In this document: positions 1 through 64,000 of the stretch, one piece after another
How the letters are laid out: every line of letters begins with the position of its first letter
How positions within the stretch are numbered: position 1 is the stretch's first letter
Source: Chryseobacterium gleum
GTDB lineage: Bacteria; Bacteroidota; Bacteroidia; Flavobacteriales_D; Crocinitomicaceae
Direction: 5' to 3'
Length of the DNA stretch: 64,000 bases
NCBI GenBank assembly: GCA_945897805.1
Contig: CAMDFX010000011.1
Span: 1-64,000 of the forward strand
Made by a program: the position numbers and the translations under genes
Notes under the pieces: generated by a model
The model's database searches: none
Seen by the model: only the letters and a program-made list of their open reading frames with translations
What the model was told of the DNA's origin: nothing

Positions 1-90
<90 letters not shown>

Positions 91-96
91 TTTATA

Positions 97-132
97 AATC
101 CCGTACTGTAATTTGTACGGGATTTTTTTTTT
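97..132 (+). terminator. Intrinsic terminator of the rRNA operon
   Basis: Perfect 9-bp stem ATCCCGTAC (98-106) with GTACGGGAT (115-123), an 8-base loop and a run of about nine T. It sits just after the 5S rRNA and before any coding sequence. Confidence 0.9.
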
Positions 133-249
133 GCCATTTTTTTTAAAAAAATCGACTGTGTAGTCCAAGTTTGATTCTTTTGAGGGGCTAGACTTCTTAA
201 ATTAAGATTATAATTTAGTAGATTTATCCTCAAATAGGTTTTTATAATT

Positions 250-2865
250 ATGAAACATTTTCAAGTGATTAAGGCATTTATTAATTTGAATATCTGGTTG
301 ATATTTTTATCTTGCGTAGTATCAAGTAATATTTTTTCTCAAACGGTTGTTTGGTCAGAAGGGTTTGAAGGTTTAACAACTTCTTGTGGAAGCGCCGCTG
401 GATCAACTTTAATTACAACTACCTGTACACCTGCAAATTGGTTAACAAGTAAAAATTATCCTTGGATTGCGTCTTCAACTGCTTTTAGAACAGGAAGTAG
501 ATGTATCAGAATGACAAATAATTGGACAGGTTGGTTAATTACGGCCGGGGCAAATTTGAATGCAAATACTACATACAATTTGACGTTTTACTACAAAGGT
601 GTTTGTTCAAGCACTTGCTCAGCGGGAATGACGGTGAAAGTTGGTGTAACGACTACACAAACGACTGCACCTGCAACCACAACCACAACAACTGTTATAA
701 ATAATGGAACACAAACAAGTTATACTCAATTTACATATTCTTACACTCCAACTGTCTCTGGTACATACTATTTTGGTTTACAGATGTCGTCTACAATTGC
801 AGGATTTGACAATGGATATATTGATGATATACAACTTTCCTACAATTGTTCTACTCCAACTACTCCAGTATTTACATCTGGTGCGACTACTATTTGTGCA
901 GGTGCTTCTTCAACCTATATTGCAACATCGACAGGAACAATTTCGTATTCAATTCTTTCTGGTGGAGCAACAATAAATTCAGCTTCAGGTCTTGTTAGTG
1001 ATGTCGTAAGTGATTATATTGTAAGAGCAACGGCAATTACTGGTTGCGGAACTACCATAACGGATAGATCTGTAATAGTAAACCCTAATCCAGTTAATCC
1101 GATTGTAACGAACATTGGAAATTTGACTTTGTGCGAAGGACAAAATGTTCAACTTACATCCAATTATAGTTCTGGTAATCTTTGGTCATCAAGTCAAGTC
1201 AGTGAATCAATAAGTTTAAACACAAGTGGAGATTATTCGGTAATTTATACTGATCCAAACGGCTGTTCAGCTACTTCAAATGTAGTTTCTGTGCAAGTTA
1301 ATCCTTTGCCGATGGTTCAAATTACTGCTCAAGGGCCAACTTCATTTTGCGCTGGTGAAAGTGTTGTATTAAATTCCTCTTCTTCGACTGGTAATTTATG
1401 GTCGACTGGTGAATCAACAAATGCGATTATTGTAAACCAATCGGGTAATATTTCATTAGTTGTTACTGATGCTAACGGATGTTATGCTTCTTCTAATTCT
1501 GTAATGGTTGAAGTTTATCCAGTAATAATGGAACCAATTGTATCTGCTTCAGGTAGTCTTTCTTTTTGCGAGGGAGAACAAGTAGGCTTGTATGCCTCTG
1601 CAAATGAAGGAATTGTTTGGTCAACATCAGAAATTACAAATAGTATTATTGTTAATTCTACAGGCAGTTATTATTACACCTATACTGATAATAATGGTTG
1701 TTCAAGAATATCTTTACCTATAGAGGTTGAAGTTATTTCGAGTCCATCGATTCCAATTATCAACTTGCAAGGAAGTAATTCAATTTGCGAAGGATCCTCA
1801 GTTATTTTGAGTTCTTCAGAAAATAATGGAAATACTTGGTCAACAAATGAAACAACCAACAGTATTGAAGTAACTCAAGCTGGGAATTTTATTCTCACCG
1901 TCACAAATTCCAATGGTTGCTCCTCATCTTCTGAAGCTGTTAGTATTTTTGTAAATGGTCTGCCAACACCAATAATTTCAGCATTAGGTTCAACCTCGTT
2001 TTGTGAAGGAGGAAATGTACAACTTTCTTCCTCAGAAGTGATAGGTAATTTATGGTCAAATAACAATCAGAATCAATCTATTACAGTCTCTAATTCTGGC
2101 GATTATTATGTTTCTGTAACAGATAACAACGGTTGTAATGGAACTTCTAATACCATCTCAGTAAATGTAAATCCTTCACCGCCTGTTCCTACCATTTCTG
2201 CAAATGGACCAATTTCTTTTTGTCAAGGAGATAATGTTGTATTAACAGCTTCATCAGTTGGAGGAAATATTTGGTCAAATCAAGCGAGTTCAAATAGTAT
2301 TACCATTAATACAGCTGGAACATTTACAGTTATAAATACAAATTCTGATGGCTGTTCTGCAAGTTCTTTACCAATTGTTGTAAATGTGAATTCCAATCCA
2401 ATCGCTTTAGCTAGCCTAACAAATGATAATGTGGTTACAGCAACACCAGCAGGAATGAATTATCAATGGCTTAATTGTTTTACAAATCAACAAATACCTG
2501 GAGCAAATGACGTTAGTTTTACTGCAGCATCAAACGGCAGTTATTCAGTAATAATTATAGATAATTCAGGATGTAAAGATACCTCAAGTTGCGTAACTGT
2601 GAGCAAAGTAGAAATTGATGAGATGGGTTATTTGAGCAATGTATACTTATTCCCAAATCCTGCAGGAAATGAAGTAAAGGTTCAATCATCGGTGGTATTT
2701 TCTTATTATGATTTAAAATTTTACGATACCCAGGGAAAATTAATAAAGAATGAAAGAAGGATGAATGGGGATTCAATTAATTTATCAGAATTAAATCCAG
2801 GGGTTTATATTGTAGAAATTCAGAGCGAACAAGGAAATTCAATTCTTAGATTCATTAAAGAATAG
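250..2865 (+). CDS. T9SS-exported multi-repeat surface or secreted protein (type A sorting domain)
   Basis: Protein of 871 aa. A signal peptide (about residues 1-31, ending near SNIFSQ) is followed by a jelly-roll or MAM-like N-terminal domain (WSEGFEG start, about 35-200) and one PKD/Ig-like domain. Six tandem Ig-like repeats of about 72 aa start near residues 294, 366, 438, 511, 583 and 656. Each carries a LCEG/FCEG cysteine, a (L/T)WS motif and a TD-NGC motif. A diverged seventh repeat follows. The last 80 residues (YLFPNPAGNEV to ILRFIKE) are a type A sorting domain, which directs export through the type IX system and cell-surface attachment or release. The family is seen directly; the ligand is unknown. 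The start ATG is the only one giving a complete signal peptide. Confidence 0.85.
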   Translation: MKHFQVIKAFINLNIWLIFLSCVVSSNIFSQTVVWSEGFEGLTTSCGSAAGSTLITTTCTPANWLTSKNYPWIASSTAFRTGSRCIRMTNNWTGWLITAGANLNANTTYNLTFYYKGVCSSTCSAGMTVKVGVTTTQTTAPATTTTTTVINNGTQTSYTQFTYSYTPTVSGTYYFGLQMSSTIAGFDNGYIDDIQLSYNCSTPTTPVFTSGATTICAGASSTYIATSTGTISYSILSGGATINSASGLVSDVVSDYIVRATAITGCGTTITDRSVIVNPNPVNPIVTNIGNLTLCEGQNVQLTSNYSSGNLWSSSQVSESISLNTSGDYSVIYTDPNGCSATSNVVSVQVNPLPMVQITAQGPTSFCAGESVVLNSSSSTGNLWSTGESTNAIIVNQSGNISLVVTDANGCYASSNSVMVEVYPVIMEPIVSASGSLSFCEGEQVGLYASANEGIVWSTSEITNSIIVNSTGSYYYTYTDNNGCSRISLPIEVEVISSPSIPIINLQGSNSICEGSSVILSSSENNGNTWSTNETTNSIEVTQAGNFILTVTNSNGCSSSSEAVSIFVNGLPTPIISALGSTSFCEGGNVQLSSSEVIGNLWSNNNQNQSITVSNSGDYYVSVTDNNGCNGTSNTISVNVNPSPPVPTISANGPISFCQGDNVVLTASSVGGNIWSNQASSNSITINTAGTFTVINTNSDGCSASSLPIVVNVNSNPIALASLTNDNVVTATPAGMNYQWLNCFTNQQIPGANDVSFTAASNGSYSVIIIDNSGCKDTSSCVTVSKVEIDEMGYLSNVYLFPNPAGNEVKVQSSVVFSYYDLKFYDTQGKLIKNERRMNGDSINLSELNPGVYIVEIQSEQGNSILRFIKE

Positions 2866-2959
2866 TAAACGTAAAATTGTTTTATTTACTAAATTAGCAA
2901 TCCTTTGTGGATGACAAATATTGTTTTTGACAAGGGTTTTTGATTTAAGTATTTTTGAA

Positions 2960-3592
2960 ATGGAAAGTATTAAGAAATTAATAGGTGAGGGTGAACATCA
3001 ACAACAGGATTTCAAATTTCGAATTGATGACCAACGAAAAATAGCCAGAACCTTAGTCGCATTTGCCAATTCTGATGGAGGAAGATTATTGATTGGAGTG
3101 AAGGACAATGGGAAAATTACAGGAATAAACCCCGAGGAAGAATTTCATATGATTCAAGGTGCTGCAGAGTTATATTGTAGTCCAGTTTTAAATTTTGAGT
3201 CGAGAATTTGGCAAGAAGAAATGAAATTGGTTTTAGAAATATATATTGAACCAAATGCGAATCATATTTTTCGTGCTTTAGATGAAGAAGATAAATGGAA
3301 ATTTTACATCAGAAGAAAAGATCAGACACTTATTGCAAATAAAATTGTCCAGAAAGTTTGGAAATTAGAGCAAAATGCCACTAAGAAACCCTCAATTTTT
3401 GGTGACAGGGAATTAAAAGTATTGAAACTAGTCAGAGAATTTAATCAAATAACCTTGAGTAAGCTTTATCGAAATTCAGAATTAAATAAATCCTTAGTCG
3501 ACGACAGTGTTTCACTTTTAGTTTATTGGCAAATGATAAATATGAATTATAGCGAAGACGCTGTTTACTATGAAATAAATGAGCTTGATTAA
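2960..3592 (+). CDS. AlbA_2 (Schlafen-like/AAA_4) domain putative DNA-binding protein
   Basis: About 210 aa. The N-terminal 120 residues match the AlbA_2 pattern: E-H-Q-QDFKF, then TLVAFANSDGGRLLIGVKDNGKITG. This domain occurs in putative transcriptional regulators and Schlafen-like nucleases. The C-terminal part (about 150-210) resembles a small winged-helix segment. No catalytic ATPase motif is present. The frame also opens at a TTG at 2921, but the ATG at 2960 places the AlbA_2 motif normally. The gene is convergent with the next one, with 8 bp between stops. The biological role is unknown. Confidence 0.7.
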   Translation: MESIKKLIGEGEHQQQDFKFRIDDQRKIARTLVAFANSDGGRLLIGVKDNGKITGINPEEEFHMIQGAAELYCSPVLNFESRIWQEEMKLVLEIYIEPNANHIFRALDEEDKWKFYIRRKDQTLIANKIVQKVWKLEQNATKKPSIFGDRELKVLKLVREFNQITLSKLYRNSELNKSLVDDSVSLLVYWQMINMNYSEDAVYYEINELD

Positions 3593-3600
3593 GAAAACAT

Positions 3601-3996
3601 TTAAATAAAAGCAGGAACAAATTTTTCGTAGCTATCTAAAACGCGCACTTGAATCATTGCCAGAATTCTTTTGTTGATGTCTTTCTGTTTGCTCGAATAA
3701 AAATCCCATTCTTGTTTGTCGAAAAAAGAAATAATCATTCCAATTAAGTGATTTCTTAAAGCTTGATTTCCCGAAAGTAAATCATTCAGCATTTTACGTT
3801 TTTTCGTGCCAGATAAGGTCCCGAAACTTGGATTCATTTGAAAACAGTACATTATCGTAAGTCGACAAAGCCCTGGTCCTTGAAATTTTAATATTGGTCT
3901 TAGTGTTTGATTTTGAAATAATTCTGACTCTGTCATGGATTCAGTTAAATCAAACTTGATAATTGGGAGCAATGATTTGATATTAATTTCAGACAT
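3601..3996 (-). CDS. Conserved-looking hypothetical protein (131 aa)
   Basis: 131 aa, predicted soluble and basic, with no signal peptide or membrane segment. The middle contains LRPILKFQGPGL and several helical stretches. I do not recognise a family. Codon use looks like the neighbouring genes, and the frame fills the space between two genes cleanly, so it is probably real. It converges with the AlbA_2-type gene. Confidence 0.6.
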   Translation of the reverse strand: MSEINIKSLLPIIKFDLTESMTESELFQNQTLRPILKFQGPGLCRLTIMYCFQMNPSFGTLSGTKKRKMLNDLLSGNQALRNHLIGMIISFFDKQEWDFYSSKQKDINKRILAMIQVRVLDSYEKFVPAFI

Positions 3997-4184
3997 TTAT
4001 TTGGAGTGTATTTTTGATTTTTTTTCTCATCGCTAAATTACTGATTTAAAATTCAATTCTACTTTTTTAATATTTTTTGCAGTTAAAAAAGGTTAACATT
4101 GAACTTTTTCCAAATTAAATTGCTATATTTAGAATCATTCTAGAGTTTTAGAATAAATAACAAATATAAAAAATACAATCAAGT

Positions 4185-4379
4185 ATGGGACGTCCGCCAA
4201 CAAAACCAGCAAGACTGCGTGATGGATTTTACATAGAAGTTAAAAATTCCGGTTCTGGAGGAATTCGCATTAGACGCGATACCAAAGAACAAATGCTTAT
4301 TGCAGCGGAAGACTATGGAAAAAGCAAACAAGTAACAATTTTAGGTGAAATGAGAAACGACAAGTGGATTCACGATTGA
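4185..4379 (+). CDS. Small basic conserved-looking protein (64 aa)
   Basis: 64 aa starting MGRPPTKPARLRDGFYIEV, rich in Arg and Lys, with a predicted beta-rich middle (IRIRRDTKEQ) and a C-terminal KQVTILGEMRNDKWIHD. It has its own intrinsic terminator 19 bp downstream, which supports a real monocistronic gene. It has the look of a small nucleic-acid-associated protein, but I recognise no named family. The start is an ATG after a long AT-rich leader. Confidence 0.7.
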   Translation: MGRPPTKPARLRDGFYIEVKNSGSGGIRIRRDTKEQMLIAAEDYGKSKQVTILGEMRNDKWIHD

Positions 4380-4397
4380 TACAAGTTTAACACTTTA

Positions 4398-4434
4398 AAA
4401 AGCCAATGATTTGAAGAAAGTCATTGGCTTTTTA
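4398..4434 (+). terminator. Intrinsic terminator after the 64-aa gene
   Basis: Stem AAAGCCAATGA (4399-4409) pairs with TCATTGGCTTT (4421-4431), followed by TTT. It belongs to the rightward 64-aa gene. Confidence 0.88.
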
Positions 4435-4854
4435 GTTTGGGTCAAATTGGTTATTTAAATATTACTTTAGATTTTCAAAATCAAGTATAAAGTATCGAAA
4501 TATTCCCTAAGTAAAATCGTAAAGTTCAATTTTCCCTTTCATTCCCAATATCGGTATATCGCTATATTCCGATCTTCCCTCAGATTTTCAATATCAGGTG
4601 CATTTATCGATACATGCCGAATTAAAATCCTAAACTTCAATTTCTCCCTTCGTCGCAATATCGGTATTTCGTCATATTCCGATTTCCTTTACATCTCGCT
4701 TTCCAAAATCAAACAATCAAAATTCACAGCAAAACGATTCAAAGACAACTTTCTCCCAAGCTAATACCTTCCCCTTAAATCATTTTCAAAAAAAATAGCA
4801 CAAAAAAATCCCGATAACTTTCGATACCGGGATTTAAAAATCTATTAAAATCTC
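4435..4854. repeat. Gene-free stretch with a diverged direct repeat of about 65 bp
   Basis: No credible reading frame lies between the two terminators. Two similar copies are visible at about 4513-4578 and 4624-4688. Both have the order AAAATC-TAAA-TTCAATTT, TCCCTT, CAATATCGGTAT, TCATATTCCGAT. Each copy contains the spaced dyad ATCGG-N14-CCGAT. A weaker related segment (TTTATCGATACATGCCGA) lies between them. It reads like a decayed intergenic repeat family or paired operator sites. Function unknown. Confidence 0.6.
4802..4836 (-). terminator. Intrinsic terminator of the leftward lipoprotein gene
   Basis: Read leftward, AATCCCGGTA pairs with TATCGGGATT (ten pairs with one G-T wobble) and is followed by seven T. 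It lies about 20 bp after the stop of the lipoprotein gene. Confidence 0.85.
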
Positions 4855-6549
4855 TTAGTTCATTGCACCAATGAAAGTTGGATTCTCTAAATATTTCAAG
4901 AATTCCATATCCTTCGCCGCTTTCGCTTTGAAGTTTTTATCTTTTGAAATCGCTTTTTTCAAGTTTGAAACAGTCAAATCTAATTTGTCTTGACGTGCTG
5001 CAGCAATTGCTTTCAAATAAGATCCTTGCGCAGATTCTTTGTCCGCGGTTGAAGCATCTATTGTTTTAACAGCTCCAGCAACATCTCCATTTAACAATTG
5101 AGCCAAAGCTTTATTGAAGTTGTTGTCACCCAAATTTGATACAGCCGTAGCATAAACGCCATCTTGAATAGCAATGATTCCTAAATTGTATTTAGCTTCT
5201 GGAGAACCACCTCCTTTTGCCAACAATTCTTTCGCTTTCAATCTGTCGCCTTTTACACCAGCAACCGCTCCCAAATTGTTTTGAGAAATTGCATTTTCTT
5301 CTAAAGAATTTGCAGCTTCAAATTTAGCTTTCGCTTCATCCATTTTTCCCTGCATAAATAATACAGCGCCTGCATTATTGAAAGATCTATTGTCAGTTGG
5401 AAACAAACGACTTGCTTCATTGTAAAGTCTCAACTTTTCGTTTAAGTCACTTGTCAATGTCGCTGTAAAAAGAATTTCTTCCAAATCCAATGAATCAATC
5501 ATTTTTTGAGACATATTTGTCAATTCTTCATCAGAAAAACCAGTCAAATCGTAGATTACACGAATTTCTGAACGACGCAATCTTGGTAAAATATTTTGCT
5601 CTAAGAAAGTAAACGTTTTTGCCATGTTGCGAATTTCTTGCTCTCTTTGAACAGGATCTTTGTACATTTCTAAAACCCTAACAACCAAGTCTTTTTCATC
5701 TTGTTTCATGTTTGATTTTGACAATTCAGTTTTGAATCCTTCCCAGTCTTCACCACTTCCTACTGTAGAATAGATTTCCTCTTGTCCTTTCGTGTTTTTT
5801 GCTTTTTTAGCAATTCCTTTTGCAGCTTCTTTTGCTGTATTCGAACGCTCTAAAGACAGAGATTCATTTGTTCCTTGCTCACCTTCTGGAGATGCAAAAC
5901 CTGTAATACTTACATTTTTAATTGCAATTTTTACATTTGATTGAGCATTTACCAACCATGATTCCAATGCTTTGATGTCAGCATCTTTCAATTCGTTTGG
6001 TTTAACGATTGATTTGCTTTTATCATAATTTATTTGTGCTGTATATGATTGCTCTGTAGTTCTTTTAAAAGCATCCTCTGCCATCACCACTTTGAAATCC
6101 TTATTAACCAATAATGGAGTGATAATTGTTCCTTTAGCAATTTCAATTGGATCTATTTCGTCTTTCACTTTTCCTCCTTTTGAAATTTTACCTGTAACCA
6201 TCAATGTGGTGCTTTCAAAAGATGGTTGGTAGGCAATTAAATCGGTATAAACCATTTTACCTCCAGATTTGTAGGCAATTGTATTTCCATTTCCAACTGC
6301 TTTTTCACCTAGCACAGTGACAGGTTTTAAAGCAATTCCACCTAACATAGGAATGATTTCAGCCGAAGCTTTTTTCTTGATTCCTTTTTCTGGGAAAGTA
6401 ACGTCAACTTTAACGCGTACACTGTCTCCGTGCATTTCTAATGGACTTGGAGTTACCGTGTACTTCAAATCTTTCATCAGGTCACAACTGGTCAATAATG
6501 AACCAGCAACAGCGAAAGCCGCTAAACCTTTGATACTCTGCTTTCTCAT
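4855..6549 (-). CDS. Outer-membrane lipoprotein with OmpA-like region and TPR repeats
   Basis: 564 aa. A lipoprotein signal has its lipobox cysteine at residue 22 (GSLLTSC). The middle (about 200-260) contains an OmpA-C-like peptidoglycan-binding signature: ITGFASPEGE followed by N-SLS-ER. The C-terminal 200 residues are helical, Ala-rich TPR-like repeats (DNRSFNNAGAVLFMQGKMDEA, EENAISQNNLGAVAGVKGD and similar). It is probably an envelope scaffold tying the outer membrane to peptidoglycan; that role is inferred from the domains. It is monocistronic with its own terminator. Confidence 0.75.
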   Translation of the reverse strand: MRKQSIKGLAAFAVAGSLLTSCDLMKDLKYTVTPSPLEMHGDSVRVKVDVTFPEKGIKKKASAEIIPMLGGIALKPVTVLGEKAVGNGNTIAYKSGGKMVYTDLIAYQPSFESTTLMVTGKISKGGKVKDEIDPIEIAKGTIITPLLVNKDFKVVMAEDAFKRTTEQSYTAQINYDKSKSIVKPNELKDADIKALESWLVNAQSNVKIAIKNVSITGFASPEGEQGTNESLSLERSNTAKEAAKGIAKKAKNTKGQEEIYSTVGSGEDWEGFKTELSKSNMKQDEKDLVVRVLEMYKDPVQREQEIRNMAKTFTFLEQNILPRLRRSEIRVIYDLTGFSDEELTNMSQKMIDSLDLEEILFTATLTSDLNEKLRLYNEASRLFPTDNRSFNNAGAVLFMQGKMDEAKAKFEAANSLEENAISQNNLGAVAGVKGDRLKAKELLAKGGGSPEAKYNLGIIAIQDGVYATAVSNLGDNNFNKALAQLLNGDVAGAVKTIDASTADKESAQGSYLKAIAAARQDKLDLTVSNLKKAISKDKNFKAKAAKDMEFLKYLENPTFIGAMN

Positions 6550-6651
6550 AGCTAAAATTTATGTTCGTATTTTAATTTACTCTACAATATTAAGCATTTA
6601 TTTATTTAATTTCTATATTGTTAGAATTTTTAAGGACATTTTGTGTTTTTT

Positions 6652-7161
6652 TTAATGATCATTGAACTTTAATTTGGAAGATTTTTTGATAACAGAATTG
6701 TCCTTGGTTTCCTCTAATAGTTGTTTCAATGACTTTTTATGTCTTGCGTCAATCCATTCAGCATCAATTTCAACCATTGGTTTTAAAACAAAAAGGCGCT
6801 CTGAAATTCTAGGATGTGGAATCTCTAAATTTGAATTTTCAGAGATCAAGTAGTCATAGTACAATAAATCTAAATCCAATGTTCTATCACTATAATTTTT
6901 AGATTCATTTCTTTTTCTACCAGCCTTTGTTTCCAAATATTGCAGTATATTCAAAATTTCTGCTGGTGTGTGATTGGTCTCAAATTTCAAAACCGCATTT
7001 AAAAATCCATTTTTAGATTCAAATCCCCAAGGTGCTGATTCATAAATAGAAGAACTTTCAATCAAATATCCAACATTTCTTTTCAAATCTAAGTAGGCAT
7101 CACGTAAAATTTGTATACTGTTTCCTTCATTGCTTCCTAAACCGATAAATATTATTGCCAT
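6652..7161 (-). CDS. folK: 2-amino-4-hydroxy-6-hydroxymethyldihydropteridine pyrophosphokinase (HPPK)
   Basis: 169 aa. FolK transfers pyrophosphate from ATP to 6-hydroxymethyl-7,8-dihydropterin in folate synthesis. The start IFIGLGSNEGN and the signature DRTLDLDLLYYD with its Asp pair for magnesium and ATP are diagnostic, as is the IPHPRISERLFVL-P segment. The ATG at 7161 (MAIIFIGL) is preferred over an upstream TTG at 7182, because it matches the family start and the -7 box at 7180-7187 would overlap the TTG. It is divergent from dnaB. Confidence 0.95.
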   Translation of the reverse strand: MAIIFIGLGSNEGNSIQILRDAYLDLKRNVGYLIESSSIYESAPWGFESKNGFLNAVLKFETNHTPAEILNILQYLETKAGRKRNESKNYSDRTLDLDLLYYDYLISENSNLEIPHPRISERLFVLKPMVEIDAEWIDARHKKSLKQLLEETKDNSVIKKSSKLKFNDH

Positions 7162-7179
7162 GATTTTTGAATTCTGTTT

Positions 7180-7187
7180 CAAAGATA
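7180..7187 (-). promoter_or_regulatory. Putative -7 box of folK
   Basis: TATCTTTG on the minus strand matches the Bacteroidota TAnnTTTG -7 consensus, 18 bp before the folK ATG. No good -33 TTTG is seen at the usual spacing. Confidence 0.5.
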
Positions 7188-7340
7188 AGTTTGATAACTT
7201 GAAATTTAATGGTTCACCAAAATTTTAGATGTTTTTTCTTCTTTATTCACCACTAAATATCCTAAATGTAATATTAAATAATCAATAAAATCCTTAAGTT
7301 TAATTGTTTAGATCTGTTGATAAATTTTGAAGCACACATT

Positions 7341-7372
7341 TTTGATTTCCAATCAATAGTTAATTAACTTTG
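7341..7372 (+). promoter_or_regulatory. dnaB promoter, -33 and -7 elements
   Basis: TTTG at 7341-7344, a 20-bp spacer, then TAACTTTG at 7365-7372. This is a full match to the Bacteroidota consensus TTTG-N19-21-TAnnTTTG. Only five bases separate the -7 box from the dnaB ATG, so the mRNA would be leaderless or nearly so. Confidence 0.75.
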
Positions 7373-7377
7373 CATTT

Positions 7378-8943
7378 ATGGAGAATCAAGCAGGAAATTC
7401 AAAAAAACCAATTAGTCGCATCAAAAGCGCCTCCAATATTATTGCAACCGAAATTGGAAAAATTCCACCACAAGCTGTCGAATTAGAACAGGCAGTCCTA
7501 GGGGCAATGATGTTGGAAAAAAATGCAGTCAATGATACCATTGATATTTTGACCCCTGCGAGTTTTTATGATCCTAAACATTTTTACATCTATAAAGCAA
7601 TTCGCGAACTTTTTGGAAATTCAAATCCAATCGATTTATTGACCGTTTCAAATAAATTGAGACAAGAAGGCGAACTCGAATTGGCCGGTGGTGCAGTTTA
7701 TATTTCTCAATTGACAAACCGTGTCGCTTCCGCTGCGCACGCCGAGTTTCACGCTCGAATTATTTCTCAAAAATTTATTCAACGTGAAATCATTCGTATG
7801 TGTTCTGAGGTTTTGAGAGATGCATACGATGAAACAACCGATGTGTTCGAATTGCTTGGTAAAGCAGAATCAGACTTATATTCTATTGCTGAAAACAATA
7901 TGAAAAAGAATGTGGACGAAATGCAAAATGTAGTACGCGAAGCCATCATGGAAATTGAAAAAGCTTCTAAAAATACAGACGGAATTTCTGGTGTTCCAAC
8001 AGGATTTAGAGAATTAGATAAATTGACTTCTGGCTGGCAACGTTCGGATATGATCGTAATCGCCGCGCGCCCTGCAATGGGAAAAACGGCTTTCATTCTA
8101 TCCATGGCCAGAAATACGGCAGTTGATTACGGAATGGGTGTGGCGATTTTCTCCTTGGAGATGTCATCTGTTCAGCTGGTAAAACGTTTGATTTCAAGTG
8201 AATCAAGAATTCCTGCTGAAAAATTAAGAAAGGGAAATTTAGCGGAACATGAATTTCAACAATTGCACTCACGGATTGCAAAATTAGCAACTGCCCCTAT
8301 TTATATTGATGACACTGCTGGAATCAGTATTTTTGATTTACGTGCTAAATGCAGAAGATTGAAAGTGCAATATGACATTAAAATGGTCGTAATTGACTAT
8401 TTGCAATTGATGACTGTGGGTGGGACAAAAGGACAAGGAAATCGGGAACAAGAAATTTCTTCTATCTCCCGATCTATCAAAGAAATCGCCAAAGAATTGA
8501 ATATTCCTGTAATCGCACTTTCTCAGCTCAGCCGCTCGGTGGAAACACGTGGTGGCGATAAACGACCAATTTTGTCAGATTTACGTGAATCGGGCGCGAT
8601 TGAGCAAGATGCCGATATCGTTTCATTCATTTACCGTCCAGAATATTATGATTTGCATCAAAATGAAGACGGTGAATCCAACAAAGGGGTAGGAGAGATT
8701 ATCATCGCGAAGCACAGAAATGGCGCTACAGACAGCGTGCGACTTCGTTTTATCGGTGAATTTGCACGATTCGAAAACCTTGATTCTTTTGGCGCAGAAT
8801 TTGAACCAGTAATCAGTTCGGCAATGAATGCAAATCAAAATTTTGACGAAGCAAGTTCTATTTCTAGTTATACAATTCCTAGTAAAATGAATGCTGCGGA
8901 GGATAATATTAATTTTGATCAACCTGAAGAAACACCATTTTAA
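7378..8943 (+). CDS. dnaB: Replicative DNA helicase DnaB
   Basis: 521 aa, normal for the family, with no intein. DnaB is the hexameric 5'-3' helicase at the replication fork. The N-terminal domain (PPQAVELEQAVLGAMMLE) is followed by a RecA-like ATPase domain. Walker A is ARPAMGKTAF (about residues 229-238), Walker B is MVVIDYLQLM (about 336-345), and the LSQLSRSVETR segment follows near 381. The DLRESGAIEQDAD motif and the late KHRNGATD segment are also typical. Its start is fixed by the family N-terminus and the adjacent promoter. Confidence 0.97.
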   Translation: MENQAGNSKKPISRIKSASNIIATEIGKIPPQAVELEQAVLGAMMLEKNAVNDTIDILTPASFYDPKHFYIYKAIRELFGNSNPIDLLTVSNKLRQEGELELAGGAVYISQLTNRVASAAHAEFHARIISQKFIQREIIRMCSEVLRDAYDETTDVFELLGKAESDLYSIAENNMKKNVDEMQNVVREAIMEIEKASKNTDGISGVPTGFRELDKLTSGWQRSDMIVIAARPAMGKTAFILSMARNTAVDYGMGVAIFSLEMSSVQLVKRLISSESRIPAEKLRKGNLAEHEFQQLHSRIAKLATAPIYIDDTAGISIFDLRAKCRRLKVQYDIKMVVIDYLQLMTVGGTKGQGNREQEISSISRSIKEIAKELNIPVIALSQLSRSVETRGGDKRPILSDLRESGAIEQDADIVSFIYRPEYYDLHQNEDGESNKGVGEIIIAKHRNGATDSVRLRFIGEFARFENLDSFGAEFEPVISSAMNANQNFDEASSISSYTIPSKMNAAEDNINFDQPEETPF

Positions 8944-8983
8944 TGCAATTTTAATGTATTTATAAATACAACCTTTTTTAACT

Positions 8984-10240
8984 ATGAAATCTATTTTTTT
9001 AGTATTCATTTTCACTTTGATTGCCAATTTCGGAAGAAGTTCTCAAATTCTTGTTCCGATGGATGAGACGCAAACCAATCACCTAAAATCTTATGGTGTT
9101 GCTTTTTGGATGCTTGAAAATGATTTGGTTATTGAATGGTTACTCAACTACCGAGGTGGTTCTTTTCTTTTTCCACATTTAAAAGCAGTTGAAGAAGAAT
9201 TGATTATTCGTGGTGTGAAATATGAAATCATTTCTGACGGTCAAGCCAATTCAATCAAAAATCAAATTGCGAATCCTGAAGTGAATCAGGAAGTTGTTCA
9301 ACTGGAAAAAGCGCCAAAAATTGCAGTTTATACGCCCGAAGGAACAATGCCTTGGGACGATGCGGTAACAATGGTGTTGGAATATGCCGAAATTCCCTAC
9401 GACAAAATTTACGATTCCGCTGTGGTAATGGGCGTTTTGCCAAAATACGATTGGTTGCATTTGCATCATGAAGATTTCACCGGCCAATACGGAAAGTTTT
9501 TTGCGAGATACCGCGGGGAAGCATGGTACAAAAAACAAGTGGAAGACGCTGAGGGCGATGCCAAAATGTTGGGATTCAAAAAAGTTTCTGAGTTGAAATT
9601 GCAAGTTGCTAATAATATCAAAAACTTTGTCGCTGGAGGCGGATTTTTATTTACTATGTGCAGTGGAACTGATAGTTACGACATCGCTTTAGCAGCGCAC
9701 AATACAGATATTTGCGAATACATGTACGACGGCGATGGAATAGATCCAAATTGTCAGCAAGAATTAGATTTTGGGAATACATTCGCTTTCAAAGATTTTT
9801 TGTTAGTGAAAGATCCTTTGATGTACGAATATTCAAACATTGACGGCACCGAATTACACCGTTTGCCTGAAAATCAAGATAAATTTTCTTTGTTTGAATT
9901 TTCCGCCAAATGGGACATTGTTCCCACGATGTTAACCCAATGTCACACCGACGTGATTGATGGATTTATGGGACAAACAACCGACTTCAAAAAAGATTTG
10001 ATCAAACCAAATGTCTTGATTTTAGGTGAAAATAAATCACTTGGAACTGCGCGATATTTGCACGGAGAAATGGGACAAGGAACTTGGACTTTCTACGGAG
10101 GACACGATCCAGAAGATTTTCAACACATGGTCGGAGATCCACCAACAGATTTGAATTTACACCCAAATTCTCCAGGCTATCGATTGATTTTGAATAACAT
10201 TCTTTTCCCAGCAGCGAAAAAGAAAAAACGAAAAACTTAG
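8984..10240 (+). CDS. Exported protein with class-I amidotransferase-like fold (often labelled asparagine synthetase B)
   Basis: 418 aa, 40 bp after dnaB. A signal peptide (about residues 1-19) indicates export. The middle has IAVYTPEGTMPWDDAV and a glycine-rich strand-turn with Cys, VAGGGFLFTMCSGTDS, resembling the nucleophile elbow of glutamine amidotransferase-like or ThuA-like folds. Close relatives in Bacteroidota are, as I recall, annotated asparagine synthetase B. The protein lacks the N-terminal cysteine nucleophile and the ATP-pyrophosphatase domain of true AsnB, so I regard that label as wrong. The real substrate is unknown. Confidence 0.7.
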   Translation: MKSIFLVFIFTLIANFGRSSQILVPMDETQTNHLKSYGVAFWMLENDLVIEWLLNYRGGSFLFPHLKAVEEELIIRGVKYEIISDGQANSIKNQIANPEVNQEVVQLEKAPKIAVYTPEGTMPWDDAVTMVLEYAEIPYDKIYDSAVVMGVLPKYDWLHLHHEDFTGQYGKFFARYRGEAWYKKQVEDAEGDAKMLGFKKVSELKLQVANNIKNFVAGGGFLFTMCSGTDSYDIALAAHNTDICEYMYDGDGIDPNCQQELDFGNTFAFKDFLLVKDPLMYEYSNIDGTELHRLPENQDKFSLFEFSAKWDIVPTMLTQCHTDVIDGFMGQTTDFKKDLIKPNVLILGENKSLGTARYLHGEMGQGTWTFYGGHDPEDFQHMVGDPPTDLNLHPNSPGYRLILNNILFPAAKKKKRKT

Positions 10241-10265
10241 TTTAAATCAATTACTTTTGCATCAC

Positions 10266-10955
10266 TTACTTTTGCATCACTCTCACTTGCTGAAATAACC
10301 AATCATACATTTCATCAGTCCTAAAAACGCGCTCTAAAGCACCATGATCTGCACCTGGGTGAATCGTGTAAATCAACTTCGATTCGTCCACCGCTTTGAT
10401 GGCATTCACCATTTTTTCTGATTCCGAAATTGGAACTGCAGAATCTTTGTCTCCATGCTGAATCCACAATGGAATGGTCGCCAAGCAAGCTGCATCTTTA
10501 GGATTTCCTCCGCCGCACAAAGCAACTGCTGCAGTAATTTTATCAGCATATTTTCCCGCAAAGTGTAAGGTTCCATAACCTCCCAAACTCATTCCAACGA
10601 CATAAATTTTGCTGCTATCTGTATTGTACGTTTTTTGAACATATTCCAACACCGCCAGCACTTTATCAGGATCCCAAGAACCTGTCGCCACTTGCGGAGC
10701 AACCACAATCGCAGGGATTTTGCGTCCTTTGTCAATTTCATGTATCACTCCATATCGCCGCACGCGCTCCAAATCTGTTCCCGACAAACTTTTCCCATGC
10801 AAGAAAACCAATACAGGCGGTTTTGAATTCAAAATGCTATCCGCAGGTAAATTTATCCAAAAAGGATAAGGCGCTTTGCCTTTCACAGCCGACATTTGAC
10901 AAAATGAAAAGACCGGCAAAAATGAAACTAAAATGATCGAAACAAATGTTTTCAT
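10266..10955 (-). CDS. Secreted alpha/beta-hydrolase (esterase / peptidase-like)
   Basis: 229 aa with signal peptide MKTFVSIILVSFLPVFSFC. Alpha/beta-hydrolase fold: the oxyanion strand VLVFLHGKSL, the nucleophile elbow VGMSLGGYG (Ser), the acid in QHGDKDSAVP (Asp) and the base in GADHGAL (His). It resembles the dienelactone hydrolase, phospholipase or PHB-depolymerase-like esterases. The substrate is not predictable. The start is the ATG at 10955, which gives an intact signal peptide and a promoter just upstream; the frame is open further upstream without support. Convergent with the previous gene. Confidence 0.82.
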   Translation of the reverse strand: MKTFVSIILVSFLPVFSFCQMSAVKGKAPYPFWINLPADSILNSKPPVLVFLHGKSLSGTDLERVRRYGVIHEIDKGRKIPAIVVAPQVATGSWDPDKVLAVLEYVQKTYNTDSSKIYVVGMSLGGYGTLHFAGKYADKITAAVALCGGGNPKDAACLATIPLWIQHGDKDSAVPISESEKMVNAIKAVDESKLIYTIHPGADHGALERVFRTDEMYDWLFQQVRVMQK

Positions 10956-10972
10956 ATTGGAAAAATGGATTA

Positions 10973-11002
10973 CAAAGATAGGGGAAATAGACGGAAGACA
11001 AA
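10973..11002 (-). promoter_or_regulatory. Putative promoter of the esterase gene
   Basis: On the minus strand TTTG (10999-11002), an 18-bp spacer, and TATCTTTG (10973-10980). The box lies 17 bp before the ATG at 10955 and supports that start. The spacer is one base short of the usual 19-21. Confidence 0.5.
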
Positions 11003-11009
11003 AGACCAT

Positions 11010-11282
11010 GGACGAAAGACTTTTTGATTTTCGTGAATTAATGCCACGGATTCACTTATTTTTTTGATTAATCGTGCACAAGACTTCAGCTGCTAGACAA
11101 TTGAATTTTAAAATAATCTTGGAAATATTTCTGCTAAGCAAATCAAATTTAGAATCCATTTTTCCGTATAATCAGTGAAATCCGTGGCTAAAAATAAAAT
11201 ACCATTAACCACAATAATCTAGTCTTAAAGCTTCGAAGAGGCGTGTCCTAAAATCTTAATATCGTAGAGCGAAGCGAATCTT
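11010..11282. repeat. Intergenic low-complexity and inverted-repeat region
   Basis: No gene seen. TGCCACGGATTCACT (11042-11056) and AGTGAAATCCGTGGC (11174-11188) form a near-perfect inverted repeat with one extra base, about 117 bp apart. This matches a REP-like sequence type common between genes in flavobacteria. CCTAAAATCTTAATATC at 11247-11263 is identical to 61671-61687 in this window. The region looks like dispersed intergenic repeat debris. Confidence 0.6.
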
Positions 11283-11774
11283 TCATTCTGGTCGATAAAT
11301 ATGCAATTCTCCTTTGTAAATATTTTTCAAATCAATATCCGTTATTTCAACACGGTTGTTTCTTGTTCGAATATTTTGATGCGCTAATTTGTATTTTCCA
11401 GTTCCTAAAACTTGGTAAATTATCGCTGTGTGGTGCAACATCATTTCGTGGTAAGTTACTTCGTCTTTTATATATTTCAATTTCACATCTTCAAATTGAA
11501 TGATGTCGCCAGCAAAGATGCAATCGGTGTTGGGATCCATTTCTTGACCAAAAATGTATTCTTTGTTCCATTTTGCATCCACAGATTCTAGCGCCTCGGC
11601 CGCCAAATCCCAGCATTCGCCACGACCAACTTTTTTGTTTATTTTGCTTTTTACAAATTTCAAAACACCCAGATTCAATGTTGGAATTTCACCGCAATCT
11701 GCAAGGCTGTTACTTTGTGAAAATCCAAATGTGGCAAGTAAAATGAAAATCAAAAATGAAAATTGCTTTTTCAT
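11283..11774 (-). CDS. Secreted cysteine-proteinase-fold (BBC1/AIM3 / CHAP-like) protein
   Basis: 163 aa with a signal peptide (about residues 1-19). The motif VGRGECWDLAAEALES supplies the presumed catalytic Cys at the start of a helix, and MMLHHTAIIYQ supplies the His on a strand. This is the NlpC/P60-papain-like arrangement seen in the bacterial BBC1/AIM3 cysteine-proteinase-fold family. FAGDIIQFED resembles the PGD-(V/I)-F turn of CHAP and NlpC proteins. It could be a peptidoglycan or peptide hydrolase; activity is inferred from the fold only. Confidence 0.6.
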   Translation of the reverse strand: MKKQFSFLIFILLATFGFSQSNSLADCGEIPTLNLGVLKFVKSKINKKVGRGECWDLAAEALESVDAKWNKEYIFGQEMDPNTDCIFAGDIIQFEDVKLKYIKDEVTYHEMMLHHTAIIYQVLGTGKYKLAHQNIRTRNNRVEITDIDLKNIYKGELHIYRPE

Positions 11775-11815
11775 CGCTTTTATTTAAAAACGTTTATCCA
11801 AAGCTAAGTTACAAA

Positions 11816-13249
11816 TCATTTTTTTTCAAATTCATAAATATTGTAAACTTTTTCAAAATGATGCGTCTTCTTTAAATTATATTGCTGATTCAAAGTGTTT
11901 AAAATATTATTCCCCGGATTGGAAAAATCTGCTGCTGCATCAAAGTAAATCACTTTGGATTTTAGTTTTACTTCAAAAGGCATTGAATAAACCGGATAAA
12001 TCGACTTCTGATTCAATTTAGAAATCATTCTATCGTAAACTTTGATTTGATCTACATCTTTGAACAGCGAAATATCATAATAGTAGGCGAAAGTAAGTAC
12101 AAAATCATGTCCGCAAACGATTACTAAAGTTTCGTCGGTTTTCAGTTTTTTGAGCGCTTGAATAGCCTCACGCACATGACGTTTGTTGTCTAGGTTGGGT
12201 TTGAATGTTGCTGTAAATAACACAATCAAAGCGCTAGAAAAAATCCATTTCAAAGTCGGTTTTTCGAACAAATAGTCCAACGAACAAAGGATTATAAAGT
12301 AGTAGCCGAATGAAACGAAAATCAGATACCTTTCAATGAAAATCGGAATCCAAAATGAAATTCCAAACATAAACAAGAAGGGAAAAAGAAACCAGATTAG
12401 AATGATTTTTGTATTCGTTTTGATTGATTTAAAATCTCTTTTAATAATCCATTTGACAAGTGCAGAGACGAGAATCAACAAGCACAAAACGGTATTGACG
12501 GGTTGGTTTGAGAAAATCCATAGCATATTGTACAAACTTTCGATTCCTGTAGGTTTTTCAATCCAAGTTCCATTGGATACTGAATGACCAAAACGACCAA
12601 TCAAAATCCACAAATTGGGAGCGAAAAGCAGTAAAACACCAAAGCCAGCTGCGACGAACTTCCAGAAAAATCTTTTTCTCAAATCTGAAATTATTATAAT
12701 TGAGATTCCTTGAATGGCGAAGACGAAAAATCCAAAATAATGGGTGTAAAAAAGCAACGAGTTGAGAAGAATAAGAAACCAAAAATATTTTCGATTTTCT
12801 CTATTTTCAATAAATTGGATAAACACATAAATTGTGCAAACAGTTAATAAACCAAACAAGCTGTAAACGCGCGCTTCGTGTGCAAAAAACAGGTGGAAAT
12901 TGGTAAATGTAAAAAGCAATGCCGTTAATAATCCGACTTTAAAATGAAACATTTTATTTCCAAGTAAGAAAATCATTACTGCAGTCAAACTGCTAAAAAT
13001 CATCGGTAAAAATCTTACTGAAAAGGGAGAAATACCGAAAAATTTGATCCAAAAATGTAAAACGATTTCAAAAAATGGCGGATTATTTCCCAAGTATAGC
13101 TGATGTATAATATTTTTAACCGACATCTGAGCATGGTATATACTGAACGGCTCATCCCAAGAAATCGATGCAGTTGAAATGAAAATTATTTTCAATAAAA
13201 TATTGAGCAAAAGCAAAGAAATCGCCGTAATCCAAAGTTGTTTCTTCAA
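11816..13249 (-). CDS. Membrane glycosyltransferase of the GT39/ArnT type
   Basis: 477 aa integral membrane protein with many hydrophobic segments. SWDEPFSIYHAQ at residues about 33-45 carries the acidic residues in the first periplasmic loop characteristic of the dolichyl-phosphate-mannose mannosyltransferase and ArnT superfamily. NNPPFFEIVLHFWIKFFG and SVRFLPMIFSSLTAV follow in the expected order. It would transfer a sugar from a polyprenyl-phosphate donor to a lipid, glycan or protein acceptor at the periplasmic face. Acceptor unknown. Confidence 0.82.
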   Translation of the reverse strand: MKKQLWITAISLLLLNILLKIIFISTASISWDEPFSIYHAQMSVKNIIHQLYLGNNPPFFEIVLHFWIKFFGISPFSVRFLPMIFSSLTAVMIFLLGNKMFHFKVGLLTALLFTFTNFHLFFAHEARVYSLFGLLTVCTIYVFIQFIENRENRKYFWFLILLNSLLFYTHYFGFFVFAIQGISIIIISDLRKRFFWKFVAAGFGVLLLFAPNLWILIGRFGHSVSNGTWIEKPTGIESLYNMLWIFSNQPVNTVLCLLILVSALVKWIIKRDFKSIKTNTKIILIWFLFPFLFMFGISFWIPIFIERYLIFVSFGYYFIILCSLDYLFEKPTLKWIFSSALIVLFTATFKPNLDNKRHVREAIQALKKLKTDETLVIVCGHDFVLTFAYYYDISLFKDVDQIKVYDRMISKLNQKSIYPVYSMPFEVKLKSKVIYFDAAADFSNPGNNILNTLNQQYNLKKTHHFEKVYNIYEFEKK

Positions 13250-13457
13250 TTCTCTGTAATTTTTTGTTGCTCAAAGCTAATTACTTTTCATCAAATGACA
13301 ATTTTTCTCAAATTAGAATTCACTGATTAAAATAATTAGTCAATTATTTGTAAATCAAGGCTGTTTTTTCCATTTTTTATTGTTGAAATCTTTCCTTTAT
13401 CTCTTTGTGAGAGAAAAGATTAATATCTAATTTCGTTTCATAGCAAAACTCTGTTTT

Positions 13458-14474
13458 ATGCCACAAATTAAAAATGCGATTATTCGATTTAGAATCATTG
13501 ACCGCTGTTTACGAAACAAATACAAGCCTTTCCCAACAAAAAGTGATTTAAGAACTGCTTGTGAGGAAGCGCTTTATGGAAGTGAAGATGGAGCAAATAT
13601 CTGTGATTCGACCATAGAAAAAGACATGTTCGCGATGAAAATGGAGCATGATGCACCTATCAAATATAGCAAAAGAGATGGCGGATATTACTATGCTGAC
13701 GAGGACTTTTCAATCAATGATATTCCTTTGAGCGAAGACGAAATTGATGCGATTAAATTTGCAACAAACACTTTGATTCATTTCAGAGATTCGGCGATGT
13801 TTAAACAATTTGGATTTGCCATCGACAAGATTTTTGATCGAGTTAACATTTCTCAGGACCCAAACGCTTCAGATATTGGCAGTTTTGTGCAATTTGAAGT
13901 AGGCGTTTCTGCAAGAGGAAATGATTTTTTAGCTCCTATTTTAAACGCAATCCGTGGCAAAAATATCATTCATTTTGACTATGAAAGTTTTGTAAATGGA
14001 AAGAAAAAATCTCGAAGAGTTGTTCCATTGCTATTGAAAGAATACAGAAATCGTTGGTATTTAATATCTTACGACAATGACAAAGAAGCGATTATTACCT
14101 ATGCACTTGAACGCATGGAAGATGTTGTGTTGAGTGATGACGTATTTAGCGAACCCATTGCTTTCAACGCGGAAGAGTTCTTCAAAAATGCAGTTGGAAT
14201 CACAGCAAGTGATAGCGCGACACCTGAAAAAGTTATTTTCAAAGCTGAAAATGTTGCTGCCAAGTACATTGAATCTCAACCTTTTCACCACAGTCAAAAA
14301 GTGGAGAAAAAAGGCAAGAATAAGACTGTTTTTTCAATGGGAGTTTTGATTTCGGAAGAACTAATCAGATCTCTTCTGAGTTACGCCGGGGAAGTTGAAG
14401 TGCTCGAACCTCTAATTCTGAGGGAAATGATTGTGAAAAGATTGGTAGAAATGTGCGATAAATACTATATCTAA
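13458..14474 (+). CDS. WYL-domain transcriptional regulator
   Basis: 338 aa. The N-terminal region (FRIIDRCLRNKY, PTKSDLRTACE) is a winged-helix DNA-binding part. The WYL domain spans about residues 160-240, with IIHFDYESFVNGK, RRVVPLLLKEYRNRWYLISYD and a WYL C-terminal extension to the end. WYL proteins bind nucleic acid or nucleotide ligands and often control DNA-damage or defence genes. No clear target is adjacent. Convergent with apaG (6 bp between stops). Confidence 0.88.
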   Translation: MPQIKNAIIRFRIIDRCLRNKYKPFPTKSDLRTACEEALYGSEDGANICDSTIEKDMFAMKMEHDAPIKYSKRDGGYYYADEDFSINDIPLSEDEIDAIKFATNTLIHFRDSAMFKQFGFAIDKIFDRVNISQDPNASDIGSFVQFEVGVSARGNDFLAPILNAIRGKNIIHFDYESFVNGKKKSRRVVPLLLKEYRNRWYLISYDNDKEAIITYALERMEDVVLSDDVFSEPIAFNAEEFFKNAVGITASDSATPEKVIFKAENVAAKYIESQPFHHSQKVEKKGKNKTVFSMGVLISEELIRSLLSYAGEVEVLEPLILREMIVKRLVEMCDKYYI

Positions 14475-14480
14475 AAAAAC

Positions 14481-14870
14481 TTAATTCAGCTTTGAAAGTG
14501 TAATCAAATCAAAACGAGGAATCAACACTGGAAATTCAACATTAGTTTGTTTGTTCACGAAAGTGTAATGTCCCGTCATGAATCCAATTTCACTTCTTAA
14601 ATCGCAACCACTTGAATAAGTGTATGTTTCTCCAGCTTCAAGAACAGGCTGCTGACCGACAACTCCTTCGCCACTCACATATTTTGGAGAATTTAATGAA
14701 TCGTAAATAAACCAATCTCTGCGTAACAATTGAACACTGAAAGAATTGAAATTTTCTATACTGATTTGATAATCAAAATAAAAAGCATCTACTTCTAAAC
14801 CAGATAATTCAGGTCTAAACTGGCTGACAACAGTAATTTTGATTCCTTCAGTAATGGCTGTTATTGTCAT
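14481..14870 (-). CDS. apaG: ApaG domain protein
   Basis: 129 aa, typical ApaG length. The fibronectin-III-like ApaG fold is marked by the Q-LLRRDWFIYDSL segment, VVGQQPVLEAGETYTYSSGCDLRSEIGFMTGHY and the closing VEFPVLIPRFDL. ApaG was linked to cobalt/magnesium efflux in enterobacteria, but its biochemical role is unsettled. Single gene. Confidence 0.93.
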   Translation of the reverse strand: MTITAITEGIKITVVSQFRPELSGLEVDAFYFDYQISIENFNSFSVQLLRRDWFIYDSLNSPKYVSGEGVVGQQPVLEAGETYTYSSGCDLRSEIGFMTGHYTFVNKQTNVEFPVLIPRFDLITLSKLN

Positions 14871-15080
14871 AACAATTGATTTAAATTATTAATCTCGCTT
14901 GTGAAAATAACGATTAAATTTTATTTAAAGTTTTCCTAAATGTTAAAACAACTAAAATTTAACAATTGAGATGTTATTTTAAACTACTTTTTTGTTCAAG
15001 AATTGATCGGTAGTTTATCGTTTTTTATTTTAAAAAACTAATAATTAAATGATTGTGAAAACAAAATGTAATTTTTCTGT

Positions 15081-16034
15081 TTATCTAAAAAACTGAATAT
15101 TTTCTTTTTCTTCAATTGATTTGCAGCCTTGTAAGCCGCCTGTATGTATGAAAACGACTTTTTTATTCTCGAATCCAGGAGATTTTAGCGTTTCAGAAAG
15201 TGCATAAAAAGCTTTTGCTGTGTAAATAGGGTCTAGTGGAAGCTGGTGTTTCTGGTAAGTTTCTTTAATGAAATTCAATAGTTCAGGCGTATATTTTCCA
15301 TAACCACCAAAATGAAATTCGCTGTAAATTTGCACTTTTTCGACTAATTCTGTCGCAAGATCTTCATCAAATAGAAACCAATTTAAATTATTTTTCATCG
15401 ATGTTTTAACATCAAATCCTTTCAAAACTGGAACGACATGAAGTTTTGTCTTTTCTGGTAATCCGAGCAATAATCCGCAGCTGGTAGTTGTTGTTCCTTG
15501 CGCTACAAAAATATGGTCAATCTCTTGTGGAAGTTCTTCCCAAATCGCTTGACATCCAATCATTCCAAAGTAGTTTGCGCCACCTTCCGGAATAGAATAA
15601 AAACCAGGGTTTTCAAGTTTCAATTCGTCAATAAATTGTTTATCGTTGTGCAAAACATACATTTCACGGGATAAAAATTGCAATTCCATTCCTAATTCAC
15701 TGCATCTTTGCAATGTGTGATTTGAGTTTTTGTTCAATTCATCACCACGCACAAATCCGATTGATTTTAGGTCACAAGCTGCTGCTGAAAAAGCTGTTGC
15801 GAGTAAATGATTCGAGAAAGCGCCTCCAAAAGTGAAAATTCCGTCACATTTATATTGTTTCGCTTGTTCAATGTTGTAGTATAATTTTCGCCACTTATTT
15901 CCAGAAACTTCTGGGTGCAATAAATCATCTCTTTTCACCCAAACTTCGATGTTGCGTTCATCCCAATCGCTGCAATGCAATCGCTGTAAAATAGATTTTT
16001 CGTGCTGAATAAAATGAACTAGATTTTCTGACAT
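15081..16034 (-). CDS. PLP-dependent ACC deaminase / D-cysteine desulfhydrase family enzyme
   Basis: 317 aa from the ATG at 16034; the frame extends to a TTG at 16061 that overlaps a -7-like box, so the ATG is preferred. The fold is type II PLP: VWVKRDDLLHPEVSGNKWRKL contains the Schiff-base Lys, and FTFGGAFSNHLLATA is the phosphate or substrate loop. The family deaminates 1-aminocyclopropane-1-carboxylate or desulfurates D-cysteine. Without the enzyme-specific residues the D-cysteine desulfhydrase-like label is safer. Divergent from the DUF5522 gene. Confidence 0.85.
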   Translation of the reverse strand: MSENLVHFIQHEKSILQRLHCSDWDERNIEVWVKRDDLLHPEVSGNKWRKLYYNIEQAKQYKCDGIFTFGGAFSNHLLATAFSAAACDLKSIGFVRGDELNKNSNHTLQRCSELGMELQFLSREMYVLHNDKQFIDELKLENPGFYSIPEGGANYFGMIGCQAIWEELPQEIDHIFVAQGTTTTSCGLLLGLPEKTKLHVVPVLKGFDVKTSMKNNLNWFLFDEDLATELVEKVQIYSEFHFGGYGKYTPELLNFIKETYQKHQLPLDPIYTAKAFYALSETLKSPGFENKKVVFIHTGGLQGCKSIEEKENIQFFR

Positions 16035-16058
16035 ATAAAACGAATCGAACGATGATTT

Positions 16059-16079
16059 CAAAGATAAAAACTAATTTTG
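16059..16079. promoter_or_regulatory. Divergent pair of -7-like boxes
   Basis: TATCTTTG on the minus strand (16059-16066) faces the PLP enzyme. TAATTTTG on the plus strand (16072-16079) faces the DUF5522 gene, five bases before its ATG. Both match TAnnTTTG; neither has a clear -33 TTTG at standard distance. Confidence 0.45.
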
Positions 16080-16083
16080 CATC

Positions 16084-16272
16084 ATGAGCGATGATTTTTC
16101 AGGTTTTTCGAAAAGAAGTAATATGGATTCAGAAGATTATTATTTGAGTCCTGACGGTTACATCGTTTTTACTGAAAAATACCATTTAAAGCGCGGTTAT
16201 TGCTGCAAAAGTGGTTGCAAACATTGTCCTTATGGATTCAATAAAAAGACTAGTACCATCGAAAAAAAATAA
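16084..16272 (+). CDS. DUF5522 small cysteine-rich protein
   Basis: 62 aa. The signature YYLSPDGYIVFTEKYH followed by LKRGYCCKSGCKHCPYGF matches the DUF5522 family, common in Bacteroidota and elsewhere. The five cysteines in CC-x3-C-x2-C suggest metal binding, possibly zinc or an iron-sulfur centre; function unknown. Its stop codon abuts the stop of the convergent acyltransferase gene with no base between. Confidence 0.85.
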   Translation: MSDDFSGFSKRSNMDSEDYYLSPDGYIVFTEKYHLKRGYCCKSGCKHCPYGFNKKTSTIEKK

Positions 16273-16863
16273 TTATTTGGATTTCAATTTCAACGCTCTC
16301 TTTTTATCCTCTTCTACAGTAAAAATACCGTTTTCAGGAAATTTCCCTTCGTATTGGCTCAAAATTTCTTTGATAGTCGCAATATCTGCGTCAGAATTTC
16401 CTGTCGGTTGAAAAAGTGTCGGGCAAAATCCTCCAATCTTCTTTTTGTAATCCATATAGCCAATGTAAATCGGAACATTTGCTTTTTGTGCGATATAATA
16501 AAAACCTTTTTTCCAATTTGGGCTGTATGAACGTGTTCCTTCAGGCGTAAAAACCATGAACATTGTTTCGCTATTATTGAAGTATTCAACAGCCTGGTCC
16601 GTAAAATTATTGTTCGATTTTCGATCCACAGGAATTCCGCCAATTGACTTCAAAAACCAACCCAATGGCCAGAAAAACAGTTCTTTTTTAATCAAATAGG
16701 TACCTTTAATATTGTATTGCATGAAGGCAATTTTTCCAATAATAAAATCCCAATTAGAAGTGTGCGGTCCCATCACAATGACAGCCTTTTTAACACCCTC
16801 AGGCGAATGCGGATCAATCCTCCAACCAAACATTTTTACAAAAAACATCAAAAACTTTCCCAT
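16273..16863 (-). CDS. 1-acyl-glycerol-3-phosphate acyltransferase-like protein (PlsC family)
   Basis: 196 aa. It carries the acyltransferase motif I GPHTSNWDF (H-x4-D), motif II near GIPVDRKS and motif III FTPEGTRS, and GFYYIAQKANVPIYIGYMD fits motif IV. Such enzymes acylate lysophosphatidic acid or related lysolipids at the inner membrane. Short and without a strong transmembrane helix, it belongs to the small soluble-looking branch common in Bacteroidota. The precise acceptor is uncertain. Confidence 0.85.
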   Translation of the reverse strand: MGKFLMFFVKMFGWRIDPHSPEGVKKAVIVMGPHTSNWDFIIGKIAFMQYNIKGTYLIKKELFFWPLGWFLKSIGGIPVDRKSNNNFTDQAVEYFNNSETMFMVFTPEGTRSYSPNWKKGFYYIAQKANVPIYIGYMDYKKKIGGFCPTLFQPTGNSDADIATIKEILSQYEGKFPENGIFTVEEDKKRALKLKSK

Positions 16864-16975
16864 ACTACAAAGATAACGCTATTCGCAATATGAAACCAAA
16901 ATCCTGGTGCCAATTGCCTAAATCCTAATTCCCAATCCCTAAACCCGATTGCCTAAAATTCCCTACCTTTATCCC

Positions 16976-18301
16976 ATGCAATTAGAATTTAAATTAAAAA
17001 GAATTTTTCCGGTACTTTTTGGATTGATTTTTTTGTGGGGAACCCTTATTTTATCGGAGTTTTTCTTTGCGAAAAAGCCCAATGAAAATGCACTTTATAT
17101 TCCTGCTGATGCTGACTTAGTTTTGAAAATAGATGCAAAATCTTTTTTTCAATCAGCGGTTTACGATATTTTTTTGGATGATAAAGACAAAGAAGTTTTG
17201 GCACAACTAGAAAAAATGTCACAAGGTGATTTCGATAATTCGCTATTTAAAGATACAGGAATTGATTTACTTTCTGATGTAATCTATTTTGAAAAATCAA
17301 TTTCAAAGGGCAAAATCACTGGGTTTTTATTCAATTTGACTGACACAAAAAATTTCAAAGCAAACATTTCAGATGTCGGTTCTAAAAATCAATATTTCAA
17401 TGCGAACGAAAATGTCGGAATTTTGATTTCAACAACTTCAGGAATTGCTGACAAACAAGGGAAAGAATTTGTATTGAAAGCTCTATCTAAGAAAAATAGC
17501 AGTCCAAAAAGATTTAGTTCAGAAGCCAAAGAAGGACAAATTTTGTCAGTTTCAACTTCACTGAAATCTCTTTTCGGAAAAGGACAAATGAGTGTGCAAT
17601 TGTTGTCAAATGAATTGATTTTAGATGGGGAATTTGCAGCTCAGAAAACTATTTCACAATCTAATTGGACCTTGAAAAAGGATGGTTTTCATTTGCTTTG
17701 CGGAATTTTTCCAGAAAATTACGCTGACACCTTGCAATCATTTATGAACGCAAAAGGGTTCAATTTACCGAAAATTAGTCGCTTTTCAGTTAATTATAGG
17801 GGAACAAATATTGGTGAAAACAACATTTTGCCTGATGGAGATTTATTACTTTCTTTTGAATCAAAATTAGACAAAAAAGCATTTGTAGAAAATCAAAAAC
17901 CTTGGCAGAAATTGGGATTTGTGGTCGAAGCGTCAACAGCAAATGGTTTACTTTTAATCAGAGAAGATAAAGCCTATACTTTGCGCATTTTGGATGAATT
18001 CACTTTGTTTTTCGGTTCAAATACTGCGAATTTATTGCAGGAGAAAAATTCTGATTTATTTCTATTAGAAGGAGACTTAACGAATTTGACTGAAATCAAC
18101 GGGGGAGGATTGATGGCTGTTGGATTGAATTTTTACCCACCTTATAAAGCTAGTAAAACGCTTTTTCAATCGCTTTCTGTGGCTGAAATTAAGTTTAAAT
18201 CTGTGAATGGGAAAAATAATTTGACAGGTAAATTTGCATTCAAAAATGAAAAAACTGTGGTGACTGAAATGTTGCGTTTTTTGTTGACTTTGAATAACTG
18301 A
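16976..18301 (+). CDS. Membrane-anchored hypothetical protein (441 aa)
   Basis: 441 aa from the ATG at 16976, preferred over an upstream alternative at 16949 because it puts a clean N-terminal membrane anchor (residues about 10-30, FPVLFGLIFLWGTLILSE) at the start. The rest is predicted extracytoplasmic and begins ALYIPADADLVLKIDAKSF, a pattern seen in exported Bacteroidota proteins of unknown function. A TACCTTTA box similar to the -7 consensus lies eight bases before the ATG region. I do not recognise a catalytic motif. It ends against the stop of the convergent receptor-like gene. Confidence 0.6.
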   Translation: MQLEFKLKRIFPVLFGLIFLWGTLILSEFFFAKKPNENALYIPADADLVLKIDAKSFFQSAVYDIFLDDKDKEVLAQLEKMSQGDFDNSLFKDTGIDLLSDVIYFEKSISKGKITGFLFNLTDTKNFKANISDVGSKNQYFNANENVGILISTTSGIADKQGKEFVLKALSKKNSSPKRFSSEAKEGQILSVSTSLKSLFGKGQMSVQLLSNELILDGEFAAQKTISQSNWTLKKDGFHLLCGIFPENYADTLQSFMNAKGFNLPKISRFSVNYRGTNIGENNILPDGDLLLSFESKLDKKAFVENQKPWQKLGFVVEASTANGLLLIREDKAYTLRILDEFTLFFGSNTANLLQEKNSDLFLLEGDLTNLTEINGGGLMAVGLNFYPPYKASKTLFQSLSVAEIKFKSVNGKNNLTGKFAFKNEKTVVTEMLRFLLTLNN

Positions 18302-18302
18302 T

Positions 18303-19079
18303 TTAGTCGAAAAGTGTTTTAAAATAAGCCACACTTAATTTCAATCTTGAACCATACCAAGAAAATAATTCTCCATCAACCAACAAGATTATTGCTTTTG
18401 GAAATTGATTTTGCAGTTCAGCAAGGTCTTTTTGTTTGAATGGAAAAGGTTCTGAACTCAATAAAATATAATCAGGTATTTCGCTTACTTGCGGATTCCA
18501 CTCAGGATAGCGATTGATTTGCGTCAAATTTTCAAGTCCGCATTTTTGAAGTAAATCATCAATAAAGGTATTTTTGCCAGCGATTAAATACGGATTTTTC
18601 CAAATCAAATAAATCACTTTTGGAATGGATTTACTTGATCTAAACGGATTTTTAAAAGTTTCGAATTGGCTTTGGATTGATTGAACAATTTCATCGGCTT
18701 TTTGCGATTTTCCGCAGATTTCGCCAATTTGGTGAATCATTTCAAAAGCATCATTTAAGGTGTAAATATCGCTAATCCAAACAGGGGCAATTTTTTCCAA
18801 TGCTTCGATGTCTGCCTCGGTATTTTCCTCTTTGTTCGCGATAATCAAGTCTGGTTTCAAAGCTTTGACTTTCTCGATATTCACGGTTTTTGTTCCGCCA
18901 ATCCTAGTCTTCGAGCGAAACCATGCCTCTGGATGAATGCAAAATTTAGTGATTCCAACCACTTCATTTTCTAATCCCAAATCAAATAAAAACTCTGTTT
19001 GCGATGGCACCAAAGAAACAATCCGCTTGGGAATTGCTTCCAAGCGGATTGTCCGATTCATTTGATCTTTGAAAATCAT
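18303..19079 (-). CDS. Helical-backbone metal receptor / BtuF-like substrate-binding protein, apparently cytoplasmic
   Basis: 258 aa from the ATG at 19079 (MIFKDQMNRTI). The fold is that of BtuF/FepB-type ABC receptors: PKRIVSLVPSQTEFLFDLGL, VVGITKFCIHPE, VNIEKVKALKPDLIIANKEEN, and a C-terminal DYILLSSEPFPF. There is no signal peptide or lipobox in this start or in the alternative upstream start at 19121, so it would stay in the cytoplasm unless a start was missed. It starts four bases after the stop of the cystathionine beta-synthase gene on the same strand, so the two are probably co-transcribed. A role in cobalamin or heme handling is possible but not shown. Confidence 0.78.
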   Translation of the reverse strand: MIFKDQMNRTIRLEAIPKRIVSLVPSQTEFLFDLGLENEVVGITKFCIHPEAWFRSKTRIGGTKTVNIEKVKALKPDLIIANKEENTEADIEALEKIAPVWISDIYTLNDAFEMIHQIGEICGKSQKADEIVQSIQSQFETFKNPFRSSKSIPKVIYLIWKNPYLIAGKNTFIDDLLQKCGLENLTQINRYPEWNPQVSEIPDYILLSSEPFPFKQKDLAELQNQFPKAIILLVDGELFSWYGSRLKLSVAYFKTLFD

Positions 19080-19083
19080 ATTT

Positions 19084-20445
19084 TTATGACAACGAAGAAA
19101 TAATATCTTGTCTTGAAACAATGTGAAATTTACCTGACATTAATTCAACTAAAACAGCGGCTGTTTCTTTGTTGATCAATTTGGAAACTTCTTCAATCGT
19201 TGTGTTTTCCTTCACAATAGGAAATGCTTTTTGCATGATTCCGGAAATTGGAGTGTCAATCAAACTTGGATTGTCTACCAAACTTTGATAAGTGTGGACA
19301 TCATCCAAGGAGCCAACAAAAGCATTGTCTTTCATCACAGGGATTTGAGAAATGTTGAATTTACGCATTTTGGCAACAGCGTGAGAAACCAATTCTTCCG
19401 CGTAAACAAAAACCAACGGATGATCTGCATGCTTTGAAACTAAATCGCCTGCAGTTTTGTTTCCTTCGTCCAAGAATCCGCGCTCACGCATCCAATCGTC
19501 GTTGAAAATTTTACCGAGATAACGACTTCCGTGGTCATGGAATAAAACTACAACTACATCGTCTTCGGTCAATTCAGCTTGCATTTGCAACAAACCTTTG
19601 ATGGCAGATCCAGCTGAGTTTCCAACGAAAATTCCTTCTTCTTTCGCCAAACGACGCGTGTAAACTGCCGCGTCTTTATCAGTTACTTTTTCAAAATGAT
19701 CGATTACTGAAAAATCAACGTTTGCGGGCAAAATATCTTCACCAATTCCTTCTGTGATGTATGGATAAATTTCATTTTCATCAAAAATTCCAGTTTCGTG
19801 GTATTTTTTGAAAACTGATCCATACGTATCAATTCCCCAAATTTTGATGTTTGGATTTTTCTCTTTCAAATATTTTCCGATTCCAGAAATGGTTCCACCT
19901 GTACCAACACCAACCACAAAATGCGTGATTTTTCCATCCGTTTGGTCCCAAATTTCAGGTGCAGTTGATTCATAATGTGCCGTACGATTTGATAAATTAT
20001 CGTACTGATTTACATACCAAGAATTTGGAATTTCAGTTGCCAATCTTCGCGATACGGAATAATAGGAGCGAGGGTCTGTTGGTTCAACTGCGGTAGGACA
20101 GACAACCACTTCAGCGCCAACTGCACGCAAAATATCCATTTTTTCTTTGGATTGTTTGTCGTTCAACACACAAATCAATTTGTAACCTTTGATGATTGCA
20201 CCCAAGGCCAAGCCCATTCCAGTATTACCAGAAGTTCCTTCGATGATTGTACCACCTGGTTTTAAAAGTCCAGATTTTTCAGCATCTTCAATCATTTTTA
20301 CGGCCATTCTGTCTTTCACAGAGTTTCCAGGATTGGTCGTTTCAATTTTAGCTAAAACGGTTGCTTTGACGTCTTTTGTCAAGACATTTAATCGAACCAT
20401 TGGCGTATTACCAATCGTTTCTAGTATGTTGTTGTGAATTTTCAT
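19084..20445 (-). CDS. cbs: Cystathionine beta-synthase (PLP domain plus CBS pair)
   Basis: 453 aa. The PLP type II fold has IGNTPMVRLN, the Schiff-base Lys in NPGNSVKDRMA (about residue 44), the phosphate loop EGTSGNTGMGLALG and GVGTGGTISGIGKYLKE. Residues about 330-453 form two CBS motifs (HPLVFVYAEELVSHAVAKM, TPISGIMQKAFPIV), a regulatory module that binds adenosyl ligands. This matches the bacterial cystathionine beta-synthase of transsulfuration; cysteine synthase is less likely given the CBS pair. A TACCTTTG box lies upstream on the minus strand at 20464-20471. Confidence 0.92.
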   Translation of the reverse strand: MKIHNNILETIGNTPMVRLNVLTKDVKATVLAKIETTNPGNSVKDRMAVKMIEDAEKSGLLKPGGTIIEGTSGNTGMGLALGAIIKGYKLICVLNDKQSKEKMDILRAVGAEVVVCPTAVEPTDPRSYYSVSRRLATEIPNSWYVNQYDNLSNRTAHYESTAPEIWDQTDGKITHFVVGVGTGGTISGIGKYLKEKNPNIKIWGIDTYGSVFKKYHETGIFDENEIYPYITEGIGEDILPANVDFSVIDHFEKVTDKDAAVYTRRLAKEEGIFVGNSAGSAIKGLLQMQAELTEDDVVVVLFHDHGSRYLGKIFNDDWMRERGFLDEGNKTAGDLVSKHADHPLVFVYAEELVSHAVAKMRKFNISQIPVMKDNAFVGSLDDVHTYQSLVDNPSLIDTPISGIMQKAFPIVKENTTIEEVSKLINKETAAVLVELMSGKFHIVSRQDIISSLS

Positions 20446-20519
20446 CGTTTTAATTTATGAATACAAAGGTAAGCAAAGGATTGAAATTATTTGTTTTCGG
20501 ATTGAAATGAGTTTTGCAT

Positions 20520-20552
20520 CTTCCCCCTTTGGAGGGGGACCAAGGGGGAGGA
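20520..20552. repeat. G/C-rich hairpin repeat
   Basis: TCCCCCTTTGG and CCAAGGGGGA pair around a G-rich loop, with one bulged base. It stands out in AT-rich sequence and resembles a dispersed intergenic repeat known from many Bacteroidota. There is no T-run after it on either strand, so a terminator role is not supported. Confidence 0.6.
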
Positions 20553-20560
20553 CTGATTTT

Positions 20561-21724
20561 CTAATAAAACGTCTTCCCTTCACGCACCATTCTGCGCAAC
20601 AATACGCTTGGTCTGTAACGGTCTTCTCCGTATTCTTGGAACAGATTTTCTAATGAATTCAAGACAAATTCCAATCCCAATTCATCTGCCCATTTGAGTA
20701 ATCCTTTGGGGTAATTGACTCCGTTCGTCATTGCTAAATCAATGTCTTCTCTTGATGCAATGTTTAAAAACAAAGCGTCAGTTGCTTCGTTGATCAACAT
20801 CACGATGATGCGTTCAAAGATGGATTTTGCCAATATCAAATCTTCTGTTGGAGCAGAATTAGTTGCATCTACACTATAATCAAAAAATCCTTTTCCAGAT
20901 TTTCTACCAAAATATCCTGCTTCTTTGTGTCGTTTTTGTGTGAAAGAAGGTTTGAACCTTGGATCGAAATAAAATGCTTCAAAAACGGTTTCAGTAACCG
21001 TATAATTCACATCATTTCCAATGTAATCCATCAACGTAAATGGTCCCATTCTAAATCCGCCGACTGTGTTCATCGCCCAATCAATCGTTGCGAAATCTGC
21101 AATTCCTTCTTCGTAAATGCGCAACGCTTCGCCGTAAAATGGGCGCGCAACACGATTCACAATAAATCCTGGAGTGTCTTTCGTCACTACAGAAATCTTT
21201 TTCCAACTGTCTATGATTGATTTCGCTAAAGTCAATGTTTCGTTCGAAGTTTGCACAGCAGGAATAATTTCTACCAATGGCATCAAAGACGCAGGATTGA
21301 AAAAATGAATTCCGATGCAACGTGTTGGATTTTTCAACACTGAACCAATCGAAGCAATGGATAGGGAAGAAGTGTTGGACGCAATGATGCAATTTTCCGA
21401 AACAACTGCCTCAATTGCTGCGAAAACTTGGTGTTTTACTTCTAGTTTTTCGATAATCGCTTCGATAATCAATCCACTTTCTTTGAAATCTGAAAGTTGC
21501 GTCGAAAATTGAATGCGCGCAATAATTTCATCTGCTTTTTCTCGCGTGATTTTTTCTTTTTCAATCAGTTTGTCGTAAACTTTACGTAAACCGTTTTCCG
21601 CTTTTGTCAAAGCTTCTGTATTGGCATCTAACAAAACTACTTGATGACCACTTTGAGCAGCAACTTGTGCAATTCCAGCGCCCATTGTTCCGGCGCCAAC
21701 TACTCCAATATGAATTGAATTCAT
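20561..21724 (-). CDS. 3-hydroxyacyl-CoA dehydrogenase (PaaH-like)
   Basis: 387 aa. The Rossmann motif IGVVGAGTMGAGIAQVAA at residues 6-23 binds NAD. GIHFFNPASLMPLVEIIPA and TPGFIVNRVARPFYGEALR are the hallmark catalytic and hinge segments of 3-hydroxyacyl-CoA dehydrogenases. It oxidises (S)-3-hydroxyacyl-CoA in beta-oxidation or phenylacetate degradation. Directly downstream of the PaaG-like gene in the same direction (35 bp apart), so the two likely form an operon. The rest of the phenylacetate pathway is not in the window. Confidence 0.92.
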   Translation of the reverse strand: MNSIHIGVVGAGTMGAGIAQVAAQSGHQVVLLDANTEALTKAENGLRKVYDKLIEKEKITREKADEIIARIQFSTQLSDFKESGLIIEAIIEKLEVKHQVFAAIEAVVSENCIIASNTSSLSIASIGSVLKNPTRCIGIHFFNPASLMPLVEIIPAVQTSNETLTLAKSIIDSWKKISVVTKDTPGFIVNRVARPFYGEALRIYEEGIADFATIDWAMNTVGGFRMGPFTLMDYIGNDVNYTVTETVFEAFYFDPRFKPSFTQKRHKEAGYFGRKSGKGFFDYSVDATNSAPTEDLILAKSIFERIIVMLINEATDALFLNIASREDIDLAMTNGVNYPKGLLKWADELGLEFVLNSLENLFQEYGEDRYRPSVLLRRMVREGKTFY

Positions 21725-21759
21725 GAATTTTAATGTATTAATATCGTTGAATGAGTTTA

Positions 21760-22533
21760 CTATTTTCCTTTAAACTCAGGTTTTCTTTTTTCTAAAAACG
21801 CAGCGACTCCCTCGTTGAAATCATGCGTTTGTCCAGCCTCAGTTTGCAATTTTTCTTCCAAAGCCAATTGAGTCGACAAGTCATTGGTGAAACTTGCGTT
21901 CACTGCTTTCTTGGTCAATCCCAATCCACGTGTTGGCATTTTAGCTAAATTTTCAGCGAAAGTGGTTACGGTTTCTTGGAAAGTTTCATCTGCAACTGCT
22001 TTGTAAATCATGTTCATGCGATCCGCTTCTTCAGCCGTGATTTTATCTCCAGTCATCATCAAGGCCAACGCTTTTTGCGAACCGATAATTCGGGGCAAAA
22101 AGAAGGTACCGCCAGAATCTGGAATCAAACCAATTTTTGAAAAAGCTTGAATGAAACTCGCTGAATTTTTGGCAATCGTAATGTCACAAGTCAATGCGAT
22201 ATTTGCTCCAGCGCCTGCTGCAACACCATTTACCGCAGCGATGATTGGTTTTTCAATCGTGCGAATCAATTCAATGATTGGATTGTAATGATCTTTAACT
22301 ATCGATTGCAATGCTGGTCCGTTTGGATCAGTCGCTTCCGCTAAATCTTGACCTGCGCAAAATGCTTTTCCTTCGCCAGTGATGACGATTGCGCGCACTT
22401 CTTCATTTGTAGCAGCATTTTTCAACGCATCTTGCAAAGCAAAAGCCATTTTTTGGTTGAAAGAATTGAACACTTCTGGACGATTCAATGTAATCGTACA
22501 AACGTTATTGAGGGTATTTTGAATAATTTCCAT
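21760..22533 (-). CDS. Enoyl-CoA hydratase/isomerase family protein, PaaG-like
   Basis: 257 aa. Crotonase fold with oxyanion-hole segments KAFCAGQDLAEA and NGVAAGAGANIALTCD, and FSKIGLIPDSGGTFFLPRIIG near the active site. The GQDL motif and the FNEGVAAFLEKRKPEFKGK ending closely resemble PaaG, the ring-epoxide isomerase of phenylacetyl-CoA catabolism. In organisms lacking that pathway such proteins act as general enoyl-CoA hydratase/isomerases. First gene of the pair with the PaaH-like dehydrogenase. Confidence 0.88.
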   Translation of the reverse strand: MEIIQNTLNNVCTITLNRPEVFNSFNQKMAFALQDALKNAATNEEVRAIVITGEGKAFCAGQDLAEATDPNGPALQSIVKDHYNPIIELIRTIEKPIIAAVNGVAAGAGANIALTCDITIAKNSASFIQAFSKIGLIPDSGGTFFLPRIIGSQKALALMMTGDKITAEEADRMNMIYKAVADETFQETVTTFAENLAKMPTRGLGLTKKAVNASFTNDLSTQLALEEKLQTEAGQTHDFNEGVAAFLEKRKPEFKGK

Positions 22534-22585
22534 TTTCCGATTTATTAGCGCTCAAAGTTAAGGAAGAATCTCCAATTTGGATTTC

Positions 22586-24376
22586 CTATCTCAACCAATA
22601 ATTGCGCAATTTCAAAGTTTTTTCGTTGTTGTCGAACGTCATTTTGTACGTTGGTCGTTCGTAACTTCCCATGATTGCTTTTACCTCCAACAAAACATCG
22701 TCGCGAGAAATCAAAAGATTGATTGATTCTCCTAGAGTTAATCCTGCGAAAATTCCATCCAAATCTCCTGCTTCAACACGGTAACCATTGAAACCAATCA
22801 CTTCATCATTGACGCTCAAACCAGCATTTTCAGCAGCAGAATTAACGCGAATTCCTTTCACCATTGCTTTTCCATTCGATTGAGAAAAACTTGCGCCAAA
22901 AGATGGTTTTGCATTACCAATGTATTCAACTTTCAATCCAACAGGTGCAAAAATTGATTTGTAATCAGGCACTTTGGTATCGTTGACATAATCTCTGAAA
23001 AATGCCGACATGTCTTCTTCCATGAAGTCGCTCAGTGCTTTTTGAAATTCAGCTTCAGAAAAACCACGATTGAGTTTTTTGTAGAAATCTTGATACAATT
23101 TTTGCATGAAATCATCCAAGGATTTTTTGCCATTGAATTTGGTGACAATTTTAGCATCCAAAACCGCTGCAAGCAAGCCTCCGCGGGAATAATAAGTCAT
23201 TGTTGTATTGGCAGAATTTTCATTTGGTCGGTAGCTTTTGATCCAAGCGTCAAAACTTGCATGTGCCACAGGTTGAACGCGTGAACCTTCAGAACCTTCC
23301 ACATAATTCAAACCGCTCAACACTTTTTGAATGTATTGTTCCTGCGTGTAATAGCCTGCGCGAAGCAATAACAATTCATCGTAATAAGAAGTAAAACCTT
23401 CCATCACCCATAGCATTGATGTGTAATTTTCTTCATCGTAATTGAAAGGTCCTAATTCTACTGGTCGAATGCGTTTTACATTCCATAAATGGAAATATTC
23501 ATGCGCAACCAATGATAAAAAACCGATATATTCGCTTCCTTGATACGTCCAACGATTGACGCTCAATGTAGTGGAATTGATATGTTCCAATCCTCCTTGA
23601 CCATCAACGACATTGTGAATGATGAACAAATATTCCTTATTCGGATTTTCACCAATGACTTGCGTTGCAGTGGCAGTAATTTTTGCCATGTCTTTTTTGA
23701 GTTGTTCCACGTCAAAATTCCCATCGCCATACATCGCCACGCGGTGATTTACACCTGCCGATTGGAATGAAAATTCAATGTGATTTCCGATTTCGATTGG
23801 GCAATCTACCAATTGGTCATAATTTGCAAACTCGAAAGTTTCAGCGCCATCACCGGCCATTCCTTCTTTCGCTTTTGGAAGCGCAGTAGAAATCTTTTTG
23901 AAACCTGAATAAGGATAAACAATCAGTTTTCCTTTGTTTTCTTGCTGATTTTCCACGTACATAAAAACGCCAGTTCCACTCACATATCCGTGTGTTAAAT
24001 CTAAAAAACTGGTTCTAACACTCAGTTCAAAGGAATAAACTTCATATTTTACTTTGACACTTTTGGCATTTCCCTTTTGGATTTTCCAAGTGTTTTTATT
24101 CGTTTTTTGAACGGTTAAAGCATTTCCTTTTTCGTCAAAAGCCTTTACCAAGTTTACATTTTTAGCAAACTCTCTTACCAAATAGGAGCCAGGTGCCCAA
24201 ACGGGCATTTTTACTTCTAATTCAGCTGCTTTGTAATCTTCAATCAGCATTTCTACCTCGAAATAATGATTTTGCGGCTTGGGCATTTTCAGCGAATACT
24301 GAATGTTCATTGCGTTAACGGAGGAAAATCCAGATAAAACAAGCAGGATAAAAAGGGCGAAAATATTTTTGCGCAT
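22586..24376 (-). CDS. M61 family metallopeptidase with PDZ domain (glycyl aminopeptidase-like)
   Basis: 596 aa from the ATG at 24376 (MRKNIFALF); an upstream TTG is unnecessary. Signal peptide about residues 1-22. The N-terminal beta domain is followed by the zinc site HEYFHLWNVKRIRP (HExxH), with a distal Glu in WVMEGFTSYYDE, the M61 pattern. A PDZ domain occupies about residues 490-570 (GIRVNSAAENAGLSVNDEVIGFNG). It is an exported aminopeptidase. A minus-strand TATCTTTG box at 24394-24401 lies 17 bp before the start. Confidence 0.92.
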   Translation of the reverse strand: MRKNIFALFILLVLSGFSSVNAMNIQYSLKMPKPQNHYFEVEMLIEDYKAAELEVKMPVWAPGSYLVREFAKNVNLVKAFDEKGNALTVQKTNKNTWKIQKGNAKSVKVKYEVYSFELSVRTSFLDLTHGYVSGTGVFMYVENQQENKGKLIVYPYSGFKKISTALPKAKEGMAGDGAETFEFANYDQLVDCPIEIGNHIEFSFQSAGVNHRVAMYGDGNFDVEQLKKDMAKITATATQVIGENPNKEYLFIIHNVVDGQGGLEHINSTTLSVNRWTYQGSEYIGFLSLVAHEYFHLWNVKRIRPVELGPFNYDEENYTSMLWVMEGFTSYYDELLLLRAGYYTQEQYIQKVLSGLNYVEGSEGSRVQPVAHASFDAWIKSYRPNENSANTTMTYYSRGGLLAAVLDAKIVTKFNGKKSLDDFMQKLYQDFYKKLNRGFSEAEFQKALSDFMEEDMSAFFRDYVNDTKVPDYKSIFAPVGLKVEYIGNAKPSFGASFSQSNGKAMVKGIRVNSAAENAGLSVNDEVIGFNGYRVEAGDLDGIFAGLTLGESINLLISRDDVLLEVKAIMGSYERPTYKMTFDNNEKTLKLRNYWLR

Positions 24377-24393
24377 AATCAAATTTTAGTTTT

Positions 24394-24401
24394 CAAAGAT
24401 A
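24394..24401 (-). promoter_or_regulatory. Putative -7 box of the M61 peptidase gene
   Basis: TATCTTTG on the minus strand, 17 bp before the ATG at 24376. No TTTG at the -33 distance was found. Confidence 0.45.
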
Positions 24402-24469
24402 ATAAAAGGGATGAAGAACGAATGAAGTTTTGCCAATTGTTGATGCAATCATTTTAAAAATTCTAATCC

Positions 24470-25735
24470 TCAATAACCAAGTGAAGCCAATGAAATCACA
24501 TTGATTCCGTCATTTCGTTTGTAACTAATACCAGTACCTGTGATTACATTCAATGAAATCAATTTTGATCTGCTTGAATCACTTAAAACAGCTGTAAATT
24601 TGAGCAGGTTTTTAGCCGCGTCTTCAATTTGACCAGTACCTAGTTTAATTTCAAAAGCACAGCATTCTCCTGTGTATTTTTGAACGATTGCATCAACCTC
24701 TAATCCACTGGAATCATAATAATGATAAACCTTTGCGTCATTCGCCTGTGCATATACTCTGAGGTCATGCACGACCATCGATTCAAATAGAAAACCTGTA
24801 AATTTTAAATCATTCAACAATGCCTCTTTGCCAAGTCCAAGGGCTGCAACAGCGAGCGAAACATCTGAAAAGTGACGTTTTGAAGATTTCCGTAAAGTTG
24901 CGGAAGAACGAATGTGTGTGTTCCATACAGGTTGATCTTCAACAATCATCAAACGAGCCAAAACTTCTAAGTAATCGTATATGGTAGGACGTGAAATATC
25001 ACTGTTTTCGTTTAATTTCATGTCTTTTTCCAAGACTGTAATGTCAGCTGTAGTTGCAGTATTTCTAGCAAGCGTGCGTAAAAGACTTCGAACTTTTGCT
25101 GGATTTCGTTTTATTTCAGATACACGGCTCATATCCACTTCTGTCAGTAAATCAATATATGCGCGATTTATTTCGAGTGCTTGCGAAATATTTTTCTTCA
25201 GCAATGCTGGAAAACCGCCTTTCATGATGCGCAGTATAATCGTTTCGATATCTGTGGGAGCATCATTCGTTGTTTGATCTTTGCCCTCAAGTAAACGACC
25301 TAAACTTATTTCTCCAGAAGAATATCCCAACTCCTGCCAGCTCATGGTGCGCATATCTAAAACCGTAAATCTGCCAGCACCCGAGTGAATTTTTGCATCT
25401 TCAGCGGGATTAGCAGAACCCGTTAAAATAAATTGAGCGACGTCATTGCGCTCATCCACTTCATGGCGGACATAATTCCATATTTTAGGAAATTCTTGCC
25501 ACTCGTCAATCAACCGCGGAACAGCACCGATTAGTATGCGTTGAGGTGCGGTTTCCATCAACAATTTTATTTGTTCATCTTGATCAAAAGAGACCACACT
25601 TGATGCAACTTGTTTTGCCGATTTCGTTTTACCACAAGCTTTCATTCCCCTTATCAATAATGCTCCAGAGGCGTCTAGTTTTTTGCGCATTTCAATATCT
25701 GAAATACGTTCTGTGTAGTCTGCTGCTTTTGCCAT
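24470..25735 (-). CDS. AAA (AAA_14) plus DUF4143 ATPase, array-associated copy A
   Basis: 421 aa. Walker A is RGMKACGKTKSA (about residues 28-37), Walker B is PRLIDEWQE (about 75), and FILTGSANP is the sensor segment. A winged-helix-like stretch (SRPTIYDYLEVLARLMIVE, about 245-265) follows. The DUF4143 C-terminus ends in E-x-D and E-x-K positions (GLEVDAIVQ, CAFEIKLG, about 340-365) that resemble a PD-(D/E)xK nuclease core. The family is abundant in bacteria and archaea with no settled function. The start is the ATG at 25735. The 5' side is occupied by a TATATTTG box and then eleven 23-bp repeats. Not closely similar to copy B at 32692-33843 outside the shared motifs. Confidence 0.88.
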   Translation of the reverse strand: MAKAADYTERISDIEMRKKLDASGALLIRGMKACGKTKSAKQVASSVVSFDQDEQIKLLMETAPQRILIGAVPRLIDEWQEFPKIWNYVRHEVDERNDVAQFILTGSANPAEDAKIHSGAGRFTVLDMRTMSWQELGYSSGEISLGRLLEGKDQTTNDAPTDIETIILRIMKGGFPALLKKNISQALEINRAYIDLLTEVDMSRVSEIKRNPAKVRSLLRTLARNTATTADITVLEKDMKLNENSDISRPTIYDYLEVLARLMIVEDQPVWNTHIRSSATLRKSSKRHFSDVSLAVAALGLGKEALLNDLKFTGFLFESMVVHDLRVYAQANDAKVYHYYDSSGLEVDAIVQKYTGECCAFEIKLGTGQIEDAAKNLLKFTAVLSDSSRSKLISLNVITGTGISYKRNDGINVISLASLGY

Positions 25736-25757
25736 TTTGAATCAGTTTTTTTTGATG

Positions 25758-25765
25758 CAAATATA
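25758..25765 (-). promoter_or_regulatory. Putative -7 box of ATPase gene A
   Basis: TATATTTG on the minus strand, matching TAnnTTTG, 22 bp before the ATG at 25735. The first repeat unit begins six bases upstream, so the normal -33 position falls inside the array and no TTTG is present there. Confidence 0.55.
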
Positions 25766-25771
25766 AGCTTA

Positions 25772-26024
25772 TTTTACATATTAAAGCTAGTTTATTTTAC
25801 ATATTATATGGTTTTCATTTTACATATTGTAAATCAATTACTTTACATATTGTAAACTATTTATTTTACATATTAAATTGGTTTTATTTTACATATTATA
25901 AGTGTTTTACTTTACATATTATAAGTGTTTTACTTTACATATTATAAGTATTTTACTTTACATATTGTAAGCTTTTTACTTTACATATTGTAAGTGTTTT
26001 ACTTTACATATTGTGAGGTTGCTC
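25772..26024. repeat. Tandem array A: eleven 23-bp units upstream of ATPase A
   Basis: The core (C/T)TTTACATATT starts at 25772, 25795, 25818, 25841, 25864, 25887, 25910, 25933, 25956, 25979 and 26002. The period is exactly 23 bp with no indel. The 10-bp core is invariant, while the other 12 bases vary. Units 6-8 are almost identical, and the end units are most diverged. Units 3 and 4 contain the palindrome TTTACATATTGTAAA (arms TTTACA and TGTAAA). Units are contiguous without spacers, so this is not CRISPR. It looks like an iteron or multi-operator array for a dyad-binding protein. Confidence 0.95.
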
Positions 26025-26036
26025 TGCATGTTTTGG

Positions 26037-26075
26037 TATTAAATCGAGCAAACTAGTTCTCAGGCTCAGTTCAAA
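26037..26075 (-). pseudogene. Short relic resembling the neighbouring M61 peptidase gene
   Basis: On the minus strand this 39-bp piece reads FELSLRTSLLDL, against FELSVRTSFLDL inside the M61 gene (about 23994-24032). The DNA matches at 31 of 39 positions, and several differences are synonymous. The similarity stops abruptly on both sides; array A starts 13 bp beyond it on the left. It may be a remnant of a duplicated M61 gene lost when the array-ATPase module arrived, or a coincidence of short length. Confidence 0.4.
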
Positions 26076-26151
26076 AAAGTGATGGAGTTTTAAGAATTAA
26101 AAGTTGGATTGATATTCATTTATCAGGGCTAAAAAATCGTCTCTGTTTCGC

Positions 26152-26202
26152 ATTATAATCCGCCAAAACTCAATAAAAAACATAGTTTTGGCGGATTATA
26201 AT
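26152..26202. repeat. Perfect 19-bp inverted repeat (hairpin or element end)
   Basis: ATTATAATCCGCCAAAACT (26152-26170) and AGTTTTGGCGGATTATAAT (26184-26202) are perfectly complementary around a 13-base A-rich loop, with GATTTTTTT after it on the plus strand. No plus-strand gene lies to its left, so it is not an obvious terminator. It could be a bidirectional barrier, a MITE-like relic or a binding site. The rest of 26025-26278 shows no gene. Confidence 0.75.
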
Positions 26203-26278
26203 TGATTTTTTTAATGTTGAATTGAATATTTTTTTGAGTTAATAGTAATTTTCAAAAACTACTTTGAATTAATTTAGC

Positions 26279-26956
26279 TTATTCTAAAATGTTAAGTTTA
26301 AAATTGATTCTATCACGCCACAGAATATCAAAATAAATGGGGTGATCGATTTTACTTTCATTAGCAATACTTGCCAAATGGTTTTGAATACTATCATAGT
26401 GCTCCTTTTTCTTGATACTTAAAAAACCAGCATTTGCTTTTAATTCAAATTTTTTGCGCTCATTATAAGTGAATAAACAGGAAGAATTTAAAATAAATGA
26501 ATCTAGAGGAACGCGCAATAAATGAATTAATTGCTGACGGTAATTACTCAATTCATTTGAAACAAGAACTACATGCTCAAGTATCAAATCAATTATTTTT
26601 CTTACTGCATTGTAATTGGAGAGTATTTCTGGTCTTACGTTTTTGGAAAGTTCTTTTTTTAGCGTTTGCTCCAATTCATTGCTCAACAAATCAAAATCTT
26701 TAGCACATGTACATTTTGAAAGCCCCTTGGTAATTGAATCTTTCGAATTGATTAAAAAATAATTAATAATCTCTTTCGGGCCACTTTTGTTGACATCAAT
26801 TCTGTGAAATGCCCGAAGCGTATTTCCCGAAATGATGCTTTTGGCTAACGTATCATAATCTATGGGTTTACTAGCGTTTAGCATGATGCACTCGCCAATT
26901 TCTTGAACTTCTTGGAAGGTGCATTTTCTACCTTTTACAATACCTATTGTATTCAT
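26279..26956 (-). CDS. Hypothetical protein (225 aa) in the accessory island
   Basis: 225 aa, mostly helical and soluble, starting MNTIGIVKGRKCTFQEVQEI. It has clustered cysteines (KCTCAKDFD) and a Lys-rich C-terminus. No signal peptide, membrane helix or recognised motif. It lies 15 bp downstream of the stop side of the YD-like gene in the same direction, so the pair is probably co-transcribed. Codon use is more AT-rich than the core genes, consistent with acquired DNA. Confidence 0.6.
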   Translation of the reverse strand: MNTIGIVKGRKCTFQEVQEIGECIMLNASKPIDYDTLAKSIISGNTLRAFHRIDVNKSGPKEIINYFLINSKDSITKGLSKCTCAKDFDLLSNELEQTLKKELSKNVRPEILSNYNAVRKIIDLILEHVVLVSNELSNYRQQLIHLLRVPLDSFILNSSCLFTYNERKKFELKANAGFLSIKKKEHYDSIQNHLASIANESKIDHPIYFDILWRDRINFKLNILE

Positions 26957-26971
26957 TTTGTTGAAGCTTAC

Positions 26972-28864
26972 TTATTCAAAAATCATTTTTTCAGTGTTGT
27001 AAAAAACCTCTTTACCTTGAATGTTATAAAAGCGTTTAATACTGCAGAAAACACAATTTTCTTCAAATTTTGAAAACACTATTCTATGAACTACACCTGT
27101 GAAATCAGTTGTCTTACCATTCTCATCGAAATATGAAATTTCAGTAAGAATATTATTTTTATCATACTTTCTTTTTTCAGAACTAACGATCTTGTCTTCA
27201 TTGTAATAATCGTATATATTCTTTTCAATAAAGTTGTCTTTATTGTCATATTTTATGATTATTCTTTTTGTAGAAGCATCAACACGACCAAGCCCCCAAG
27301 GATAAGTAATATGACCCTTAAGTTGTTTTTCTTCTTTAGGATTATCTATCGTTCTCTCAACCAATAACCCTTTGTGGTATGTATACTTTACGGTACTCTG
27401 TAGTTCATTTTTATCATTGTATCTTTTATATTCAATTTCTAAAGTCTCATTTAAAGTGTCATATTTTTGTTTTTCAGCATATTTTTCAATATATTCATCA
27501 TCATAGTCTAAGCCAGGTTCATATTTACTTACATAATAATGCTGAATTAATTTTTTATTTACATCAAAGTAATATTTATCCCAAGTTATATGAGAAGCTC
27601 CTGAACTGTATCTGTTTAAATAGTTTGAGGTATCAAAATCAACCATATAAGTGTCCAAGGAATCTCTGTTCAGCAAAAGAGAATCATAATCTAGAGGTAG
27701 ATAATTTCTTCTATTATTATCTAAACGCATTTCAACAGAAGAAATTTCCAGTTTCTGATTATTCATAGGACCTACTGTATTTATGGAAGTCAAACGATTT
27801 TTTTCATCCAGTTCTATATTACCATATTCGACAAGTTCATTATTCTTACCTCTACTTTCTTTTTCAATACAAATGCCAAAATTATTGTATTTATATGTGT
27901 TCTTATAGATTAGTTTGCCAACTAAATCATAATTATTATCTTCAATTAATTGTCCACTATTGTTATACAAATAACTATATAAATAACCATATAAATATCC
28001 TGACAAATTCGTTTTTTGAACTAATTTTCCTTCATCATTGTAAATATATTTTGTCCATCCTGCAAATTCTTTTGTGTCCAGGGAAAACGAAGAATCAACA
28101 ATTAATTTACCATTTTGGTAAAAGTACTTAGTTGAATTCCAATCATCTATAATGCTTTCAACACATAGATTTTGCGCATTATATTTCCATTCTTTTGAAT
28201 GATAAAAGCTGTTCTGACCTTTCTTTACTGGTCGATTATTTTTGTCAAAACATGCTATTTTAATTTTATTGTTTTTTTCATCATATTTGAATTCAATTAT
28301 GTTTGCTTGAAGATTATAAAAGTCATAATTATTAAATTCTATTTTAGTGATATTGCCTTTTTTATCATAAGTTGTGCTTGTTTGTAGGATATCGTTTTCA
28401 AATTTATCTATTGATCGTGATTTCAAAATTCTACCTTTATTATCACATAAATAATTAACAACTATATCATTATTAATACATCTTTGTAGAAATCCTTTTT
28501 TGTCATAAGAAAGTTTTAAATTATAACGATAATTATCATTGGTAATTGAGCTGATTTTACCATTTCTATATTCTACTTTATAATAATTAAAAGCAATAGA
28601 GTCTCTTTCAAAAGGCCCTATATGATACATATATTCAAATAAATAACTATTAGGGTTTAAATCATTTGCTACTTGATTTTTAAAAAAATAGCTGTTGGGA
28701 TAAAGAAAAAGTTCATGGTTAAAAATATTACCAACACCATATGTTGCTTTTGTTAATTCTAATTCGCTGTTTAGATAATAAAGATCTTTAAAATACTTAA
28801 TTTCAATTTTATTTTGAGCAAACGAAATAGAGGTAAGTAGAATAAATAATAGTGTTGTTTTCAT
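26972..28864 (-). CDS. Secreted YD/RHS-like repeat protein (630 aa)
   Basis: 630 aa with signal peptide MKTTLLFILLTSISFAQ. Beyond it the protein is built of many short Tyr/Asn/Lys-rich units of the form LxYDKKGxLxxxx, YKYNNFGICIEKES and YIYNDEGKLVQKT, matching the YD-repeat style of RHS-family and MORN-like exported proteins. The tract GYLYGYLYSYLYNN is a local expansion. No C-terminal T9SS sorting domain is seen. In Bacteroidota such proteins are cell-surface or secreted and of unknown function. Very AT-rich compared with core neighbours. Confidence 0.65.
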   Translation of the reverse strand: MKTTLLFILLTSISFAQNKIEIKYFKDLYYLNSELELTKATYGVGNIFNHELFLYPNSYFFKNQVANDLNPNSYLFEYMYHIGPFERDSIAFNYYKVEYRNGKISSITNDNYRYNLKLSYDKKGFLQRCINNDIVVNYLCDNKGRILKSRSIDKFENDILQTSTTYDKKGNITKIEFNNYDFYNLQANIIEFKYDEKNNKIKIACFDKNNRPVKKGQNSFYHSKEWKYNAQNLCVESIIDDWNSTKYFYQNGKLIVDSSFSLDTKEFAGWTKYIYNDEGKLVQKTNLSGYLYGYLYSYLYNNSGQLIEDNNYDLVGKLIYKNTYKYNNFGICIEKESRGKNNELVEYGNIELDEKNRLTSINTVGPMNNQKLEISSVEMRLDNNRRNYLPLDYDSLLLNRDSLDTYMVDFDTSNYLNRYSSGASHITWDKYYFDVNKKLIQHYYVSKYEPGLDYDDEYIEKYAEKQKYDTLNETLEIEYKRYNDKNELQSTVKYTYHKGLLVERTIDNPKEEKQLKGHITYPWGLGRVDASTKRIIIKYDNKDNFIEKNIYDYYNEDKIVSSEKRKYDKNNILTEISYFDENGKTTDFTGVVHRIVFSKFEENCVFCSIKRFYNIQGKEVFYNTEKMIFE

Positions 28865-28909
28865 GGTTTTAAGTTTAAAATTTTATTACTGAAAATAATT
28901 AAAGCTATT

Positions 28910-29416
28910 TTATAAGTTCTCCGGAACGAAAAGCACAATTTTTTCGTAAAAATAAGTTCCTAAATTTCCCAAATCGAAAGCAAAGCAGTGTATAAGACCA
29001 TCTTTCTCATCAATTGATATTGCTTTGTAGTATATTACTTCTGGCACATCTACATTTTTTGAGGTATTAATTGCCACATTTGAAACAGTTTCAACTTTTA
29101 ACGAGTAACAATCATCGAAACCCCTATCTTCCCTATAAAATGAACAGAATGCACCATCAATATGGTAATATTCGTTGTTATACTTCTTCAATTTGGCTTT
29201 GTAATCTATAATAACCTGAGCTTTTTCAGGAATAAAAGCCATAACTATTCCCAAAACTAGTGCTACAACAAGTCCACCAAGTCCACTTAGAAAAAGAAAA
29301 AAAAGAGAGTCTGAAATATCGTCTAAATCTATTTTTCTATTTTGTGCTTTTTCCCTTAAAGCTACTATCAAAAGTATTATTAGACACCCCCCAACTGCAA
29401 TGTAAATTGACCACAT
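28910..29416 (-). CDS. Small membrane protein (168 aa), unknown
   Basis: 168 aa with two hydrophobic helices (IYIAVGGCLIILLIVAL, residues about 4-20; and LFFLFLSGLGGLVVALVLGIV, about 38-60), then a soluble C-terminal domain with beta strands. No recognised family. 44 bp upstream of the YD-like gene in the same direction. Confidence 0.6.
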   Translation of the reverse strand: MWSIYIAVGGCLIILLIVALREKAQNRKIDLDDISDSLFFLFLSGLGGLVVALVLGIVMAFIPEKAQVIIDYKAKLKKYNNEYYHIDGAFCSFYREDRGFDDCYSLKVETVSNVAINTSKNVDVPEVIYYKAISIDEKDGLIHCFAFDLGNLGTYFYEKIVLFVPENL

Positions 29417-29450
29417 AATTTTAAGTGTATATTTTTTGCTGTTAATTTAT

Positions 29451-29987
29451 CTAGTCCTCAATTTTAAAATCTTTTGGTAAAATTCCTTCTAGATTGCATC
29501 GAGGTTTTAGCTTATCTTTAAGTTTTTTACATTTTGAAGCTAAGTTTTCGTCGCTTGGAAACCAATAGATTTTAAAGCGATTTAACATTGAGTTGTCTAA
29601 AATAGAAAAGTCATTCCAGTGGTTTTCTGCAAATAAGATTCGTTTTTCCGAAGTCATAAAACCAGTACTTTTTTCAAGACTTGAGGAGCTAAAATGTGAA
29701 TTTAAGATCTTTGATTGCTCAATAGTCTGTTTACTTAATTCATTAAAGCCAACATGATTCCCTCTTAAAGTAATGGTTTCTAATTGTCTTTTAATTCTTT
29801 CAATAGCATCTTGCTTGTCAGCGTGACCAATGTAAATCAGTTCATCTCTATAAGTAAGAAAAAAGATGCCTGGTGTTTCAAATGTTTCTTTAGAAAAATT
29901 TGGTGTTTCAAATTCCAAATTAAGCGGAAACGCTTGATTATCTGTTGTTTTTATCTCAAATAAATCGTTAGCAGGGAAGAAGTTCAT
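29451..29987 (-). CDS. Divergent GIY-YIG-like domain protein
   Basis: 178 aa from the ATG at 29987; the upstream TTG at 30011 overlaps a TACTTTTG -7-like box and is unlikely. The segment PGIFFLTYRDELIYIGHAD has the G-I-F, then Y-I-G spacing of the GIY-YIG nuclease fold. KRQLETITLRGNHVGF is a plausible place for the catalytic Arg, and a late Glu is in CNLEGILP. The match is partial, so nuclease activity is not assured. Divergent from the XRE regulator, which may control it. Confidence 0.5.
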   Translation of the reverse strand: MNFFPANDLFEIKTTDNQAFPLNLEFETPNFSKETFETPGIFFLTYRDELIYIGHADKQDAIERIKRQLETITLRGNHVGFNELSKQTIEQSKILNSHFSSSSLEKSTGFMTSEKRILFAENHWNDFSILDNSMLNRFKIYWFPSDENLASKCKKLKDKLKPRCNLEGILPKDFKIED

Positions 29988-30072
29988 AAATTTTGTAGTT
30001 TTGACAAACAAAAGTAACGCAACAGTTTCAAAAAAACTTTGCTCAAAATTTCCGATATTGAACTTTTAATTC

Positions 30073-30080
30073 TACATTTG
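30073..30080 (+). promoter_or_regulatory. Putative -7 box of the XRE regulator
   Basis: TACATTTG matches TAnnTTTG, 26 bp before the ATG at 30107. The -33 position reads TTTC rather than TTTG with a 20-bp spacer, a weak match. Confidence 0.4.
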
Positions 30081-30106
30081 AACTATTAATTCTTAAAATA
30101 CACAAA

Positions 30107-30454
30107 ATGATTCAGCAAGCAGAATTGAAATTGAAACAAATTCGGGAATTAAAAAACCTTACACAAGAGCACATTGCCACGCAATTGGGGCTGTCGACGC
30201 GCGCTTATTCGAAGATTGAGAGTGGAGAAACGCAGCTGACGATAAGCAGATTGAATGAAATATCCAAAATTTTAGAAATAGACCCGATTGAAGTGTTGGG
30301 TTTTGATCACCAACAAATTTTTAATAATTGCTCGCAAGAAGGAAATATTGGTATCAACCACATAAATATTCCTGAAAAACTTATTGAGCAATATGAAAAG
30401 CGCATTCAACAATTGGAAAGTGAAGTGGTATTTTTGCGTACGTTGGTGAAATAG
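30107..30454 (+). CDS. XRE-family HTH transcriptional regulator
   Basis: 115 aa. The HTH_3 domain (residues about 8-62) has LKQIRELKNLTQEHIATQLGLS and TRAYSKIESGETQLTISRL. A C-terminal coiled coil (EQYEKRIQQLESEVVFLRTLV) suggests a dimer. It is divergent from the GIY-YIG-like gene and has three palindromes at an exact 40-bp period 160 bp downstream, which could be its operators; that is inference. Confidence 0.9.
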   Translation: MIQQAELKLKQIRELKNLTQEHIATQLGLSTRAYSKIESGETQLTISRLNEISKILEIDPIEVLGFDHQQIFNNCSQEGNIGINHINIPEKLIEQYEKRIQQLESEVVFLRTLVK

Positions 30455-30614
30455 TTGGTTTTTCCTTGATGAAATCCTTTTGTCGAAAAAAACGAAATAC
30501 AAATCGAGAAAATTAGCGTTAGTTCTTTTCAGCGTCAAATAAATCTTTCACAAACTAAAATTTGTCTTACTAGTCCGAAATTTCTTTTAAAGAATAATTC
30601 ATCAAAAAGCGCCG

Positions 30615-30718
30615 TTTTTTCGTCTGCAGACGAAAAAAAGATAAGAAGTATCAATTTTTTCGTCCACAGACGAAAAAACCATCAAGAAAATCAATTTTTT
30701 CGTCTACAAAAGAAAAAA
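30615..30718. repeat. Three palindromes at exact 40-bp spacing
   Basis: T6-CGTC-TGCA-GACG-A6 at 30615-30638, T6-CGTC-CACA-GACG-A6 at 30655-30678 and a decayed third copy at 30695-30718 (T6-CGTC-TACA-AAAG-A6). Starts are 40 bp apart each time. The arms are T-rich on the left and A-rich on the right with no T-run beyond, so these are not intrinsic terminators. They sit between the stops of the XRE and the convergent membrane-protein gene. The rest of 30455-30750 is without a gene. Confidence 0.8.
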
Positions 30719-30750
30719 TTCCCTATTCGAATATTCAATTTTGATTCAAT

Positions 30751-31308
30751 TCAATCTATCAAAACTGATCGCTTCGCTCGCTGAATGATCCAATAAATCA
30801 GAATATTTAAAACAAAAACTAGCAAAGTGATTTTGTCAAAAGTGGTAGTATCTTCCATGAAATATCTCCAACGAAGAAAAAATACGATCATTCCTGCATA
30901 AACAAGCAATGGAATGAAAATGAAATAATTGAAAATTTTGTTTTTTCGCCAAATCAAAATTAAGCCGATGAAAATTGTTCCCCAACAAATAGCGCTGATT
31001 GAATGATATTTCAGCAACAAGTTTAAAAATTCATATGGTTGAAAACCAAGCAATTTTCCGCGTTCAAATATCAAAGCTTCCACGTCGATTTTCTTTTCTG
31101 TAAAAATCACTTCACGCATGGAAATACTAGCAAACCCGATTAGGTGCCAAGCTAAAAAGATGAACCAAATGAGGGTATTGCAATAAACGGTAACGCGCGT
31201 ATAAATGTCAGGTTTTTTGCTGCCGAAAATTAAATCACGCAGCTTCAATATCAGCGGTAAAGCGCTATTGAATTTCGTATGTTGCTCTAATTCTTCGTTC
31301 GTTTCCAT
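30751..31308 (-). CDS. Multi-pass membrane protein (185 aa), unknown
   Basis: 185 aa with four predicted membrane helices (around VTVYCNTLIWFIFLAWHLIG, ISAICWGTIFIGLILIW, FNYFIFIPLLVYAGMIVFF and ITLLVFVLNILIYWIIQ). Lys/Arg-rich C-terminus RAKRSVLID. No recognised family. The start ATG leaves a charged cytoplasmic N-terminus METNEELEQHTKF. Confidence 0.65.
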   Translation of the reverse strand: METNEELEQHTKFNSALPLILKLRDLIFGSKKPDIYTRVTVYCNTLIWFIFLAWHLIGFASISMREVIFTEKKIDVEALIFERGKLLGFQPYEFLNLLLKYHSISAICWGTIFIGLILIWRKNKIFNYFIFIPLLVYAGMIVFFLRWRYFMEDTTTFDKITLLVFVLNILIYWIIQRAKRSVLID

Positions 31309-31376
31309 AATTCTACAAAGTTACAAAACCGAAAACAATAACGATTAATTCTCAATCTTAAACCAAATAAACTTTA

Positions 31377-31400
31377 TCACACTGAGCCTGTCGAAGTGCT
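31377..31400. repeat. Dispersed short repeat (GCCTGTCGAAGTG type)
   Basis: CACTGAGCCTGTCGAAGTG is the short repeat family (reverse form CTTCGACAGGCTCAGTG) seen scattered between genes across many Bacteroidota. A small CACT/AGTG inverted end is visible. Confidence 0.55.
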
Positions 31401-31444
31401 CTTTTTTCCTTAAATTCGTCAAACATTTCAAAAGCAAAAAAGCT

Positions 31445-32320
31445 GTGATCAAAAAATATAAATTTCCAATTTCTCACAAGTTGATTAGTCTTTTGCGCGA
31501 CATCGATATCCGTGGGATTCGAAAATTGTCTGTTGTTTTGCCTCGCGTTTTATTGCCAGATTCAACTAAAATTGGTGCACACATTTTACAAACCAATCAT
31601 GGCTTTTTGATGAAAATTGATCCATCAAAAGATGCTGGCGTTGAATTGAGTTTATTTCAAACGGGAACGTATGAAAAAGGAACGCTTTATTTTATTGCAT
31701 CTTGTCTAAATCGAGGTGATTGTTTTATCGATATCGGCGCAAACATTGGTTTGATGTCCATTTTTGCTTCGCAATGCGTTGGAAATTCAGGGAAAATTTT
31801 AGCATTTGAAGCGCATCCAGAAACGCATCAATTATTGCAGGAAAATATTGCTTTGAATCACATTGAAAACATCGACACTTTCAATTTTGCGTTGGGAAAT
31901 GAAACCGGAAAAGCGACGATTTATGACAATTGGAATGTCAATCGGGGAGGAGCATCTTTGGTAATTCATTCTGAAAATTCGACAGGTTTTGTAGTGGACG
32001 TGAAAACTTTAGACGAAGTGATTCAAAATGATTTTCAACCCAAAATGATTAAAATTGATGTCGAAGGATTTGAATTTCAAGTGTTAAAAGGTGCTACAAA
32101 TACTATCAAAAATTGCAAACCAATTTTAATTATTGAATTTTCCGTTTCGCGCGAAAATCAGTACGATCCTTTCGAAATGATTGATTTTATTGAAAGTTTT
32201 GGATTTTATGAAATCTTTAAATTATCAGGAACCAAGGAACGAAAATCAAAATTGATTCAAATTAATTCTAGGGAAGAATTTCCGAATCACGATAATATTT
32301 TTTGTATTCCAAAATTTTGA
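31445..32320 (+). CDS. FkbM family methyltransferase
   Basis: 291 aa starting at GTG. FkbM methyltransferase fold: FIDIGANIGLMSIFAS is the SAM-binding motif I (about residues 95-110), GKILAFEAHPETHQLLQENIALN follows, and PKMIKIDVEGFEFQVLKGA and KPILIIEFS complete it. Such enzymes O-methylate sugars in polysaccharides or natural products. No SAM radical or transferase partner is adjacent. It sits in the accessory island. Confidence 0.85.
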   Translation: MIKKYKFPISHKLISLLRDIDIRGIRKLSVVLPRVLLPDSTKIGAHILQTNHGFLMKIDPSKDAGVELSLFQTGTYEKGTLYFIASCLNRGDCFIDIGANIGLMSIFASQCVGNSGKILAFEAHPETHQLLQENIALNHIENIDTFNFALGNETGKATIYDNWNVNRGGASLVIHSENSTGFVVDVKTLDEVIQNDFQPKMIKIDVEGFEFQVLKGATNTIKNCKPILIIEFSVSRENQYDPFEMIDFIESFGFYEIFKLSGTKERKSKLIQINSREEFPNHDNIFCIPKF

Positions 32321-32322
32321 TT

Positions 32323-32695
32323 ATGAAAAGTCTATTGCTTTTGATCCTAACCATTTCTGCGTCTTGCAATTTAATATCAGAAGCGATTGGTGTTGTTACA
32401 AACAAAACCTATAACGTTTACATTATTGAAACATGTTTAACAATTCCAATTGAAATTCAACATTTGACAAAAGAGAAGCGGTGATCTCAAAAAACAAAAA
32501 TTGAAAATCAAAGGCATGAAGAGAGGAACTAATCAGATTGATTATTATTTACCTGCAAATCAAGATGAACCGATTTTCACTTCTGTGCAGTCTGGCAAAA
32601 AATTAAGCATAGTTTTGCCTTCAATTGCGGCAACAAAAGAAGGATATATTGTGCTTTTTAGAGTTAGCCAGCGCGCAAAAAATAAGATTTTTTAA
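32323..32695 (+). pseudogene. Frameshifted small lipoprotein gene
   Basis: The first frame (32323-32484) gives 53 aa, starting MKSLLLLILTISASCN, a lipoprotein-like signal. It stops at a TGA. A second frame, open from 32468 and ending at 32695, continues a beta-rich protein (KIKGMKRGTNQIDYYLPANQ, FTSVQSGKKLSIVLP). The spans join cleanly by removing one A from the AAAA at 32469-32472, giving a protein of about 123 aa. It is either a real frameshift (decay or phase switching) or a sequencing error. The second piece overlaps the stop of the convergent ATPase B gene by four bases. Confidence 0.65.
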
Positions 32696-33843
32696 ATTTT
32701 TACGGTGTCATTCCAACTCACAATCATTTCCCTGGTTCTAATTTCGCTTTTATCTTGCGTGTTGAGTAAGTAATGTTTGAACTCAAGTGTTGAATCAAGA
32801 GAATCTAAGTAGTGCAATGATTTAATAAATTCACTTTTAACAGTTTGAGAAGATTTCATTTCAATGCATTGAATTTTCAATCCTCTTTCGATGATTAAAT
32901 CAATTTCGTTCCCATTGCTGTCTCGCCAGAAATAATAATTTTTGATTTCTCCCTTGTTTTTGTGGTTTTTGATGATATCCACAAGTGCATAATTTTCAAA
33001 AAGCGGACCTTTGTAATTGGAAGTAATCAGTTCTTCTTTGCTATCAATTCCAAGAAGATAGCAAACCAATCCCGAATCGTAAAAATACAGTTTGGGTGAT
33101 TTTACAATTCGTTTAGAAAAGTTTTTATGCCAAGGTTTCAGCGTGAAAGCGATGTAGCTCGTTTCCAAAATAGATAACCAACGTTGCACTGTTTTGAGGT
33201 CGATGCCTAAATCTTTGGAGATAGTATTCGCATTGAAAATTTGTCCAACGTGATGTGCGCAAATATTTAGAAATTTCCGAAAAGTGGATAAATCATGCAC
33301 GTTAACCATGCTGCGAACATCTCTTTCAATGTAAGTTTGAATATAGGAAGGGTAGAAATCAGCAGGTGAAATTTCTTTGTCAAATATCCGTGGATATCCA
33401 CCTTGAATGATTGATTCAAAAATATTTAGGTTTCTAACTTCTCTTAATTCTGCATGGCTCAACGGCAACAATTCAAGGATATAAACCCTTCCTGCTAAGC
33501 TTTGAGTTACTTTTTCTAACATCAAAAAATTCTGAGAACCACTTAAGATGTATTGGCCAGTTTTGCCTGATTCATCAACGATTTGCTGAATGTATGAAAA
33601 TAATTCAGGTGCATTTTGGGCTTCGTCTATAATTACTTTATCATCATAAGTATCCAAAAATCCTCTTGGATCTGTTTTTGCAAAGTAAAGCATATCAGGA
33701 TTTTCCATAGAAACATATCGATAGTCTGAAAATACCAATTTACTCAAGGTCGTTTTCCCAGATTGCCTCGGTCCTGTGAAGACCAAAACTGGAAATTTTT
33801 GAGCCATTTTTAATATTTTCTGATATGCAAATCTATGAATCAT
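32692..33843 (-). CDS. AAA (AAA_14) plus DUF4143 ATPase, array-associated copy B
   Basis: 383 aa. Walker A FTGPRQSGKTTL (about residues 22-32), Walker B KVIIDEAQNAP (about 69-79), sensor YILSGSQNF. A winged-helix-like segment (DLGIDLKTVQRWLSILE) follows. The DUF4143 C-terminus has NGNEIDLIIE and QCIEMKSS (about 305-330), the E-D and E-x-K pattern reminiscent of PD-(D/E)xK folds. The start ATG at 33843 lies four bases after a TATTTTTG box, giving a near-leaderless mRNA, and beyond that begins a nine-unit 22-bp array. The same layout as copy A with different repeat sequence. Confidence 0.9.
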   Translation of the reverse strand: MIHRFAYQKILKMAQKFPVLVFTGPRQSGKTTLSKLVFSDYRYVSMENPDMLYFAKTDPRGFLDTYDDKVIIDEAQNAPELFSYIQQIVDESGKTGQYILSGSQNFLMLEKVTQSLAGRVYILELLPLSHAELREVRNLNIFESIIQGGYPRIFDKEISPADFYPSYIQTYIERDVRSMVNVHDLSTFRKFLNICAHHVGQIFNANTISKDLGIDLKTVQRWLSILETSYIAFTLKPWHKNFSKRIVKSPKLYFYDSGLVCYLLGIDSKEELITSNYKGPLFENYALVDIIKNHKNKGEIKNYYFWRDSNGNEIDLIIERGLKIQCIEMKSSQTVKSEFIKSLHYLDSLDSTLEFKHYLLNTQDKSEIRTREMIVSWNDTVKI

Positions 33844-33847
33844 AAGA

Positions 33848-33855
33848 CAAAAATA
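33848..33855 (-). promoter_or_regulatory. Putative -7 box of ATPase gene B
   Basis: TATTTTTG on the minus strand matches TAnnTTTG, four bases before the ATG at 33843. The first array unit begins nine bases upstream and covers the -33 position. Confidence 0.55.
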
Positions 33856-33864
33856 ATACTTTTT

Positions 33865-34062
33865 ATGTAATTGTGGAATTTTATTTATGTAAATGTGGAA
33901 TAAGTTTCATGTAATTATGGAATATATTCTATGCAAATATGGGAAATAATTTATGTAATTATGGAATTTAATCTATGTAGTTATGGAATAAGTTCTATGT
34001 AATTATGGAATTTTACTTATGTAAATATGGAATAATCCTTATGTAATTATGGAATATTTTAA
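33865..34062. repeat. Tandem array B: nine 22-bp units upstream of ATPase B
   Basis: The core ATGTAATTATGGAAT (variants ATGTAAATGTGGAAT, ATGCAAATATGGGAA, ATGTAGTTATGGAAT) starts at 33865, 33887, 33909, 33931, 33953, 33975, 33997, 34019 and 34041. The period is exactly 22 bp without an indel, and the remaining bases of each unit are more variable. TTCTATGTAATTATGGAA across unit borders has partial dyad arms (TTC-AT and AT-GAA). Its sequence differs from array A, but the layout relative to the ATPase gene is the same. No spacers, so not CRISPR. Confidence 0.95.
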
Positions 34063-34199
34063 CAAAATGACAATTTATTACTTTTCAAAGTCAAATTAAA
34101 TATCAAATTACGCCATTTTGTCATTATCAATCCCTTGGCATAGTGATTGACTATATAATAAAGTCCGCAAATGGATCAAATTGTACTAAATTTAAAATT

Positions 34200-36086
34200 A
34201 TGAAAACAGGTCAAATTAATGTTCAAACGGAAAATATTTTTCCAATCATTAAAAAGTTCTTGTATTCAGACCACGAGATATTTTTAAGAGAGTTGGTTTC
34301 GAATGCAGTAGATGCTTCTCAAAAAGTTAAAGTGTTGGCTTCAACAGGCGAATTCAAAGGTGAAGTTGGCGATTTGAAAGTCGAAGTCGTTTTAGACAAG
34401 GAAGCAAAAACCTTGACAATTTCAGATCATGGAATTGGAATGACGAGTGATGAAATTGATAAATATATCAATCAAATCGCATTTTCTGGCGCTGAAGAAT
34501 TTGTAAAACAATACGAAGGAAAAGAAGGTGCAGAAAGTATCATTGGTCACTTTGGATTGGGTTTCTATTCTGCTTTCATGGTTTCTGAAAGAGTACAAAT
34601 CAGAACTTTGTCTCGCCATGATGGTTCGCAAGCGGTGCAGTGGGAAAGCAATGGTTCGCCAGAATATACTATCACAGATATTGAAAAAGCGGAAAGAGGA
34701 ACAGAGATTATTTTGTATATCAATGAGGAATCAATTGAGTTTCTGGAAAAAGCGCGCATTCAAGGAATTTTAGATAAATACTGTAAATTTTTGCCAATTC
34801 CCGTCATTTTTGGAACTAAAACGGAATATATCGATTCTCCAGAAGGTGAAAAAGACGACAAAGGAAATGTAAAACGTGTTGCGATTGATGTTGCAAATCA
34901 AGTGAACAATCCTTCACCAGCATGGACAAAAGCACCAATTGACTTGACAAAAGATGATTACAATGCTTTCTACAGAGAATTGTATCCAATGACTTTCGAA
35001 GATCCATTGTTTCACATTCATTTAAATGTAGATTATCCATTCAATTTGACAGGAATTTTATATTTCCCAAAAATCAAGGAAAATGTGGAGGTTCAGCGCA
35101 ATAAAATCAATTTGTATAGCAACCAAGTATTTATTACTGATAGCGTTGCAGAAATTGTTCCTGAGTTCTTGACTTTGCTTCACGGAGTTATTGATTCGCC
35201 AGATATTCCTTTGAATGTTTCACGTTCTTACTTGCAAAGTGATAGCAACGTTAAAAAGATTTCAAGCCATATTACCAAAAAAGTAGCCGATAAATTGGCT
35301 GAAATGTTTAAAAAAGACCGACCAGATTTTGAATCTAAATGGGAAGATTTGAAGATTTTTGTTGAATATGGAACACTTTCAGACGATAAGTTTGCGGAGA
35401 AATCTAAAGGATTTTCTTTGGTGAAAAACACGGAAGGAAAATACTTTACGATAGAAGAATACAAAGAGAAAATCACAGCATTACAAACCGACCAAGACGG
35501 AAAGATTATTGTACTTTACACCAATGATGCAGAAGCTCAATTTGGTTTTGTGAAAGCAGCAAAAGACCGTGGATACGATGTGCTGTCTTTAGATGGACCT
35601 TTGGTGCCACACTGGATTTCCAAAATGGAGCAAGAAGGTCTAAACTTAACTTTTGCAAGAGTCGATGCGGATACTTTGGATAAATTGATTAAAAAATCTG
35701 AGGAGATTCCATCTAAACTTTCAAAGGATGAAGAAGCGCAATTGCAAACTGTTTTTGAAGGTTCTGTAAACAAAGAGAAATTCAAAGTTGAATTTTCAAG
35801 CATGAACGAAACAGAAGCGCCAATTATTGTGACGCAGCCTGAATTTATCCGCAGAATGATGGAACAACAAAAAATGGGAGGCGGTGGCTTTTTCGGTGCT
35901 TTTCCTGAAACATATCAGCTGGTTGTCAATAGCAATCATCCGAAAGTGGCAGAATTGTTGAATTCTGACGACGCTCAGCGCGCTGACAAAGCAAAACAAT
36001 TGACAGATTTGGCTTTGCTTTCCCAAGGCATGTTGAAAGGGGAGGCTTTGAATCAATTTATTGAAAGAAGCATAGAATTGGTATAA
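34200..36086 (+). CDS. htpG: Molecular chaperone HtpG (Hsp90)
   Basis: 628 aa from the ATG at 34200 (MKTGQINVQTENIFP); the longer frame to 34143 adds residues not found in HtpG. N-terminal GHKL ATP site: FLRELVSNAVDAS, ISDHGIGMTSDEI and GHFGLGFYSAFMV. A middle domain and a C-terminal dimer domain follow. ATP-driven folding chaperone in the cytosol. A terminator follows. No CIRCE operator is seen upstream. Confidence 0.95.
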   Translation: MKTGQINVQTENIFPIIKKFLYSDHEIFLRELVSNAVDASQKVKVLASTGEFKGEVGDLKVEVVLDKEAKTLTISDHGIGMTSDEIDKYINQIAFSGAEEFVKQYEGKEGAESIIGHFGLGFYSAFMVSERVQIRTLSRHDGSQAVQWESNGSPEYTITDIEKAERGTEIILYINEESIEFLEKARIQGILDKYCKFLPIPVIFGTKTEYIDSPEGEKDDKGNVKRVAIDVANQVNNPSPAWTKAPIDLTKDDYNAFYRELYPMTFEDPLFHIHLNVDYPFNLTGILYFPKIKENVEVQRNKINLYSNQVFITDSVAEIVPEFLTLLHGVIDSPDIPLNVSRSYLQSDSNVKKISSHITKKVADKLAEMFKKDRPDFESKWEDLKIFVEYGTLSDDKFAEKSKGFSLVKNTEGKYFTIEEYKEKITALQTDQDGKIIVLYTNDAEAQFGFVKAAKDRGYDVLSLDGPLVPHWISKMEQEGLNLTFARVDADTLDKLIKKSEEIPSKLSKDEEAQLQTVFEGSVNKEKFKVEFSSMNETEAPIIVTQPEFIRRMMEQQKMGGGGFFGAFPETYQLVVNSNHPKVAELLNSDDAQRADKAKQLTDLALLSQGMLKGEALNQFIERSIELV

Positions 36087-36096
36087 AAAAGTATAA

Positions 36097-36131
36097 ATTT
36101 GCCATGTATAAATAATGCATGGCATTTTTTT
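36097..36131 (+). terminator. Intrinsic terminator of htpG
   Basis: TGCCATG pairs with CATGGCA around an AT-rich loop (36100-36106 and 36118-36124), followed by seven T. Confidence 0.85.
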
Positions 36132-36189
36132 GTCCAAAAGTTAGATTTTATAATCGGCGGTTTGAAAAGATTGCCTAAAAATTACAGAT

Positions 36190-36972
36190 TTGTTTAAATT
36201 GGTAGGAGCTATCGGAGGATTTTTACTCTTAGGTAGAAATTTTTTTGGAGGATTTGTGGGATTCATTGTTGGTGGATTTATTGATAATTTGCTATCCTCC
36301 AATGTTTCTCAAAAACAAGGCGCATCCGGCGGAAATAGAAGCGGTTTTTCAGCAGATGATTTATTTTCATATTATCAGCAAAGAACCACAAGTACTGACT
36401 TTGCGACGATGTTAATTGCCCTGTCAGCGGCTGTGATGCGTGCCGACGGAAAAGTATTGAAAGCAGAATTAGATTTTGTAAAATCTTTTTTCCGTCAGCA
36501 ATTTGGGCCGCAGTTTTCAACAACTCATTTACAGACGTTAAAGAAATTTTTAGATTCTGATGATATTCCATTGGAACAAATTTGTCAGGATATCAAAATG
36601 CGAACGCAGGAGGAAGTGCGTGTTCAGTTGTTGCATTACCTTTTTGGAATTGCGAAATCTGACGGTCATGTGCAGGAATCAGAAATGATTATTTTGAAAA
36701 GAATTGCACAGTTGATGGGCGTGCCAAATATGGACTTTGAAAGTGTCAAAAACATGTTTTACCGAGATGTGAATTCGGATTTCAAAGTGTTGGGATTGGA
36801 AGCTACCGCAACGGATGAAGAAATCAAAAAAGCATACCGTCAAATGGCGATTCGTTATCACCCTGATAAAGTAGCGCAGATGGGGGAAGAATACCAAAAA
36901 GGAGCCAAAGAGAAGTTTCAAAAAATTCAAGAAGCTTACGAAAACATAAAGAAAACAAGAGGTTTAAAATAA
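36190..36972 (+). CDS. DjlA-like J-domain co-chaperone with TerB-like domain
   Basis: 260 aa. A hydrophobic N-terminus (GAIGGFLLLGRNFFGGFVGFIVG) anchors it to the inner membrane. The TerB-like domain covers about residues 75-185 (DFATMLIALSAAVMRADGKV). The C-terminal J domain (about 195-260) has the HPD motif in RYHPDKVAQMG and would stimulate DnaK. The start is TTG at 36190: upstream in frame there is a stop at 36163 and no ATG, and this start gives the correct anchor. Confidence 0.85.
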   Translation: MFKLVGAIGGFLLLGRNFFGGFVGFIVGGFIDNLLSSNVSQKQGASGGNRSGFSADDLFSYYQQRTTSTDFATMLIALSAAVMRADGKVLKAELDFVKSFFRQQFGPQFSTTHLQTLKKFLDSDDIPLEQICQDIKMRTQEEVRVQLLHYLFGIAKSDGHVQESEMIILKRIAQLMGVPNMDFESVKNMFYRDVNSDFKVLGLEATATDEEIKKAYRQMAIRYHPDKVAQMGEEYQKGAKEKFQKIQEAYENIKKTRGLK

Positions 36973-36974
36973 AA

Positions 36975-37005
36975 AAAACTCGATGAGCAATCATCGAGTT
37001 TTTCA
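36975..37005. terminator. Bidirectional terminator between the J-domain gene and cyclophilin
   Basis: Stem ACTCGATGA with TCATCGAGT around the loop GCAA, an A-run on the left and a T-run on the right, between convergent genes. It can stop transcription from both sides. Confidence 0.9.
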
Positions 37006-37025
37006 TTTGATATTGTTTTTTAAAA

Positions 37026-37457
37026 TTAATCAATAATGGTAATTGATTCAATTTTATCACCTTCACGAATTGCGTCAATTACTTCCAAACCTTCGTAAAC
37101 TTTAGCAAAACAAGTATGGTTTCTATCTAGATGAGAAGTTTGTCTTCTACTGTGGCAAACAAAAAATTGTGAACCGCCGGTATTTCTTCCTGCGTGAGCC
37201 ATGGATAAAACGCCGCGGTCATGGTGTTGATTGTCACCAGTCAATTCGCAATCGATTTTGTATCCTGGTCCTCCAGCGCCAGTTCCTTTTGGACAGCCGC
37301 CTTGAATAACGAAATCAGGAATCACACGGTGCCATGTCAAACCGTTGTAGAAACCATCTTTTGATAATTTCACGAAATTCGCCACTGTATTTGGTGCATC
37401 ATTTTCATAAAATGCAACCTTCATTTCGCCTTTATTTGTCTTAATAATTGCTTCCAT
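37026..37457 (-). CDS. Peptidyl-prolyl cis-trans isomerase (cyclophilin type)
   Basis: 143 aa, the short bacterial cytoplasmic cyclophilin form, without a signal peptide. The signature [39 protein letters not shown] and [18 protein letters not shown] carries the catalytic Arg (HRVIP) and substrate-binding residues. It catalyses proline isomerisation. Confidence 0.95.
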
Positions 37458-37671
37458 TGATATAATTTTTCAGCAAAAATAATCAATTGAATCTAATTTT
37501 AACCTGACTTTGAATAATCGAACTCAGGTTTTTAAACTTAATCCATTTATTCTGTCTTTATTTCCAAAGATTTTGGTTAATTTCGGAACTGAAAACAAAA
37601 GTTCGAATTGATTTTTTGATAGTTTGACTCTTTTTGAATCAGAGATAAAAGTTGTTTCAAAACCATAATTT

Positions 37672-38346
37672 ATGAGTTATTTGTTGATTAAAGTTGGCAG
37701 GGGAGAAGACAATGATGTTGTTTTAAACGACCCTACAATTTCTAAATATCACCTGGAAATATTTGTAGACGTTGAAGGGAATGTTTTTTTGACAGATTTA
37801 GAGTCCAAATTCGGTACCAAAGTGAACGGTAAATTAATCAATGACTCTATTGAATTAAATCCTTTTGATGAGGTCACTATTGGAGACCAGATTTCTTTCA
37901 ACTGGAAAAAATACGTTGAAAAAGATCAAAAAAACACAATAACGGTTGGTCGTTCGCAAAGAAATGATGTGATCTTGAATCTGCCTTATGTTTCAGAACA
38001 TCATTTACAACTATTCAGAGACAAGGACGGAAATATTTTTATTACCGATTTAGACTCAGTTGAAGGCACCTTTATCAATGGAGTTAGATTGAATGGAATT
38101 GCTCTTTTGAATCCAAAAGACAAAGTTAAAGTTGGAACTGAAATATTTCAATGGACTACATTATATCCAGATTTACAAGTAATTGAGTCAATCACTGAAA
38201 TCAAAAAACCAATAAAACCTGAAATCAAATTACCAAAACAAGAACAAAAAATAAAACAACCTTGGTACATTGAGCACAAGGATTTGATTATCATTTACGG
38301 CATCGATTTGTTGTTGATTTTATTTATTTCTTGGAGCATGAAATAA
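37672..38346 (+). CDS. Double FHA-domain membrane protein
   Basis: 224 aa. Two forkhead-associated domains: residues about 1-85 (VGRGEDNDVVLNDPTISKYHLEIF, FGTKVNG) and about 90-170 (VGRSQRNDVILNLPYVSEHHLQLF, GTFINGVRLN). Each has the GR-x-S/N-H-NG core that binds phosphothreonine. A C-terminal hydrophobic helix (LIIIYGIDLLLILFISWSM) makes it tail-anchored with the FHA domains in the cytoplasm. It probably scaffolds Ser/Thr-phosphorylated partners; none is identified here. Confidence 0.85.
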   Translation: MSYLLIKVGRGEDNDVVLNDPTISKYHLEIFVDVEGNVFLTDLESKFGTKVNGKLINDSIELNPFDEVTIGDQISFNWKKYVEKDQKNTITVGRSQRNDVILNLPYVSEHHLQLFRDKDGNIFITDLDSVEGTFINGVRLNGIALLNPKDKVKVGTEIFQWTTLYPDLQVIESITEIKKPIKPEIKLPKQEQKIKQPWYIEHKDLIIIYGIDLLLILFISWSMK

Positions 38347-38378
38347 AAAAACTGCTTCCTTTTGAGAAACAGTTTTCG
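38346..38378. terminator. Terminator after the FHA gene
   Basis: AAAACTG (38348-38354) pairs with CAGTTTT (38370-38376), with a further partly paired inner stem. A-rich left and T-rich right sides between convergent genes suggest use in both directions. Confidence 0.65.
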
Positions 38379-38416
38379 AATATCTTAAAATCCTTTGATT
38401 AATAATCGAACTCGGG

Positions 38417-39691
38417 TTAATATTGAAACAAAGGATATTCTTTCATCTTTGCATTGATTTCCGCTTTGACCGTATTTATAACATTTTCATCATTGACATT
38501 GGATAAAACATTGTCTATCCATTTCACAATCTGAACGATGTCATTTTCTTTCAAGCCACGTGTTGTTATTGCAGCAGTTCCAACTCTAATTCCAGAAGTC
38601 ACAAATGGTGATTCAGTATCAAAAGGAACCATGTTTTTATTGACTGTAATATCTGCTTTTACCAAAATGATTTCAGCATCTTTTCCTGTTACATTTTTAG
38701 AACGTAAGTCGATTAGCATGCTATGATTTTCTGTTCCTCCAGAGATTACTTTGTATCCCAATTGCACAAATTCTTTCGCCATGACAGCTGCATTTTTCTG
38801 CACTTGTTGCATGTAAGTTTTGTATTCTGGAGATAAAGCTTCTTGAAAAGCAACAGCTTTAGCCGCAATCACATGTTCTAAAGGTCCGCCTTGAATGCCA
38901 GGAAAAACAGCTGCATCTAACAAAGCAGCCATCGATTTCAAATTTCCATTGTTCCATTTCAAGCCAAAAGGATTGTCGAAATTATTGCGCATCATAATGA
39001 TACCGCCTCTTGGTCCGCGCAAAGTTTTGTGCGTTGTTGAAGTGATAATGTGACAATGATCCATTGGATCTGCCAATAAACCAGCAGCAATCAAACCAGC
39101 TGGATGAGAAATGTCAGCTAAAATAATTGCGCCAATTTCATCTGCAACTTTTCTGATTCTTGCGTAATCCCAATCACGACTGTAGGCAGAAGCACCGCAA
39201 ATAATCATTTTTGGTTTTTCTTTTCTAGCAACTTCTTCCAACGCATTGTAATCAACTAAACCGGTTTCTTGATCAACGCCATAGAAAAATGGTTGGTATA
39301 ATTTCCCTGAAAAATTGACAGGTGATCCGTGCGTTAAATGTCCACCGTGAGATAAATTAAATCCTAAAATTTTATCGCCAGGATTCAAACAAGCAAGAAA
39401 AACAGCTGCATTTGCTTGAGCTCCAGAGTGAGGCTGAACATTTGCCCAAGTTGCACCAAAAAGCTTACACAAGCGGTCAATAGCCAATTGTTCAACTTGA
39501 TCAACAACTTCACAACCACCATAATATCTTTTTCCAGGTAGACCTTCAGCATATTTGTTTGTCAAAACTGAACCCATGGCTTCCATGACCTCATTGCTCA
39601 CAAAATTTTCTGAAGCAATTAGCTCAATACCATGTAATTGACGGGATTTCTCAAGATTGATTAAATCAAAAATTTGTTGGTCTCTTTTCAT
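38417..39691 (-). CDS. glyA: Serine hydroxymethyltransferase
   Basis: 424 aa, full length. [55 protein letters not shown] and the PLP-binding Lys in [14 protein letters not shown] (about residue 222) are diagnostic. It interconverts serine and glycine with tetrahydrofolate. It lies 27 bp downstream of the epimerase gene in the same direction and may share its transcript. Confidence 0.97.
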
Positions 39692-39718
39692 ATTCTAGAA
39701 AAAATCGATTGTAAAAAG

Positions 39719-40642
39719 TTATTTTTTATAGTTGATTTGTTGAATCAATTTCAATCCTCCATCAAGAGTAGTCAAAGGTTTATAGCCTGTCAATTTTTGC
39801 AATTTATCAGAACTTCCAACCCTTCTTTCCACTTCATAATCGTAGCGTTTCTTGGGTGCATCTATAAAAATGATTTCAGATTCAGAGTTTGTAATTTCTT
39901 TGATTTTTACAGCCAAATCACCGATACACCATTCTTCTTCATTGGCAATGTTCACGATATGACAACCTTCTAATTCCATTGCTCTTACGCAGGATTCAAC
40001 AGTATCGTCGATATAAGTAAAATCTCTGGTTTGTTTTCCTGTACCAAAAACAGTGATTGGTTCATTTTTTAGCGCTTGTTCAAAAAACAAGGGAACAACC
40101 ATTCTATTGTCTTGGTTATGACCATAAACATTGAAGAATCGGAGTGAAATAACATTTAATCCTTTTTCTTCGTGATGAGAAGCCAAGTAAATTTCGTTGT
40201 ATCTTTTTGCCATTGCATAAGAAGTTGTTGGGTCAACCAAAACCTCTTCTGTTAAAGTATTTTCAAATGCTGAGTGGCCATAAATTCCGCTAGTCGAAGC
40301 GTACATGATTTTCTTGATGTTATTGATTTCAGCTGCCATAATCGCATTTCTGGTTCCAATAACTTCAACATCCATTGTTTCTACTGGATTATCCGCCACA
40401 ATGTCAACGCCTAAAACTGCCGCAAAATGAATGATTAAATCGCAACCTATGGAAGCATCAATCATCAATTGTGCATCTCTGACATCTCCTTTGATAAAAG
40501 TTATTTTTGAATAGGTATCCTTATCTAATTTGTTCCCACGAAGTAATGAATCTAAAACTGTGATTTCATGTCCTTCATTTACAAGTCTTTTTGTTAAATT
40601 GCTACCTATAAATCCTGCTCCTCCGGTGATTAAAATACGCAT
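39719..40642 (-). CDS. NAD-dependent sugar-nucleotide epimerase/dehydratase (extended SDR)
   Basis: 307 aa. The N-terminal MRILITGGAGFIGSNLTKRLV binds NAD(P). The catalytic residues fit Ser/Thr in YASTSGIYG and Tyr-x3-Lys in SYAMAKRYNE. SLRFFNVYGHNQDN and the conserved DFTYIDDTVE follow. It is of the GalE/WbpP-like extended SDR type; the exact sugar is not predictable. A minus-strand TATATTTG box at 40659-40666 lies 17 bp before the start, with a weakly spaced -33 match. Confidence 0.9.
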   Translation of the reverse strand: MRILITGGAGFIGSNLTKRLVNEGHEITVLDSLLRGNKLDKDTYSKITFIKGDVRDAQLMIDASIGCDLIIHFAAVLGVDIVADNPVETMDVEVIGTRNAIMAAEINNIKKIMYASTSGIYGHSAFENTLTEEVLVDPTTSYAMAKRYNEIYLASHHEEKGLNVISLRFFNVYGHNQDNRMVVPLFFEQALKNEPITVFGTGKQTRDFTYIDDTVESCVRAMELEGCHIVNIANEEEWCIGDLAVKIKEITNSESEIIFIDAPKKRYDYEVERRVGSSDKLQKLTGYKPLTTLDGGLKLIQQINYKK

Positions 40643-40671
40643 AGTCTAAATTTTGACACAAATATACTAGT

Positions 40672-41427
40672 TTATACTCTTTTAATGGCAAAAAGGGTAT
40701 GAGTAATTTCTTTTTTTAATTCATTCAAAATTCCAGATTCAAGCAATGTATCTATTCGAATTTGACCGGAAGCATGAATAATTTGATTATTTTCCAAAAT
40801 AATGCCGACATGTATCACCTTACCAATATTATTTGTGAAAAAGGCTAAATCTCCAGGTGATTTTTCTGAAAATTTAATATTCAAACCTAATTCAGCTTGC
40901 TGGTAAGCGTCTCTTGGCAGATTGACATCAAAAAATCGATAAACAATTTGCGTAAAACCCGAGCAATCAATCCCAAAAGGACTTTTCCCTCCCCAAAGAT
41001 AAGGCGTGTTTAAATATGCAATTGCTAATTCTGGAATTGTATTAAAAACAACATTTGGAAGATTATCAATAAATGAAAAAAGATGATTTCCTATTTTGAA
41101 TTCTTGATTGCTGGCTCCAACAAATGCTCCTCTAGAAATCCATTGTGGTCCCCAAGGTGTTTGCAATTGACGCAATAAATTGGCTTCCAAAGATTGAGAA
41201 TCTAACCAACGATTGGATTCTTTCGGTGTAAGCAATTCTAGGTGTTTTACATCAATCCAACCTTCATAATTATCTTTGTAAATCAGTATTTTACACCAAG
41301 ATTTTTCGAATTCTAACACTTCAAAAATTTCACCAAATAGCAATTGCGTCACCATTTCAGCTGTGTCGCTGTTGGTTGAACGAACAGGCGAAATATTGAC
41401 TTTACAAAATGCCAACTGCGCTTTCAT
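40672..41427 (-). CDS. NlpC/P60 (C40) endopeptidase with SH3-like region
   Basis: 251 aa. The N-terminal about 75 residues (CKVNISPVRSTNSDTAEMVTQ, LLFGEIFEVLE) form bacterial SH3-like strands. The C-terminal peptidase has YLWGGKSPFGIDCSGFTQ (Cys), VIHVGIILENN (His) and IHASG. It would cut gamma-D-Glu-meso-Dap links in peptidoglycan. No signal peptide is seen, as in the recycling-type cytoplasmic members. Its ATG overlaps the stop of the upstream DinB-like gene by one base, so the two are co-transcribed. Confidence 0.9.
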   Translation of the reverse strand: MKAQLAFCKVNISPVRSTNSDTAEMVTQLLFGEIFEVLEFEKSWCKILIYKDNYEGWIDVKHLELLTPKESNRWLDSQSLEANLLRQLQTPWGPQWISRGAFVGASNQEFKIGNHLFSFIDNLPNVVFNTIPELAIAYLNTPYLWGGKSPFGIDCSGFTQIVYRFFDVNLPRDAYQQAELGLNIKFSEKSPGDLAFFTNNIGKVIHVGIILENNQIIHASGQIRIDTLLESGILNELKKEITHTLFAIKRV

Positions 41428-42005
41428 TATTTTTTTGGGAAATTTTGATGAGACAAAACGTTCAATGCTTGTTGCAGGTGTCGCTCATTGTGATAAACAA
41501 CAAAGAGCAATGCATCGCCCAATCTTAGTTTAATGATATTACTCATTGAAATCTGTACTTTAACCTTCCGAATATTGACAGCTTTTGCACTTTCGATAAT
41601 TTCCAACAAATCTTTTTGGCCATTTTCAAAAAGTAGAATATCATTTTCATGAACCAAAGACGGATCAAATGTTGGATTATAATTTCTAGCGGATTTAAAT
41701 TTTCGTTTCACATTTTTGGCATTTCCTAATTTCATAGATTTCCATGCAGAACGGCCTAAAGGAGAGGATTGATAAAGTTCTTTGGGTTCTTTAAATCTCG
41801 TTTTATGGATTCGATTTAGGAAAGCGTAGTGATAAAAGTTTGCGTATTGATTCAAATGAGCAAAAATTTCTTGCACATTCCAAGCATTTTCAGCAGGCTG
41901 CCATTTTTTTTGTTCGGTCGAAAGATGCATGAATTTTTTTTTCAAAACTTCTAAATTGCTTTGAGTAATTATTCGTACTTCATTCAATAATTCTATAGAT
42001 GTCAT
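41427..42005 (-). CDS. DinB-like (DinB_2) helical protein
   Basis: 192 aa. A four-helix DinB-like fold with metal-binding His positions: WNVQEIFAHLNQY, ANFYHYAF and VYHNERHLQQALNVL. These proteins are putative metal-dependent thiol-transferases or hydrolases related to bacillithiol-type enzymes. First gene of the group leading through the NlpC peptidase, the epimerase and glyA. Confidence 0.8.
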   Translation of the reverse strand: MTSIELLNEVRIITQSNLEVLKKKFMHLSTEQKKWQPAENAWNVQEIFAHLNQYANFYHYAFLNRIHKTRFKEPKELYQSSPLGRSAWKSMKLGNAKNVKRKFKSARNYNPTFDPSLVHENDILLFENGQKDLLEIIESAKAVNIRKVKVQISMSNIIKLRLGDALLFVVYHNERHLQQALNVLSHQNFPKK

Positions 42006-42090
42006 TTTAATTTTTTTCGCATTTCAAAGGTAATTCGAATAGTTTACAGAAACAAGACTTAACAATTCATAAATAAAATAAAGCGTCATT

Positions 42091-43338
42091 TTATGAATCT
42101 AAATTGGGGAATTCAAAAACATATTTCGTCACAGGTTCATTTGAGAAAGACATTTTACCTTCTAATTGTTCAGTAAGTGCATCGATTAATTCCATCCCAA
42201 ATGAGTCTTGTCTGGCTGGAATTTTCCAAGTTCCATTGTCTTGATAAGTTAAAACGAAATTATTCTGATCCATTTTTTGAAGTTTGATATCGATTTTAGC
42301 TTCTTGATTTTTAGAAAATGCATATTTCAAAGAATTTGAAAGTAGTTCATTGAAAATCAAAGCTAGAGGAACGATTGGGGTCATGCCTAAAGTTTGTATG
42401 CTGCAATAAATTTTGATTTCAATAGGAAATTCAACTTGGTAGGAGTTTAATAAATCTTTTGATAAACTATTGAAATAGTCCTCGATATTAATTTTCGAAA
42501 GCTCTGCAGATTGGTACATTTTTTCATGAATCATTGACATGGCGATAACTCTGTTGGTCGTTTCTTGAAATTTAGATATGGCCTCTTCATTTTCTAACTC
42601 TCTAGATTGAAGTCGCAAAAGACTGGTGATTACTTGCAAATTGTTTTTTACACGGTGGTGAATTTCTTTCAACATCATGGTTTTTTCTTCGTTTTGTTTA
42701 TTGATTGTATCGAATTGAAGTTGAAGTTTTTCTCTCGCTTCCTTCAGGTTGTTTTGCGCAAATTGATTTGTTTTGATGTTTTGATAACTCAAAAAGAAAA
42801 TAATCATAAAACAGAAGAAAACATTAATGGAAAGGCCAAAAAGTTGATCACTTGTTAAGCTATGAATCAATGGAATTTGTGAATTGAAGTAAAAAAAGTA
42901 AAACATTGACAGTGAAATTCCATGAACCAAAGCAATGAAAATACCCCATTTTTTTCCAACCGACATGAAAGTAAAAAGAATATTGATGATCATCCAAAAA
43001 CCGTCAATTAAATGTGGTTGTCCTTCGATAGCGAATAATGTGATCAAACACATGATTGCTCCAAATAGGTTGAAGTATAGTGTAAATGGCTTGTGCTTTC
43101 CTGTTTTTCGAATATAAATCAGTGAAAGGAGAACTACAGTAAAACCAATAAAACTGAAGATACTGAACTTTAATCCGTAATCTATACTTAAAATAACGCC
43201 TAAAATTCCCAAGACTGCAGTTAAAAAAAGCGCCATTCTATATGCTAAAATGTAACCTGCTTCGTCGTAGAAATCATCAAAATTGCGCTTTGGCGCTTGC
43301 AGGACATTGAGCAGTGAGGAATATTTTTTGGCGTTCAT
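42091..43338 (-). CDS. Membrane sensor histidine kinase (HisKA_2/HWE-like)
   Basis: 415 aa. The N-terminal half has about six membrane helices (MALFLTAVLGILGVILSI onward). A coiled coil (about 195-225) precedes the HisKA_2 motif MLKEIHHRVKNNLQVITSLL with the phosphoacceptor His near residue 226. ATP-binding N box NELLSNSLKYAFS and G box SFGMELIDALTEQ follow. No adjacent partner regulator in the same direction. Divergent from the TPR kinase 172 bp away. Confidence 0.9.
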   Translation of the reverse strand: MNAKKYSSLLNVLQAPKRNFDDFYDEAGYILAYRMALFLTAVLGILGVILSIDYGLKFSIFSFIGFTVVLLSLIYIRKTGKHKPFTLYFNLFGAIMCLITLFAIEGQPHLIDGFWMIINILFTFMSVGKKWGIFIALVHGISLSMFYFFYFNSQIPLIHSLTSDQLFGLSINVFFCFMIIFFLSYQNIKTNQFAQNNLKEAREKLQLQFDTINKQNEEKTMMLKEIHHRVKNNLQVITSLLRLQSRELENEEAISKFQETTNRVIAMSMIHEKMYQSAELSKINIEDYFNSLSKDLLNSYQVEFPIEIKIYCSIQTLGMTPIVPLALIFNELLSNSLKYAFSKNQEAKIDIKLQKMDQNNFVLTYQDNGTWKIPARQDSFGMELIDALTEQLEGKMSFSNEPVTKYVFEFPNLDS

Positions 43339-43510
43339 CTGAGAATAGCATTTAAATCCAATGCTAAATTTAAGTTTTTAATTTGGATTGTGGAATAATT
43401 TATAAACAGCACAACTTATAGACAGCTCATTTACAAAAAAAATCATGTGTTTCTCTGCAATAATAGTTACTTTCGAAAAATAGTTTCGTCTAATATTAAA
43501 ATTACTCCTG

Positions 43511-45478
43511 TTGAAGCACTTTATTTTAGCACCATTTCTTTTTTTTGTTTTTGTTGGCTATGGTCAGGCAGGATCAAAAAATAATTCAGAGCTCGAGTTT
43601 TTGAAAAAGCGAATCAGGCAGAGTACCTATTATGATTCAGTTGCAGTTTTTCAAAATGGAGCAAAAGCAATCAAATTAGCCAGAAAATTAAACTCTTTAA
43701 GTGAAGAAGGTATAATTTTTCAATACTATGGGAACTTCTATTATTTCTCTCGTAATATTTCTAAAGCCAAAGAATATTACCACAAAACAATTGAAATTGC
43801 AAAAAAAGCCAATGACAAGAAATTACAAAATTCTACTGATCTTAGATTGGCGTTTATGCTCAGTGATGTTGATAAATTGGCCGCTGAAAAGAAATTTAAA
43901 TATCTTTTAAATCAAGCGATAAAGTATAATTTCCCTGAAAATATAGTGGAGGCATATAATGGATTAGGACTCATTTACGATGCAAGGAGAATTGGAGATG
44001 AAGCTTTGAAATATTATTTGAAAGCACTCAAGATTGCCGAAAAAAATAATCTACTATACAAACAAGCGATTATTTTGAATAACATCGGATTAGTGAAAGT
44101 AGATAATAATCAAATAAAAGAAGCAAAAATCGATTTTGATCGTGCATTGGTTTTGGCAGTTAAGACAGAAGAGTCAAGATTGGCAATCAGTTTGCACAGT
44201 AATTTAGGTTTTGTAAATGACGATTTGAAAAATTTTAAAGAGTCAATCAAACATTATAAAGAAACACTGAAAAGCGCAATAAAATTAGGGTTTCCTACTG
44301 CAAAAGCCATAGCAAAGATTAACCTTGGCAATAGTTATTTTCGAGATAGACAAATTGATTTAGCCATGGAAAATTGTGATTCAGCGCTTATCATCTTTAA
44401 AAAGTACAATGAAAAAGAATTTATTGGTCAATCCTTATTACTGCGGGCTGCAATCAATATTGAAAAGGGCAATTTATCAGCGGCTAGGGCGGATGTTGAT
44501 TCAGTCCTAATCTTCTGTAAGAATTATCCAAATCCAAGGGATTATATAGCCGCTCTTAAGGTATTGTCTGCCATTTATGAGAAAGAAGGGAATTTTAAAA
44601 AATCACTTGAGTATACCAAAAAGTTTAATGAATTAGATGACAGTTTATCTGAGATTTCTAACAAAGATAAGATGGTTCAAATGCAAGTTGCATATGGAAA
44701 AGAAAGAATTGAATCTGAATTGGAAAATGAAAAAAGTAAAAATGCACTTTCGAAAAAAGAAAACGAGTTGAAGCTAATTCGCTTGAGATTTGTCTTGATT
44801 TTAGGATTTTCAATGTTGGGATTTGTGATAGGTTTCATTTTTATCAGAGCTGTAATTATCACCAAGCGACAACAAATCTTGTTTTCACAAAAATTAATCG
44901 AGAATATTGATGATGAAAGAAGTCGTATTTCCAAAGATTTACATGACAATATCGGACAGTCATTGTCAGTGATTAAGTCAAAAATAAATATGTTTAATAA
45001 GGGAAGAATTCAAGCTATTGATGGATTAGATGTTGATTTGGGAGAAGTTATTAATCAAACCAGAAGTATTTCTCATCATTTACATCCTGCATTTTTAGAG
45101 AAAATTGGTTTAGCAAGATCTTTGGCTTCTTTGCTCGAAAAAGTTCAGGAAAGCACCAATATTGAATGCAGTTTGGAGCTTATCGATAACATTAAATCGT
45201 TGCCAAAAGAGACTAATACACAAATCTATAGAATCATTCAAGAATGTGTTAACAATACAATCAAACATGCAGAAGCATCAGCTTTGAAAATTTCAATTTT
45301 TAAAAAGGAGGAACAATTTGTACTCGAATATAAAGACAATGGTATTGGATTGAAAGACTCGCCAAATGCAGATGTTGGAATTGGAATTTTAACCATCAAA
45401 GAAAGAGTAAATAAATTAAATGGGAAAGTGAGTTTTGTCTCAAATGCAAATGGATTTAGATTAATTTTGAAATTTTAA
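43511..45478 (+). CDS. TPR-containing sensor histidine kinase (HisKA_3, NarX-like)
   Basis: 655 aa, starting at TTG; it begins MKHFILAPFLFFVFVGYGQA, a clean signal peptide, and no nearby in-frame ATG does. About eight TPR repeats (residues about 45-400) form the sensor. One TM helix (about 424-450, RFVLILGFSMLGFVIGFIF) is followed by the HisKA_3 motif RISKDLHDNIGQSLSVIK (His about 477) and an HATPase with IIQECVNNTIKHAEA and KDNGIGLKDS. Its response regulator follows 21 bp downstream. Confidence 0.9.
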   Translation: MKHFILAPFLFFVFVGYGQAGSKNNSELEFLKKRIRQSTYYDSVAVFQNGAKAIKLARKLNSLSEEGIIFQYYGNFYYFSRNISKAKEYYHKTIEIAKKANDKKLQNSTDLRLAFMLSDVDKLAAEKKFKYLLNQAIKYNFPENIVEAYNGLGLIYDARRIGDEALKYYLKALKIAEKNNLLYKQAIILNNIGLVKVDNNQIKEAKIDFDRALVLAVKTEESRLAISLHSNLGFVNDDLKNFKESIKHYKETLKSAIKLGFPTAKAIAKINLGNSYFRDRQIDLAMENCDSALIIFKKYNEKEFIGQSLLLRAAINIEKGNLSAARADVDSVLIFCKNYPNPRDYIAALKVLSAIYEKEGNFKKSLEYTKKFNELDDSLSEISNKDKMVQMQVAYGKERIESELENEKSKNALSKKENELKLIRLRFVLILGFSMLGFVIGFIFIRAVIITKRQQILFSQKLIENIDDERSRISKDLHDNIGQSLSVIKSKINMFNKGRIQAIDGLDVDLGEVINQTRSISHHLHPAFLEKIGLARSLASLLEKVQESTNIECSLELIDNIKSLPKETNTQIYRIIQECVNNTIKHAEASALKISIFKKEEQFVLEYKDNGIGLKDSPNADVGIGILTIKERVNKLNGKVSFVSNANGFRLILKF

Positions 45479-45499
45479 GTAATTAACTGTTGAAAAATC

Positions 45500-46174
45500 A
45501 TGGAAACGATGCACGTAGCAATTGCAGACGATCATCCAATTTTTAGAAGCGGACTTAAGTTCTTGCTTGAGTCTTCATTCAAAAATATTTTTGTCAATCA
45601 ATTTGAAAATGGCGAGGAAATTCTTGAATTTGTAAAAATAAGAATGCCAGATATCATGATCGTCGATATTGACATGCCCTTTAAAAATGGTTTAGAGGTT
45701 TGTAAGTTGATAACTCAAATGGAAATCGATTCGAAAGTAATAATTCTAACCATGTATAAAGACATTGAAATGCTAAAGGTGGCATTTCGCAATGGCGCGA
45801 AAGGATATTTGGTAAAAGACAATACTTCTGAAGAACTTGTTGATTGTATTCAAACTGTCATGGAAGGCAAAAAATACGTGGCTAAAGATTTGCGCGAGTT
45901 AGGAGCTAATTTGTTTAATAATGACACATTAAAAGTTCAAATTCCTGAATTGATAGGAAGTCTTACCCAAACAGAATTGAAAACGCTTAAGTTGGTGAGA
46001 AATAAATTATCAAGTAAAGAAATTGCTAATTTGCTTTTTGTTTCTGTAAAATCTGTCGAAAATTATCGTTCTAGAATCTGCAAGAAATTGAATCTAGATG
46101 CCAGAAATAACAGCTTGTTAATCTGGATAATGGACAACAAAAATATTTTGGATAACATCAAAGAATTTGATTAA
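45500..46174 (+). CDS. NarL/LuxR-family response regulator
   Basis: 224 aa. Receiver domain with acidic pair ADDHPIFRSGL, phosphoacceptor Asp56 (MIVDIDMPFKNG), Thr/Lys in ILTMYKD and GYLVKDN. The LuxR-type HTH is at about 150-215 (LTQTELKTLKLVRNKLSSKEIANLLFVSVKSVENYRSRI). It is the cognate partner of the upstream TPR kinase. The downstream T9SS adhesin-like gene is a candidate target by position only. Confidence 0.95.
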   Translation: METMHVAIADDHPIFRSGLKFLLESSFKNIFVNQFENGEEILEFVKIRMPDIMIVDIDMPFKNGLEVCKLITQMEIDSKVIILTMYKDIEMLKVAFRNGAKGYLVKDNTSEELVDCIQTVMEGKKYVAKDLRELGANLFNNDTLKVQIPELIGSLTQTELKTLKLVRNKLSSKEIANLLFVSVKSVENYRSRICKKLNLDARNNSLLIWIMDNKNILDNIKEFD

Positions 46175-46339
46175 TTGACTTTTGGATTACTATTTGAGGG
46201 GGCAGCCCCAAGAGCGATTCTTGTAATATTTTATACATTTACTTTTTTAGTTTGAATAGGAAGTAAATTTTAAACTGCAATTTACTATTTTTACGTTTAA
46301 ATTAAAGTTAAGCTTATTTTGTTAATTAACACTAAAAGT

Positions 46340-49276
46340 ATGTCAAAAATAAATGTATTATTTCTATTTTTTTTCATAAATATGGGAATAATGAATGCTC
46401 AAAATTTGGTCATAAACCCAAGCTTTGAGAATACGGTAAATGGTTGCGCTGGCTTTCCTTTTCCTGTCGAAGGTTTCTCAGACTTGAATGATTGGGACAA
46501 TGCCAATTCAAATACACCAGGTGATTCTTGTTCTTCCCCAGATTTATTTTCAACTTGCAATACAGGAATTACAAATATTTTAGGTGTGCCAGGAAATGCA
46601 CTGGGTTATCAGAATGCCAGAACCGGGGACAAATATGCTGGAATAATTAGTTATTCTGCTCCCTTTGGCTTCAATGATCAATACAGAGAATATATTCAGG
46701 GTCGCACCAATTCAGCTTTGGTCGCTGGACAAACTTATTGCGTTTCAATGTATGTCAGTTTAGCCGATGATTCTCCTTGGGCATGCAATAATATGGGGAT
46801 TTATTTTTCAAATTCCCAGTACTTGCGAGATGCTTGCGCGGGCACAAGTCCGAGAATTAACGTCACGCCACAACTAAATTATTCATGCGCAGTAATTAAT
46901 GATACAACTCCACAATGGTATAGAATTCAATGGGATTATGTTGCTGCTGGCGGTGAACAATATTTTGTAATTGGAAATTTTTTCAATGATGCAGGAACAA
47001 ATTCCGTTGGCACTGGGGCGACAAGTTTGCAAAATCAATATGCCTACTATTATATTGATGATGTTAGCATTGTACCAAATACTTGCTGTTTTGCAGATAT
47101 TTCCCCCGTTGGAACTGTTTGTGTATCAGATTCACCAATTATTTTGACTGCTGAAGCACCCAATTCAGCTATTAGCTGCTCTCCTGCAGCTATCACCGGT
47201 ACTTGGAGTGGTCCAGGTATGGCAACAAACGGAACCTTTACTCCAGTAACTGCCGGGCCAGGCACACATACAATCACTTTTACTCTAAGTTGTGGTACAG
47301 CCGTAACAACAGAGATAATAGTTAGTCCATGCGTTGCGCTTTCTGTTTGTGTTGAAACAAATGGAAATTTAACAGCGTCTAATGGTGTTTCTCCCTATTC
47401 GTGGCAAAATCAAATAACGACGCAAGATTGCAGCGCTTGCTTTTTTGGATGTGCTTTTCCTCCAGGATGTGCTGTAAATGTAACTTCTTGGGCCACTTTT
47501 GCCACAAGCAATTCAATTCCTGCGCCAACAGGTTTTCCTGTTCAAGTAATTGATAATGCTGGTACAATTTTTCTTATTACAAGCTTGGCTTCCCTGCCAG
47601 CATGTTCTTCAAATCCTTGTCCTACAATAAATGTTGCAATCTCAGGCCAAACTGATGTTGGTTGTGGGTCTACAAACAATGGCTCTGCAACCGTTTCTGC
47701 TTCAGGAGGAACAGCGCCTTATCAATATTTATGGACGCCAGGAAATTTGACTGGCCCAATTCAAAGTAGTTTAAGTGTGGGAACTTATACGGTTTCTGTT
47801 ATTGATGCAGCTAGTTGCACTGGTTCAACAACTGTGACTATTGGTCAAGCATCTACCTTAAATTTGACAATGAGTTCAACTCCTTCAACTTGTGGTTTGG
47901 ATAATGGAACAGCTTCGGTTGCTGTTTCTGGGGGCTCTGGAACTTATTCATACACTTGGTCTCCTGCGGGTGGAACTTCTTCTACAACTGCAGCTGTTGC
48001 CGGTGGCGTAACTTATACTGTAAACGTGACGAATGGTTCTTGTTCAGGTTCAAATTCAATTTTAGTTGGTGCGTCAAATGCTATCACTGCTGCTTCTAGC
48101 ACTGTTGGGGCAAATTGTGGTGCGACAGACGGGAGTGCAACAGTCACACCTTCAGGTGGAACGCTTCCTTATTCTTATCTTTGGTCACCAATTGGTGGCA
48201 ATGCAGCAACTGCAAATGGTTTAGGGAGTGGTCCATATTCTGTATTGATTTCTGATGCTACAGGTTGTTCACTGACTTTTCCAATAAATATTCCAGCAAT
48301 TGGTGGTCCTACTGTCACAATCTCAAGTATTGTAGGTTCCACTTGTGGACAAAATGACGGCTCAGCAACAGCGACTGTAACTGGTGGAACCGCTCCTTAT
48401 TTATATTCTTGGTCACCAACTGGTGGAAATTCAGCAATTGCTAATGGAATCTCAGCAGGAACATATACTGTATCTGTGACAGATGGTGCTGGTTGTTTAG
48501 TTTCAGAAACAGCAATAGTTCCAGGTGGTGCACCAATCGTTATTTCAAATACAGTTACAGATGAAGATTGCGGACAAAACAATGGTCAAATTGCACTGAC
48601 TGTATCTGGTGGAGTTGCACCTTTTTCATTTTCATGGACCCCAACAAATCAAAATGCTGCAGTTATTTCTAATTTATCTGGAGGTCAATATTCCGTAATT
48701 GTCACCGATGCAGACGGCTGCATTGTCAACGGATCTTACACAGTTGATATTATTGGGACTTTACCAGTGAGTGTTAATCCATTATCAGCAACAATTAACG
48801 AAGGCGAATCAGTCCAATTGACAGCATCAGGAGGTACAACTTATCTTTGGACGCCATCAGACGGTATTAATTGCCAGTCATTTGCTTGTGATACTGTAAT
48901 TGCAACCCCAACAATTACGACCACCTACGAAGTGTTAATTACAGGTGCCTCAGGTTGTCAAGGAACAGAAAACGTGACAGTTTTCGTAAATCCAATTTGC
49001 AGCAAAGAGGTTTTTGTACCAACGATTTTTTCACCAAATGGCGATGGAAAAAATGATCAACAATGTGTTTTAGGAAATTGTATTGCTTCAATGGAATTTT
49101 CGATATACAACAGGTGGGGAGAAATAGTATTTTCAACAACTGACCAAAACCAATGCTGGGATGGAATGTATAAGAGCAAAAAAGTGAACGCAGGGGTTTT
49201 TGTTTACAAACTTAAAGCCAGTTTGACAAATGGAGGTGAGGTGAATCAATCTGGTAATATTACTGTAACTCAATAA
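46340..49276 (+). CDS. T9SS type B sorted adhesin-like protein with SprB repeats
   Basis: 978 aa from the ATG at 46340 (MSKINVLFLFFFINMGIMNAQ, signal peptide). The N-terminal carbohydrate-binding-like domain (NLVINPSFENT) is followed by a beta sandwich. Five SprB-type repeats of about 75 aa then start near residues 440-742, with G-x-NNGSATV-SGG-PY-Y-WTP and GTYTVSVTDA-GC. The C-terminus EVFVPTIFSPNGDGKNDQQCV onward is a type B (CHU_C) sorting domain. Such proteins are large surface adhesins or gliding-related. The next gene is a PorP/SprF partner, as usual for type B cargo. Confidence 0.9.
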   Translation: MSKINVLFLFFFINMGIMNAQNLVINPSFENTVNGCAGFPFPVEGFSDLNDWDNANSNTPGDSCSSPDLFSTCNTGITNILGVPGNALGYQNARTGDKYAGIISYSAPFGFNDQYREYIQGRTNSALVAGQTYCVSMYVSLADDSPWACNNMGIYFSNSQYLRDACAGTSPRINVTPQLNYSCAVINDTTPQWYRIQWDYVAAGGEQYFVIGNFFNDAGTNSVGTGATSLQNQYAYYYIDDVSIVPNTCCFADISPVGTVCVSDSPIILTAEAPNSAISCSPAAITGTWSGPGMATNGTFTPVTAGPGTHTITFTLSCGTAVTTEIIVSPCVALSVCVETNGNLTASNGVSPYSWQNQITTQDCSACFFGCAFPPGCAVNVTSWATFATSNSIPAPTGFPVQVIDNAGTIFLITSLASLPACSSNPCPTINVAISGQTDVGCGSTNNGSATVSASGGTAPYQYLWTPGNLTGPIQSSLSVGTYTVSVIDAASCTGSTTVTIGQASTLNLTMSSTPSTCGLDNGTASVAVSGGSGTYSYTWSPAGGTSSTTAAVAGGVTYTVNVTNGSCSGSNSILVGASNAITAASSTVGANCGATDGSATVTPSGGTLPYSYLWSPIGGNAATANGLGSGPYSVLISDATGCSLTFPINIPAIGGPTVTISSIVGSTCGQNDGSATATVTGGTAPYLYSWSPTGGNSAIANGISAGTYTVSVTDGAGCLVSETAIVPGGAPIVISNTVTDEDCGQNNGQIALTVSGGVAPFSFSWTPTNQNAAVISNLSGGQYSVIVTDADGCIVNGSYTVDIIGTLPVSVNPLSATINEGESVQLTASGGTTYLWTPSDGINCQSFACDTVIATPTITTTYEVLITGASGCQGTENVTVFVNPICSKEVFVPTIFSPNGDGKNDQQCVLGNCIASMEFSIYNRWGEIVFSTTDQNQCWDGMYKSKKVNAGVFVYKLKASLTNGGEVNQSGNITVTQ

Positions 49277-49285
49277 TAAAATAGT

Positions 49286-50329
49286 ATGAAATCAAGAATC
49301 ATTAGCCTTTTTATAGTGTCATTATTGATGAATAATTCTGAGGAATTATTTGCGCAAGATATTCATTTTTCTCAAGCCTCAAATTCTCCACTTACATTGA
49401 ATCCTGCGCTAACAGGAGCAAGCGGTGTTGCGCAAGTTATTGTAAATTACAGAACCCAATGGAGAAGTGTTGCAACACCATATAATACGATGGCAGCTTC
49501 TTTTGAAATGCGCTTAAATGAAGGTTCAAGACGAAAAAAAGGGATTTTTGCAATGGGAGTGAATTTTTACAACGATCAAGCAGGTGATTTAAAATTAACT
49601 ACTACAAATGCAAATTTAAATATGGCTTACCATTTAATTTTAGATAAAAAAAGTTCGATAGGATGTGGAATTTATGCAGGATTTGGGGAAAGATCAATAG
49701 CTACTTCAACCGGGAAATGGGCGAGTCAATTTAATGGTGATTACTATGATGCAAATCTTCAAAGTGGTGAATCAGTATTTGCAGATAAAATAAATTATTT
49801 TGATGTTGGAACTGGATTTGTTTATACTTACAAGGGTTCTGAAAATTATATGACCAGTAATAATCAAAAAGACTTTAACATAGGATTTGCTGTTTATCAT
49901 CTAAATCGGCCTGATTATTCATTCATGTCAGCCAATAATGAACAGCTTTATATGAGATTTTCAGGGTTTGCAAATGCAATTATCGGAATTAGCAACACTA
50001 GAAATTCGCTGATGCCGGCAATTTATTTTCAAAGGCAGCGAACAGCAACAGAATTTCTATTTGGAACTTATTGGCGATACCGCATTCAAGAAGCTTCAAA
50101 AGTCACAGGATTTAATAAAGGCAGCTATCTTTCATTGGGCGCATTTTACAGAACGAATGATGCTTTTGTTGCTAAAGCAATGTTTGAAATGATGGATTAT
50201 TCTGTCGGCTTTGCTTATGATATTAATGTTTCAAGTTTGGCAAACGTATCAAAAACAAAAGGTGGATTTGAAATCTTTCTGAAATACAGTTTGGCAAAAA
50301 AATCAGGTGTAAATCGTTCTAGAATCTAA
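49286..50329 (+). CDS. PorP/SprF-family type IX secretion membrane protein
   Basis: 347 aa with a signal peptide (about residues 1-23). The mature start QDIHFSQASNSPLTLNPALTGA is the hallmark of PorP/SprF outer-membrane beta barrels, which serve as partner for secretion or attachment of type B sorting proteins. It is nine bases downstream of the adhesin gene and in the same direction, so one cargo-partner operon is likely. Confidence 0.92.
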   Translation: MKSRIISLFIVSLLMNNSEELFAQDIHFSQASNSPLTLNPALTGASGVAQVIVNYRTQWRSVATPYNTMAASFEMRLNEGSRRKKGIFAMGVNFYNDQAGDLKLTTTNANLNMAYHLILDKKSSIGCGIYAGFGERSIATSTGKWASQFNGDYYDANLQSGESVFADKINYFDVGTGFVYTYKGSENYMTSNNQKDFNIGFAVYHLNRPDYSFMSANNEQLYMRFSGFANAIIGISNTRNSLMPAIYFQRQRTATEFLFGTYWRYRIQEASKVTGFNKGSYLSLGAFYRTNDAFVAKAMFEMMDYSVGFAYDINVSSLANVSKTKGGFEIFLKYSLAKKSGVNRSRI

Positions 50330-50485
50330 ATATTGAAAAGCAAATAGGGTTATTTTCAAGTACCAAGTAAATTTCAAAATTGCTAAATAAAGTAAATGTT
50401 TTAAGATTCAATATTAGGGGTTTAAATTGTCGTAAAAAAGGTCGGGAATTTACCAACACCAACCTTCATTGCTTTATTTAGATTA

Positions 50486-51148
50486 TTAAGCACCTCTTTT
50501 TAATTGCATTAAAACTTTAAAGGCTTTGTCTACATCGTCCTGATTAAAAATTACCGTAAATTCATTGGCTGTTGAAACGATTTCAACGATGTTAAGTCCT
50601 TCCCAAGCTAAGTGCTTTAAAATGTAGTAATAAACACCATAAATCTCAGTATTAATACTAGGTAATTTAACAGTTATGGAGGCCAAGCTTTTCGTGTGAG
50701 ATTTAAGTTTTTCAGATTTTAAAAGTGTTAAAAGTCGCTCAGTGTAAATGGAATTTGTTACAATTGACGTTTCAGTAACTCCTCTGCTAATGGTATAAAA
50801 ACTGTCATTTTCAACTTCTAAAAGTTGAATTAAATCAGCTTGTCTGCGTTTTAGTGAATCTGAATTTTCGAAGGTGAAATCTTCTAGGTTACTTCTGACC
50901 AAAAAGTCACCTAATTCGCTCATGATGTTTACGATTTTTAAATTTAATCGGTGGTACAAGCCTGGAGTCATTCTTTTTATAGACATCACAATTGCACCTT
51001 CTTTTACCTCAGAACCGTAGATCTGTTCAATTTCAGGTTTGATTTTACGCGCAAGTGCTGAGATGTTTACAAGGTTTTCGGTCATTGCTTCCCTAAGAAA
51101 CGGACTTTTATTAATAATATCTTCGGTTATTTTTCCTATTGATAGCAT
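50486..51148 (-). CDS. ACT-like domain protein (unknown role)
   Basis: 220 aa. The C-terminal 90 residues read as two ACT-like units (ASITVKLPSINTEIYGVYYYILKHLAWEGLNIVEIVSTANEF with a preceding SIVTN segment). The N-terminal 120 residues are helical (ISALARKIKPEIEQIYGSEVKEGAIVMSIKRM). I recall relatives in Bacteroidota carrying only a generic or aspartate-kinase-regulatory label, but no kinase domain is present. Likely a small-molecule-sensing regulatory protein; ligand unknown. Confidence 0.65.
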   Translation of the reverse strand: MLSIGKITEDIINKSPFLREAMTENLVNISALARKIKPEIEQIYGSEVKEGAIVMSIKRMTPGLYHRLNLKIVNIMSELGDFLVRSNLEDFTFENSDSLKRRQADLIQLLEVENDSFYTISRGVTETSIVTNSIYTERLLTLLKSEKLKSHTKSLASITVKLPSINTEIYGVYYYILKHLAWEGLNIVEIVSTANEFTVIFNQDDVDKAFKVLMQLKRGA

Positions 51149-51317
51149 GTAGTTTGAAATAAGGGTTGATATAATGTATTGTAGTTTGAAATAGTGTGCA
51201 AATTTAAATAATTTTCAACAAAAACAACGTTTTATTAATTGACTATAAAACTGAATTTTGTAACTTGGAGATTACTTAAGTGTAATGCAAAAATAAAAAT
51301 AAATATTTAAAATTGTG

Positions 51318-52016
51318 TTATTTCTTTAGCTTTTTGTAAACGTGTTTTAATGCTAATTTAAATTGTTCGTCTATAGTGATTAAACTATTGTCAATTAAAA
51401 TAGAATCAGTTGTTTGGAGTAGGGGGCTTTCTTCTCTTGTGCTATCCAGAAAATCTCTTTCAAGTAGATTTTTTTCTATTTCCTGTAATGTAATATTGGA
51501 ATTTGCAGTATAAAGCTCTTTATATCTTCTTTCAGCCCTAATTTTTGGATCTGCAGTAATAAAAAATTTAACTTCTGCATTAGGAAAAACGACCGAGCCG
51601 ATATCTCTTCCGTCCATTACAATTCCTCCATTTAAACCCATTTTTCTCTGCTCAAAAACAAGTTTTAACCTCACTTCTTTTATAGATGCAATTTTACTTA
51701 CGAGGTTGCTAATTTCTAAACCTCTTATTTTTGACTCAACATTTTCTTTGTTGAGGTAGATTTCAGGTTTTCCATTCTCTTTGTTTATCTCAAAATGAAG
51801 TTCAATATTTGGTAAATTTTCAACGATTGATTTTACTTCAAAAGTATCTTCACTAATCCAATTGTTTTGAAATGCATACAATGCCACAGCGCGATACATT
51901 GCCCCTGTATCAATAAAAATGTACTTCAATTTCTTTGCCAACGCCTTTGCCAAAGTACTTTTACCGCATGAAGAATATCCATCTATGGCAATGGTGATTT
52001 TTTTTTGATCAGACAT
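51318..52016 (-). CDS. cmk: Cytidylate kinase
   Basis: 232 aa from the ATG at 52016 (MSDQKKITIAIDG); upstream residues in the longer frame lie in the terminator hairpin. P-loop GYSSCGKSTLAKALA, then FIDTGAMYRAVALYA, VVMDGRDIGSVVFPNAEVKFFITAD and RAERRYKEL are diagnostic for CMP/dCMP kinase, an essential pyrimidine salvage enzyme. Porins and PorQ genes follow upstream; the porQ-cmk neighbourhood is a known Bacteroidota arrangement. Confidence 0.95.
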   Translation of the reverse strand: MSDQKKITIAIDGYSSCGKSTLAKALAKKLKYIFIDTGAMYRAVALYAFQNNWISEDTFEVKSIVENLPNIELHFEINKENGKPEIYLNKENVESKIRGLEISNLVSKIASIKEVRLKLVFEQRKMGLNGGIVMDGRDIGSVVFPNAEVKFFITADPKIRAERRYKELYTANSNITLQEIEKNLLERDFLDSTREESPLLQTTDSILIDNSLITIDEQFKLALKHVYKKLKK

Positions 52017-52031
52017 ATATTTTTTATTTGG

Positions 52032-52090
52032 AAAAAAAAGGCACAAAAAAAGCCGTTCGAAAAGAACGACTTTTTTTGTGCCTTTTTTTT
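52032..52090 (-). terminator. Long terminator hairpin between the beta-barrel gene and cmk
   Basis: A very long hairpin: A8-GGCACA7-G-CGTTC arms pair across a GAAAA loop with matching T-rich arms, about 27 bp of near-continuous pairing (52032-52058 with 52063-52089). It ends the leftward beta-barrel gene 16 bp before the cmk start. Confidence 0.9.
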
Positions 52091-52092
52091 AA

Positions 52093-52770
52093 TTAGAATC
52101 TGAAACCTAAACGAACAGAAGCAATTAAATCGCTTGCTGTACCACTTTTTACTTCATTTGACAATGAATTAGTTGTAGTTCCACCCATTACTGTTGTGGT
52201 TTTACCTTCACCGATTGTGTAGTTTGAAATTTGAACCCCGATTTCACCTCCTAGGTAGAAAATGCTAGAGAAATTATAATCCAAACCACCCATTAGTGCA
52301 ACACCCATTCTTGTAGCTGGAGTTTCAGAATCTCTTGTATAATTTGCCATGTAACCAGCAGTTGTTGCGTTTTTTGCATCAATGATTGTTTTTTGGCTTC
52401 CGTATACGAAATCTACTGCTGCATAAGGAGAAATTTTATCAGTTCCTGCAACATGGTATTCAGCACCAATTGCTAAGTTCCAGATTGAAGATTTATCCAT
52501 GTAAGAACCTTTCTCACCAGTATTGTCAACTTCATTGCTGAAGTAATTATTTGTAACTGTATTGTTTGCCAATGCAAAAGTACCTCTAAGAGCTAACTTT
52601 TCAGTTGCGAAATAACGAACTCTCACTCCTGGAGCAAATTTCTTTCCGATCACTGTCCCTGAAGTTGTTGTTTGTCCTTCAAAAGAAATTCTTCCTTTTT
52701 GCTCTCCTGTTTGAGCCATCATAAGACCACTAAAAAGTAATCCTGTTAATAATAAACTTAATTTTTTCAT
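52093..52770 (-). CDS. Outer-membrane beta-barrel protein
   Basis: 225 aa from the ATG at 52770, giving the signal peptide MKKLSLLLTGLLFSGLMMAQ. The rest is alternating strands with GVRVRYFATEKLALRGTFAL, EYHVAGTDKISPYAAVDFVYG and a terminal aromatic (VRLGFRF), a typical 8-strand OmpW/porin-like barrel. Function beyond membrane-barrel is unknown. Confidence 0.82.
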   Translation of the reverse strand: MKKLSLLLTGLLFSGLMMAQTGEQKGRISFEGQTTTSGTVIGKKFAPGVRVRYFATEKLALRGTFALANNTVTNNYFSNEVDNTGEKGSYMDKSSIWNLAIGAEYHVAGTDKISPYAAVDFVYGSQKTIIDAKNATTAGYMANYTRDSETPATRMGVALMGGLDYNFSSIFYLGGEIGVQISNYTIGEGKTTTVMGGTTTNSLSNEVKSGTASDLIASVRLGFRF

Positions 52771-52929
52771 AAAATCATTAATTTGTTGGTTGTACAAATG
52801 TACATATAATATCTAACTGACAAAACAATTGAACAGAAATTACTAAAAAAAAATTTTTTTCAGGATGTTTTCAAACAATTTAAACTAAAAGTTTTTATTT
52901 ATGAGTTATTTATGGTGATTATTTCACCT

Positions 52930-53964
52930 TTATTTTCTCCATTTATCGAGGTTGGTCGTCAAAGTTAACAGGTTATTGTAGCCCGCACTAGAATATATTA
53001 CAAAGCCATAATCTAAACTGAATCTTTTGAAATACAATCCAATTCCCGCTGAGAATCCTGCCAAACCTTGCTTGGAGGTTACGCTCATTTCTTGGCGTCT
53101 GTGATAATCGAAAGCAGTTCTGAAATGAATATTTTTAGATATTAGTATTTCAATTTGATAAGTAAAATGATGCGCTAATTTTTTTCCAAATCCAGCAATC
53201 TTGACCGGTATAGTATCACCTGTCAATTGGTCTACAGTTGGTTTCAGCGATGGGTCATTGTAGGTGAGATCCCAGATATTTAAATGATGTGCGAGTATCG
53301 AAAACCTAAATGGTGCATGTTTCAATTTATGCGAAATTCCTAATTGAAACTCTGTAGGTAAATTTGTTCTATTGTCTTTTGTGTAACTTTTGAATTGGTA
53401 TCCAGCATTTTTGACCAGCGCAGTAATTAATAAATTTGCTTTCTCTAATTCATAGGTTCCTGCCAAATCGATTGAGCCACCAAGAGAATTGTATCCAGCC
53501 AACTGAGAATAAATCAAATTTACATTTGCACCTACTGAAATTTGTGGATTCAATTGTTTTGCCATTCCAGCTCCCAAAATAAATTCACCTGGAGTAAATG
53601 TGCCTAGTGATGTGCCTGCTTCATCGCGCATTTCTTGCTTTCCATAATTAACATAGCGTAAAGATGCTCCTCCTGTAATTGAATTCTTAAAAGATCTGGC
53701 GTAATTAACCATCCCATAATTGATTCCTCCTGCCAATAATGCCTGGTTAAATCCAACATGGTTATGCATCTTTGAGTTATAAAGCGAAGGATTAGCAACA
53801 GTTAAATTTAAATCTTCGTCTTTAGCCGTAATAAAATCTCCACCAAGCGCTGCTGAGCGAGCGCTATATGTTAAATCCAATAATGCAAACGCAGTATTGC
53901 CGCCAATTTGAGTTAATGACAAAAAGGGAAGAATTAAAATTACAAGGAAACAGATTTTTTTCAT
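52930..53964 (-). CDS. porQ: Type IX secretion system protein PorQ
   Basis: 344 aa with signal peptide MKKICFLVILILPFLSLTQ. The mature start GGNTAFALLDLTYSARSAALGGDFIT and repeated barrel strands match PorQ, the outer-membrane partner of PorZ in the T9SS attachment complex. Located upstream of the barrel gene and cmk, as in other Bacteroidota. The T9SS core (PorU, PorV, PorZ) is not in this window. Confidence 0.9.
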   Translation of the reverse strand: MKKICFLVILILPFLSLTQIGGNTAFALLDLTYSARSAALGGDFITAKDEDLNLTVANPSLYNSKMHNHVGFNQALLAGGINYGMVNYARSFKNSITGGASLRYVNYGKQEMRDEAGTSLGTFTPGEFILGAGMAKQLNPQISVGANVNLIYSQLAGYNSLGGSIDLAGTYELEKANLLITALVKNAGYQFKSYTKDNRTNLPTEFQLGISHKLKHAPFRFSILAHHLNIWDLTYNDPSLKPTVDQLTGDTIPVKIAGFGKKLAHHFTYQIEILISKNIHFRTAFDYHRRQEMSVTSKQGLAGFSAGIGLYFKRFSLDYGFVIYSSAGYNNLLTLTTNLDKWRK

Positions 53965-54040
53965 GCTGTGATTCTTAACGCAAATTAAAGTATAATATTT
54001 CAGTCGATTATTATTTTTCGATATAACCTTGGTTGAATAT

Positions 54041-54538
54041 TCAAACTCTTTTCCCTAATTCAATTGCCTCCAGATTTTGAATTTTATCTCCTTCAATCTG
54101 AAATCTCAAAATTGTTTTAACTTGATGAAATCCTTTGAAACCACATGCGCCAGGATTCATCCACAACATGTCAAATTTGGGATCCATCTTTACCAATAAA
54201 ATGTGTGAATGTCCACAAATAAATAATTTAGGACTCTTTTCTAACAACGCATCGTGAGCAGGTTTGGAATATTTTCCTGGTTTTCCTGCAATGTGTGTGA
54301 TCAAAACATCTACTTTTTCACAAGTAAAACGATTGAATTCTGGTAATTCTTTTCTGATTTCATAATCGTCAATGTTGCCGTAAACGCCTCTCAATGGTTT
54401 AAAAGCTCGCAATTTATCTATCACATCTATCGACCCAACATCTCCAGCATGCCAAATCTCATCCACATCTTTGAAATATTCGTAAATTTTCGGATCAAGA
54501 AAACCATGTGTGTCTGAAAGTAAACCGATTTTTGTCAT
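54041..54538 (-). CDS. YfcE-like metallophosphoesterase
   Basis: 165 aa. Calcineurin-like motifs: LLSDTHGFLD, HAGDVGS, YGNIDDYEIR, ITHIAGKPGKY and FICGHSHIL. These are metal-ligand residues of the small YfcE/MJ0936 phosphodiesterase group. Natural substrate unknown. Confidence 0.92.
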   Translation of the reverse strand: MTKIGLLSDTHGFLDPKIYEYFKDVDEIWHAGDVGSIDVIDKLRAFKPLRGVYGNIDDYEIRKELPEFNRFTCEKVDVLITHIAGKPGKYSKPAHDALLEKSPKLFICGHSHILLVKMDPKFDMLWMNPGACGFKGFHQVKTILRFQIEGDKIQNLEAIELGKRV

Positions 54539-54633
54539 TTTTAAATGAAGGGTTTTTAATGCAAAGTAACTTCAAATTACTTTTGATTACTATTTCTTTA
54601 CCGTTTTTCTGCTTTAACTTGTTCTAAAACCTT

Positions 54634-54641
54634 TACTTTTG
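54634..54641 (+). promoter_or_regulatory. Putative -7 box of meaB
   Basis: TACTTTTG matches TAnnTTTG, 18 bp before the ATG at 54660. No -33 TTTG at normal spacing. Confidence 0.4.
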
Positions 54642-54659
54642 TTTAAAGAAGGTTGCTTT

Positions 54660-55694
54660 ATGGATAAGAAACACGTTGATTCTTGGTTGGAAAGTCGCAA
54701 AAATCGCAAGAAATCGGTTTTGCCTGAAATATTATTTGAAGGAATTAGAACTGGTGAGATTACTGCGCTTTCTGCTGCAATCACTTTGTTAGAAAGTACT
54801 AAGCCAGAAGATAAAAAAGCATCTAATCTCTTAATCCAAATGTGTTTGCCTTTTGCCGGAAATTCAATTCGTGTTGGAATTACTGGTGTTCCTGGAGTGG
54901 GGAAAAGTACTTTTATTGAGGCTTTTGGAATGAATTTAATCCAACAAGGCAAAAAGTTGGCTGTTTTGGCAATCGATCCTTCAAGTGGAAAAAGTGGTGG
55001 CTCTATTTTGGGCGATAAAACCAGAATGAACGAACTTTCCATGGCAAAAAATGCTTTTATCAGACCTTCGCCTGCTGGAAATTCTTTGGGCGGCGTTGCC
55101 AGAAAAACAAGGGAAAGTATTTTGCTTTGCGAAGCAGCAGGTTTTGATTACATTTTGGTTGAAACAGTCGGCGTTGGTCAATCTGAAACTGCTGTGCATT
55201 CAATGGTTGATTTTTTCTTGCTTCTAATGCTGGCCGGCGCAGGAGATGAATTGCAAGGCATCAAGCGTGGAATTATGGAAATGGCTGATGCACTTGTGAT
55301 TACAAAAGCTGATGGAGACAATGTCAAAAGGTCAAATTTGGCTCGCCAAGAATACCAAAATGCCATGCATCTTTTTCCTCCAAATAAAAATGGTTGGACG
55401 CCAAAATCTTTGACTTGCAGTTCTTTAGAAGGTAAAAGTATAGGGAAAATCGGTGATTTGATCTTTGAATTTATTGGTAAAACAAAGAACAATCAATTTT
55501 TTGACCACAGAAGACACGAGCAAGATCAGTTTTGGATGCATGAAACTTTGAAAGAATTGATATTAGCCGATTTCTTTGAGGATGATTCGCATCAAGAAGC
55601 AATTGCAATATTAGAAAAGCAAGTTGTAAAAGGTGAAATATCTTCTTTTGCTGCAGCAGAAGAATTATACAGACAATTTAAACAAAAATCATAG
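54660..55694 (+). CDS. meaB: Methylmalonyl-CoA mutase-associated GTPase MeaB
   Basis: 344 aa from the ATG at 54660; a TTG 21 bp upstream is inside the -7-like region. GTPase motifs: P-loop GITGVPGVGKSTFIEAFG (about 79-95), LAIDPSSGKSGGSILGDKTRM, VETVGVGQSE and TKADGDN. MeaB protects and reloads the B12-dependent methylmalonyl-CoA mutase. The mutase genes are not in this window. Its stop overlaps the GTG of the S4 gene by one base. Confidence 0.95.
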   Translation: MDKKHVDSWLESRKNRKKSVLPEILFEGIRTGEITALSAAITLLESTKPEDKKASNLLIQMCLPFAGNSIRVGITGVPGVGKSTFIEAFGMNLIQQGKKLAVLAIDPSSGKSGGSILGDKTRMNELSMAKNAFIRPSPAGNSLGGVARKTRESILLCEAAGFDYILVETVGVGQSETAVHSMVDFFLLLMLAGAGDELQGIKRGIMEMADALVITKADGDNVKRSNLARQEYQNAMHLFPPNKNGWTPKSLTCSSLEGKSIGKIGDLIFEFIGKTKNNQFFDHRRHEQDQFWMHETLKELILADFFEDDSHQEAIAILEKQVVKGEISSFAAAEELYRQFKQKS

Positions 55695-55912
55695 TGGAAA
55701 TAACCAAATTCAAAATCATAGGGGAATACATCGAGTTAATTCAATTGCTCAAAGCTATAGGAATTGCTTCCACTGGTGGCCATGCTAAAATGATTGTGGA
55801 TGAAGAAATGATTAGGAGAAATGGAGAGCTTGAAACTAGAAAACGCGCCAAATTAATTGCGGGTGATGTGATCGAAATTGAAGTCGAACAAATCAGAATT
55901 GAGTTAGAATAA
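55694..55912 (+). CDS. S4-domain RNA-binding protein (YbcJ-like)
   Basis: 72 aa starting at GTG that overlaps the meaB stop by one base. The S4-like alpha-L motif YIELIQLLKAIGIASTGGHAKMIV and ETRKRAKLIAGDVIEIE place it with the small YbcJ/YaaA RNA-binding proteins. Co-translated with meaB. Confidence 0.85.
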   Translation: MEITKFKIIGEYIELIQLLKAIGIASTGGHAKMIVDEEMIRRNGELETRKRAKLIAGDVIEIEVEQIRIELE

Positions 55913-55917
55913 ACAAT

Positions 55918-57258
55918 TTACCTCTTCTTTTTAGGTTTTTGTCCGCGCGTTTTGGGTTTACCATATTTGGCATGCATTTTTTCTTTCAAGCGAATTTTGT
56001 TGTTCACTTTTTTGTTTTTGTCCTTTTTCTCGTGAAACGCAGCGCCAACATTTTCTCTTTTTGGATTTTTGATTTGCACATTTGGCATCGTGATTTTAGG
56101 CATTTCATCATCCGTCAAGATTTCTGAAATTTCTAAATCAGCAGGCAAGGCTTCCATCGGAATTTTTTGCTGCATCAATTCCTCAATACTTTCTTGAAAT
56201 TTCTCTTCAAATGGACTAATCAATGTAATTGAAATTCCTTTTTGGTCATATCTTCCTGTTCGTCCGATTCTGTGAATGTAATTTTCAGGAACATCTGGCG
56301 TATCAAAATTAATCACATGCGTTACTTCAGAAATGTCCAATCCACGAGAAATGATATCTGTAGCAATGAGAATTCGATAAGTTCCGTCTTGAAAAAGTTT
56401 GACCGTATTGAATCGATTATTTTGTGCTTTGTTTGAGTGAATTACGCCGACTTCTCCTGGAAATACCACCTCTAATTCCTCAAACATTTTATCTGCTAAT
56501 TTCTTGCTTCCTGTAAAAATCAACACTTTATTAAGACCTTCTTCGGTTCCTAAAATGTAGTTTAATAAATTGATTTTTGTGTTGAAATTGGGAACGTGAT
56601 ACCCTTTTTGAATGATATTTTCAAGTGGTGTTCCTGTTGGTGCGGCTTCAATTTTTATCGGTGAAATGAAATATTCATCAATCAAAATTTCAATTTCTTC
56701 TGTGATTGTTGCAGAAAAAAGTAAACTTTGTTTTTTTTGCGGCAAAATATCTAAAATAGTGGTCAATTGTTTTCTAAATCCTAGATTTAAAGTTTCATCT
56801 ACTTCATCAATGACCAATCTTTTGATATGCTTTAAAGCTAAATCTCCTTTCAGCGCTAAATCCATCAATCGTCCGGGTGTTGCAACCAACACATCCAAAC
56901 CTTCAGCAATCTGAATTGCTTGTGTTTTGATATTTGCACCTCCATAAACGCCAACCGTTGTCACATTCATGTAACGCGTCAGTTTTTCAACCTCTTCCAC
57001 AATTTGTGCAACTAATTCTCTCGTTGGAACAATGATTAATATTTGAGGAAATCTTTCTTTTGAGAAATTCCATTGTCGCAAGCATGGCAGCAAATAAGCC
57101 AACGTTTTTCCAGTGCCGGTTTGCGCGATTCCTAGTACATCTTTTCCAGACATCATGATAGGGAAACCTTTGTGCTGGATTGTTGTAGGCTTTTCATATC
57201 CTAAGTCTTTCAGCGCGTTAAGTAAAGGTTTGGTGAGATTTAAATCCTCGAATGTCAT
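55918..57258 (-). CDS. DEAD-box RNA helicase with variant motif II (DEVD)
   Basis: 446 aa. Q motif (LGYEKPTTIQHKGFP), motif I AQTGTGKTLAYLLP, Ia PTRELVAQI, Ib VATPGRLMDL, III FSATIT, IV LIFTGSKK, V TDIISRGLDI and VI HRIGRTGRY are all present. Motif II reads VIDEVDETLNLGF where DEAD is usual, so the Ala is replaced by Val while both acidic residues remain. The basic C-terminus (KTRGQKPKKKR) is an RNA-binding tail. A minus-strand TACCTTTG box at 57282-57289 lies upstream. Confidence 0.93.
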   Translation of the reverse strand: MTFEDLNLTKPLLNALKDLGYEKPTTIQHKGFPIMMSGKDVLGIAQTGTGKTLAYLLPCLRQWNFSKERFPQILIIVPTRELVAQIVEEVEKLTRYMNVTTVGVYGGANIKTQAIQIAEGLDVLVATPGRLMDLALKGDLALKHIKRLVIDEVDETLNLGFRKQLTTILDILPQKKQSLLFSATITEEIEILIDEYFISPIKIEAAPTGTPLENIIQKGYHVPNFNTKINLLNYILGTEEGLNKVLIFTGSKKLADKMFEELEVVFPGEVGVIHSNKAQNNRFNTVKLFQDGTYRILIATDIISRGLDISEVTHVINFDTPDVPENYIHRIGRTGRYDQKGISITLISPFEEKFQESIEELMQQKIPMEALPADLEISEILTDDEMPKITMPNVQIKNPKRENVGAAFHEKKDKNKKVNNKIRLKEKMHAKYGKPKTRGQKPKKKR

Positions 57259-57397
57259 GATTTTTTTGCTTAAATTGAGTGCAAAGGTAAGCTTATTCTA
57301 TGAAAGTTTAAATTTTCCTTTTTTGAAAGATATTAAGTTGCTAAATTTCGCTGCAAACCAAATTATTTATGCAACTTTGTTATACTAATACAAGAAC

Positions 57398-58195
57398 ATG
57401 GAAATAATGTTAGTTTCTGCATATATTAGTGCAGTTATAATAGGAATCACTCTAGGCTTGATTGGTGGCGGTGGTTCAATATTGACAGTTCCAGTTTTTG
57501 TTTACCTTTTGAAATTAGATCCGCAGTTAGCGACTTCATATTCTTTGTTTGTAGTTGGAATCTCTTCTTTATTTGCTTCATTTCAGAACGCCAAAAGAAA
57601 GTTGATCAATTATAAAATTGGGTTAATTTTTGCTGCTCCAGCTTTAACAGTTGTCTATTTGATTCGAAAAGTATTGTTGCCACTGGTTCCAGAAAAAATG
57701 TTTCAAATTGGTGATTATATGGTTTTGAAATCTGTGCTAACCATGTACTTTTTTGCTTTCGTGATGCTTCTCGCCAGTTATTCAATGATCAAAGGGAGAA
57801 AAGAAGAAGTTGAAAAAAAAGACGAGAAATTCAATTATCCATTGCTTATTTTACAAGGATTGTTGGTTGGAATTGTTACTGGTTTAGTTGGAGCAGGAGG
57901 CGGATTTTTGATTATTCCAGCCTTGGTTTTTTTCGCTAAATTGCCAATGAAAGAAGCTGTTGCTACTTCCTTAATGGTTATTTCTATTAATTCCTTGATA
58001 GGATTTACAGGCGATTTACAGCATTTAACAATCGATTGGAAATTCTTGCTGGCTTTCTCTAGTTTGTCTATTTTGGGCATCTTTATCGGAATATTCCTGA
58101 ATTCCAAAATCAATGGTGTCAATCTTCGAAAAGGTTTCGGATGGTTTGTTTTGGCAATGGGGATTTTCATCATTCTGCAAGAAATTTTTAAATAA
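57398..58195 (+). CDS. TauE/SafE-family anion exporter
   Basis: 265 aa with eight predicted helices in two repeated halves. Each half has a glycine-rich loop: GLIGGGGSILTVPVFVYLL and GLVGAGGGFLIIPALVFFA, followed by ATSYSLFVVG and ATSLMVISINS. The family exports sulfite, sulfonates or other small anions. A CAACTTTG box lies upstream. Confidence 0.88.
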   Translation: MEIMLVSAYISAVIIGITLGLIGGGGSILTVPVFVYLLKLDPQLATSYSLFVVGISSLFASFQNAKRKLINYKIGLIFAAPALTVVYLIRKVLLPLVPEKMFQIGDYMVLKSVLTMYFFAFVMLLASYSMIKGRKEEVEKKDEKFNYPLLILQGLLVGIVTGLVGAGGGFLIIPALVFFAKLPMKEAVATSLMVISINSLIGFTGDLQHLTIDWKFLLAFSSLSILGIFIGIFLNSKINGVNLRKGFGWFVLAMGIFIILQEIFK

Positions 58196-58210
58196 ATTAG
58201 ATCAGGACAT

Positions 58211-58243
58211 AAAAAAAGCCAGTCACTATAACTGGCCTTTTTT
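58211..58243. terminator. Bidirectional terminator between the TauE-like gene and tig
   Basis: GCCAGT (58218-58223) pairs with ACTGGC (58231-58236), with A-run on the left and T-run on the right between convergent genes. Confidence 0.88.
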
Positions 58244-58266
58244 GCAATTTATTTTACCTCAATTTT

Positions 58267-59619
58267 TTACTTTGAAGCAATTTCTATGAATTCATCGTAT
58301 GAAACATATTTATCAGTCAGTTTTACAGTGCTTTTAAAGTATTCAGTCAATCTTGATTCAGCCAGCATATCATAAACTCTTGCTGATTCTTCTTTGTTTG
58401 TCAAAACTTGCACTGCAGATTGAGTCAATTCTTTGTCCTCTGGTGCAGGAATTCCATATTGAGCATATTGATTGACCAATAAATTTTTAGTAAATTCTAA
58501 TGCTTCTGCTTGGTCAACTTTCAAGTTGTTTGCTTTGAAAATATGCCCTTGAATCAATTGCCATTTCATGCTTTTTTCGTAATTCTCAAATTGAGATTCG
58601 ATTTCTTCCATGGTGATTGGCTTTTCATTTGACAATAAAATCCATCTTTTTAAAAATTCTGTTGGCAAATCTACTTTGGTGTTTGCAATCAAACTGTCGT
58701 AAATTGAACGGGTCAATAAACGATCAGAGTCATTTGCAAACATGGCTTCTAAATCTTTCGAAATGCGTTCTTTCAGCTCTTTGTCTGATGTAATTGTGCC
58801 TTCACCAAATAACTTATCAAACAATTCTTGGTTCAATTCAGCCAATTCCATTTGACGAATTTCATTGATTGTCATTTGAAATTTATCTGAAATGTTTTCT
58901 AATTCGACTTCAGTGATTCCAAGCATTGCAGCAGTGTCTTTTCCACCTCTTGAAACGTGGGTAGGATTTACAATTACCTTGTCTCCAATTTTTGCATCTG
59001 TCAAGGCATTTTTAGCATCTTTATTTTCAACAAATTCCATTGAAATCGTTGAAGAATGCATAATTCCTCCTTCTTTGATAGAATCGTCAGCGTTTAATTC
59101 TACAAACTGAGCTAAAATCATGTCTTTGTCAGCTACTTTTTCAGAAGCAACCAACTTTCCGTATCGACGACGCAAATCGTCAATTTGTTTATTTATCAAT
59201 TCATCATCGATTTTCACTTTCGTGTAATCAAATTTGTCTTTCGAACTTAAGGTAACTCTAACTTCTGGTGCCAAGCCAATTTCGTACGTAAATTCAAAAT
59301 CTCCAGGATTATTGAAATCACCTTTTACTTCAATGTTATCTTTTGGAATTGGATTCCCTAAAATTTCAATTTTATTGTCATTTACATAGCCAAAAAGTGA
59401 ATCGCTGACCATCTTATTTAATTCTTCAGCCAATAGTGCTTTGCCATATTGCTTTTGAATCATTCCCATTGGAACTTTTCCAGGACGAAATCCGGGAATT
59501 TTTGCTTGTTTTCTATGTTTTTCTAAAGCAGAATTGACTTTAGACTGGTAATCAGCAGGTGCTATTTGAACTTTCAACAAAGCACTCATCGCGTTTACGT
59601 CTTCACGAATTACGTTCAT
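58267..59619 (-). CDS. tig: Trigger factor
   Basis: 450 aa. Ribosome-binding N-terminus with the conserved KIPGFRPGKVPMGMIQKQYG, a PPIase middle domain and a long helical C-terminal chaperone domain. It binds nascent chains at the ribosome exit. It starts only 25 bases after a terminator for the upstream tRNA-Leu. Confidence 0.95.
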   Translation of the reverse strand: MNVIREDVNAMSALLKVQIAPADYQSKVNSALEKHRKQAKIPGFRPGKVPMGMIQKQYGKALLAEELNKMVSDSLFGYVNDNKIEILGNPIPKDNIEVKGDFNNPGDFEFTYEIGLAPEVRVTLSSKDKFDYTKVKIDDELINKQIDDLRRRYGKLVASEKVADKDMILAQFVELNADDSIKEGGIMHSSTISMEFVENKDAKNALTDAKIGDKVIVNPTHVSRGGKDTAAMLGITEVELENISDKFQMTINEIRQMELAELNQELFDKLFGEGTITSDKELKERISKDLEAMFANDSDRLLTRSIYDSLIANTKVDLPTEFLKRWILLSNEKPITMEEIESQFENYEKSMKWQLIQGHIFKANNLKVDQAEALEFTKNLLVNQYAQYGIPAPEDKELTQSAVQVLTNKEESARVYDMLAESRLTEYFKSTVKLTDKYVSYDEFIEIASK

Positions 59620-59643
59620 TTCAATTTGTTTTAATTACTGTAA

Positions 59644-59676
59644 ACAAAAAATGGCATAAGTTGTCTTACACCATTT
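59644..59676 (-). terminator. Terminator of tRNA-Leu, just before tig
   Basis: Read leftward, AAATGGTGTAAG pairs with CTTATGCCATTT (12 pairs with two G-T wobbles, loop ACAA) and is followed by six T. It sits between tRNA-Leu and tig, so tig may depend on read-through or its own promoter. Confidence 0.75.
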
Positions 59677-59683
59677 AATCAAG

Positions 59684-59765
59684 TACAGATGGAGAGACTC
59701 GAACTCTCACACCTCGCGGCACTAGATCCTAAGTCTAGCGTGTCTACCAATTCCACCACATCTGC
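59684..59765 (-). tRNA. tRNA-Leu (anticodon UAG)
   Basis: 82 nt on the minus strand. Acceptor GCAGATG pairs with CATCTGT, with a G-U at the end and discriminator A. The anticodon loop CTTAGGA gives UAG. A long variable arm (class II) and a normal T loop (TTCGAGT) are present. The CCA is not encoded. Confidence 0.95.
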
Positions 59766-60088
59766 AAGTTAAATTTAAGTTCTAAAAGTACGATAACTTT
59801 TTTTAAATTTATTTCAAAACCACCCTAAAATGGTGCGCAAAGATAATGAATATTTTATTGATACCAAGAATTTCAGGGTTTTTTTAGATTCTCAAATTTT
59901 TTAGTTCAAAACTTTTTTAACAATTTAATACATATAGTGAAAATAGTTATTCATTAAATCAGATATTTAGCAAGGTAAATATTACTTTTTAGGGACAATC
60001 CAATTGATTTTCATTTTGTGGAAAAAAAACGATTTTTTAAACTGAAAGACATTTAAAATCGCTGTAACTTTGTATAAATTAAAATAAC
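59766..60088. other. Gene-free AT-rich stretch before the flavin reductase gene
   Basis: Very AT-rich with no reading frame. It holds the predicted tRNA-Leu promoter at 59838-59867 and, near its right end, TAACTTTG at 60065-60072, a -7-like box 16 bp before the ATG of the flavin reductase gene. No repeat or RNA structure beyond these is seen. Confidence 0.7.
59838..59867 (-). promoter_or_regulatory. Putative promoter of tRNA-Leu
   Basis: On the minus strand TTG (59865-59867), a 19-bp spacer and TATCTTTG (59838-59845), matching the Bacteroidota consensus. It lies about 72 bp before the tRNA, giving a leader that processing would remove. Confidence 0.55.
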
Positions 60089-60982
60089 ATGATTCATTTA
60101 GATCCAAAAGAATTGCCAATTCCTCGCTTGCACCAGCTTTTACTTGGTGCTATTGGTCCAAGGCCAATTGCTTTTGCTTCTACTGTTGATGCTGAAGGGA
60201 ATCATAATCTTTCTCCGTTTAGCTTTTTCAACGTTTTCAGCGCGAATCCACCAATTTTGATTTTTTCGCCAGCTAGAAATGGGAGAACAAATACAACCAA
60301 AGACACTTACAATAATGTAAAAGTTGTTCCTGAAGTTGTAATTAATGTAGTGAATTACGATATCGTTCAGCAAATGAGCTTGAGCAGTTCTCCATATGCA
60401 CCCAACGAAGATGAATTTATTAAAGCAGGTTTTACTGCACTAGACTCAGATTTGATCAAACCCAAAAGAGTGGGGGAGTCGCCTGTTCAATTTGAATGTA
60501 AAGTGATAGAAGTGAAAGAATTGGGGACTGAAGGCGGTGCAGGAAATTTAGTGATTTGCGAGGTGGTAAAAATTCACATCGCTGAAGAGATCATGGATGA
60601 AAAAGGATTGATAGATCAGCATAAAATCAATCTGGTTGCCAGAATGGGAGGCAATTGGTACTGTCATGCAAATGAAGATTCCATGTTTGAAATTGCGAAA
60701 CCTATTACAACAATCGGAATTGGGTTTGATAATTTACCGCATGATGTTAAATCATCAGCAGTACTTTCCGGAAATGATTTGGGATTGCTTGCAGGAGTGG
60801 AGGCCTTACCAGACGAAACAAAAGTAAATGAATTTAAATTGTTGGAGTTAAGTGAAATATTCTTATCTTTAGATGGCAAAGGGGAAGATTTAGAACTTGC
60901 TCTTCACCAACATGCGAAGGCGTTATTGGCTGAAAATAAAATAGATGAAGCGTGGTTAACCTTGCTTTCATTCAATGATTAA
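60089..60982 (+). CDS. Flavin reductase family protein
   Basis: 297 aa. FMN-binding split barrel: AIGPRPIAFASTVDAEGNHNLSPFSFFNVFSANPPI, NTTKDTYNNV and SPVQFECKVIEVKELG. It reduces or carries FMN in a two-component oxygenase or related system. The C-terminal 90 residues form an extra helical part. TAACTTTG lies 16 bp upstream. Confidence 0.88.
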   Translation: MIHLDPKELPIPRLHQLLLGAIGPRPIAFASTVDAEGNHNLSPFSFFNVFSANPPILIFSPARNGRTNTTKDTYNNVKVVPEVVINVVNYDIVQQMSLSSSPYAPNEDEFIKAGFTALDSDLIKPKRVGESPVQFECKVIEVKELGTEGGAGNLVICEVVKIHIAEEIMDEKGLIDQHKINLVARMGGNWYCHANEDSMFEIAKPITTIGIGFDNLPHDVKSSAVLSGNDLGLLAGVEALPDETKVNEFKLLELSEIFLSLDGKGEDLELALHQHAKALLAENKIDEAWLTLLSFND

Positions 60983-61025
60983 ATAGAATAACAAACAACA
61001 AGTAATAACTTTAAAAATATAAATT

Positions 61026-61421
61026 ATGTTTAAACTGACAGGAACTTTAAAAGTGTTAAATCCAACCGTACAAGTATCTGAAAAATTCTCAAAGCGTGAA
61101 TTTGTAATAACTGAATCTTCTAGTATGTACCCGCAAGATATTCAATTTCAACTAACACAAGATAAATGTTCTATGTTAGATGGATATAATATCAACGATC
61201 AAATTGATGTTTCTTTCAATTTACGTGGTCGCGAATGGACAAGTCCTCAAGGTGAAGTAAAATATTTCAATTCATTAGATGCATGGAGAATTGACAGAGC
61301 AGGTGCAAATGCCGGTTCTGGAATGCCAGCTTCTGGTCCTTCGGCAATGAATTTAGCACCAGTTACTGCTGCCACAGCTGAAATGACAATGGAAAAAGCG
61401 GACGACGATTTGCCTTTCTGA
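61026..61421 (+). CDS. DUF3127 protein with SSB-like acidic C-terminal tip
   Basis: 131 aa, OB-fold-like N-terminus (LTGTLKVLNPTVQVSEKFSKREFVIT, DVSFNLRGREWTSPQGEVKYF) of the DUF3127 family. A Gly/Ala/Pro-rich linker leads to the end KADDDLPF, which closely resembles the DDDIPF tail by which bacterial SSB recruits partner proteins. It may be a single-stranded nucleic-acid-binding relative using the same docking tail; that is inferred from the motif. Confidence 0.85.
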   Translation: MFKLTGTLKVLNPTVQVSEKFSKREFVITESSSMYPQDIQFQLTQDKCSMLDGYNINDQIDVSFNLRGREWTSPQGEVKYFNSLDAWRIDRAGANAGSGMPASGPSAMNLAPVTAATAEMTMEKADDDLPF

Positions 61422-61439
61422 TTAGCAGATAAATTCTTT

Positions 61440-61466
61440 CAAAGCCACGTTTTTCGTGGCTTTTTT
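61440..61466 (+). terminator. Terminator after the DUF3127 gene
   Basis: AAAGCCACG (61441-61449) pairs with CGTGGCTTT (61455-61463), followed by a T-run. Confidence 0.9.
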
Positions 61467-61469
61467 TGT

Positions 61470-61803
61470 TTTAAATAATTTAGGTTTTAAACCAAAACGG
61501 TCAACTCTATTTAGGAATCAAAAGTCTAATAAATATCCATCGAACTTTGGTTTTTTAATATTTTAAGAGCCAAGCTTCGTAAATGTAAGACTTGAATGTT
61601 CTTTGTAGCTTCTGAATGTTGCATAGAATATGATAACTTTAGGAAATCAGAAGTCTTAAAATCTTAATATCCTAAAATCTTAATATCTAATAAGTTTATT
61701 GTCTCAAGTCTAATATCTCAAGTCTAATATCTCAAGTCTAATGTCTAAAGTCTAAAGTCTAATGTCTAAAGTCTAATATCCTAGGTCTAAAGACTAATAG
61801 CTC
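61470..61803. repeat. Low-complexity AGTCTAA-type intergenic repeat region
   Basis: No gene. From about 61650 the sequence is made of imperfect tandem units such as TCTAATATCTCAAG and AGTCTAATGTCTAA, continuing to 61799. CCTAAAATCTTAATATC (61671-61687) is shared exactly with 11247-11263. Such tracts are common intergenic filler in flavobacteria. Confidence 0.75.
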
Positions 61804-63624
61804 CTAAGACTTCATCTGCAAATCTACCAAATTGGCATAAATTCCACCAGGAATATTCAATAATTCGTCGTGTTTTCCTTCCTCTGCCACTTGACCGTTT
61901 TCTATCACATAGATTTTATCAGCATTGCGAATGGTGGATAAACGGTGAGCAATAACAAAAGATGTTCGCCCTTTCATCAATGTTTCAAGCGCTTCTTGTA
62001 CCAATTTTTCTGATTCAGAATCTAGGGCCGAAGTCGCTTCATCCAAAATCAAAATGGTTGGATTTTTTAGCAATGCGCGTGCAATAGCGATTCTTTGTTT
62101 TTGTCCACCAGACAATTGAATTCCTCGGTCTCCAACTTGCGTGTTGAAACCTTCTGGAAATGAATTAATGAATTCCAAAGCATTTGCTTGTTGCGCCGCT
62201 TTTTTGACTTCTTCCTCTGAAGCCTCTGGCTTTCCGTAGGCTATATTGTCGTAAATCGTACCAGCAAACAATATTACTTCTTGAGGTACCAAAGCCATTT
62301 TTGAGCGAAGGTGATCAATATCAATGTTTTTATTGTCGACTTCATCAAAGCAAAGTTGGCCTTCTGAAGTTTCAAAAAATCTTAAAAGCAAGGAAGCGAT
62401 TGTCGATTTTCCAGCGCCTGACGTACCAACTAAAGCAATTGTTTCGTTTGGTTCTGCGGTCAAATTAATAGATTTCAAGACTTCTACATCAGGTCTTTGC
62501 GGATAATAAAACCTGACATTTTTAAATTCAACTTTCCCAGTAATTGTAGGTTTTTCTTTGCCGGTAAGCAGTTCTTTTTCTCCTGGAGTTCGAATGATAC
62601 TAATTAGTCTTTCAGTTGAGCCAATTGATTTTTGAATGTTTGCATAAAGTTCTGGTAATGATCCGATAGATGCGCCCATCATAACTGTTAACATGATGAA
62701 TGAGTAGAAATTTTGATGACTCAATGATGGATTTGGGCCTTGTGTCATCAATAAACCTTGCCAAATAATAAATACGATAGCGCCAAATAAACAGAACACT
62801 ATGAACGAAACAAAAAGTCCACGCCAAAGTCCACTTTTGACATTTAACTTTCTAATTTCATCAATACTTACCTTGTATTTGAAAAGTGCCAAGGCTTCAT
62901 TTGTAAATGATTTTACATTTGAAATTCCAGTTAAATTTTCTTCGATAACTACATTTGAAGTGGCAGTTTCGTCTTGCGCTTTCACAGAAAGTTTTTTGAT
63001 AAATCTCCCAAAGAAAACGGCGATTATTGCCATCACAGGCACAGTTGCAAGCATTATCAATGCTAGTTTCATCGAAATAATTCCAAGGAATATGATTCCT
63101 CCGACAACGATCACAATTTGCCTGAAAAACTCAGCGATTGTTGTTCTTAATGTTTCTTGTAATTGCGCAATATCGGATGAAATTCTAGAGGTTAATTCTC
63201 CAACTTTATTTTGGTTGAAGAAATCCATGGGCATATAAATCAATCTTGAAAAAGCGTCATAACGCACATCTCGAAGTGTATTTTCAGTGACATTTGTAAA
63301 AATAACTACCCTAAAATAAGAAGCCAAAGATTGAATTCCGAATAAAATGAACAATGCCATTGCAACGGTATTTATATTGCTTAAATCAATCAACATGATT
63401 GCATCGGACGTATTTGTTGGAGCATTTTGCCCAGCGCCTCCTAACAATTGTCCTAGTAATAATGGGAAAATTAATCCTGTTGTAGTCGAAATCACTAAAA
63501 AGAACCAACCTATTGAGAATGAAAGTCGATAAGGTTTTAGATATTTAAAAATACCTTTTGCCTTTTGAATATCCTCCTTTGTTAACTTGATTTTCTCTTT
63601 TTTTTCTTTCTTTGGTCGAAGCAT
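61804..63624 (-). CDS. ABC transporter, fused permease-ATPase (MsbA/exporter type)
   Basis: 606 aa. Six-helix transmembrane domain (about 35-340) followed by a complete ATPase: Walker A LVGTSGAGKSTIASLL (about 403), signature QLSGGQKQRIAIARAL (about 507), Walker B ILILDEATSALDSESE (about 527) and H-loop VIAHRLSTIRNADKI (about 557). A homodimeric exporter of lipid or drug type; substrate unknown. The Lys-rich N-terminus is cytoplasmic. Confidence 0.95.
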   Translation of the reverse strand: MLRPKKEKKEKIKLTKEDIQKAKGIFKYLKPYRLSFSIGWFFLVISTTTGLIFPLLLGQLLGGAGQNAPTNTSDAIMLIDLSNINTVAMALFILFGIQSLASYFRVVIFTNVTENTLRDVRYDAFSRLIYMPMDFFNQNKVGELTSRISSDIAQLQETLRTTIAEFFRQIVIVVGGIIFLGIISMKLALIMLATVPVMAIIAVFFGRFIKKLSVKAQDETATSNVVIEENLTGISNVKSFTNEALALFKYKVSIDEIRKLNVKSGLWRGLFVSFIVFCLFGAIVFIIWQGLLMTQGPNPSLSHQNFYSFIMLTVMMGASIGSLPELYANIQKSIGSTERLISIIRTPGEKELLTGKEKPTITGKVEFKNVRFYYPQRPDVEVLKSINLTAEPNETIALVGTSGAGKSTIASLLLRFFETSEGQLCFDEVDNKNIDIDHLRSKMALVPQEVILFAGTIYDNIAYGKPEASEEEVKKAAQQANALEFINSFPEGFNTQVGDRGIQLSGGQKQRIAIARALLKNPTILILDEATSALDSESEKLVQEALETLMKGRTSFVIAHRLSTIRNADKIYVIENGQVAEEGKHDELLNIPGGIYANLVDLQMKS

Positions 63625-63705
63625 TTTCTATCTTTGTAATATGTACGCAAAAGTAACGTATGATTGGCAATATTGTGCGTTTTTTAATCTTTTTAATAAA
63701 TTAAC

Positions 63706-63735
63706 TTGTATAAAAAGAATTATTGTGTATCTTTG
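63706..63735 (+). promoter_or_regulatory. rpmH promoter
   Basis: TTG (63706-63708), a 19-bp spacer and TATCTTTG (63728-63735) match the Bacteroidota promoter. A leader of about 40 bases precedes the rpmH ATG at 63780. Confidence 0.65.
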
Positions 63736-63779
63736 CAATCCGAAATTTAGAGAAATAAAGATATAAATAAATATTTGTC

Positions 63780-63938
63780 ATGAAAAGAACGTTTCAACCG
63801 TCAGTTAGAAAAAGAAGAAATAAGCACGGATTCCGCAGTCGTATGGCGACTAAAAATGGTCGTAAGGTTTTAGCTGCACGTCGTGCTAAAGGTAGAAAGA
63901 AAATAAGTGTTTCTAGCGAATCTAGTCACAAACGTTAA
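63780..63938 (+). CDS. rpmH: 50S ribosomal protein L34
   Basis: 52 aa starting [18 protein letters not shown], the invariant L34 signature, with the Arg/Lys-rich remainder ([20 protein letters not shown]). It was too short for routine frame calling. A terminator follows at once, so it is transcribed alone rather than with rnpA. Confidence 0.95.
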
Positions 63939-63959
63939 GATTCTGACATACAGATTTTG

Positions 63960-63991
63960 AAAGCCGTTTCTCTTGAAACGGCTTTTTTTAT
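63960..63991 (+). terminator. Terminator of rpmH
   Basis: AAAGCCGTTT (63961-63970) pairs with AAACGGCTTT (63977-63986) around CTCTTG, followed by a T-run. It ends the rpmH transcript. Confidence 0.9.
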
Positions 63992-64000
63992 TCGAATTAT

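What the first reader, a model, noticed from the sequence alone, without database searches (positions are those of the whole stretch)
25736..26024. Eleven perfectly phased 23-bp repeats abut the promoter of a DUF4143 ATPase gene
Seen directly: eleven contiguous units with invariant core TTTACATATT at an exact 23-bp period and no indel. Some units complete the palindrome TTTACATATTGTAAA. The array starts 6 bp upstream of a TATATTTG box and replaces the normal -33 element of the ATPase gene at 24470-25735. End units are most diverged and central units nearly identical, as expected from expansion by slippage or unequal exchange. The palindromic core suggests cooperative binding by a dimer. Inference: the array is the control site of the ATPase, perhaps bound by its own winged-helix segment.
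Basis: partly seen in the sequence, partly recalled or inferred. Interest (0 to 1): 0.82.

Follow-up and report, generated by a model that had tools for sequence, protein, structure and literature searches.

The report
Phased operator arrays of DUF4143 ATPases
A common but untested family of candidate bacterial defence proteins seems to carry, in front of its genes, sets of evenly spaced DNA docking sites whose spacing follows the protein's lineage even where the letters of the sites have changed completely.

Summary
The array is real: eleven TTTACATATT cores at an exact 23-bp period, next to the -7 box of a DUF4143 ATPase gene. It is not a local oddity. The window's other DUF4143 gene has a 22-bp array, and 8 of the 11 full DUF4143 genes of this genome have one, each with its own sequence. 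Of 102 such genes in this and related genomes, 39 have a tandem array reaching within 170 bp of the start, against 3 of 295 ordinary genes. Periods cluster at 22-23 and 31-33 bp. On a tree of 108 ATPases whose arrays have these periods, the period changes 8 times (shuffled mean 45.6). Relatives of this ATPase in other genomes, plasmids and phage-collection records, from five phyla, keep the 23-bp period with unrelated units (30 of 34; 0 of 34 farther upstream). Many other members have one long palindrome instead. In the one site tested, gene and array are gained or lost together. The protein (PADLOC PDC-S01) folds as a STAND/NLR-like ATPase with a winged helix. Best reading: the ATPase binds its own phased sites and controls its own promoter. 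Binding and the sign of control are inferred, not shown.

The parts
25769..26014 (-). Tandem array: 11 units of 23 bp, core TTTACATATT (+ strand) / AATATGTAAA (gene strand)
25758..25765 (-). TATATTTG, match to the Bacteroidota -7 box TAnnTTTG (consensus recalled), between array and start codon
   Evidence: sequence: box starts 4 bp after the proximal array end as called there; 24 of 39 arrays have such a box at -12..+25 of the array end against 16 of 714 background windows
24470..25735 (-). DUF4143 ATPase gene, 421 aa (AAA_14 + DUF4143; PADLOC PDC-S01)
25346..25705 (-). P-loop ATPase domain (residues about 11-130)
   Evidence: AAA_14 at 25-136; model
24866..25189 (-). Predicted winged-helix region (residues about 183-290), candidate DNA reader
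   Evidence: secondary structure of the model; assignment as winged helix is my reading
24476..24808 (-). C-terminal PD-(D/E)XK-like domain (residues about 310-420); E346, D348, E362, K364 invariant
   Evidence: invariant in 52 sequences; fold assignment inferred from motif and secondary structure; this part was barely tested
33855..34056 (-). Second array: about 9 units of 22 bp (consensus AATAATATTTATGTAATTATGG on + strand) in front of the other DUF4143 gene
32692..33843 (-). Second DUF4143 ATPase gene, 383 aa (PDC-S01)
   Evidence: model pLDDT 93.7

Best explanation
The array is the cognate operator of the ATPase encoded next to it. Copies of the ATPase (a STAND/NLR-like P-loop ATPase with a winged helix and a PD-(D/E)XK-like domain, PADLOC candidate defence protein PDC-S01) bind the units, most likely through the winged helix. 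The fixed spacing of two or three helical turns places neighbouring molecules in a constant geometry so that they bind cooperatively. The array abuts the promoter, so occupancy sets the gene's own expression, most likely as autorepression that keeps a potentially dangerous nuclease low. SHOWN here: the array, its promoter position, its enrichment in front of DUF4143 genes, the dependence of period on ATPase clade, conservation of unit or period without conservation of flanks, absence of shared neighbour genes, and one case of joint gain or loss. INFERRED: that the ATPase is the binder, that the winged helix reads the unit, cooperativity, and repression rather than activation.
For: (1) 8 of 11 DUF4143 genes of this genome have an upstream array, each of different sequence. 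(2) TRF arrays (period 18-50, score 80 or more) reaching within 170 bp of the start: 39 of 102 DUF4143 genes against 3 of 295 genes, and 3 of 123 genes with long intergenic upstreams, in 400 kb of the same genome. (3) Repeat lags of 21-23 or 31-34 bp, score 12 or more: 48 of 102 against 2 of 123; off-phase lags 25-28 or 36-38: 6 of 102 against 3 of 123. (4) Tree of 108 ATPases: 8 changes of period class, shuffled mean 45.6, 0 of 200 as low. (5) Finding's subfamily: top lag 23 or 46 in 30 of 34 relatives (22 in 3, 25 in 1); 0 of 34 in the next 220 bp upstream; 11 of 340 shuffles. (6) Cross-genus pairs 60-80% identical in protein: 70% of 69 pairs share a promoter-proximal match of score 16 or more, 0% in the far upstream; pairs without a BLAST hit 2% of 400. 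(7) TAnnTTTG next to the array end in 24 of 39 against 16 of 714 background windows, so in those the repeats lie upstream of the transcript. (8) No gene family shared by the flanks of 31 subfamily loci except between two pairs of close relatives (L161/L162, L259/L261), so the ATPase is the only common protein. (9) The unit is unique to this locus in the genome. (10) Gene and array absent together in G001 at the one site tested.
Against: No binding or expression data. A test for the protein segment that covaries with unit similarity beyond overall identity found nothing convincing: best partial correlation 0.15 at residues 217-232, and -0.09 to 0.06 for windows over the predicted recognition helix and wing. 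In the closest solved folds beyond archaeal ATPases (plant NLRs, CED-4) the winged-helix domain is, from general knowledge, part of the switch and not a DNA reader. About half the DUF4143 genes sampled have no array by these measures (63 of 102 by TRF; 122 of 271 without any lag of score 12). In one search, over all lags together, tandem signal was not enriched (21 of 80 against 23 of 123 controls at score 12); only the 22-bp class and the palindromes stand out. Three plasmid loci (L161, L162, L167) have an annotated HTH regulator gene directly upstream, a rival binder there. The controls come from one genome. The relatives were fetched by similarity and include near-copies, so genes are not independent.
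Confidence: 0.7

Rival explanations
1. The array is part of how the gene moves or is recognised (an end, target or origin site bound by the ATPase-nuclease), and any effect on transcription is secondary, as with the TnsB sites at Tn7 ends.
For: Gene plus array behave as one block of about 1.3 kb at one site. Gene number per genome varies widely (0 to 19 in 30 relatives). The subfamily occurs on plasmids and in phage-collection records.
Against: The repeats lie on one side of the gene only: TRF on the window and on the own-genome loci shows no matching array at the other end. No recombinase gene is shared by the flanks. The arrays sit at the promoter in a regular manner.
Confidence: 0.1
2. The array is bound by an unrelated host regulator or nucleoid protein that silences foreign AT-rich genes.
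For: Arrays in this genome are AT-rich. Some loci carry an HTH gene next door.
Against: Each paralogue in one genome has a different unit and the unit of this array occurs nowhere else in the genome. The period follows the ATPase clade across phyla, and GC-rich relatives have arrays too (for example L251, L264, L257).
Confidence: 0.09
3. The repeats act as RNA, as guide units (CRISPR- or TIGR-like) or as leader hairpins.
For: Many other members have strong palindromes close to the start codon, which could be hairpins if transcribed.
Against: In 24 of 39 arrays the -7-like box lies between array and gene, so the array is upstream of the expected transcript. Units are near-identical and have no variable spacers. 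Rfam finds nothing at gathering thresholds in 24300-34200.
Confidence: 0.04
4. Neutral slippage: AT-rich promoter DNA that happened to expand.
For: Unit number differs between sister genomes (11, 12, 9) and the distal units are near-identical.
Against: Enrichment, promoter position and clade-specific period. Slippage explains how copies multiply, not why the period is kept while the letters change.
Confidence: 0.03

Closest known systems
ParA type Ia plasmid partition promoters (F, P1, P7)
   Same: An ATPase with a winged HTH assembles cooperatively on several repeated or inverted motifs in its own promoter and autoregulates (PMC8465637; abstract and section 3.4 read).
   Different: ParA is a deviant-Walker ATPase of a two-gene partition operon with inverted hexamers 26-29 bp apart. 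Here a solo AAA_14-DUF4143 gene has direct repeats of fixed 22, 23 or 32-33 bp period, or one long palindrome, and no partner gene.
PADLOC phage defence candidate PDC-S01
   Same: Both window proteins match PDC-S01 models (E 3.1e-60 and 3.4e-103).
   Different: PDC-S01 is defined by protein profiles. In the passages seen of PMC12988326 it is called the fourth most common defence across prokaryotes, with experimental validation pending for most PDCs; 'promoter' and 'tandem' do not occur in its main text.
Archaeal STAND-type ATPases SSO1545 (2fna) and PABY2304 (2qen), and NLR proteins (RPP1, CED-4)
   Same: Best structural matches of the modelled ATPase: Z 15.2 (2qen, rmsd 4.6, 255 aligned), 14.2 (2fna, rmsd 4.1, 250 aligned), about 12 for RPP1 and CED-4.
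   Different: The matches cover residues about 2-330; the C-terminal PD-(D/E)XK-like part is barely covered. No upstream array is known to me for those genes (recalled; not searched here).
Iteron arrays of plasmid replication origins
   Same: Direct repeats of about 20 bp at helical phase, bound by a protein encoded next to them (recalled).
   Different: Here the neighbour is not a replication initiator, the locus is chromosomal, and the period differs by subfamily.

Membership tests
DUF4143 / AAA_14 ATPases (Pfam PF13635, PF13173) | Both domains above the gathering score | tested here: met
   DUF4143 119 bits (cut-off 28.1), AAA_14 45.9 bits (27)
PDC-S01 (PADLOC) | Match to PDC-S01 profile | tested here: met
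   PDLC04790, E 3.1e-60
PDC-S01 (PADLOC) | Protection against phage | not testable with these tools
   No assay; described as pending for most PDCs in PMC12988326 (passages)
STAND/NLR-type ATPase | NB - helical - winged-helix arrangement | tested here: met
   best Z to 2qen, 2fna, RPP1, CED-4 over residues about 4-300
STAND/NLR-type ATPase | C-terminal sensor repeats and ligand-driven oligomerisation | tested here: inconclusive
   Pfam lists only AAA_14 and DUF4143; oligomerisation was not modelled
PD-(D/E)XK nuclease | Conserved E..D..ExK residues on the core strands | tested here: met
   E346, D348, E362, K364 invariant in 52 sequences, on strands 346-353 and 357-364; activity not testable
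Autoregulated operator (ParA-like promoter) | Repeated sites overlapping or abutting the gene's own promoter | tested here: met
   24 of 39 arrays next to TAnnTTTG against 16 of 714 windows
Autoregulated operator (ParA-like promoter) | Protein binds its own operator | not testable with these tools
   Comparative evidence only
Type Ia ParA | ParA-type ATPase with a partner parB gene | tested here: not met
   AAA_14-DUF4143 protein, no gene family common to the flanks
CRISPR or TIGR guide arrays | Repeats separated by variable spacers | tested here: not met
   contiguous near-identical 23-bp units

The most novel reading that the evidence does not exclude
The array is more than an operator: it is a DNA ruler on which a STAND-type ATPase-nuclease assembles into an ordered oligomer. 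Each subfamily's protein geometry dictates one spacing (22, 23 or 32-33 bp, that is two or three turns plus a fixed rotation), which is kept across phyla while the recognised letters drift freely. The loaded array may then be the resting, sequestered form of a nuclease that is released or re-armed when an invader changes its nucleotide state or competes for it, so that sensing and self-control use the same cis element.
Probability: 0.2. Interest if true: 0.92.

Novelty: new variant of a known kind. Interest (0 to 1): 0.78.

Why it matters
PDC-S01 is reported among the most abundant candidate defence genes of prokaryotes but has no tested mechanism (passages of PMC12988326, PMC13356809). A cognate DNA site in front of many of its genes gives it a first molecular handle: a defined ligand, a predicted stoichiometry and geometry, a reporter and a way to pair each protein with its site. 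A repeat period that is conserved by protein clade while the repeat sequence turns over completely is unusual and directly testable, and it would link NLR-like ATPases to DNA-templated assembly.

Tried and rejected
AAA-ATPase_like (PF09820) as a control family: no matches in 30 genomes. DUF234 (PF03008) as a sister family: matches in only 6 of 148 genomes; some have short palindromes near the start by eye, not scored. Viral-contig search with the ATPase: no relative found. PDB by sequence: nothing credible (best E 0.3). NCBIfam: no family. Rfam over 24300-34200: none at gathering scores.

Segment-by-segment covariation of protein with unit sequence: inconclusive. In that test one locus (L250, the same gene as L141) was removed by hand, and pairs of 75% identity or more were left out.

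Phylum-wide sample of best-scoring DUF4143 genes (26 genes): only 2 TRF arrays of score 80 or more and 5 of 26 by helical lags. Tandem arrays are therefore not universal; long palindromes are the commoner form there (inverted-repeat score 11 or more in 12 of 26 against 2 of 123).

Non-Bacteroidota genomes: 31 of 49 genes have an inverted repeat of score 11 or more, or a lag of 22, 23, 31-33, 44 or 46 bp at score 12 or more, against 10 of 123 controls under the same rule (1 further locus, L364, could not be read). Part of these 49 are the same genes as.

Subfamily of L009 across the phylum: top lag 32 or 33 in 22 of the 28 other readable loci, counted by me from the table (one locus gave no frame; several scores are low and several loci are near-copies).

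Rows dropped; not every row was fetched (60 regions beside the loci given; several weak or partial rows, and some full ones such as G002:C16 and G004:C59, were left out). Plasmids: 15 of the 30 listed records (170 in all), chosen for diversity before their upstreams were seen. Phage collection: 4 of 6 records. Tree: 108 rows left from 118 genes with period class 22, 23 or 32 after removing near-copies and out-of-range lengths; 31 genes with other lags and 122 without a lag were not on it.

Literature: eight searches ran. 'DUF4143' with 'tandem repeats': 0 papers; 'DUF4143' alone: 1 paper; 'PDC-S01': 3 papers. No description of these arrays was seen; subscription journals and preprints are largely outside the library.

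Full report
WHAT IS THERE. The array is as described: eleven exact cores at 23 bp, in front of a 421-aa DUF4143 ATPase gene on the minus strand. A box TATATTTG lies between array and gene. The window holds a second, unreported example: nine 22-bp units in front of the DUF4143 gene at 32692-33843.

NOT CHANCE AND NOT LOCAL. The genome has 11 DUF4143 genes above the family cut-off and one fragment; 8 of the 11 have a TRF array upstream, with periods 22, 23, 32 or 33 and unrelated sequences. In 30 genomes (own plus relatives, 18 with a match) I read 102 genes. TRF arrays of score 80 or more reach within 170 bp of the start in 39 of 102, against 3 of 295 genes in 400 kb of the own genome, and 3 of 123 with at least 150 bp of intergenic DNA. 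Best periods were 22-23 (10 genes), 31-33 (23), 44 or 46 (4), 27 (1) and 38 (1) (list). Ungapped repeat lags give the same picture: lags of 21-23 or 31-34 in 48 of 102 against 2 of 123, off-phase lags in 6 of 102 against 3 of 123.

ARRAY SITS AT THE PROMOTER. Of the 39 arrays, 24 have TAnnTTTG starting between -12 and +25 of the proximal array end, against 16 of 714 windows of the same size farther upstream. In those the array lies upstream of the expected transcription start and would act as DNA. The remaining 15 have no such box there.

PERIOD BELONGS TO THE PROTEIN CLADE. I searched for relatives of this ATPase: 15 of 296 Bacteroidota genomes at E 1e-35 or better, own included, 170 plasmid records (15 read) and 6 phage-collection records (4 read). 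Leaving out the finding itself, 34 genes were scored. The strongest lag between 12 and 60 bp in the 220 bp before the gene is 23 in 27 and 46 in 3 (22 in three plasmid genes, 25 in one); in the next 220 bp upstream it is never 23 or 46 (0 of 34), and in shuffles 11 of 340. The hosts named are Actinomycetota, Bacteroidota, Bacillota, Chlorobiota and Pseudomonadota, and the units share no obvious sequence across them. The L009 subfamily keeps 32-33 bp in 22 of 28 other readable loci (my count). On a tree of 108 ATPases with period class 22, 23 or 32 there are 8 changes, against a shuffled mean of 45.6 (0 of 200 as low). Near-copies add to such clustering; strongly similar proteins had been removed first.

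UNIT CONSERVED, FLANKS NOT. Cross-genus pairs with 60-80% protein identity share a promoter-proximal match in 70% of 69 pairs and a far-upstream match in none; 45-60%: 15% of 260 against 1%; no BLAST hit: 2% of 400. The closest relative in another genus (L061, 82% protein identity) keeps a 23-bp array with the same core and different surroundings. In two same-genus orthologues the proximal units are collinear and the distal block varies (11, 12, 9 units).

PALINDROMES AS THE OTHER FORM. Among 80 named loci related to the window's second ATPase, from many phyla and one archaeon, 34 have an inverted repeat of score 13 or more within 110 bp of the start, against 0 of 123 control upstreams (44 against 8 at score 11). 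By reading, 12 of the 80 have a strongest lag of 22 or 44 bp with score 20 or more (table); over all lags together there is no excess (21 of 80 against 23 of 123). By eye the 22-bp unit of the direct repeats (ATTCCATAATTACATAA) resembles one half of the palindromes (for example L126, L179), as if the same half-site were used in two arrangements; this was not tested formally. In 49 genes from 21 genomes reached through non-Bacteroidota loci, 31 meet a combined rule against 10 of 123 controls (partly the same genes).

A ONE-GENE BLOCK. Flanks of 31 subfamily loci share no gene family except between two pairs of close relatives, so the only protein common to all arrays is the ATPase. For L004, the same-genus genome G001 matches both sides and lacks 1319 bp that hold nearly the whole gene, its array and 85 bp, with about 90 other bases in place. 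One site was tested; direction and mechanism are unknown.

THE PROTEIN. Both window proteins match PADLOC PDC-S01. The model of this ATPase (pLDDT 86.8) has a P-loop ATPase, a winged-helix region and a C-terminal domain whose E346, D348, E362 and K364 are invariant in 52 sequences, as in PD-(D/E)XK nucleases. Best solved relatives are PABY2304 and SSO1545 (Z 15.2 and 14.2), then plant NLRs and CED-4 (Z about 12). The C-terminal part was hardly covered in that comparison; Foldseek's hits to the CRISPR nucleases Cdn1 and Card1 have low TM-scores (about 0.2).

HOW IT PROBABLY WORKS. The encoded ATPase is the natural binder: each paralogue has its own unit, the unit is unique in the genome, the spacing follows the ATPase tree, and no other gene is common. 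Fixed spacing close to two or three helical turns fits neighbouring molecules on one DNA face with direct contact. The site abuts the promoter, and the palindromes of other members lie close to the start codon, which favours repression. The nearest studied parallel is ParA of type Ia partition systems, which binds repeated and inverted motifs in its own promoter through a winged HTH (PMC8465637, abstract and section 3.4). Against this: no binding data, the specificity segment could not be mapped, many members lack arrays, and three plasmid loci carry an HTH gene that could be the regulator there.

NOVELTY. Self-regulated operators and iteron arrays are known kinds. What I did not find in print is an operator array as a standing feature of DUF4143/PDC-S01 genes, with a period conserved by clade across phyla while the sequence turns over. 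I file it as a new variant of a known kind.

Noticed in passing
window 26152-26202: Inverted repeat with 19-bp arms (ATTATAATCCGCCAAAACT..AGTTTTGGCGGATTATAAT) beyond the distal end of the array. Its core is found in 5 of 365 loci: this place and its orthologues, and L069, where it lies in front of another DUF4143 gene. Possibly a relict operator of a lost DUF4143 gene.
   Followed up: partly
window 30610-30720: Three 40-bp repeats containing CGTCTACAGACG-like palindromes between an XRE-type HTH gene (30107-30454) and the gene at 30751-31308.
   Followed up: no
window 61692-61798: Tandem repeat of a 7/14-bp unit (GTCTAAA).
   Followed up: no
L306, L307, L309, L311: Genes of the related DUF234 family also seem to have short palindromes beside their start codons, by eye.
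   Followed up: no
L002, 500 bp upstream of the gene: A decayed second copy of the promoter palindrome and gene start precedes the intact DUF4143 gene, as if left by a tandem duplication (seen).
   Followed up: no
genome G342 (of L236, titled Coxiellaceae): 30 DUF4143 matches in a 3.3-Mb genome.
   Followed up: partly
L161, L162, L167: An annotated HTH regulator gene lies directly upstream of the array and ATPase on these Collinsella and Rhizobium plasmids.
   Followed up: partly
L010, positions 1-262: A second array (33-bp period, about 8 units) farther upstream of this DUF4143 gene, beside its own 32-bp array at 476-683.
   Followed up: no
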